The translations under genes were made by a program, and so were the position numbers. The notes beneath the pieces were generated by a model. It did no database searches, was not told the origin of the DNA, and saw only the letters and a list, made by a program, of their open reading frames with translations. From Candidatus Hennigella equi (GTDB taxonomy: Bacteria > Bacillota_I > Bacilli_A > Mycoplasmatales > Mycoplasmoidaceae), in the NCBI GenBank assembly GCA_018064845.1, contig JAGHUK010000045.1, positions 1-36,550 of the forward strand: a DNA stretch of 36,550 nt. The letters run 5' to 3'. Below are positions 1-36,550 of this stretch, piece by piece. Each line of letters starts with the position of its first letter. Position 1 is the stretch's first letter.

Positions 1-599
1 TACTTCGTAATCTTTAAGACTCATTGTCTCATTGGTTTCTTAACAACTGGGAAAGAACCACGTTCTGAAACCATCTTACCATTTTCAATTAAAACTTCTT
101 CGTTAGATAAAACTGTTCCAAGCTCTTCACATCAGTTTACATCAACATCTTTAATTTCTGCTAAACCCTTTTCAAATAACTTTGAAAAGATTCATTGCGT
201 TCATTTGTAGTAAGCAGGATCAGTTGTGTTTACCTCTTTGTTGTAATCAAAGCTAAAACCTAGTGATTGTAATTGGTTTCTAAAAACACCAATATTCTTA
301 TTTGTAAATTCTGCAGGGTGGTTTCCAGTTTGAATTGCATATTGTTCAGCAGGTAAACCAAATGCATCTCATCCAATTGGGTGAAGAACATTAAAACCAT
401 TAAATCTTTTGTATCTAGAATAAATATCTGTAGCAGTATAACCTTTTGGGTGTCCTACGTGTAAACCTTGTCCAGATGGATAAGGAAACATATCCAAAAC
501 ATAACATTTTGTTCCCTTTGCATGAGGATCAAAGTGATATGTATCATTTTCTTTTCAAAACTTTGCTATATTTTTTTCAATTAGGTTATGGTTGTACAT
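1..599 (-). CDS. leuS: Leucyl-tRNA synthetase, N-terminal part (cut by window edge)
   Basis: Class I aminoacyl-tRNA synthetase that charges tRNA-Leu in the cytoplasm. About 199 N-terminal residues are visible, starting [15 protein letters not shown] at the ATG complementary to 597-599; the rest lies beyond position 1. The HIGH-type ATP-binding signature appears as [14 protein letters not shown], followed by the LeuRS-typical [18 protein letters not shown] block, which separates it from IleRS and ValRS. TGA codons are read as Trp (for example in NWCEELG). The upstream spacer has a weak AAAGAG ribosome site and a minus-strand TATAAT at 635-640. It is divergent from the Nfu gene. The identification is secure; nothing can be said about the editing domain and KMSKS region outside the window. 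Confidence 0.96.
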
Positions 600-628
600 A
601 ATAATTTACTCTTTTTTACACTTAAATA

Positions 629-640
629 TATAATATTATA
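629..640. promoter_or_regulatory. Palindromic divergent -10 region (leuS / nfu)
   Basis: TATAAT on the plus strand (629-634) is immediately followed by its mirror image, which reads TATAAT on the minus strand (640-635). Together they make a 12-bp palindrome in the 48-bp gap between divergent genes. The plus-strand box lies 13 nt before the nfu ATG, leaving a 5' UTR of only a few bases and no Shine-Dalgarno. The minus box lies about 35 nt before the leuS ATG. No good -35 boxes are visible. This is a promoter inference from sequence only. Confidence 0.6.
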
Positions 641-647
641 ACTATTT

Positions 648-899
648 ATGAAAGATACACAAACTCTTATCGATCAAATAAGACAAGAATTAGATTCAAT
701 TAAAACTTTTATCAACGCTGATGGCGGTGATGTTAATTTTGTTAGCTTAAAAGATGGAGTTTTAACTCTAGAAATTTCAGGACACTGCATTGGTTGCATG
801 AGCTTTGATACAACTTACACTTATGGAATTAAAGCCAACATGATGCAAGTTCATCCAGAAATAAAAGATGTAATCTTTACATTAAAAAAATCGGTCTAA
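648..899 (+). CDS. NifU C-terminal-domain (Nfu-type) Fe-S scaffold protein
   Basis: An 83-aa protein consisting of a single NifU-like C-terminal domain. This family holds a Fe-S cluster between subunits through a CxxC motif and hands it to apo-proteins. Visible marks: the FINADGGDVNFVSLKDGVL block near residues 22-40 and the CIGC motif (Cys47, Cys50) where the family usually has GxCxxCP. The Pro after the second Cys is replaced by Met. Length fits stand-alone Nfu proteins. There is no Shine-Dalgarno; a TATAAT 13 nt upstream suggests a leaderless or near-leaderless mRNA. The stop codon sits directly against the stop of the convergent nif3 gene. Fe-S delivery is family knowledge; the target is unknown. 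No sufS/sufU lies nearby. Confidence 0.88.
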   Translation: MKDTQTLIDQIRQELDSIKTFINADGGDVNFVSLKDGVLTLEISGHCIGCMSFDTTYTYGIKANMMQVHPEIKDVIFTLKKSV

Positions 900-917
900 T
901 TAGATCGATTTTTCTTT
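884..917. terminator. Bidirectional terminator shared by nfu and nif3
   Basis: A stem formed by ATCGGTCTAA (890-899) and TTAGATCGAT (900-909) is flanked by seven A on the left and T-rich sequence on the right, so each strand has a hairpin followed by U. Both stop codons (TAA at 897-899 on plus, TAA at 900-902 on minus) sit in the centre of the hairpin. One pair is G-U in the plus-strand RNA and a C/A mismatch in the minus-strand RNA, so plus-strand termination should be the stronger. Confidence 0.72.
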
Positions 918-1667
918 TTTGCATGTTGTGATAGCTAGACAAGAAGTTGTTGGGAATTTTTGTTTTACTAAACTTGCAATGAATGCACTAAAACAATTTT
1001 CAAGGTCATGGCCAACATCTATAGCATCAATTTTATAGTTTGCCAAATCTTGTCAACCATGGTGTTTAATATCACCAGTAATTAGCAAAATATTCTTTTT
1101 AGATAATTCATCAAATTTTTCTGCAAATACAGATAAACCTGCACCAGCACAAATTCCGATTGTTGAGTATTTGTCATTAGCATTTGCATTAGTTGTTAGT
1201 AAACTAACACCAAACGTTTTTTTAAACAATGCTGCAATTTGTTTAACTGTTAATGCCTGAGCAAAATTTCCTACAACAAATTTTGCGCCCTTGTATCATT
1301 TTAAATTTCTAAGTTTAAGCTTAGTACCAATTAAGAAATTCATTCCTTGATTTGAATTATCAAAACATGTATGAAGAGACAATACTGTTATCTTTGCTTT
1401 CTTAATCTTAGAGATTAATTTCCTATTAAATGATGACAATTCATGATCTTTATTTTTTGTAAAAATAGGATGGTGAGAAATAACTAATTTAGCATCTTGT
1501 TTAATTGCTTCATCAATCGTTTTCTCATTTAAATCTAGACAAACAAAAACTTTTTTAGTTTCTTTCGTTAAGTCGCATTTATTTAAAAAACCTGATTCAT
1601 CTCATTCTTCTTGTAAAGATAATGGATATTGCTTTAGCAAATAGTTTGTAATTGATTTGATTTTCAT
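900..1667 (-). CDS. NIF3/DUF34 dinuclear metal-centre protein (YqfO-like)
   Basis: A 255-aa protein of the NIF3 (DUF34, GTP cyclohydrolase I type 2 homologue) family. Metal-ligand motifs are in the expected order: ISHHPIF (about residues 85-91), LSLHTCFDN (about 119-127), and near the C-terminus TGDIKHHGWQD and DVGHDLEN. The length matches the short form without the inserted PII-like domain of B. subtilis YqfO. Its ATG overlaps the trmK stop by one base (TAATG), so it is translated from the rpoD-trmK transcript. The same neighbourhood (sigA, yqfN/trmK, yqfO) occurs in Firmicutes. The biochemical role of the family is unsettled; a metal-dependent hydrolase or chaperone role is only an inference. 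Confidence 0.9.
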
Positions 1668-2326
1668 TACTTCTTAACTCTTTTCTTTAGTCAATCATAT
1701 AAAACAGCATAAGCATGAGAAAATTTATATAGTTTTTTCTTCTCTATTTTTTGTTTACAAGCTTTTAAATAAAGCATTCAAATTTTCTTGTCTATTTGTT
1801 TTTCTGATAGACCAAAGTATGCTTCATATGTTGATATTTTTCTTATTTTTGTACCTTGTTTTGCACAAATAATTTGATAGAACTTCGTGCGGTCTAAACA
1901 AACATTTTCATAAACAACATCATATTTTGCTTTAGCAAGATATCTTCTTAGGACGTCAACATCGCAATTTGGTTCAAGAAGATATATTGCATTCCTGTTA
2001 ATTTTTGGATCCTTCTTTTCTAAAATATTAACAATGTTGTTTGCACCCATTCCAGCAATGACAATGTAATTAGGTTGAATAAAAACTTTCTTTGTAATAT
2101 CAACTAAACCATCATTTAAAACATTTAATGTTTTTGTTGTTAGATGGTTTTTAGCTAAATTAGTTTTACCAGCATTATGAGGCAACCAGTTCTTTTCAAT
2201 ATTAACTACTTGCTTAGCTTTTTTATCACGCAAAATGTTAATAGCTAGCAAAGCGTGGTCTGATCCAACATCATACACGCATTGACATTTTTCTATTAAA
2301 TTGCTGATTTGCTTAATTCTGTTCAT
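1667..2326 (-). CDS. trmK: tRNA (adenine22-N1)-methyltransferase
   Basis: A 219-aa SAM-dependent methyltransferase of the TrmK (YqfN) family, which makes m1A at position 22 of tRNA. The SAM-binding loop reads VYDVGSDHALLAINIL near residue 17, followed by VIAGMGANNIVNIL near residue 88 and the LLEPNCDVDVLRRYL block, all typical of TrmK. The coding region continues through TGA(Trp) codons at 1775-1777 and near 1688, ending in YDWLKKRVKK. The ATG lies inside the last codons of rpoD (14-nt overlap in another frame) and the stop overlaps the nif3 ATG, so the three are translationally coupled. Gene order matches B. subtilis sigA-yqfN-yqfO. Confidence 0.9.
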
Positions 2327-3680
2327 CTAATATATAGCTTCTTAATTTCTTTGATTTTGATGGGTGTTTTAGTTTTCTTGTTGCTTTAGCTTCAATTTGT
2401 CTAACTTGCTCACGAGGAATTTTTAATTTTTCAGCAGCTTCATCAAGACTATGAACATATGTATATGGTGCTAAACCATATCTCATTCTCATAATTCTTT
2501 CTTCTTCTGGAGTTAGGGTTACTTTAAATAATTGGTTGATGTCTTCTTTTAATAAAGACTCTTTTGTATATTGAACCGGACTTGTTAAAACATCTTCTTT
2601 AACAAAGTCTGAGATTTGACTATCTTCATCTGATCCAACAGTTTTATCCAAAGATACTGGATCAATATGAATACGCTTAATGTTAGCAACTTTTCTAGTT
2701 GTAAATCCTGCAGCTTGTCCACCAAGTTCTTCAGTGATTTCTTCGATTGTTGGTTGACGACCTAATCTTTGTGTCAATTCTTTTTCTGCGTTTGTAACAC
2801 GGTGAATTGTTTCAATCATGTGAGCAGGAATACGAATAATCTTTGATTGATCAGAGATAGCTCTAGTGATAGCTTGTCTAATTCATCATGTTGCATAAGT
2901 TGAGAATTTATGACCAAGTTTATAGTCAAACTTAGTAATGGCTTTCATTAAGCCCATTGTTCCTTCTTGAATCAAATCTTCAAATTCAATTCCTCTGTTT
3001 AGGAATTTCTTAGCAATAGATGTAACAAGACGTAAGTTACTTGTTACCAATTGATCAACCGCGTATTTTCTTTCAATTTCATTTTTAGAACTTAATAGCT
3101 TAGCTATTTCAACTTCTTGTTCAGCAGAAAGCATCTTAGATTGACCAAGTGTTGTCAAGAATGATTTAACACCGTCATAGTCGTTTCCTTTTGGACCATG
3201 AGTAGTAATCTTACTTACTTTTTGTGATTTTTGTGTTGATAAAATTTTCTCTGCATCTTCTAGAGAGAAGTATTTTTTACCTTCAAAACCTTTGATTGTA
3301 ATACCTTGTTTTACAATGTCATTAAACAATCTTTGTGTTAATTCTTTACTTAGAGAATAACTTCCAAACTCAGAGAAGATTTTATTTAGAACAACAACAT
3401 TTCTACTACGTTTTTTAAGTTTAACAGTTTGAATTATTTTCTTTTCGATATCTTTAAATTCGAAATCAGAAATCATCTTATGTTTAGAATAAGATTCTAG
3501 AATTTGAATTTTAGGTTCAAATGTTTTAACTTGTTTAGGTTGTTTTACAACATTCTTTGTTGTTTTAACTTTTTTAGTAACTTTATTTTTTGTTACTTTT
3601 TTAGCTGTTTTTTTGACAGCAGATTTTTTAGTAGCTTTTTTCTTAGCTACCTTTTTTACTTTAACATTCTTTTTAGCCAT
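2313..3680 (-). CDS. rpoD: RNA polymerase primary sigma factor (sigma-70/SigA)
   Basis: A 455-aa primary sigma factor that directs RNA polymerase to -10/-35 promoters. Region 2 reads [20 protein letters not shown] then FSTYATWWIRQAI, where both Trp are TGA codons (2880-2885). Region 3 follows, and region 4.2 near the C-terminus reads [20 protein letters not shown] with [13 protein letters not shown]. The first ~50 residues are an unusual Lys-rich, histone-H1-like tail (repeats of AKK, VKK, TKK). I chose the ATG at 3678-3680 because an AAGGA site lies about 10 nt upstream and a TATAAT at 3706-3711 precedes it; a longer reading would start upstream of that promoter. It heads the rpoD-trmK-nif3 operon. 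Confidence 0.96.
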
Positions 3681-3705
3681 GGATGTATCAGTCCTTAGTG
3701 GTATT

Positions 3706-3711
3706 ATTATA
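3706..3711 (-). promoter_or_regulatory. -10 box of the rpoD-trmK-nif3 operon
   Basis: TATAAT on the minus strand, 25 nt before the rpoD ATG. The region 17 bp further upstream (TTACTT) is a poor -35 match and lies in the arm of the preceding terminator hairpin. An AAGGA ribosome site sits between box and start codon. Confidence 0.6.
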
Positions 3712-3723
3712 ACACTAACCATA

Positions 3724-3756
3724 TAAAAAAGTAAAAGTAATTTATTACTTTTACTT
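3724..3756 (-). terminator. Rho-independent terminator after the small membrane peptide gene
   Basis: A perfect 12-bp inverted repeat (3729-3740 and 3745-3756) with a 4-nt loop. Read on the minus strand, it is followed by a run of T. It closes the small peptide gene, whose stop is at 3784, and its downstream arm overlaps the -35 area of the rpoD promoter. Confidence 0.75.
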
Positions 3757-3783
3757 ATATATGCATGATTTAAATGAAAAAAT

Positions 3784-4029
3784 TTAGCCAATTAATGCGA
3801 TAGAACTTCTGCTAGGAACAGGAGATAAACGCATAATTGTAGTTCTTCTAAAACCGTAATTAGTATTTGAGGGAGTTTGATTGCCTTGGGCCATACTGAT
3901 TGCGTTCATAATTAAGCTTGACAATGTAGAAACGAGGATTCCAATTCCTAATGCAACGGCATAGAAAGCACCGCCACTATTAGTTTTCTTTTGTGTTAGC
4001 GTTAATTTTTTAATATATATCACCTCCAT
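3784..4029 (-). CDS. Small hydrophobic peptide with Gly-Gly-like leader, function unknown
   Basis: An 81-aa reading frame (from the ATG at 4027-4029) with one hydrophobic segment ([20 protein letters not shown], then [10 protein letters not shown]) and a polar C-terminus ending [16 protein letters not shown] Gly-Gly pair follows [12 protein letters not shown], loosely resembling the double-glycine leaders of exported peptides (Leu at -12, Thr at -11, Gln at -8), though the usual Leu at -7 is Lys. The start is unclear. The ATG lies inside a very strong Shine-Dalgarno (GGAGGTGAT), and the codons at ideal distance after it are ATA/ATT, giving IKKLTLTQ. A copy of the 38-bp repeat ends right at the start, and its own terminator follows, so it looks like a real monocistronic gene. 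I do not recognise the family. Confidence 0.6.
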
Positions 4030-4067
4030 ATATACCTTTACCTAACTATTAAAAAATTTAGGAAAAT
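4030..4067 (-). repeat. 38-bp conserved intergenic element, copy 1 (before the small peptide gene)
   Basis: Plus-strand ends are ATATACCTTTACC and AAAAATTTAGGAAAAT, separated by a 9-bp less conserved core. Read towards the gene (minus strand) it ends in TAAAGGTATAT directly before the ATG, so it carries a possible ribosome site. The arms CCTAA/TTAGG can form a short hairpin. Two further copies of exactly the same length occur at 8951-8988 and 24000-24037. Confidence 0.85.
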
Positions 4068-4153
4068 ATTTTTTGCTATTTGTTATTAAGCCTATTAAAA
4101 TCTAGCATTTTGTCGAAATTGTTTTTTAAAATTTTTGCATAAAATTAGAAAGT

Positions 4154-4174
4154 TTTAATAATGTAATTATTAAA
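4154..4174. promoter_or_regulatory. Inverted repeat in the ackA promoter (possible operator)
   Basis: TTTAATAAT, 3-nt spacer, ATTATTAAA: a perfect 9-bp inverted repeat that fills the space just upstream of the -10 box at 4178-4183. The position suits a repressor operator. Its A/T-only composition means chance cannot be excluded in this genome. Confidence 0.35.
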
Positions 4175-4177
4175 GTT

Positions 4178-4183
4178 TATAAT
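4178..4183 (+). promoter_or_regulatory. -10 box of ackA
   Basis: TATAAT 25 nt before the ackA ATG. An AAAGGA ribosome site follows at about 4197-4202. No convincing -35 is visible; the 17-bp position reads TTTAAT. Confidence 0.6.
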
Positions 4184-4208
4184 TGAAAGTATTAAGTAAA
4201 GGATTATT

Positions 4209-5393
4209 ATGAACAAGAAAATTCTCGTTATTAACGCAGGTTCAAGCTCTATTAAATTTAGAGTTTACAACTATGAAGATTTAAATGAATTAGGAAGTGG
4301 TTTATGTGAAAGAATCTTTGTTGATGGTCACATAAAAGTTAAAACAGCTCAAGGTAAAGAACTTGAAAAAGATGCAGCAATGCCAGATCATACTGCAGCT
4401 GTACAAATTGCCTTAGACGCATTAAAAGAATTAAAGATTATTGAAGATCTAAATGATATTGCAGGTATTGGTCACCGTATTGCAATGGGTGGTCAATTCT
4501 TTAAAGAATCAACAAGAGTTGATGATGAAAAGATTTTAAACAAGGCAATTGAATATGGAAAGATTGCTCCATTACACAACCCTTGTGAAACTACAGTTAT
4601 CAAAGTCTTTAAGAAATTAGTTCCAAATGCATTTAACGTTGGTGTATTCGATACATCATACCATTCAACAATTCCAGCTGTTAACTCTGACTATTGTTTA
4701 GACAGAGAAACAACTAGAAAATATGAAATTAAGAAATATGGTTTCCATGGTACTAGCTACAGATATATAGCTAAGAAGATGGAAGAAGTATTGGGGAAGA
4801 AAAACCCTAACTTAATTGTTTGCCACATTGGTAATGGTGCATCAATTTGTGCTATTAAAGAAGGCAAATCATATGACACAACTATGGGTTTAAGCCCATT
4901 ACAAGGTTTAATCATGGGAACAAGATGTGGTGATATTGATGCTTCAGTATGTACATATCTATTAACTCAAGGATTAACTGGAGACCAAGTTAATGCTGAA
5001 TTAAATAAGAAGGCAGGAATGCTTGGATTAGCTGGTTCAAGTGACTCAAGAGATGTTATTGCTAAAGCAAATGCAGGTGATGCAAATGCAAAATTAGCAA
5101 GAGAAATTCAATTGCAAAGAATTGCTAACTATGTAATTCAATATGCAAATGAATTAGGCAAAGTAGATGCCATTGTCTTTACTGCTGGTTGCGGAGAAAA
5201 TGACCCACTATTACTAGAAGGTGTTTGTGATCGTGTTAAATTGATGAATCTTAAATATGATGCAAACAAGAATAAACAAAAATATGGTGACTATCTAGAA
5301 GTTACTGCATCTGGTTCAGACACAAGAATCTTTAGAGTAAGAACAAACGAAGAGCTAATGATTGCAGGCGATGTTAAAGCGTTAGCAAAATAA
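4209..5393 (+). CDS. ackA: Acetate kinase
   Basis: A 394-aa acetate kinase (acetyl phosphate + ADP to acetate + ATP), a main substrate-level ATP source in fermenting mycoplasmas. Family motifs in order: VINAGSSSIKF at the N-terminus, GHRIAMGG, VFDTSYHSTIP, YGFHGTSYRYIA, VCHIGNGASICAI, the MGLSPLQGLIMGTRCGDID block, and IVFTAGCGEND near the C-terminus (the usual GIGEN is GCGEN here). Length is normal and the whole frame is intact. The start has a clear AAAGGA site. The usual partner pta is not adjacent; ackA has its own promoter and terminator and seems monocistronic. Confidence 0.98.
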   Translation: MNKKILVINAGSSSIKFRVYNYEDLNELGSGLCERIFVDGHIKVKTAQGKELEKDAAMPDHTAAVQIALDALKELKIIEDLNDIAGIGHRIAMGGQFFKESTRVDDEKILNKAIEYGKIAPLHNPCETTVIKVFKKLVPNAFNVGVFDTSYHSTIPAVNSDYCLDRETTRKYEIKKYGFHGTSYRYIAKKMEEVLGKKNPNLIVCHIGNGASICAIKEGKSYDTTMGLSPLQGLIMGTRCGDIDASVCTYLLTQGLTGDQVNAELNKKAGMLGLAGSSDSRDVIAKANAGDANAKLAREIQLQRIANYVIQYANELGKVDAIVFTAGCGENDPLLLEGVCDRVKLMNLKYDANKNKQKYGDYLEVTASGSDTRIFRVRTNEELMIAGDVKALAK

Positions 5394-5412
5394 GAGGGTA
5401 ACCTCTTTTTTT
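5392..5412 (+). terminator. Terminator of ackA
   Basis: AAGAGG and CCTCTT pair around a GTAA loop, followed by a run of T. The hairpin starts inside the ackA stop codon. The T tract runs into the promoter of the next lipoprotein gene. Confidence 0.85.
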
Positions 5413-5427
5413 GATCAAGATTCAACA

Positions 5428-5446
5428 ATATATATATATATATAAT
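5428..5446 (+). repeat. (AT)8 tract merging into the -10 box of a lipoprotein gene
   Basis: Eight AT units run directly into TATAAT (5441-5446), which lies 18 nt before the lipoprotein ATG. A possible -35 (TTGATC, 5411-5416) is 24 bp from this -10, too far by about three AT units; another (TTCAAC, 5421-5426) is 14 bp away, too close by one or two units. Gain or loss of units would therefore change promoter spacing. Confidence 0.75.
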
Positions 5447-5464
5447 GTGAATGAGGAAAAGAGT

Positions 5465-6112
5465 ATGAAAAGAAAATTAATTCCAATTATCACTACAGTA
5501 GTCGCATTACCTAGTATTGCTTGTGCTGTAAGTTGTTCAACAAATTTATCATGAAGTACATTAAAAGATGGAACATTTGAAAAATTTAAACCGAAGGGTA
5601 AATACGCAGATCCATTACCATCAGGAACTGAATTTTCTTCAGGTAATGATGCTTGAGAAAAATATTTTAGTAATAAAGAATACAAGAATATGTTAGCTAA
5701 TGATGTTATTTATGCAACTTTAGCAGTTTATGCTAGTACACCAGAAATTGATTTAAAAATATCTGTAAAGATTAATGATATTAATCAAGATGAATATAGA
5801 TTATCCTATTCAATAAAATTAGTTGGTGGAAATAGCGAAGCACAACTAAATGACATATTAGAATTGAAAAATGTAAGGTTTAATATTATTGATGCTGGTG
5901 GTCAAATTTCATTTACACCAACATGATTAAGTGATGATACATCCCCAGAATGACAAGACAAGACTTGGTCAATAAGTTTAACGCATGGGGATAAATACAC
6001 AATTAATTCTGAGAAGAAATGATCTGAAATAGGTGCAGAAGTAAAGAACGTGATGTTAATATGATCCTCTGTTCTTCCATACTATTTGGAATTCTCTACA
6101 TTAGCAAAATAA
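5465..6112 (+). CDS. Lipoprotein, function unknown
   Basis: A 215-aa protein beginning MKRKLIPIITTVVALPSIACAVSC: a basic N-terminus, a hydrophobic stretch and a lipobox (Cys20 or, more typical for mycoplasmas, Cys24 in AVSC). It should be a membrane-anchored surface lipoprotein. The mature part is mostly beta-like with several TGA-coded Trp and no domain that I recognise. A GAGGAAAAG site lies upstream of the chosen ATG. It ends ...YYLEFSTLAK with its own terminator. The (AT)8 tract in its promoter suggests variable expression. It could be a member of a local lipoprotein family, but it is not obviously similar to the lipoprotein at 10416-11171. Confidence 0.85.
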
Positions 6113-6136
6113 AAAAAAGAGGTTAAACCTCTTTTT
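6111..6136. terminator. Bidirectional terminator (lipoprotein / thioesterase)
   Basis: A-run plus GAGG, 5-nt loop TTAAA, CCTC plus T-run. Both strands give a hairpin followed by U, serving the lipoprotein (stop 6110-6112) and the convergent lon-thioesterase operon (stop 6135-6137). Confidence 0.8.
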
Positions 6137-6512
6137 ATTTTAGTCCTTCGATAAAACGTTTTTTATCTACAATTACTCTAGTATGTGTTGCAGTAGCTAC
6201 TGTTTTATCGTTTTCTGTTACTTCAATTGTTAAACCAATTCTGTTTTTAACAATTTGAGTAACGGTAGTAACACACTTAATTGTTGTACCTATTTTGCTA
6301 GGCAATAAATGTTTGACATTTATATCAAATCCTACTGTTACTTCGTTTGGTTGCAAGAATTTAGCAATATCTTGACTAGCAAACTTTTCCATCTGAGCAA
6401 TCATAGCAGGAGTAGAAAGAACATCAACTAATCCAGAACCAACTTGGATTGCTGACATTTGTGATGTTACAACAAAAGTATGAGTAAAAATTTGTCCTTG
6501 TTGCAATTCCAT
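6135..6512 (-). CDS. Hot-dog thioesterase, FlK (fluoroacetyl-CoA thioesterase)-like family
   Basis: A 125-aa single-domain protein of the hot-dog fold. The series SAIQVGSGLVDVLSTPAMIAQME, VTVGFDINVKHLLPSKIGTTI and the C-terminal ATATHTRVIVDKKRF matches the FlK-like thioesterase family as I remember it, in which Thr, Glu and His residues of these three blocks form the active site. The likely reaction is hydrolysis of a small acyl-CoA thioester; the substrate cannot be told from sequence. The ATG overlaps the lon stop by one base (TAATG), so it is co-translated with lon and should share its CIRCE control. Pairing of a thioesterase with lon is unusual and gives no clear functional clue. Confidence 0.8.
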   Translation of the reverse strand: MELQQGQIFTHTFVVTSQMSAIQVGSGLVDVLSTPAMIAQMEKFASQDIAKFLQPNEVTVGFDINVKHLLPSKIGTTIKCVTTVTQIVKNRIGLTIEVTENDKTVATATHTRVIVDKKRFIEGLK

Positions 6513-8881
6513 TATTTTACATTCTTTCCTTTAATAACCTTTGTTTCTTTTAATGGTTTACCATTGAAGACAATGTTATAGATTTCATCATAGTGTTCAA
6601 CTAAATATACTGTGATGTTGTCTTTAACTTCAGGTGGGACATCCTTTAAGAATCTTTCATCACGTGCTGGGATGATAACTGTATTAACACCACCACGATG
6701 TGCTGAAATAGTCTTTTCTTTTACTCCACCAATGATCAATACTTTACCACGTAAAGTAATTTCACCAGTCATTGATAATGTTGATTTAACTGGGCGGTTA
6801 CTTAAAGCTGAGATGATAGCTGTTGTTAATGTTACACCAGCAGATGGCCCATCTTTTGGTACTCCACCAGTTGGGACATGGATATGAATATCTGTTTTAG
6901 CAAAGTCAATATCTTTGATTCCAAACTTCTTTGCATTAGCTTTAACAAACGCTAAAGCAACTTGGGCAGATTCCTTCATTGTTTCTTTTAGGTTACCAGT
7001 GATGGATACCCCACCCTTACCTTTATAATGAGTTACTTCAATTTGAAGTAAGTCACCACCAGCAGATGTATAAGCCATACCGTTTACTACACCAGGAATG
7101 TTTACTTTTTCCTTAACGTTGTATTCAAAGATTTCTTTGTCTAAGTAGAACTTAGCAGCTGCTTTGTCAATGCTCTTTGTGATCTTCTTTTTGCTAGACA
7201 TTTGTTCAACAACAAGTTTTCTTGCAATCTTTCTGATCATTCTTTCTAGTTCACGAACACCAGCTTCTTGTGTGTAGTGTCTAATAATGAACATTAATGC
7301 ATCATCATCAAATGTTAAGTCTTTGCTTGTTAGGCCAGAATCTTTTAATACTTTAGGAATTAAGTATTTCTTAGCAATAGCTAACTTTTCAAGTTCTGTA
7401 TATGAAGTTAGTTCAATAATTTCTAAACGGTCATATAAAGCAGCAGGAATTTGTTCTGCATAGTTAGCTGTTGCTACGAACATAACTTTTGATAAGTCGT
7501 AATCTTCTTCAATATAGTTATCGCTAAATCTTGAGTTTTGTTCTGGATCTAGTACTTCAAGCATTGCTGAAGCTGGATCTCCTCTTTGATCAGATGACAT
7601 TTTATCAATTTCATCTAATAAGAATAATGGGTTAACTACACCAGCTTTCTTCATTGCTTTAATGATTCTACCAGGCATAGAACCTAAATATGTTCTTCTA
7701 TGTCCTCTAATTTCAGATTCATCTTTAACACCACCTAAAGCCATCTTAACAAATGGTTTTCCAAGTGCATCAGCAATAGATTTAGCAAGTGATGATTTAC
7801 CAACACCTGGAGGACCAACTAAACAAATAATTGGTGCTTTAGTGTTTCTAGATTTAGCTCTAACTGCTAAATATTCAACAATTCTTTCTTTTACTTTTTC
7901 TAGCCCATAGTGACTTGCATCTAATGTTCCTTTAACTTTGTTAAAGTCATCATTATCTTTGTTTTCTTGTCATCATGGGATGTTTAATAATCATTCAATG
8001 TACGTTCTAATCATTGATGATTCTTGAGGGTTAGAAGATTCCAAATGATTAATTTCAGATTCAAGTTTTTCTTTAATATGTTTAGGATAAGGGTTTTCTC
8101 TTAATTTCTTTCTAAACATTGTTGAATCATTTTCACGTGAAGAAATTTCACCAAGTTCTTCCTTGATAGTTCTCATTTTTTCACGTAGATAAAATTCACG
8201 TTGTTGTTTGTTTAAACTTTCGTTTAATTTCTTATTAATATCTTTTTCTACTTTAGATAAATCAGCAGGATTAGATAGCATTCCTGTTAAAGCATCAATC
8301 TTTAACGGTAATGTGTTCAAAGCTAAGATTTGTTGCTTTTGATCAAAGTGAACAGGTAAAGCATTAGCTATTTCATAAACTAAATCAATGAAATTGTTGG
8401 TTTTACCTTTCTTTTCATTTTCAATAATGATGTCTCTAATTCTTGCAGTGACCTTTTGGTCATATCTATTTAATAGTTCTAATAATGTATCAAATTCTTT
8501 AGACTCATCAATCTTGTATAGTTGTTGATCATTGATAGCAGTGAATTCACATTTAATGATCTTGCTAGTGCCATCAATTGATATGCCACTAATCAATGCA
8601 CGACTTGTTGGCATTACTGTTATAGTCATACCATCATCAGTCTTTGCAATCTTAGTAATTTTAGCTAAAACACCAATATTATAGATTTCATCTATTTTCT
8701 TTACTGTATCTAACTTAGGATTGATTTGAGCAGTAATGATAATTTCTTTACCGCCTTTATCATATGCATCGTTAATAGAATTAATAGATGCCTCACGAGC
8801 AATCTCTATGTCCTTCTCAATACCAGGGAAGCAAATTACTCCTCTAGTAATTAGTAAGTTTTTGTTATTTTGGTTCTTCAT
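6512..8881 (-). CDS. lon: ATP-dependent protease Lon
   Basis: A 789-aa Lon protease that degrades misfolded and regulatory proteins in the cytoplasm. Order: N-terminal LON substrate-binding domain (from ITRGVICFPGIEKD), coiled-coil, AAA+ module with Walker A GPPGVGKS and Walker B LFLLDEIDKMSSD, then the protease domain with the Ser680-Lys723 dyad (DGPSAG and GGVKEK). The frame crosses several TGA(Trp) codons near 7950-7990. I chose the ATG at 8879-8881 because GGAGG lies 8 nt upstream; a GTG 12 nt earlier falls inside that ribosome site. A CIRCE element (8903-8929) lies directly upstream, so HrcA heat-shock control is likely. The thioesterase gene follows with overlap. Confidence 0.97.
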
Positions 8882-8902
8882 AATAACCTCCACATAATCA
8901 TT

Positions 8903-8929
8903 TTAGCACTTTTTTAGTGAGAGTGCTAA
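8903..8929 (-). promoter_or_regulatory. CIRCE element (HrcA operator) of lon
   Basis: TTAGCACTT, 9-nt spacer, GAGTGCTAA, matching the CIRCE consensus TTAGCACTC-N9-GAGTGCTAA at all but one base. It lies 22 nt before the lon start codon. HrcA binding here is established for the motif in Firmicutes and mollicutes; hrcA itself is not in the window. Confidence 0.93.
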
Positions 8930-8950
8930 TTTATTTTATTTTTCTCCTAT

Positions 8951-8988
8951 ATATACCTTTACCTAAAAAAATAAAAATTTAGGAAAAT
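8951..8988 (-). repeat. 38-bp conserved intergenic element, copy 2 (between tig and lon)
   Basis: Same 38-bp length and ends as copy 1 (ATATACCTTTACC and AAAAATTTAGGAAAAT on plus). On the minus strand it follows the tig terminator and precedes the lon CIRCE. Similarity with copy 1 runs on into a second ribosome-site-like ATATAGGAG, but no start codon follows it here. Confidence 0.85.
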
Positions 8989-8992
8989 TAAT

Positions 8993-9018
8993 AAAAAAAA
9001 GCATCTATTTAGATGCTT
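8993..9018 (-). terminator. Terminator of tig, overlapping its stop codon
   Basis: On the minus strand GCATCT, AAAT loop, AGATGC and eight T. The TAG stop (9005-9007) lies in the loop and distal arm, so the last tig codons (Ala-Ser-Lys) form the first arm. Confidence 0.85.
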
Positions 9019-10333
9019 TCTTAGGTTCTTCTTTTTTACAGTTTTCAATAAGCTTTTTGAAGAGTTTGTCACGAAGAATGTTGCTATTAGCATATTCTTT
9101 GTTCTTTTCGTACATTTCGTTTGCTTTCTTTTCATCGCCTAGGTATCTAGTTAACTTAGATAGATAGTCTTTTGTGTCAAGAGGTTCAACTTTAAGTTTG
9201 TAATCTTCGATTAGCTTTTCATAAACTAGAGCAACAGTTAATGTTGATTTAGCTGAAGTATTTAGAGTTTCTTCAAATTTCTTTTCATCAACTTTAATAG
9301 CTTTCTTGTATTGTTCTAATGTTTTGAAACCAGCACGATTAGCTTCTTGTTGGTATTGTCTCAAGATTTGATCTTTGTGCATGTTGATTAGACTTTGTGG
9401 ATAGTAGTCTAATTTAGCTTTTTTACTAATTGCGTCATTAATAATTCTTAATGCCATGTCTTGGTATCTAAGCTCTGCTTCTTGAGTAAATAATGTTTTA
9501 ATGTGAGCTTCAAGTTGTGCCATGTTGTCACAATCCATACCAAACTTTTTGCAGTAGTCTTTGTTAATTTCTGGATATTCAATTTCTTTAACATCCTTAA
9601 CTTCTACTTCAAATTTAGCAGGTTTACCTGCATAGTCTTTCATTCCATAATCCTTAGGGAATGTAACATTAACATCTTTCTTATCACCTTTTTTGCAACC
9701 AATAAGTTGATCTTCAAAATTGTCAATGAAAGACTTAGAACCAATTTCTAGTTCAAAGTTTTTGCCTTCTCCACCTTTGAATGCTTTGCCGTCAATAAAA
9801 CCTTTGAAGTCAATAACAGCAATGTTGCCTTTAGCAACAACACCATCTTTCTTAACTGAAACCATAGCGTCTGGTTTAATCATCATCTTGATTTGTTGTT
9901 TAACCATTGCATCAGAAACTTCAGGAGCTTTAAATGGTGGTAAAACAATGTTATATACATCATCCAAAGTAAAGTCTGTTACCTTTGGTACTAGTTCAAA
10001 ACTTACTTTGATCACTGGAACTGGATCTAATTTAACCACTTCCATTTTATTAACTGAATCAATACAATCTGAATCTTTAAATTCCTTTGATTCAAGAATT
10101 TCTCTTACCATTTGGTTTTGTTGCTTTTCTAGTGTACGCATAGCAACATCCATAGGAGAGATTCTTTTATCAATTTCAACTTGAGGAACATGTCCTTTTC
10201 TAAAACCTTGAATTTGGATGTTCTTAGCTAAGTTTTTCTTAGTTTGAGCCATACCCTCTTTTCAAGTTTTAGCTGATAATTCAACTTCAAATGTACAATC
10301 AGTCTTATTATTTTTTACTGATAAAATTTTCAT
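9005..10333 (-). CDS. tig: Trigger factor (ribosome-associated chaperone and prolyl isomerase)
   Basis: A 442-aa trigger factor that binds nascent chains at the ribosome exit. The ribosome-docking signature appears as GFRKGHVP near residue 45. The PPIase (FKBP-like) domain is seen around residues 155-240 (AVIDFKGFIDGKAFKGGEGK, then FEDQLIGCKKGDKK and FPKDYGMKDYAGKPAKFEVEV), followed by the helical C-terminal chaperone domain. The start at 10333 (MKILSVKNNKTDCTFEVEL) requires one TGA(Trp) codon and is favoured over an internal Met because it supplies the family N-terminus and has AGAGG upstream. It has its own -10 (10363-10368) and terminator. It sits between lon and clpB among proteostasis genes, but no CIRCE precedes it. 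Confidence 0.95.
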
Positions 10334-10362
10334 TTTATATACCTCTTTTACAAAGTTATTAA

Positions 10363-10368
10363 ATTATA
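10363..10368 (-). promoter_or_regulatory. -10 box of tig
   Basis: TATAAT on the minus strand 29 nt before the tig ATG, with AGAGG between. It lies just downstream of the terminator of the preceding lipoprotein gene. Confidence 0.6.
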
Positions 10369-10390
10369 AAGTATAAAGAATAAAATTAAT

Positions 10391-10418
10391 AATAAAAAAA
10401 GAGCATTGCTCTTTTTTA
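10391..10418 (-). terminator. Terminator of the second lipoprotein gene
   Basis: GAGC and GCTC around a 3-nt loop, flanked by runs of A and T on either side. On the minus strand it begins in the TAA stop (10416-10418) and ends in a U tract. Confidence 0.8.
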
Positions 10419-11171
10419 ATGACGACTTGCATTTTTAATATTTTTTAAATAATGAGATTGGTAGATGAAGATAGGGATGATAGGTCTTTGGTCATCACTT
10501 TTGTATATTTCATCACTTTCAGTATCAAATATAGTAAATTTTTCAGCGCCATATTCAGTGTCGCCTCAAACTGTCATACGGTCATGTCTTTTTGTACTAA
10601 CCTCTCATTTTCCATATGTGTAAGCGTGGTATGGTTGAACACCTCAAACTTCATGATCTTGTCCCCCATCACGGACAGTTCAAGGGACCGAATCATATTC
10701 CCATTTAAAATACATGTATTCATTAATTTTGGCGTGTTCGTAACTTAGATCTTCATCTTGATATTTACCTTCAGAATTTATTTCAACCGTTTCTTCAATT
10801 GTAAATGACATAAGATAATAATCTTTATTTTCATGAGTTTCTTTTTTAATTTTAAATCCAGAAATTTTTGTTTTTAAACTTCCTGTAGCATTCCCATACA
10901 TTCTTTTGTGTGCTTCTATATCAGCATTAGTTGATGATGCTTTTACTGTGTAGTAATCATCAGTAAATATTTTTTTGTTTTTAATAACATTGTCAAAGTA
11001 TAGAGGTTCAACATCCTTTTCTTGCATTGGTTCCGGTGTTTCTGGTAGTGGATCTATCTTATTCTTATAATCTAAACCAATCCATCCGCCACATGATGTT
11101 GCAACAGGAGCAACAACAGCAGTTACGCTGGCTATACTTGCAATAGGCAATATTTTCTTAAATATTTTCAT
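10416..11171 (-). CDS. Lipoprotein, function unknown, with T15 promoter tract
   Basis: A 251-aa predicted lipoprotein. The signal peptide is MKIFKKILPIASIASV then a hydrophobic stretch ending VATSC, with lipidation expected at Cys27. Next comes a Pro-rich linker (PLPETPEPMQ) and a mature domain rich in Tyr and Trp that I do not recognise. The start is supported by GAAAGGGG seven nt upstream. The frame continues through TGA(Trp) codons below 10680 and ends KNIKNASRH. A run of 15 T (minus strand) starts 28 nt upstream of the ATG, in the -35/spacer region. Surface exposure is inferred from the lipobox. It is convergent with nothing and is followed by tig on the same strand behind a terminator. 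Confidence 0.85.
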
Positions 11172-11198
11172 TATTTCCCCTTTCAATTTTATCGTATC

Positions 11199-11213
11199 AA
11201 AAAAAAAAAAAAA
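11199..11213 (-). repeat. Homopolymer of 15 A/T in a lipoprotein promoter
   Basis: Fifteen A on the plus strand, i.e. T15 reading towards the lipoprotein gene. A plausible -10 (TAAAAT, 11186-11191 on minus) lies next to it, so the tract occupies the spacer and -35 position. Homopolymers of this length slip readily during replication. Confidence 0.8.
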
Positions 11214-11308
11214 TGCGCACTTATCAGATTGACACGATTTGATTTATTTTTTTACTACCGTACAAGTTTATATATAGTAAGAATAATAAGGTATTATAGA
11301 AATTGTGG

Positions 11309-11314
11309 TATAAT
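11309..11314 (+). promoter_or_regulatory. Extended -10 promoter of tRNA-Arg
   Basis: TGG directly before TATAAT gives a TGnTATAAT extended -10, 12 nt upstream of the mature tRNA 5' end. No good -35 is visible, which an extended -10 can compensate. Confidence 0.7.
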
Positions 11315-11325
11315 ACATTAACACT

Positions 11326-11402
11326 GTGCCAGTAGCTCAGTTGGATAGAGTACGCGCCTTCTAAGCGCGTGGTCGGAGGTTCGAATCCTCTCTGGCGCGC
11401 CA
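11326..11402 (+). tRNA. tRNA-Arg (anticodon UCU)
   Basis: A 77-nt cloverleaf with CCA encoded (11400-11402). The acceptor stem is GTGCCAG with CTGGCGC (one G-U pair), discriminator G. D-arm GCTCAGTTGGATAGAGT. The anticodon stem CGCGC/GCGCG encloses the loop CTTCTAA with anticodon TCT, reading AGA and AGG by wobble. The T-arm contains GGTTCGAATCC. AGA is the dominant Arg codon in this AT-rich genome, so this is a major tRNA. It has its own promoter and terminator. Confidence 0.97.
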
Positions 11403-11405
11403 TTT

Positions 11406-11438
11406 AAAACCTAGTTGAACGGAATCAGCTAGGTTTTT
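11406..11438 (+). terminator. Terminator of tRNA-Arg
   Basis: AAACCTAGTTG and CAGCTAGGTTT (one G-U pair) around an 8-nt loop, followed by T. The tail leads directly into the -10 of the next gene. Confidence 0.82.
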
Positions 11439-11446
11439 TATTTCGC

Positions 11447-11452
11447 TATAAT
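11447..11452 (+). promoter_or_regulatory. -10 box of the lipoprotein esterase gene
   Basis: TATAAT ends only 8 nt before the ATG at 11461 and there is no Shine-Dalgarno in between, so transcription should begin at or next to the start codon (leaderless mRNA). Confidence 0.65.
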
Positions 11453-11460
11453 TTATTATT

Positions 11461-12483
11461 ATGAAAAATAAATGATTAAGTATCCCTACTTGTTTAGTTG
11501 GATTGATGGCTGCAAGTTGTGGTCATGTTAACACAATATATCTATCAATTAGTGAAAAAGGACATGAACTAGAAGAAGTTTTATTAGAAATAAAACCAAA
11601 CTGGCAAGAACCAGCAAAATTTAATGATTTAATTGAAAAATATAAAAGCGAGGGTGTATCAAGATATGTTGATTTCAATATGGATGATTTAAATCAACCA
11701 GTTGTTTGCAACCTTAAAGATATTTCAACATCTACATCTGATGGATACAAACTATATACATTATTAGATAGTGATGCAAGCAATTATGATACCATCCTTC
11801 TTTATATCCATGGTGGTGGTTATATTAACAATATTATTGGTGATGAATTATCATTAATTGATAATATTGCAAAAGTAACAAACGCAAAAGCTTATATACC
11901 TATTTATCCATTAGCACCAGTTGATGATTATGAAAAGGCATTTACTTTTATTAAACATGTGTATGAATTAATTTCAACTGAAAATAAGAAAATTGTTATT
12001 ATCGGTGATTCATCAGGAGCTGGACAAGCTGTAGCAATGATTGAAAACTCATACAATTTAGGCTATAAAGCACCTGAAAAATTAATTCTTTTATCGCCTT
12101 GATTAGATGGTGAGATGAAAAATAAAATGTGTGAAGAATACGAGAAAAAGGATTGTTTACTAGCAAACTATGGTTTGAAAGAAGCTGCTAAATATTGAGC
12201 AGGAACAAAACATAATGTTAGAGACTATCAAATTAGTCCAATTAACGGTGATCTATCATTCTTACCACCTACATTAACTATTGTTGGTGATAATGAATTA
12301 ATGTATCCTGACACAATGGATTTTGTCAAGAAACTTAAGAAATATCATATTAAACAACAATTAGTTATTGGAAAAGGTTCAATGCATGACTTTGCAATGT
12401 ATAACAATACAAAAGAAGGCGGCTGAGTTTTACCAGAAGCTATAGAAGCTCAAAAAATTATTTGTAATTTTATTCTAGAATAA
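11461..12483 (+). CDS. Lipoprotein alpha/beta hydrolase, HSL-type esterase/lipase
   Basis: A 340-aa lipid-anchored alpha/beta hydrolase of the hormone-sensitive-lipase (family IV) type. The signal MKNKWLSIPTCLVGLMAASC puts the lipidated Cys at residue 20. The oxyanion motif HGGGY begins at His117. The nucleophile elbow is GDSSG with Ser184. The rest of the triad is probably Asp277 (VGDNELMYP) and His309 (GSMHDF). It should cleave carboxyl esters at the outer face of the membrane, perhaps host lipids; the substrate is inference. The frame needs several TGA(Trp) codons (for example SPWLDG, KYWAG, GGWVLP). No ribosome site is visible; a TATAAT 8 nt upstream suggests a leaderless mRNA. It lies between tRNA-Arg and clpB. 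Confidence 0.9.
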
Positions 12484-12504
12484 AAAAGCAGACAAAAAAT
12501 AAAA

Positions 12505-12531
12505 TTAGCACTTTCATAGCGAGAGTGCTAA
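12505..12531 (+). promoter_or_regulatory. CIRCE element (HrcA operator) of clpB
   Basis: TTAGCACTT, 9-nt spacer, GAGTGCTAA, differing from the consensus at one base. It covers the -35 area of the clpB promoter (-10 at 12540-12545). Flanking AAAA and TTTT let it also fold as a terminator-like hairpin behind the esterase gene. Confidence 0.94.
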
Positions 12532-12539
12532 TTTTGTTG

Positions 12540-12545
12540 TATAAT
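12540..12545 (+). promoter_or_regulatory. -10 box of clpB
   Basis: TATAAT 22 nt before the clpB ATG, 8 bp downstream of CIRCE. GTGAGG at about 12553 is the ribosome site. Confidence 0.75.
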
Positions 12546-12567
12546 GGGTGTAGTGAGGTAATAAATT

Positions 12568-14703
12568 ATGGAATTTAATTATCAAAAACCAGATGATGAA
12601 AATGCATTAAAACAATTTGGCAGAAACATCACCCAAGATGTAAGGGACAATAAAGTTGACCCTATTATTGGTCGTGAAAAAGAAATTAGAAGATTAATAG
12701 AAATTATTTCTAGAAAGACTAAAAACAATCCAGTTCTAATTGGAGAACCAGGTGTTGGTAAAACAGCTATAGTAGAAGGTTTTGCTCAACGTATTGTTAA
12801 TAAAGATGTACCAAATAACTTAATTGGTAAAGAAGTATATGAATTATCAATGGCAAGTTTAATTGCTGGTGCAAGTTTCCAAGGTCAATTTGAACAACGT
12901 CTTAATAATGTTATTAAGCAAGTAAAAGAATCTGATGGAAACATCATTCTCTTTATTGATGAAATTCACCAATTAGTAGGAACTGGCAAAAACTCAGGTA
13001 GCAGCACAATGGATGCAGCTAACATATTAAAACCAATGATGGCTCGTGGTGAAATAAAAGTTATTGGTGCTACTACTATTAATGAATATAGACAATATAT
13101 AGAAAAGGATTCTGCGCTTGAGCGTAGAATGCAAAAAGTCTTAGTAGTAGAACCTACTAAAGAAGAAGCTTTAACAATCATGCGTGGATTAAAAGAAAGA
13201 TGAGAATTATTCCACCAAGTTAAGATTCATGACTCTGCACTTGTTGCTGCAGTTAATTTATCTGATCGCTACATCTCAGATAGATACTTACCAGATAAAT
13301 CCATAGATTTAATTGATGAAGCAGCAGCAAAGGTTAAAACTCAATTCCATTCATTACCACCTGAACTTGATAAAAGAAATAGAGAAATTATTTATTTAGA
13401 AACTGCCAAAGCAGCTCTTTCTAAAGAAGAAGATGAAAAATCTAAAAAGAATTTAAAAGATATTGAAAAGCAACTTGCTGATTTAAAGAAAGTGCAAGAT
13501 AAAGCATTATCTGAATGAAATAAAAATAAAGATGAACATAAAAAGATCAATGATCTTAAAACAAAATTAGATAATGAAAAAGCTGAAGCAGAAAGATTAC
13601 AACAAGATGGTGAATTTGAAAAAGCCAGCAAGTTACTTTATGTTTCAATTCCTGCTCATACTAAAGAATTAAAGAAACTAGAAGAAGAGTTTGAAAAGAA
13701 TTCTACTGGTCACAACTTCTCTGACTCTGTAACAGTTAATGAAGTGGCGGAAGTTATTTCTCAAACAACTAACATTCCATTAAATAAATTACTTCAATCT
13801 GAACAAGCTAAATTAAATAATTTAGCAGATGATATTAAGAAAACTGTTAAAGGACAAGATGAAGCAGTTGAACTAGTAGCTAATGCTGTGCTAAGAGGTC
13901 GTGCTGGAATAAATGATCCAAATAGACCAATTGGCTCATTCCTATTCTTAGGTCCAACTGGTGTTGGAAAGACGCAACTTGCTAAGGCACTAGCATTAAA
14001 TATGTTTGATTCAGAAAAACAAATGATTAGATTTGATATGTCTGAATATATGGAAAAGCATACTGTTAGTAAACTAATTGGTGCTCCAGCAGGATATGTT
14101 GGTTATGAACAAGGTGGTTTATTAACTGATGCAGTTAGAACAAAACCTTATTCAGTTGTTTTGTTTGATGAAATTGAAAAAGCACATGTTGATGTTTTAA
14201 ATATCTTACTTCAAGTATTAGATGATGGACAATTAAAAGATAGCCATGGTAGATATGTAAACTTCAAAAATACAATCATTATCATGACATCAAACATTGG
14301 TGGCCAACATGTTTTAGATGGTGATAAAAAGAAAGTACTTGATGAAATCAAATTAAGATTAAGACCTGAATTTATTAACAGAATTGATGAACTTATTGTT
14401 TTCAATGCCTTAAGTCAAGACAACATCAAGGAAATTGTTCAAACTCAATTAAAGGAAGTTTCAACAAGACTTGCAGAGCAAGAATATAACATTAACTTTG
14501 ACAAGAAGATCATTACTTGGGTAGCAAAAGAAGCATATGATCCTGCTTTTGGCGCTAGACCAATCAAAAGATTCATCCAAAGAAACATAGAAAATGTTCT
14601 TGCTAATGAAATCATTTCTAATAATTTGAAAAAGAACAAAAAATATGAATTAGGAATTGATGAGAAATCTAAGAAGATTTCTATCTATCCATATGGTAGT
14701 TAA
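12568..14703 (+). CDS. clpB: Disaggregase chaperone ClpB (N-domain-less)
   Basis: A 711-aa ClpB/Hsp100 ATPase that rescues aggregated proteins together with DnaK. AAA-1 carries Walker A GEPGVGKT at residues 59-66 and Walker [11 protein letters not shown]. The long coiled-coil middle domain covers about residues 270-390 (Lys/Glu-rich), which marks ClpB rather than ClpA or ClpC. AAA-2 has GPTGVGKT at 462-469 and [10 protein letters not shown]. The amino-terminal Clp-N domain of typical 860-aa ClpB is absent, as in other mycoplasmas, and the protein begins just before AAA-1. TGA(Trp) at 13201-13203 and another in the middle domain are read through. CIRCE and a -10 box lie upstream, so it is heat-shock controlled. 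Confidence 0.97.
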
Positions 14704-14742
14704 TAGGTAATCATTTTTATATGTAAAAAAGTGATTTCTCTA

Positions 14743-14748
14743 TATAAT
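14743..14748 (+). promoter_or_regulatory. -10 box of tuf
   Basis: TATAAT 37 nt before the tuf ATG, with a strong AAGGAG ribosome site at about 14771-14776. No clear clpB terminator precedes it; only a weak ATCATTTTT/AAAAAGTGAT stem without a T tract is present. Confidence 0.6.
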
Positions 14749-14785
14749 AAATATACATATTAAAAAAATTAAGGAGAAAAATAAT

Positions 14786-15970
14786 ATGGCAATCGGAAAA
14801 TTCGATCGTACTAAACCACACGTTAATATTGGTACTATCGGTCACATCGACCATGGTAAAACAACATTAACTGCTGCTATCTGTACTTTCTTAGCAAAGA
14901 ATGGTTTAGCACAAGCTAGAGACTATGCATCAATTGATAGTGCTCCAGAAGAAAAAGCGCGTGGTATTACTATTAATACTTCACACGTTGAATATGAAAC
15001 AAAGAAGAGACACTATGCACACGTAGACTGTCCAGGACACGCTGACTATGTTAAAAACATGATCACTGGTGCTGCTCAAATGGATGGAGCAATTCTAGTA
15101 GTTGCTGCATCAGACGGTGCAATGCCTCAAACAAGAGAACACATCTTACTTGCAAGACAAGTAGGTGTACCTAAAATCGTTGTATTCGTTAACAAATGTG
15201 ACGTTGTAACAGACAACGAAGTTAAAGAATTAGTTGAAATGGACATCAGAGACTTACTAACAAGTTATGGATTTGATGGTGACAATGTTCCAATGATCTT
15301 TGGATCTGCTTTAGGTGCTTTACAAGGTAAACCTGAATGAGAACAAAAGATTCAAGAATTAATGGACGCTGTTGACTCATACATTCCTGACCCAGTAAGA
15401 GATACTGATAAACCATTCTTATTACCTATCGAAGACATCTTCACAATTACAGGTCGTGGTACAGTTGTAACTGGCCGTGTAGAACGTGGTGAAGTTAAAC
15501 TAAACGACGAAGTTGAAATCGTAGGTTTAAGACCAACAAGAAAAGTAGTTGTAACTGGTATTGAAATGTTTAGAAAAACTCTAGACTCAGCTATGGCTGG
15601 TGACAACGCTGGTATCTTACTTCGTGGTGTAAACCGTGAAGATGTTGAACGTGGTCAAGTATTAGCTAAGACTGGTTCAATTAAACCATACAAGAAATTT
15701 AAAGCTCAAATTTATGCTCTTAAGAAAGAAGAAGGTGGACGTCACACTGCATTCCATCAAGGTTACAGACCTCAATTCTACTTTAGAACTACAGACGTTA
15801 CAGGTTCAATCGAACTTGCACAAGGTGTTGACATGATCATGCCTGGTGACAACGCAGAAATTACTGTTGAATTAATTGCTCCAGTAGCAATTGAAAAAGG
15901 TTCAAAATTCTCTATTAGAGAAGGTGGCCACACAGTAGGTGCTGGAAACGTTACTGAAATTATTGCTTAA
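14786..15970 (+). CDS. tuf: Elongation factor Tu
   Basis: A 394-aa EF-Tu that delivers aminoacyl-tRNA to the ribosome. G1 is GHIDHGKT (the commoner form is GHVDHGKT), G2 [15 protein letters not shown]3 [13 protein letters not shown]4 NKCD, and G5 GSALGAL. Domains 2 and 3 are intact to the C-terminal ...[10 protein letters not shown]. One TGA(Trp) lies at 15338-15340 (PEWEQK). Codon use is richer in C-ending codons than in the neighbours, as expected for a very highly expressed gene. It has its own promoter, strong ribosome site and terminator, so it is monocistronic rather than part of a str operon. Confidence 0.99.
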
Positions 15971-15989
15971 TTTTTCTTCAAATTTTACT

Positions 15990-16019
15990 AAAAAGAAGCT
16001 CGGCCGGGCTTCTTTTTGT
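15990..16019 (+). terminator. Terminator of tuf
   Basis: A 10-bp stem, AAAAAGAAGC with GCTTCTTTTT, around the GC-rich loop TCGGCCGG, then T. The strongest terminator in the window. Confidence 0.9.
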
Positions 16020-16057
16020 TTTTTCTAATTTTGTATTAAAATTAAAGTATAGGAATT

Positions 16058-16663
16058 ATGAAGTTTGATTATTATCGGAAAAGAAGAATTATTGTCCCAT
16101 ACAGTAAGTTAACTAAGGAAATCAAGAGAATTGCAAAGCAACTCGACCATGATTACAAAGATAAACATCCAGTCATAGTTGGACTAATGAACAGTAGCTT
16201 TATGTTCCTTGCGGAACTAATGCTAAACATGAAGTGTGATGTCGAAATTGAATTTGTTAAAGTCTTTACTTATTCTAAATTAAGAGAAGAAAAAATAGAT
16301 GCGCAAAGAATTCAACAAGCATTCGATTGGGAGCGTCTAAAGAATCGTAATGTTATCATCGTAGATGAATTGATTGATACAGGCGATAGCTTTCAGTTCA
16401 TGGTTAAGGAACTTAAAAGGCGTTCCAAACCAAAGTCAATTGCTACATGTGCGATGATTGAAAAAGATTGGCCAAGACCATATTTCAAACAAAAAGTTGA
16501 TTATGTGGGTGTAAAAGTACCAAACCTTTGGATAACTGGACATGGTATGGCATATAAATATAAATACCGTAATTTAAAGGACGTAGTAGCACTATCAGAT
16601 GCAGAGAAAGGATTTAATAAATATGAAGCTAGAAACAAGAAAGTTCATAAAAAAGCAAATTAA
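16058..16663 (+). CDS. hpt: Hypoxanthine(-guanine) phosphoribosyltransferase
   Basis: A 201-aa type I purine phosphoribosyltransferase joining PRPP with hypoxanthine (and often guanine) to give IMP/GMP. The PRPP loop reads NVIIVDELIDTGDSF, a slight variant of the usual VEDIIDTG. The substrate-exclusion region VGLMNSSFMFLAEL comes earlier, and VDYVGVKVPNLWITGHGMAYKYKYRNL gives the base-specificity region near the C-terminus. A basic tail (NKKVHKKAN) extends beyond the family core and overlaps guaA by 41 nt. A TATAGGA ribosome site precedes the ATG. Its position before guaA and opposite guaB fits the route hypoxanthine to IMP to XMP to GMP. Confidence 0.92.
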   Translation: MKFDYYRKRRIIVPYSKLTKEIKRIAKQLDHDYKDKHPVIVGLMNSSFMFLAELMLNMKCDVEIEFVKVFTYSKLREEKIDAQRIQQAFDWERLKNRNVIIVDELIDTGDSFQFMVKELKRRSKPKSIATCAMIEKDWPRPYFKQKVDYVGVKVPNLWITGHGMAYKYKYRNLKDVVALSDAEKGFNKYEARNKKVHKKAN

Positions 16664-17579
16664 AGAAATAAGAGAACAAGTAGGTAATGACAAAGTCATT
16701 TGCGCTTTGTCAGGTGGAGTGGACTCAGCTGTAACAGCTGCCTTAGTTCACAAAGCTATAGGTAAACAATTAACTTGTGTCTTTGTTGACACAGGTTTAA
16801 TGAGAAAGGATGAAGGAAAGCAAGTCCAAGCAAACTTTAAAAAAGCCTTCCCATCTATTAACTTTAAGTATATAGATGCTCATACAATTTTCTTTAACAA
16901 CCTAAAAGGAATAACAGACCCAGAAGCAAAAAGAAAGTGTATTGGTAGAACATTTATTGAAGTGTTCAAACAAAGCGCACAAAGTATTAAAGGATTAAAG
17001 TTCTTAGCACAAGGAACAATTTACCCAGACATTGTTGAATCTAAAACAAAAGCTGGTAATGTTATTAAATCACACCACAACGTTGGTGGATTGCCAAAAG
17101 ATCTAAACCTAGGTTTAGTTGAACCACTTAAGAGTTTATATAAACCTCAAGTTAGATTGGTTGGTAGAAGATTAGGCTTGCCAAAACAAATGCTTGCTCG
17201 TCAACCATTCCCAGGCCCAGGTTTGGGTGTAAGAGTAATTGGAGAACTAACTCCATCTAAAGTAAAACTTCTACAAGAAGCTGACGCAATCGTTAGAGAT
17301 GAAATTGATAAATCATCTCACCGCAAACACTTATGACAATACTTTGCAGTTTTGCCAAATGTAAAGTCAACTGGTGTTAAAGCTGGACAACGTTTATATG
17401 GGCATCTAATAGTAATTAGAGCAGTGCAATCTAAGGATGCAATGTCTGCTAAATTTGCTCAACTACCATATACAATGTTAGCAAAAATATCAAAACGTAT
17501 TACTGATGAAGTAATTGGTATTAACAGAGTAGCTTATGATATTACATCTAAGCCACCTGGTACAATTGAATGAGAATAA
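16623..17579 (+). CDS. guaA: GMP synthase, ATP-pyrophosphatase subunit only (no glutaminase domain)
   Basis: A 318-aa protein that starts directly at the ATP-pyrophosphatase domain: the P-loop SGGVDS is at residues 30-35. The substrate and dimerisation regions follow ([16 protein letters not shown]) and it ends in the canonical KPPGTIEWE. Ordinary bacterial GuaA is about 510-525 aa with an N-terminal class I glutamine amidotransferase; that domain is missing here and is not encoded upstream. The enzyme should convert XMP + ATP + NH3 to GMP using free ammonia, or use a separate glutaminase as in archaea. The start at 16623 has AAAGGA nine nt upstream, inside the end of hpt (41-nt overlap). It is convergent with guaB across a shared terminator. 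Not a truncation artefact: no remnant of a glutaminase precedes it. Confidence 0.95.
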
Positions 17580-17580
17580 A

Positions 17581-17608
17581 AAAATAAGAGCTGAAAGGCT
17601 CTTATTTT
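17581..17608. terminator. Bidirectional terminator between guaA and guaB
   Basis: A perfect 11-bp stem, AAAATAAGAGC with GCTCTTATTTT, around the 6-nt loop TGAAAG. It serves hpt-guaA on plus and guaB on minus; the guaB stop (17602-17604) lies inside one arm. Confidence 0.88.
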
Positions 17609-19101
17609 ACATTTACTTTGTCTTTTAAGACAACGTCGTGTGCTCCACCTTCAATAATTGAAGTAGAACTTGCAAGAGTTAATGTTGCATTCTTTTGTAA
17701 GTCTTTAATTGATAAAGCACCACAGTTGCACATTGTTGATTTAACTTTTTCTAAAGTTAATCTTACGTTATCACTTAAACATCCAGCATATGGAACGTAG
17801 CTATCAACACCTTCTTCGAATTTAAGTTTAGCATCGCCACCTAAATCGTATCTTTGTCAGTTTCTAGCTCTAGCCGAACCTTCACCTCAATATTCTTTAT
17901 AGAATGTTCCATTGATATTTACCTTGTTGCTTGGTGATTCATCAAATCTAGCGAAGTATCTACCTAGCATTACAAAGTCAGCACCCATTGCTAAAGCAAG
18001 AGTAATGTGGTGATCTAAAACAATACCACCATCTGAACATACTGGTACATAGTGACCTGTTTCTTTTAAGTATTTATCACGTTCTGTGCAAACATCAATA
18101 ACTGCTGTTGCTTGTCCACGACCAATTCCTTTTGTTTCTCTTGTAATACAGATTGATCCACCACCAATACCAACTTTAATAAAGTCAGCACCAGCTTTAG
18201 CTAAGAATCTAAATCCTTTACCATCAACTACGTTGCCCGCACCTACTGGTAGAGTTGGGTAATGTTTCTTAATTCATTTAATAGCATCTGCTTGTCATTG
18301 TGTGAAACCATCAGAGCTATCAAGACAAACTACATCTACTCCAGCTTTTACTAAAGCAGGAACACGTTCTTGATAGTCTCTAGTGTTGATACCAGCACCA
18401 ACAATATATCTTTTCTTTTCATCCAATAATTCATTTGGATATAGTTCATGTTCATCATAGTCTTTTCTAAAGACTAGGTATTTTAAATTACCATTTTTGT
18501 CTAAAATAGGTAATTGATTAACTTTGTTTTCTCAGATGATGTCATTTGCTCTTTCTAAAGAAATTCCATCACGAGCAACAACTAAGTTCTTTAAAGGTGT
18601 CATGAATGATTTAACCTTTGTAGTTAAAGGTAAACGGTTTGGACGGTAATCTTTTGAAGTAACTAAACCTAAAAGTTTGCCGTGATTTGTTCCATCAGAA
18701 GTAATCGCAATTGTTTCATGGTTGGTTCTTTGCTTTAAAGCAATTACATCAGCTAATGTAGCAGTTTCTTTTAAGTTAGAGTCACTAATAACAAAACCTG
18801 CTTTTTGAGCTTTAACATTTTTAACCATCTTTGCTTCGTTTTCAATAGATTGAGCACCAAAGATAAATGTTACACCACCTTCTTTAGCTAAAGCTACTGC
18901 TAGCTTATCGCCAGAAACTGATTGCATAATAGCACTAACCATTGGAATGTTCATTTGAATTCTTGGTTTAGAGCCCTTTTTGAATTTAGTTAAAGGAGTT
19001 TTTAAACTCACTTTATTTGGAATGTGTTCAGCTCCACTATAGTCAGGAATTAATAAGTATTCATTGAATGTGTGAGCTTCATCTTTTAAGATCTTTGCCA
19101 T
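17602..19101 (-). CDS. guaB: IMP dehydrogenase, trichomonad-like type
   Basis: A 499-aa IMP dehydrogenase (IMP + NAD+ to XMP + NADH), the branch step to guanine nucleotides. A catalytic (beta/alpha)8 barrel holds an inserted CBS pair at about residues 95-215. The active-site loop is [19 protein letters not shown] with catalytic Cys318; the mobile flap has RNWQRYDLGG with Arg417-Tyr418. Most bacterial enzymes instead have GIGPGSICTTR and a different flap. The whole C-terminal half ([54 protein letters not shown]) closely follows the Tritrichomonas foetus IMPDH as I remember it, where the same residues are Cys319 and Arg418-Tyr419. AGAGG precedes the ATG. Function is secure; origin is open. Confidence 0.96.
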
Positions 19102-19157
19102 TGTGATACCTCTTTGTAATATATTATTAGATTTTACAGAGATATAAGCAAAATATC

Positions 19158-22100
19158 TTATTTATTTAATAAAAGTTTAATCTTGTTAATAATTTGTTGT
19201 TTTGCAAAGTTCCATTCAATTTCGTTGAATCTTAGAACATTGTAGCCACGATCAATGTAATACTTTTCTTGATCAAAACTATCAATTCAAGCATTTGCTT
19301 GATTCTTAGTTTTAAAGTCATTATTGTCATCAATTAAGATTAGCAATTCGATCTTGTTTTGGTTCATGATTGCAATGTTAAAGTTGTGTGAACCAATGCC
19401 GTAGTTTGTCTTAACTTCAAGGCCTGGGAGGATTGGAGTTAATTCATTAGATACTGTTAGTGTAATAGGTTTTAAAACTGCTTGTGCAGTTTCTCCAGTA
19501 ATAATGTTTTTGTTTTCTTGTAAGTTTTCAATATAGAACAAGAACATCTTTAAGATGTATAAGTTCTCGTTGTTTGTTGAAGTGATTGCATCAGACTTAA
19601 ATGATTTAACAACAATCATTTTTTCTTTAGCACGAGTAACCATAACGTTAATACGGTTTTTACCGCCAGATTGTCCAACTGGACCAAAGTTTTGAATAAA
19701 CTTACCAGCAGCATCTGTTCCGAATGTAGTTGAAATAACAACTAAGTCGGCTTCATCACCTTGAACGTTTTCAATAGATCTAATACGAATAGTATCAGCT
19801 TCTAATCTTGCTGTTAAGAATGGGAATTGATAACACATTTGTTCAATTAGGTCGGCTTGTTTTTGGTTAAAAGTAATGATTACAATCTTCTTATATTGTT
19901 CAGAAGATTTAACTATATCAACTACTTTTTTAGCTTCATCTGGGTTTGTGTTAGTGCTTCTATCGTAGATAGTAGATGCAGGCATTTGAACCACTTCTAC
20001 TGGTTTGTCATTATTAGAACCATTCTTTGTAATACAAAGAAGTTTATTTTCATAGATGTACTTATTACTAAAGTTAATAAGTTCTTCACAATTAGAACGG
20101 TAGTGGTTAGATAATGTAAAGCTTGATCAGTTTGCAATCTTTGCTTTATCAAGCAATGATTCGACATTGTCTAATTCTTCGTCAGATGTTAATGATTCTT
20201 CGTCAATAGAAATATTAGCTGCGAAGAATCTACTTGGTCTTAATTGTTTGTCGTCACCTGACACAACTGATCTTGTGCAACGATAGATCAATGGGATTGA
20301 TCTTTCTACACGCATTTGACTTGCTTCATCAAAGATACCGACAGCAAACTCATGTTGGTTTAAAGGAATGTAATTAGCTACGTTATCTGGAGATAAGATT
20401 CAAATTGGGAAGACAAATTTAAGAATATCATAATATTCTTTAATGAATCTAGCCACATTAATCTTAGTTGGCAAGTGTGCTTTCTTAACCATTTCGATTC
20501 ATGTTGCTTGCATTTTAGTATCATTTAAGAATTTTTGTTTTAATTCAAACAAATATTTTTCTTTAATGAGTTTGGCAGCAATGCTTGCTTTGGATAAACT
20601 ATTTTTTCAATAATCATCTAAATATGAGAATAGAAGTTTGCCGCTGTTAATGTTATCGAAGATTGAAACAAAGCTTTCATCTTGTTGTGTTTTGCCAATG
20701 TCAAGTTCATTCGCTAGAGTTTGCTCATTATGATTATTAATGACTTCTAGTCATTCAGTGTAATTAATAAAGAATGCAAATGGACCATTATCTCTTACCA
20801 TTGTAAGAGCTTTGATCATGTCCTCAACTTGCGTCATTTGCGCAGGAATAATTTTCTTTACAAACAAACCGCTTTTAGGTTTATTTTCTTTAACAAAGTT
20901 TTCAATAATAGCAAACTTCCTACTTGGGTTTTCTTGCTTTGCAAGAACCTCAAGAGTTTTAGCAGCATATTCTTGTTTAAAGACGTGAACCATCATTGAA
21001 TTGATTGGATAATACTTTGTGATGATTTTAGCAACTTCATGGAAACGGTATAGTTGTTTTACAAAATCTTGAACAGAGACTCTGCTTGAGTGAATTTTGT
21101 TTAGCATTTCATCTAGTATTTTTTTGTTAGTTGTGCCAGATGAAAATTGTTGTTTACTTTGTAAATTATTCAAAGCAGTTGATTTTGTTTGATCATTTGC
21201 AATGGATAATAAACTCTTGACATAACCAAACAAATTTTTGTATGCTGGTTTGGTTGCATCTAAGTTAACTTGGTTTGCATTAATGATTTCATCATTCAAA
21301 GCAATGATACGATCATAGAATGAATCAATATCTTCGGGGTTAACAGTGATGGTGATTGCTTTTAGTGCATCAAGCCTATCAATAATAACATCTAGTGCCG
21401 CTTTCTTCTCTGAAGAAATTAAAACATTAAAGCCACTATTAATGTTGTTAGCAATAATGCTTGTAACAACTTCTGATTTACCTGTTCCAGGAGGACCATA
21501 AATCAATGTGTTAGTCTTTAGACTAGCAACAACTGCTTTCTTTTGACTAATGTTTAATAAACGAGTTAATTCCATTACTTCATCATTTTCGTAAATGATT
21601 TGGTCTAACCCATGGTTAGCAAACATTGAATTTTCTTGAGGGAATGAATAGTCAGTAGACAAGATTTGGTCGTAATCTTCTAACATCTTTCCACCTACAG
21701 GGTTAACAAAAGCTAGAATACATGCGTTATCAATTTTTGCTGTATCTAATGCTTTATACTCTGTCTTTTTAACTACGTTAATGTTGTGAATATCTTTGTT
21801 GAAAACACAGTTAGGGAATTTGTCTGCTATTTTAGCTAATGTTTCTTCGACTGACTTGATTTGACTTAAGTCAATGTTTTCTGTATATTTGATATCTAGT
21901 TTGTCTCTTACAAAGATACTTAGGATTTCATTGCTATAGAATTCCTTGTCTCTTTTGTAAAGTAAATACGAAGTATCAGATAGTTTCTTCACACCTACTG
22001 GTAAAGCTAATAATGGGGCTCTGATAGTTAATTTATCAGAAGATAAAACTGTAGCTAAAGAAGTTTCTAAGACACCAAAGCACAATCAAAAACATCATTT

Positions 22101-22508
22101 ACCTGAATCGTAAAATTCATCTGTTGATAGTTTACACATTTTATGAATTTGTTTAAATTCATCAATGATATCTTTGCTAATCGTGTTAATGATACTTGTA
22201 CGTTGTTTTTCAGTACCATTTTTTAAATCAATCTTGCTTGTATCATAGTCAAGTTTCAATTCATCAATCTTATTCTTAAGTTCAAGATTGGTTTGGCAAG
22301 CTTCGAGCACGGCTGTAGTTTGATTTAATAATTGTGATAGATCAATTTTTGCTTCAAACATGTTAGGATCTTGAGCAAAAGTCATTAACAAATCATAGTC
22401 AACGAATTTTAAAATATTGACAAATCCTTTTGAGAGAAATAATTCTTGACTGTTTTTATTTAATTCAAGTAAATTTTTACGTTTTTCTTGTAATACTTTT
22501 GATTTCAT
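19158..22508 (-). CDS. Large SF1 (UPF1/DNA2-like) helicase with C-terminal nuclease-like domain
   Basis: A 1116-aa protein read through several TGA(Trp) codons. The N-terminal ~350 residues are helical and unassigned. Walker A is LIYGPPGTGKSEVVTSI at about residue 196, Walker B is FDEASQ (codons near 20330), motif III VSGDDKQLRPS, and motif VI INVMVTRAKEK. About 290 mostly helical residues lie between motifs I and II. The C-terminal ~90 residues (VKTNYGIGSHNFNIAIMN, then LLILIDDNNDFK) resemble the restriction-endonuclease-like tail that closes many such helicases. Size and plan resemble the ~1100-aa helicases known in other mycoplasmas (from memory, MG140-like). A role in nucleic-acid repair or defence is likely but unproven. 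It has no clear Shine-Dalgarno and is divergent from the RpiB-like gene. Confidence 0.87.
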
Positions 22509-22538
22509 TTTGGTTTTTGGGCTTTTTTCGTCTTATTT

Positions 22539-22546
22539 AATATAAT
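22539..22546. promoter_or_regulatory. Overlapping divergent -10 boxes (helicase / RpiB-like)
   Basis: TATAAT on plus (22541-22546) ends 8 nt before the RpiB-like ATG; TATATT on minus (22539-22544) overlaps it and lies about 30 nt before the helicase ATG. The plus gene has no ribosome site, so its mRNA is probably leaderless. Confidence 0.5.
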
Positions 22547-22554
22547 AAATATAT

Positions 22555-23523
22555 ATGAAAATTAAAGTATTAGTAAAAGAAAATATTAACAAAACATATA
22601 ATGTTTTGGAAACAATCAAAAATAATAAAAATCTTGCTGAAAGCCAAGATTTAATTGCAATTTATAATGACCAAAATTGACTTGAAATCTTCGAAAAAGC
22701 ATATGAAGAATTCACTCATGGTAAATTTAGAAGATTCATTATTATTGATGACTATGCTTATGGACCATTCTTGTTTATTTCTAAACAAAAAGGTTGAGTA
22801 GCAACATCTGCGTTTGACGAATATAGTGCAAACTTGATTAGAGCTCACAACAACTCTAAAGTTTGTATTATCCCAGTTAAAAGAATTAACCCAAACGAAA
22901 AACTTAATAACATTATTAATGCATTCTGTGTATCTGAATTTGAAGCAGGAAGACATGTAACAAGATTACAAATTCTTCATGGTTCAATGGGGGCTGCTAA
23001 AAATACTATTGAGTTTTCAAAAACTCCAAACAAGACAGTTGTTGTCGGATCAGACCATGCTGGTTTTGCCTTAAAAGAAGCCGTTAAAGAGCATTTAACT
23101 GAAAAAGGGTATAAAGTTATTGATGTAGGTACAAACTCACTAGATTCAACGCATTATTCATTGTTTGGTGCTGCAATAGCTAGTCACATTCCTGAAGCAA
23201 GTTATGCTATTGGTTTCTGTTGAACTGGAATGGGTATGGCAAACTCTCTTAACAAGTTTAAAGGTCTTAGAGCATGTGTTTGTATGACACCTGAAAACGC
23301 TAAGGTTGCAAGGGAAATTTATGGCGCTAATACTTTAGTCATGGGTTCTAAATTCTCTAATAAAGAACAAGCACTTAAAACTGTTGATACTTATTTAGAA
23401 ACACAACCAAAAGCAAATCCAATTTATGCTAAGATTGATGATTTCGGTTTTAGTTTTGATAAGAATAAGTTTAAAGAAATTAAACTTGAATCTGGAATTA
23501 TTGTTCCAAAAGAATTATTGTAG
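22555..23523 (+). CDS. rpiB: Two-domain RpiB/LacAB-like sugar-phosphate isomerase
   Basis: A 322-aa protein made of two related halves. The C-terminal half (from about residue 158) is a full RpiB/LacAB domain: VVVGSDHAGFALKEAV (Ser166-Asp167-His168), then IGFCWTGMGMANSLNKFKG with the catalytic Cys222, then REIYGANTLVMGSKF. It should interconvert ribose-5-phosphate and ribulose-5-phosphate or a related sugar phosphate. The first ~155 residues look like a degenerate copy of the same fold (KVCIIPVKRINPNEKLNNIINAF corresponds to the RAC...A..AREH region) without the Cys. Ordinary RpiB is about 150 aa. There is no Shine-Dalgarno, and TATAAT lies 8 nt upstream. Its last codons overlap the convergent recU stop by 9 nt. 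Confidence 0.85.
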
Positions 23524-23997
23524 TTTCTTCAGATCAAGAATTCCTGGATAGATAATTTCTAATTCTTTACCATGCTCTGCCACGATACTAAAAGGCAGGG
23601 CATTTTTCTTTGCTTGTTTCTTGCAATCTAAAAGATTGGAATAAGATAGCGCTAGGACTTTGTCATATTTTTCGAAATAAATAAAAACATAACTCAAGCA
23701 ATTGTTTTCATGAACATATTTTAGGTAATTTAGTTGATGATGTTTTATTAAGGACATGTCAAAATATTCATGTTTAGTTTGCTTACATTCAATTTCGATA
23801 TACCTTCCATTAATATAACCAAAATAGTCAACCTTTGCTTTAGCAATTAGTTTAGCTACAACTGTGGTTTCATTTATGTGTTTAAGAACTTTTATAGGTA
23901 TTTGTCTTTTCTCTAAAAAACCTAAATTGTTAAATTGGTAGTATGTGATTGTCCGATCTACCAATTGTTCTATATACATTCCTAAATTTGTGTTCAT
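23515..23997 (-). CDS. recU: Holliday junction resolvase RecU
   Basis: A 160-aa RecU-family resolvase that cuts four-way junctions in recombination and repair. Family blocks: GMYIEQLVDRT at the N-terminus, EKRQIPIKVLK, then AKAKVDYFGYINGRYIEIECKQ, where Asp and the E-x-K motif (Glu, Lys of IECKQ) are the metal-binding nuclease residues, followed by IKHHQLNYLKYVHEN and SYVFIYFEKYDKV. It is shorter than the ~200-aa Bacillus protein. I start at 23997 (MNTNLGMYIEQ): a 38-bp element copy ending in TAAAGG lies 7 nt upstream. A longer frame would begin inside that element. It is convergent and slightly overlapping with the RpiB-like gene. Confidence 0.85.
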   Translation of the reverse strand: MNTNLGMYIEQLVDRTITYYQFNNLGFLEKRQIPIKVLKHINETTVVAKLIAKAKVDYFGYINGRYIEIECKQTKHEYFDMSLIKHHQLNYLKYVHENNCLSYVFIYFEKYDKVLALSYSNLLDCKKQAKKNALPFSIVAEHGKELEIIYPGILDLKKLQ

Positions 23998-23999
23998 AC

Positions 24000-24037
24000 A
24001 TATACCTTTACCCAAAAAATAAAAAATTTAGGAAAAT
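24000..24037 (-). repeat. 38-bp conserved intergenic element, copy 3 (before recU)
   Basis: Same length and ends as the other two copies. One arm base differs (CCCAAA on plus), which in minus-strand RNA turns an A-U pair of the short hairpin into a U-G pair, so pairing is kept. TAAAGG at its end is the probable recU ribosome site. Confidence 0.85.
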
Positions 24038-24050
24038 AATTTTCCTAAAT
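24026..24050 (-). terminator. Terminator of cls, built on the conserved element
   Basis: ATTTAGGAAAA and TTTTCCTAAAT, a perfect 11-bp stem with a 3-nt loop. Read on minus it is followed by a T-rich tract, as expected for termination after cls (stop at 24092). Its distal arm is the first part of the 38-bp element, so the terminator and the element are fused here. Confidence 0.75.
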
Positions 24051-24091
24051 CTTTGTAAGCATTGATTAAATGCGACTAAATAACCAATCTG

Positions 24092-25639
24092 TTAGAACAA
24101 ACTTTTACCAAAATTTAGTAGCTTTAATAAGAATCTATATCATAATGTTAGTTTTTCAGATAGTGTAGCAGAAGTTTGCAAAGATGAATTTTTCTTTGAA
24201 TTTTCATATACGTTTAGAACATCTTGAGTAAACTTTTTATCATAAACTATTAACTCTGATTCAAAGTCAAGATAAATTGATCTTCAATCGATGTTGCATG
24301 AACCTGTTAAAACATATTCGTCATCAATGATGATACATTTTGAGTGAAGGTAACCATCATACTCATAGGTTTTAATTCCAACGTCTGCTAACTTCTTATA
24401 GTTTTCTCTGTTCATCATTTGTACATATTTTTGATTTTTGTTATGAGCAATGATTTCGACATCTATTCCATGTGTGTGACAAGTCTTTAGTGCTTCAATG
24501 ATACTATTTGGCGGGCAGAAATATGGTGTTAAAATCTTAATAGATTTCTTTGCATTATAGAAGGCATGTAATAAAGCATTTTCCAAAGCGAATTCATTAA
24601 AGTCCGGTTCAAAAACCAATATTTGTGCTAATGTGTTTGATGATTTGAATTTATGTTTGCTGAAGATAAGTTGAGCATCATTTAAAACATTTTGTCTGCT
24701 TGCTTGAGTGTTAGACGCTTTACAGAAAACTGTTCAATAATTAATGAACGAAATGTTCATAGAGTTAACAATTGGGCCAGTAATTAAATAGTTTAGATCT
24801 TTTCAGTGGCAACTATCTCTATTCATTGATAGGTATTCATCAGCAAAGTTGCTACCACCATATAGCGCAGTTTTATTGTCAACAATAATGAATTTAGAGT
24901 GTAAACGGTAATTTGTTGCTCCTTTAAATTGAGTTAATCCTTTAGGGTTAAAACATGCAACCTCAACACCATATTCTTGTAAGTCTCTAAAGATTTTATT
25001 ATTAACTCTTTTATGAGCACCTAACCAGTCATAAATTAGTCTAACTTTTACACCTTCATTTGCCTTTTTTATTAGTTCAGTAAAGAATACTTTAGACCAA
25101 AAACCTGAATAACTAAAGATGTAACTTTGAATGTTAATATATTGTTTTGCAGATCTAATTAAGTTAATTGATTCTTCAAATAATTGTGTGTTATCAGGGA
25201 TAACTTTAATTTCGTTATCTTTATAAATAGGTTTATATTGATGTTTTAAACCGTAATTAAATAATCAATTTAATTCTGGATCTAATTGGATTTTTTCGCT
25301 TAAAGAAAAATCTTCATAATCAATAATTTGCTTTAATTGGTTTAAATATGCTTTTCTTTGTCTTTTTCTTACTGGGTAAACGCCAAAGATAATAAATGTT
25401 AGTAAACCAATAATAGGAAAGACTAAAATAACAATCATTCAACTTGCTTTAGCATAGCTACTTCTTGGCGAAACAGCAATTCTAAATGCAAAAGCAATCT
25501 CAAGAATAAATGCAAGAACAAGAACAATGACTAATGGTCAAATTACATTAACAAAAATAAGTAGACATATTGTTCCTATTATGCCTGCTAAAAGTAAGAT
25601 AGCAATGATTCCAGAAATCAAAATCTTATTCTTATTCAT
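24092..25639 (-). CDS. cls: Cardiolipin synthase (phospholipase D family)
   Basis: A 515-aa membrane enzyme that condenses phosphatidylglycerol to cardiolipin. Two N-terminal membrane segments span about residues 7-55, with a third near 65-90 (WMIVILVFPIIGLLTFIIFG). Two PLD/HKD motifs: HSKFIIVDNKTALYGGSNFAD starting at His247 and HSKCIIIDDEYVLTGSCNID starting at His432. The C-terminal part needs TGA(Trp) at 24281-24283 and ends NFGKSLF. There is no Shine-Dalgarno; a minus-strand TATAAT lies 14 nt upstream of the ATG, so a near-leaderless mRNA is likely. It is divergent from tsf. Confidence 0.95.
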
Positions 25640-25653
25640 AATTTATAATTTTA

Positions 25654-25663
25654 ATTATATAAT
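25654..25663. promoter_or_regulatory. Palindromic divergent -10 region (cls / tsf)
   Basis: ATTATATAAT reads TATAAT on plus (25658-25663) and on minus (25659-25654), overlapping by two bases. The gap between the two start codons is 54 bp. tsf has a GAGGTAA ribosome site; cls has none. Confidence 0.6.
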
Positions 25664-25693
25664 AATTAAAATATAAAAATATAGAGGTAAATT

Positions 25694-26572
25694 ATGGCTA
25701 ACGCTAAATTAATTAAACAATTAAGAGATATGACGCAAGCCGGTTTTGTTGATTGTAAGAATGCATTAATTGAATGCAAAGACAATCTAGAAGCTGCTAG
25801 CAAGTATCTAAGAGAAAAAGGACTTGCAAAAGCTGCAAAGAAAGCTGGAGCTATTGCTGCTGAAGGTGTAGCACTTGCAGGTGTAAATAAGAAGAGTGCA
25901 TATATTGTAGAAATTAACACTCAAACTGACTTCGCTGCTAAGAATGAAAATTTCATCAAGCTTTGCGATGGCATTATGAAGGAAATAAAAAATTCTGAAT
26001 GTATGGACATCGAAGTTTTAAAGAATTTAAAACTAAGCGATGGTGAAACTATTGGTTCAGCATGTGATGACTTATCTGGTAAAACAGGTGAAAAGATTGC
26101 AATTAGAAGATTTGGTAGAATCGTAAAGAAAGAAGGACAAGATCTTGCTTTCTATCAACATGCTAACAAGAAATATGCTGCAATTTGTTTATTCGACAAG
26201 AAAGTTGATGAAACTTTAAAGAAACAAATTTGTATGCATATTGTTGCTAGAAACCCAAGATTCATTAACTCATTCCAAGTTGATGAAAACTGAGTATCTG
26301 CTGAAAAAACAATTATTGAAAAAACAAGTCAAAATGCAAACAAACCAATTAAATTCTTGCAAAAGATTGTTGAAGGTAGATTACAAAAGAGACTTGCTGA
26401 AGTTTGTCTATGTAACCAAGACTTTGACTTTGAACCAACAATAACTGTTGGACAATTATTAAGTTCAAAAGGTATTAAGATTTTAAGTTTTGCTAGATAC
26501 GAAGTAGGAGAAGGTATTGATAAACAAAAAACTGACTTTGCTTCTGAAGTAGCTGAACAAATGGGAAAGTAA
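25694..26572 (+). CDS. tsf: Elongation factor Ts
   Basis: A 292-aa EF-Ts, the nucleotide exchange factor of EF-Tu. The N-terminal UBA-like region reads LIKQLRDMTQAGFVDCKNAL, and the EF-Tu contact signature appears as EINTQTDFAAKNENF (usually TDFVARN). The C-terminal EF-Tu-binding region continues after TGA(Trp) at 26291-26293. Clear GAGGTAA ribosome site. First gene of a tsf-pyrH-frr-cdsA-dxr operon; rpsB, which usually precedes tsf, is absent and replaced by the divergent cls. Confidence 0.97.
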
Positions 26573-26576
26573 AATA

Positions 26577-27281
26577 ATGAAGAAGAGAGTTTTAGTCAAA
26601 ATATCCGGAGGCGCTATTAAAGGTGCTGATGGTCAAATTTACGACAATAAAAAACTAATCTTCCTTTGTAAACAATTAGCAACTTTAAATAAAACAGCAT
26701 CCGTTGGTCTAGTGCTAGGTGGTGGAAACATTTGACGTGGCAACATGACTAAGGATAAAGCATTTAGAAGAGCTAATGCTGACTACATGGGAATGCTTTC
26801 AACAGTAATGAATGGTTTAGCATTTAAAGAAACCCTTCATAGACTTGGCGTTAAGGCCGAAATTTATTCTGCATTAGAAGTTGATAAGATCACTGATCCA
26901 ATTTCTATTAATTTAATTAATGATGATTTGGCAAAAGGCAAAATCATTATCTTCGTTGGTGGTACAGGCCACCCATTCTTTACTACTGATACAGCATGTG
27001 CAATTAGAGCAATCGATATGCATGCTGATGTTATCCTTATGGGAAAAGATGGTGTTGATGGCGTTTACTCTGACGATCCTAGAAAGAACAAAAATGCTAA
27101 ATTCTTTAAGAGTTTAACATTCCACGAAGCAATTAGCAAAGAATTAGGTGTAATGGATTTATCTGCCCTTACTCTTTGCTTAGAAAACAACATTGACATT
27201 TATGTCTTTGATGTGTTAGCTAAAGATAATATTCTTAAAACATATAAGAAGAAATCTAAATTTACTCATATTCATAGATAA
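26577..27281 (+). CDS. pyrH: UMP kinase
   Basis: A 234-aa amino-acid-kinase-fold UMP kinase (UMP + ATP to UDP + ADP). N-terminal KISGGAI, the GLVLGGGNIWRG phosphate-binding block (Trp by TGA), the ADYMGMLSTVMNGLA segment and IIFVGGTGHPFFTTDTACAIRA are all typical of PyrH. DVILMGKDGVDGVYSDDP follows. The gene starts 4 nt after the tsf stop with no strong ribosome site of its own, which points to translational coupling. The position between tsf and frr is the conserved bacterial order. Confidence 0.97.
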
Positions 27282-27293
27282 GGAGTTTTAATT

Positions 27294-27848
27294 ATGTTAG
27301 ATTGAAATGTCTTAAAAGCTGAGTTTGACAGAAACTCACAAACAGTTTTTACGTATTTGCAAAACGAATTCCAAAAAATTAATTCTGGAAGAGTTAACCC
27401 AAATATGTTTAACCAATTAAGAGTTGATGCATACGGAGAAAAGACACCTCTAATGCAACTTGCTAACGTGCAAGCTGTTGATGCTAGACAATTATTAATT
27501 AAACCATATGATCGTAGTTTAATAAAGGAAGTAGCTAAAGCATTGGCTGAATCTGAATATCACGTTAACCCACAAGTTAACCCTGATTGTATTCGTATAA
27601 TCTTTGCTCCATTAACTGAAGAAACTCGTAGAGAAGCAGTTAAGAAAGCAAAAGAATATTACAACCAAGCAGTACAAAAACTTCGTGCTGTAAGACAAGA
27701 CGTTCAAGCTAAATATAAGAAAGCTCCTGATGTTTCAGATGATGACATCAGATACTTTGAAGACCAATTAAACAAAGTAACAAAAGAAGCAAATAAGAAA
27801 CTTGAAGACATATTTGCTAATAAAGAAAAAGATTTAATGTCTTTATAA
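27294..27848 (+). CDS. frr: Ribosome recycling factor
   Basis: A 184-aa RRF that splits post-termination ribosomes with EF-G. Domain I helices include the signature INSGRVNPNMFNQLRVDAYG and LTEETRREAVKKAKEY, with the hinge and beta domain between them (TPLMQLANVQAVDARQLLIK). The length is standard. AAGGAG lies 8 nt upstream of the ATG. TGA(Trp) is the fourth codon, so a standard-code reading would miss the start. Confidence 0.97.
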
Positions 27849-27850
27849 TC

Positions 27851-28993
27851 ATGAACAAAAAACAAATAGAACAAAGAAAGAAAACGTTTTTTACACGTAC
27901 TAGATCAGCAATTTTTGTAATTGCTTTCTATGTTTTGTTCTTTTTGTTTTTATACTTTTCTAACGAAAAGTGGTTTCCACCTTTATTGTCATTAGATGTT
28001 AGAACAATGTTGAATGTTCAATTTGTTCTAAATTTATTTAATGTCTTAATGGTTGTTCCAATCATTGTTTTTGTTTCAAAAGAAATAACCAATCTATGTT
28101 TTCCAACACATAAGGCTGTGTTCTATTACACGGTAAGTGCATTATTTATTTTGACAATGGGTGTGTCCATATTCCTATTAGGAATGAGATATAAGTTTTT
28201 CACATTTAATGTGGATAGTCAATTTAATAACTTTACATTATTTTTAATTGCAAGCTTATCTGGCATAGTATTCTTTACACTAGTTTCAACATTAGTGTGA
28301 GTAATTATGTCAAGACATATTACATATGTCGGCAAGAAAACTAGATTCTGATACCCATTCTTAATTTTTGTTTTAAACACATTCTTTGTTGGATTTATTT
28401 ACACATCAATCATTCATTCGTGAACAACATTTGCTTTCCTAATCTTAATTAGTACTGGTTGCGATGTGTTTGCCTATGTTGGTGGAACACACTTTGGCAA
28501 GAACAAATTGGCACCAAATATTAGTCCTAAGAAAACATGGGAAGGTCTTGCATTTGGTGTTGGACTAACATTAGCAATGATGTGCATCATTTATGCGTTA
28601 TTTTATGCTATTCCAGGTGCAGAACGATTAGATCATACATTGTATCGTTTCTTGGGCTGTCAATCATGCCCAGTTTATGTTGCTGGTGAACCAATTAACT
28701 TAAAACCATACTTCTGAGCAATCTATATTATTGCTACATTAACGATTATGATTGTAAGTATCTTAGGTGATTTATTCTTTAGTTTTATTAAACGTAGATT
28801 TAACATTAAAGACTTTAGTAATCTATTACCAGGTCATGGTGGTATCTTAGATAGATTAGATGCTTTAATCTTTACATTCACTTTCTATTTCTTCTTCACA
28901 ATCGTTATTCAATTGATTATGCTTTTAGCTTTCAATAAACCAGATGGACTATTGTATTTATGAGGAGACGTGGAACCAAACTTTGTATTCTAG
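27851..28993 (+). CDS. cdsA: Phosphatidate cytidylyltransferase (CDP-diglyceride synthase)
   Basis: A 380-aa integral membrane enzyme making CDP-diacylglycerol from phosphatidic acid and CTP. Multiple hydrophobic segments; the C-terminal signature reads [16 protein letters not shown] then [14 protein letters not shown], matching the CdsA S-x8-KR-x3-KD...PGHGG-x3-R-D pattern. SPKKTWEG appears upstream as expected. It starts 3 nt after frr. The last 34 nt overlap dxr, where the TGA(Trp) codon of LYLWGD lies across the dxr ATG. It supplies CDP-DAG for phosphatidylglycerol and, through Cls, cardiolipin. uppS, which often sits between frr and cdsA, is absent. Confidence 0.96.
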
Positions 28994-30051
28994 GTATAAC
29001 TGGTTCAGTTGGAACCCAAACTGTAGCTATAGCTAAAAAGCTAGGCTACAAAATTGTTGGTTGTAGTTTTCACAGTAATGTTACTTTAGGAAAACAAATC
29101 GCAAAAGATAATGACATTAAATATTGCTATTGTTCTAATCAAATTAGCAATGGAAACTGTCAAAGTTTTGATGATTTAATTAAGAAAGCAAAACCTGACT
29201 TAGTGGTTAATTGTATCATTGGTTTTGCCGGGCTAAAAGGCACATTAGCAGCACTACATAACAATGTTGATTTAGCTCTTTCAAACAAGGAATCAGTTGT
29301 AACTGCTGGATGATACATATTTGCTTATGCAAAGAAACATCATCTTCGTGTTTTACCAATTGATTCAGAACATACAAATCTTTACTATCAATTGCTCCAA
29401 GCAAGAAAAAAAGATGTTAATCATTTATACATAACATGTTCTGGAGGCAAATATTTAAATAAACCTAAATCCGTCACTTCAAAAGTAACATATGAACAGG
29501 CTATTAGCCATAAAAATTGGAAGATGGGTCCAAAGATAACTATTGACTCTAACACTTTGGTAAATAAATGTTTTGAAGTTGTTGAAGCATATTGATATTT
29601 CAACACAAAACGGATTAGTGTTTTACATGATCCAACATCAATTATCCACTCAGCAATAATGTTAGATAATGGTCAATTTCTTTATTCGAATTCTAAACCA
29701 GTTATGACTGGCCCAATAGGATGAGCTATTTCAAACTTTAGCTATAAGCTACCATCAAACTTACAAGCTGAACCGACAACTAATGTTCTAACCAAAATGG
29801 ATAGTATTAAACCAATTAGTTGAGCATATGAAATAATGAACGATAAAACAAATTCATTAGGTATCATTGTTAATGCAGCTGATGAAGTAGCAATCAAACT
29901 ATTTAAAGCTAAGATGTTAAAGTTTAATCAAATCACTGATTATATTGAAAATGCGATGAAGAAAATAAGGCGTCGTCCAATCAAAACAATTGAACAAATC
30001 TTTGAGTTTGACAAAGAAGTTCGTCTATCATCTATAAAATATTGAAAATAA
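28960..30051 (+). CDS. dxr: 1-deoxy-D-xylulose-5-phosphate reductoisomerase
   Basis: A 363-aa Dxr (IspC), which converts DXP to MEP with NADPH, the committed step of the non-mevalonate isoprenoid route. NADPH fold [10 protein letters not shown] near residue 11; [10 protein letters not shown]; metal/substrate ligands [12 protein letters not shown]; the mobile-loop [28 protein letters not shown] with the catalytic His, Trp, Ser, Asn, Lys and Glu positions kept; [12 protein letters not shown]. The usual VHPQS before IIHS is HDPTS, a small departure. The ATG overlaps cdsA by 34 nt. No other MEP-pathway gene is in the window. rseP and proS, normally between dxr and polC in Firmicutes, are missing. 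A terminator overlapping the stop closes the operon. Confidence 0.94.
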
Positions 30052-30074
30052 ATACTCAAAGAGTATTTATTTTT
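30046..30074 (+). terminator. Terminator of the tsf-dxr operon
   Basis: A 12-bp stem, AAATAAATACTC with GAGTATTTATTT, loop AAA, then T. The dxr stop (30049-30051) is in the first arm. The tail merges with the -10 of polC. Confidence 0.85.
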
Positions 30075-30075
30075 A

Positions 30076-30081
30076 TATAAT
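30076..30081 (+). promoter_or_regulatory. -10 box of polC
   Basis: TATAAT ends 11 nt before the polC ATG with no Shine-Dalgarno between, so the 5' UTR would be only a few nucleotides. The terminator of dxr occupies the -35 area. Confidence 0.55.
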
Positions 30082-30092
30082 TTTTTTAACTT

Positions 30093-33000
30093 ATGAATAA
30101 TGTTCCTAAAGAATACGCTAAGAATTTCTTTTTAGAGGCCAAAATTTTAGCTGAAGATGAAATTGATTTGATTATAGATTCTTGCTCATTTGGTATTGAA
30201 ATGCCAGATGACACTAATGACAATGTCACAATTTATATTATTACTGACAAGGTGTTACCAACAAGAATCTATAATAAGCTAACTAACTTTCCAAACGAAA
30301 AGTTAGATATTGTTATTAAGTCTAATAACTTGAGCGAAGATTATTCAAAACTTAACGACTATATTCAAATCTGATTAAAAGAAAATCATCCTAATTCATT
30401 TATTTTGCAAGATTTGTTCCAAGAAACAAATTATGTGGTTGATAATGCAGCAATCACCGTTAAATATGTTTCAACAACTGAACTAGAACAATTAAAGAAG
30501 ATTTCAAAAGATCTAGTTCAATATTTAAACAATATTCATTTTGCAATCAAGGAAATAAAGTATCACTTTAACCAAGAAAAACAAAACCGTATTCTTGAAG
30601 AAGAGAGAGTTAGAAAACACGATTTAGCAGAATTAATTAAGCAAAGTCAAAAGATGGTCGGTTTAGCTGATAGATATGATCGTATCTATAAAGTATCAGG
30701 ACTATTTACTGATCTTAAAGATATCAATGATGAGTATATTGACACGGTCATTAATATTTCAGGTGAAATTGTATCTTTAGAAAAGAAAGAACCAATGAAG
30801 CTTGGTGCAGCAACAACTTACATTTTTGTAATTTACGATTATGCTGGTGGAGCATTTAAATGTAGTTATAGAGTTTTCAACACTCCTCCTAAATATGAAA
30901 GTGAAAAGAAACGCCGTATCCCACAAGCTTATATGGATACATTCAAGGTTGGCGAATGAATAAGTGTTAACTGTAAAGTTGAATCAAACAAATATACAGG
31001 TTTTGAACCTGCAGGAACAATTTATCGTTTGTGTCACTCACCAAGACCTGAACATTTGGTTGCTAGTGATGATGCAAAAGAAAAACGTGTTGAATTATTA
31101 ATGCATTCTAACATGACAGCATATGAAGGAATTGACTCTGCTGAATCAATTTTCAAACATGCACAACAATGTGGTTATGATTCGATCGCAATTCTAGAAC
31201 GTAATAATGTTCAATCTATTCCAGATATCTTTAAAGCAAGCAAGAATTATCCAAGTATCAAACCATTATATGGCTGTGAATTTGAAGTAATAGATCGTTT
31301 TATTCCAATCGTTGTTAACCCAATTGATAAGTCACTTCAAGAAGCAGATTATGTTGTATTCGACATCGAAACAACTGGTTTATATCCACAATTCGATGAT
31401 CTAATTGAATTTGGTGCAATTAAATATAGCAAGGGCGAAATCACAGATAGAATTGATTTCTTCGTTAAACCAACTAAACCATTAACAAATGTAGCAATTA
31501 ATTTGAGCCATATAACAAATGACATGGTAGAAAATGCAATTGGCCAAAAAGAAGCTTTGCTTAAAATTAAGCAATGAATTGGCAATGATGTTTTAATTGC
31601 CCACAATGGTATTAGATTTGACTTGAACTTCTTAAACAAGTTATGTGAGAGATTTAATGTTGAACCAATTAAGAATTGTTTAATTGATACTTTAGAGATT
31701 TCACATGCTGTTAATAAAAAACTTTCAAAGCACACGTTAGGAACATTAGTTGGTAAGTTAAGAGTTGAATACAATCCATTGGAGGCACACCGTGCTGATA
31801 AGGATAGCGAATACCTACTTGAAGTTTGGAAGTATTTTATAAGACGTCTATGCACACAAGATGGCATTGATAACATTAAGGATATCAACAATAAACTTCA
31901 AACTGCTTCATTAAGAGCAAGCAGAAGAGGATATTTTGTAGATGTCTATGCAAAGAATCAAGAAGGTTTAAGAGATTTATTTAAGTTGTTAAGTTTGGCC
32001 CTAACTAAGCAACTTTATCAAAAAGATGACGATGATGAAGTAACTGTTTTAACAAACGGTCAACCAAAATTACATTTTGATAACTTTGATCAATATCGTA
32101 AGAATTTGGTTATTTGTCCAAGCCCTTTTGATGGCGATGTTTGAGAATCAGCTATTTCAGAAACTCAAAATGAATTAGAAAACAAAATTAAGAAATATGA
32201 CTACATCTTTATTGCTCCTGCTAAGAATATCGAGCACTTAGAAAAGCAAGATAAAATTAAGCAAGTTGACGTTAATAAAGCTTTAGCTAAAATTATTGAA
32301 ACATCTAACAAACTAGATAAAAAGGTTTGTGCTGTATCAGATGCATATTACTTAATGCCATATGAAAGACAAATTCACGAAGTTTATGTTTATACAAAAC
32401 AATTAGGTGGTAAACGTAATCCTTTATATCGTCATGATGGTTCAACATACATTCCTGACTTGCATTTAATGACTACACAACAAATGCTAGATGCATTTAG
32501 TTTTGTTGATAAGAAAATAGCAAAAGAAATTGTTGTAACAAATACGCAACAATTTGCACATGACATTAATCAAGTGATTCCAATTAATGATAATGCAGAT
32601 GCATTGTGTAAACCTGAAATGCCAGATGCAGAGAAGAAATTAAAAGATTTAGTTTGATCTAATGCAAAGCGTATTTATGGTGAAAAATTAGACAAGGAAA
32701 TAGAAGACAGAATCAACAAAGAATTAACTGGTATTTGTTCTAAAGGGTATGAAGTAATTTATTGAATCAGCCACTTGCTAATTGAAAAATCTAACAAGGA
32801 CGGTTACATTGTTGGCTCAAGAGGTTCGGTAGGATCATCTATTGTTGCATTCCTATCAAATATTTCTGAAGTTAACCCATTGCCACCACACTATGTTTGC
32901 CCTAAATGTAAACATTATGAGGCATATCCAGACACAAAGATAGATGGTTTTGATTTGCCACCAAAGAAATGCCCAGTCTGTGGGCAAGAGATGTCTAGAG

Positions 33001-34508
33001 ATGGACACAATATACCTTTCTCTTCATTCTTAGGTGTTAACGCAGATAAGCTACCAGATATCGACTTAAACTTTTCTGGTGAATATCAAGCTAAAGCCCA
33101 CGAATTTATTCGTGATATGTTTGGCAAAGATCATGCATTTAGAGCAGGAACTATTGGTACCGTAGCTGACAAAACAGCAATCGGGTTTGTAAAATCATAT
33201 TTTGAACAAATTGATCCAAATACACATCCAAGTAGTGCGTTAGTAACAGCATTATCTAAAAAGTGTGCTGGTGTAAAAAGAACAACAGGACAACACCCTG
33301 GAGGTATCATTGTTGTTCCTGAAGGACACGACATTACAGAATTTACTCCTTTCAATTATCCATCTAATGATAAGACTAAAGGATGGTTAACAACACACTT
33401 TGAATATCACTGTCTAGAAAACAACTTATTAAAGTTTGATATTCTTGGCCACGATGAACCAACAATTTTAAAACACTTACATGATATTACAAAAATCGAT
33501 CCAAGAACTATTCCAAACCATGATGATAAAGTTCTAGAATTATTTGCCACAAGCAAAGACCTTAATATTGTTGATGAAAAGTATGACAAAGATCAAATTG
33601 CTACAATGGCATTACCGGAATTTGGTACAACACTAACACGTAGAATTGTGTCAAAGACAAAACCAACTTCAGTTGGTGACTTAATTAGAATTTCAGGATT
33701 AAGTCATGGTACAGGTGTATGACAAGGAAATGCTGAAGACTTAGTTGCTCACGGTGTTCATTTGGGGCAAGTAGCAGCCTGTAGAGAAGATATCTTCCAT
33801 TATCTAGTAGAATGCGGTATGGAACAAAATGTTGCATTCAAAACAGTTGAGTTCATTAGAAAAAATAAAAATGGTAAACCATTACCAGATAATTTTGTTA
33901 CAGCAATGAAAGATGCTCATGTGCCAGAATGATATATTGATTCTTGTAGAAAGATTAGATACTTATTCCCTAAAGCACATGCTACAGCTTATGTTCTAGA
34001 TGCAATTAGAACAGCATGATATAAAGTTTACTATCCAGCGCAATTCTATGCTGTATGGTTCTCTATTAGATCTGATGTCTTTGATATTGAAACAATTATT
34101 AAAGGTCCTGAAGAAGTAGAACGTTTATTTAAAGATTACAAATCTAGAGAAAAAGATAAATCAGTAGAGAGAAAGTTAACAAACAAGCAAATTGATTTGA
34201 TTCCAATCTTTGAGGTTTGTTTGGAAATGTTTGCTCGTGGTATTAATGTTAAAAATATTGATATTAATAAATCGCAAGCAACAGACTTTGTTGTTGAAGG
34301 CAATTCAATTATCGCACCATTTACTAGTCTTGACGGTTTAGGCAAGGAAGCGGCCGACTCAATTATTGCTGCTAGAAACGAAAAACCATTTAGCTCAGTT
34401 GCTGATTTGCAAAAGCGTACAAAGTTGTCTACAACTTTGATTGGTAAATTACAAGAGCTTCATGTGCTTGATAATTTAGATGTAGATGATCAACTACGTT
34501 TGTTTTAG
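30093..34508 (+). CDS. polC: DNA polymerase III alpha subunit, PolC type
   Basis: A 1471-aa replicative polymerase of the Gram-positive PolC type. Order: N-terminal and OB regions; PHP region from about residue 330; inserted DnaQ-like 3'-5' exonuclease with DIETTG (Asp424, Glu426), HNGIRFD and HRADKD; the second PHP half; the Zn-binding Cys936/939/960/963; the palm with PDIDLN (Asp989, Asp991); and a C-terminal helix-hairpin-helix (SLDGLGKEAADSIIAARN). The PHP metal site looks lost: the usual HLHT is LMHS, TDH is LER, and the later GxVHY is SDAYY. Many TGA(Trp) codons are read through. rnpB follows immediately. Confidence 0.97.
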
Positions 34509-34510
34509 TG

Positions 34511-34516
34511 TATAAT
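34511..34516 (+). promoter_or_regulatory. -10 box of rnpB
   Basis: TATAAT 2 nt after the polC stop and about 5 nt before the RNA 5' end inferred from helix P1. Confidence 0.65.
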
Positions 34517-34520
34517 CCTA

Positions 34521-34886
34521 TAGCCTAACAGTCAATCGCTGTTGGCAACAATAGAGGAAACTCCATGCTTGCACAAGGTGTTAACCTTGTAGTGATTGTG
34601 TGTGATTAATAAATAAGTCACAGCATCCCTCATGACGGATGGCTCTATCTAAGGTCGCAAGACTATGAGAAGGCTTTAATAGTACCACAGAGACGAGCTA
34701 GGTGGAAACACTTAGATGAAACGCGGTAAACCCCACAAGCAAGAAACCTAAATTTTGGTAAGGGAATCTTTAGATTAGAATTGAATAATCTAGAGGATAA
34801 AGCATCAAGACTATGCCAATAAGGCACCAAATTGCTTTATAGATAAATGATTGACCAAGACAGAACATGGGTTATGTTAGGCTAGG
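34521..34886 (+). ncRNA. rnpB: RNase P RNA (type B)
   Basis: Catalytic RNA of RNase P, which makes tRNA 5' ends. The ends pair as helix P1: TAGCCTAACA (34521-34530) with TGTTAGGCTA (34875-34884). Conserved cores are present: GAGGAAACTCCATGC near 34554, the P4-side ACAGAGACGAG near 34686, GAAACGCGGTAAACCCC near 34718, AGATAAATGATTG near 34841, and ACAGAACATGGGTTATG near 34860. Length of about 366 nt and layout fit the Firmicute/mollicute B type. The exact 5' and 3' nucleotides are estimated from P1. It has its own -10 box and terminator. Confidence 0.96.
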
Positions 34887-34887
34887 G

Positions 34888-34911
34888 AAAACAGGCTTTT
34901 GCCTGTTTTTT
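34888..34911 (+). terminator. Terminator of rnpB
   Basis: AAAACAGGC, loop TTTT, GCCTGTTTT, then T: a 9-bp perfect stem ending directly before the next gene's -10. Confidence 0.88.
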
Positions 34912-34912
34912 A

Positions 34913-34918
34913 TATAAT
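34913..34918 (+). promoter_or_regulatory. -10 box of the DUF4177-like gene
   Basis: TATAAT 17 nt before the ATG, immediately after the rnpB terminator; GTGAGG at 34923-34928 is the ribosome site. Confidence 0.55.
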
Positions 34919-34935
34919 AAAAGTGAGGTATAAAT

Positions 34936-35082
34936 ATGCAATACAAAGTTGTAAAGTCTAAGCCTTTTCTAAAAGATTTGCAAAAGACTGTAGATACATG
35001 AACAGCAAAAGGATGAGAAGTTGTTAGCCATGCAGCCAATTCAGGTACTGCCGGGCATACATTCATCTTTAAGAAAAAATAG
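34936..35082 (+). CDS. 48-aa DUF4177-like small protein
   Basis: An intact 48-codon gene beginning MQYKVVKSKPFLKDLQKTVD and ending HTFIFKKK. The pattern (YKVV at the start, a helix, then AKGWEVVSHAA and a last beta strand) fits the small DUF4177 family, whose function is unknown. Both Trp are TGA codons, which is why a standard reading breaks it. Support for expression: a -10 box, a GTGAGG ribosome site 8 nt before the ATG and a dedicated terminator. It is flanked by rnpB and a surface lipoprotein, which gives no functional clue. Confidence 0.82.
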
Positions 35083-35100
35083 GACATAGTCCTATTTTTT
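35074..35100 (+). terminator. Terminator of the DUF4177-like gene
   Basis: AAAAATAGGA, loop CATAG, TCCTATTTTT, overlapping the stop codon (35080-35082). Confidence 0.85.
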
Positions 35101-35106
35101 TATTTA

Positions 35107-35112
35107 TATAAT
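35107..35112 (+). promoter_or_regulatory. -10 box of the BspA-like lipoprotein gene
   Basis: TATAAT 16 nt before the first ATG, right after the preceding terminator; AGAGG at about 35120-35124 is the ribosome site. Confidence 0.6.
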
Positions 35113-35128
35113 ATTTTTAAGAGGTATT

Positions 35129-36550
35129 ATGATGAAAAGAACAAAATTATTTTTGCCTTTAACAATAGGTTTAGTATCAACTAGTTTATTGCCACTTGTA
35201 GCTTGCACGGAGCATGAAGAAAAAAGTGAAACTAGTGTCATTACATTTGTTGTCGAGGGGAAAGGTGAAGTTAGCGCTAACACACTAGAAGTTAAGACTG
35301 ACAGTAAATGAGTAGATATTAAAAATAAACCAACACTATCTCCATACAAATACTGGAAGTGTGATGGTTTATATTTAAATGGCCAAAAGGTTAAAGATGA
35401 AACTGTAATTAGCCAAGACTGCACAATGACAGTTAAATTTGTACATGATGAAACACAAAATAAAACAATTCATTTTGAAGTTACATCACAAGAAGGAACT
35501 GTTGAACCAACAAGAACATATTGAAAAGGTTATACCTTTGGAGAATTAAAAAATGCTAGTTTATTGCCAACGCCTAGTCCTAGCGACCTTTATGTTTTTG
35601 ATGATGGATGGTATAAAGACGAAGAATGCCAATACAAAGTTTCTGACGATACACCTCTTGAAGAATTAGATTACATCTATGTTGACTTCATTTTAGATCC
35701 AGAAGTATTTAGTCATATTGATTTTGTCTTAACACCACGTTATGGCCAAATCCTTGAAGGTGGTTCAATTGATGTATACAAAGGAACCAAATGAGCTAAT
35801 GTACCGCATCCTGTTATTCAACCTGCTAATGGTTATGTTGTTGACCAATATCTAGTTAATGGTTCGTTAGTTTTAACAGATGACTACGTTTTCGAAAACG
35901 ACGATGTTATTACAGTGACTTTTAAAGAGTCAACAGCGCAAAGCAAATTCAAATTTGCTTTAAGTAACGACAAAACATATGCTATTTTAACTTCATATGC
36001 CGAAACAGGTGATAAGAACATTATTGTTCCAGCCTACTACTACAACAATAATAAAGTTTACCCAGTTAAACAAATTGGTGACACTCTTCAAGGAACGCAT
36101 CCGGTTTTTGATGATGGTAGCATCGAAACAGTTGTTATCCCTGAAACTGCTGAAGTAATTGATACACAAATTTTTAGTGCAAACTGCACTAATGTTGCAT
36201 CTGTTACATTCCCAGATTCTGTAACAACATTTAATGGTGCGCTCTTTGCTGGTGTAAATAAGAATGTTACTTCGTTGTCTTTTGGAAAGAACGTTAGTAC
36301 TTTGTTTGCGTCAATTATTGACAATTTACCAAATTTAGGTAATATTGTTGTTAATGAATACAATCAAACATATTATGACGGTAGAACAAAAGGCGGAAGC
36401 AATTGTATTATCAAAGTATCTGACAAAAGTTTTGTTTGTGGATGTGTTAATTCAAAATTGCCAAATGATTTAATGACTATTGGATCTAATGCATTCAAAG
36501 GCTTAGCAATAAATGAGATAAATATTCCAGCTTCAGTTCGAACTATTGGG
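35129..36550 (+). CDS. BspA-like leucine-rich-repeat surface lipoprotein (3' end outside window)
   Basis: At least 474 residues, open at the window end. Signal MMKRTKLFLPLTIGLVSTSL with lipobox LVAC (Cys26). Next come three tandem modules of about 70-80 aa, each opening with a hydrophobic strand (VITFVVEGKGEV, TIHFEVTSQEGTV, IDFVLTPRYGQIL) and closing with T-V-x-F; the second holds FDDGWYKDEECQYKV, typical of InlB B-repeat-like modules. From about residue 275 the chain turns into LRR_5/BspA (Treponema pallidum type) repeats: IETVVIPETAEVID, VASVTFPDSVTTF, LMTIGSNAFKG, INEINIPASVRTIG. Such proteins are adhesins in other bacteria. Host contact is inference. Trp is coded by TGA (for example at 35309-35311). 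Confidence 0.9.

Follow-up and report, generated by a model that had tools for sequence, protein, structure and literature searches.

A PRK07107-type IMP dehydrogenase gene in Candidatus Hennigella equi, probably acquired from a gut bacterium

We analysed a stretch of 36,550 nucleotides (the window; 31.6% GC) from the draft assembly of Candidatus Hennigella equi, which comprises 636,159 bases in 46 contigs and has an estimated completeness of 82.3%. An earlier note had placed an IMP dehydrogenase (IMPDH) at positions 17602–19101 without giving a strand. Exactly one open reading frame in the ORF list of the window fits these coordinates; it runs on the minus strand from 19101 down to 17602 and is complete, with 499 amino acids under genetic code 4 and five TGA codons read as tryptophan. 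The plus-strand reading of the same interval is interrupted by many stops. The gene, guaB, encodes an IMPDH of the PRK07107 type with a CBS (Bateman) insert. Since all its tryptophans are encoded by TGA (five TGA, no TGG) and its GC3 of 0.184 lies inside the range of the 14 other window genes measured (0.154–0.282), guaB is adapted to code 4 and at home in a genome with the mycoplasma code.

The guaB product matches the NCBIfam model NF005493 (PRK07107) over its full length, scoring 887.2 bits where the cut-off is 585, with residues 1–497 aligned to positions 1–498 of the 502-position profile, and is thus a member of this bacterial IMPDH family; the only difference from the family that we found is the code 4 host. 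It shares the Pfam IMPDH domain (PF00478) with canonical bacterial GuaB but scores too low for the canonical model TIGR01302 (365.5 bits, cut-off 481.5), and it has a CBS domain (PF00571) at residues 163–214. A second, weaker match to the PF00478 family is present in the same genome (L002, G000:C9:13092-13562; 105.3 bits, over the cut-off).

The best match in the PDB is the Tritrichomonas foetus IMPDH (1ak5, E 7.7e-226). The second-best relative there is Listeria Lmo0132 (8ebc, a CBS-less construct; 588.4 bits), which like the window enzyme is of the PRK07107 type but lies outside its clade, and CBS-less constructs of the T. foetus enzyme score 573.0 and 572.0 bits. The window and T. foetus proteins are 66.1% identical over 498 amino acids and 77.3% identical over residues 300–499, in agreement with the resemblance in loop, flap and C-terminal blocks described in the earlier note. 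The catalytic loop (residues 313–322, with Cys318 and Thr320) maps to 18136–18165 and the flap RNWQRYDLGG (residues 413–422, with Arg417-Tyr418) to 17836–17865, both on the minus strand and with coordinates confirmed by translation. Alignment bears out the suggested offset of one from the protozoal numbering: Cys318, Arg417 and Tyr418 correspond to Cys319, Arg418 and Tyr419 of T. foetus. In the latter enzyme the catalytic cysteine forms a covalent intermediate and an Arg-Tyr pair belongs to the hydrolytic flap, according to the available part of PMC2525682. Since the catalytic residues known from T. foetus (Cys318, Thr320, Arg417, Tyr418 and Glu430; window numbering) are all conserved, the window enzyme very probably uses the same mechanism, in which IMP would be oxidized to XMP with NAD+ via Cys318 and the covalent intermediate would be hydrolysed by the Arg417-Tyr418 flap.

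To the earlier note these features indicated an IMPDH of trichomonad type. We compared 143 PRK07107-type sequences: those of the window, T. foetus and Listeria, and 140 from bacterial loci. They had been selected for resemblance to the window protein, the T. foetus enzyme or the family model, and the motif counts describe that sample. The loop form of the window (RETKGIG) occurs in 64 of them and that of T. foetus (REQKGIG) in another 64; a third form is found in four, six have other variants and five do not match the pattern. The flap reads RNWQRYDLGG in 89 sequences and RNWQRYDMGG in 37, the rest having other forms or no match. Loop and flap are therefore not a trichomonad signature; they are usual in the PRK07107 family of bacteria. 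The remark that canonical GuaB has another loop holds for the canonical proteins of related mycoplasmas: six of nine match the loop pattern, each with G[IV]GPGSICTTR and thus unlike the window, three do not match it, and none of the nine matches the flap pattern.

Next to guaB and convergent with it lies guaA (16599–17579, plus strand), which encodes a GMP synthetase of 326 amino acids, or somewhat fewer if translation starts at ATG 16623 (TIGR00884, 459.8 bits). Its 5' end is overlapped by an hpt-like phosphoribosyltransferase gene (16058–16663, plus strand, 201 amino acids) with 62.2 bits for PF00156 and 114.3 bits for TIGR01203, under the cut-off of 150. Between the convergent genes, at 17583–17606 and overlapping the guaB stop, we read a perfect 9-base inverted repeat, AATAAGAGC...GCTCTTATT, which is perhaps a shared terminator of guaA and guaB.

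GuaA consists of the ATP-pyrophosphatase and dimerization parts, which it shares with two-domain bacterial GuaA and the archaeal two-subunit enzyme, and covers positions 192–512 of PRK00074 (512 positions). The N-terminal glutamine amidotransferase (GATase) domain of the two-domain enzyme is absent, and only three codons separate the upstream stop from the start of the ORF. A separate GATase subunit, as in the archaeal two-subunit GMP synthetase, is not detected either: PF00117 has no match in the draft genome, where the incomplete assembly could hide one, and matches in all 14 control genomes. The lack of a glutaminase domain is thus well supported and suggests that GMP synthesis in this mycoplasma is ammonia-dependent. 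In such a route the phosphoribosyltransferase would convert hypoxanthine, its presumed substrate, to IMP, and the short GuaA would complete the path by converting XMP to GMP with free ammonia. Five congeners, with genomes 60–86% complete, have no GuaA match over the cut-off. Short GuaA is not a common feature of mycoplasmas; frames of about 315 amino acids elsewhere are an artefact of reading TGA as stop, and under code 4 the GATase domain lies in the same frame as guaA in all 36 other mycoplasma loci (27 genomes by hand count, some with two loci).

PRK07107 IMPDHs are also known from Listeria, many Clostridia and Bacilli, a spirochaete and Actinomycetota. A similarity scan of genome contigs gave 354 relatives, of which the best 80 were kept. 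Most of these belong to Bacillota, but a single spirochaete (L068) and three members of Actinomycetota (L057, L065 and L083) are among them; tryptophans in the search patterns were presumably back-translated by the standard code, and code 4 genomes may be under-sampled there. Within the best 80, the closest sequences come from four metagenome-assembled genomes (MAGs) of Bacilli from horse faeces (77–80% identity to the window), followed by goat and rumen Erysipelotrichaceae and Clostridia with at most 73%. Read with the standard code (table 11), the genes of the four horse-faeces MAGs have open frames, and at two of these loci (L005 and L006) the neighbouring genes differ from those of the window. 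A plasmid collection yields 12 matching records, with 46.6–67.4% identity among the ten matches listed: three each in Embleya and Streptomyces, two in Listeria and one each in Subdoligranulum, Monoglobus, Parabacteroides and Mycolicibacterium.

A first tree (FastTree) of 152 sequences, the 143 of PRK07107 type and the nine canonical mycoplasma GuaBs, splits the two sets with a support of 100, the canonical sequences forming long branches. The window groups with the four horse-faeces Bacilli with a support of only 84, T. foetus being placed elsewhere; a quick tree of 79 sequences recovers the same grouping with a support of 99. For a careful tree, 60 of the 152 sequences were hand-picked across the FastTree groups and the canonical outgroup was left out. 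Here, the window and the four horse-faeces MAGs form a clade with 100/100 support, which is nested in sets of 12 (98/97) and 16 sequences (99/91), both without T. foetus.

In the mycoplasma's own family only one of 95 genomes, its own, exceeds the NF005493 cut-off, and guaB was therefore probably acquired from a gut bacterium. We hold with considerable confidence that it encodes an ordinary PRK07107 IMPDH, probably active, that the mycoplasma gained from such a bacterium and that was later adapted to the mycoplasma code. The donor would have been an anaerobe of the gut with relatives among certain uncultured Bacilli, and the adjustment of the gene, with TGA for all five tryptophans, would have followed the transfer; its direction and time, like the enzymatic activity, are what we infer. 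The gene-transfer idea of the earlier note thus stands as far as lateral acquisition by the mycoplasma is concerned, and its trichomonad link does not.

It is possible, at somewhat less than even chance, that guaB did not come alone and that the short guaA arrived with it as one module from a donor among gut Bacilli or Clostridia, which would be an addition to the account above. Sixteen further short GuaAs occur in gut Bacilli and Clostridia (duplicates of L008 counted once), including all four horse-faeces genomes. For a GuaA tree we left out 18 of 66 loci (window copies, second gene copies and partial genes, including L047, which is short, and L199, which is cut at the edge) and added the window again as one row. 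The window, itself a long branch, is set apart together with 15 of the 16 short GuaAs by a branch with 96/91 support (16 rows), which speaks for a joint arrival. A guaA is present in the fetched flank of 23 of 151 guaB loci, window copies and duplicates counted, and most loci lack one. With duplicates counted once, 18 distinct non-window loci combine a PRK07107-type guaB with guaA, which is short in 11, nine of these being closely alike, and two-domain in seven. In a MAG of Erysipelotrichaceae from goat omasum (L008, 1501–5473), a permease-like gene (by reading of the sequence), a PRK07107 guaB and a short guaA stand in tandem, the last two sharing 8 bases; this genome has a second match in a frame of 525 amino acids. 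Against a joint arrival stands the arrangement in the window, where the two genes are convergent and not in tandem, and none of the four horse-faeces loci has guaA in its fetched flank. Compared with seven genomes that have a short GuaA, the window guaA is 52–58% identical and guaB 69–80%. Since guaA is far more distant than guaB in three horse-faeces genomes (55–56% versus 77–80%), a single co-transfer is doubtful, and placing the window guaA with the mycoplasma GuaAs of its family is compatible with the data (p = 0.25 and 0.233).

Vertical descent of guaB from a mycoplasma ancestor that had a PRK07107 IMPDH, with loss in the other sampled relatives, is improbable. It would fit with the wider presence of the family in the phylum of the window, where 57 of 392 sampled genomes exceed the NF005493 cut-off, its own included (control genomes, 0 of 14), and with the label Bacilli on the nearest relatives. 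Against it, 94 of the 95 genomes of the mycoplasma's own family stay under that cut-off, and those relatives that have a full-length IMPDH in this search score only 202–260 bits, far under 585. In the five congeners the PRK07107 model has no match at E ≤ 0.001, and canonical IMPDH-family proteins of other relatives are detected in the same search; these absences are soft, as the congeners are 60–86% complete and the genome itself is a draft. Since the neighbouring helicase is matched in only two of the five congeners, at 31–32% identity, synteny could not be used.

In all comparisons T. foetus is the single trichomonad sequence. In the 60-sequence tree it lies among clostridial sequences, where its exact position lacks resolution, and it is closer to several of these (up to 73.6% identity) than to the window. 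In the phylum of one clostridial relative, 47 of 398 genomes match the T. foetus enzyme at E 1e-180 or better, with at most 74% identity. The T. foetus IMPDH, which differs from the window enzyme in its REQKGIG loop, thus appears to be an independent member of the PRK07107 family with a separate place amid clostridial sequences. The available part of PMC3469657 holds nothing on point about lateral transfer of this gene. Forcing the window and T. foetus into a sister pair costs 70 log units and is rejected by the AU test (p = 0.0018), whereas a looser clade of the window, the four horse-faeces Bacilli and T. foetus costs 33 log units and is only marginally disfavoured (p = 0.0563). A bacterial donor shared by both, as the earlier note also considered, holds only in the loose sense of common membership in one bacterial family.

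One mycoplasma associated with a trichomonad is Candidatus Mycoplasma girerdii. Pyruvate:ferredoxin oxidoreductase (PFOR), described for Ca. M. girerdii in the available part of PMC5476646, is found in all six genomes of the genus (own copy L225, G000:C31:6736-10215) and in five others of 59 searched. The GC content is 28.6% in Ca. M. girerdii and 28.8% in Ca. M. trichamica (PMC10557491, available part), compared with 31.6% in the window, and Ca. M. girerdii lacks purine synthesis enzymes, as far as the available part of PMC9239101 goes. Nothing in our results ties Candidatus Hennigella equi to a trichomonad. That the gene passed directly from a trichomonad host to the mycoplasma, or the other way round, is very improbable: the identity of window and T. 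foetus IMPDH and the presence of PFOR throughout the genus speak for it, but many bacterial sequences are closer to the window and to T. foetus than either is to the other, the window groups with horse-faeces Bacilli, and five of the 11 PFOR-positive relatives lie outside the genus.

Acquisition from a gut bacterium, our preferred reading, may have a parallel in another family of the same order. The genome G464 (L183, G464:C1:362000-368000, 2509–5221) encodes a PRK07107 IMPDH without CBS insert (385 amino acids under code 4) and, directly after it, a guaA with both domains, and the locus adjoins ORFs that by reading of their sequences resemble a tyrosine recombinase and HsdS. Its guaA groups with Anaerovoracaceae-type Clostridia (100/99), and its guaB does likewise on a long branch and less firmly (92/80). 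G464 apparently represents a second, independent acquisition of PRK07107 by a mycoplasma.

Our analysis corrects a tempting inference: what looked like a trichomonad IMPDH signature is usual in a bacterial IMPDH family that is widespread among gut Bacillota and includes the much-studied T. foetus enzyme. The latter looks like one of several separate gene uptakes, beside probably two in mycoplasmas. Since in bacteria and eukaryotes both GMP synthetase domains reside on one chain, as stated in the available part of PMC9312489, the GuaA without glutaminase offers a modest lead that can be tested. More speculatively, and on our estimate rather unlikely as a whole, a PRK07107 IMPDH and an ammonia-using GMP synthetase without glutaminase might constitute a minimal module with which gut anaerobes make guanine nucleotides; having passed into wall-less bacteria, it would free the mycoplasma from glutamine for GMP synthesis.
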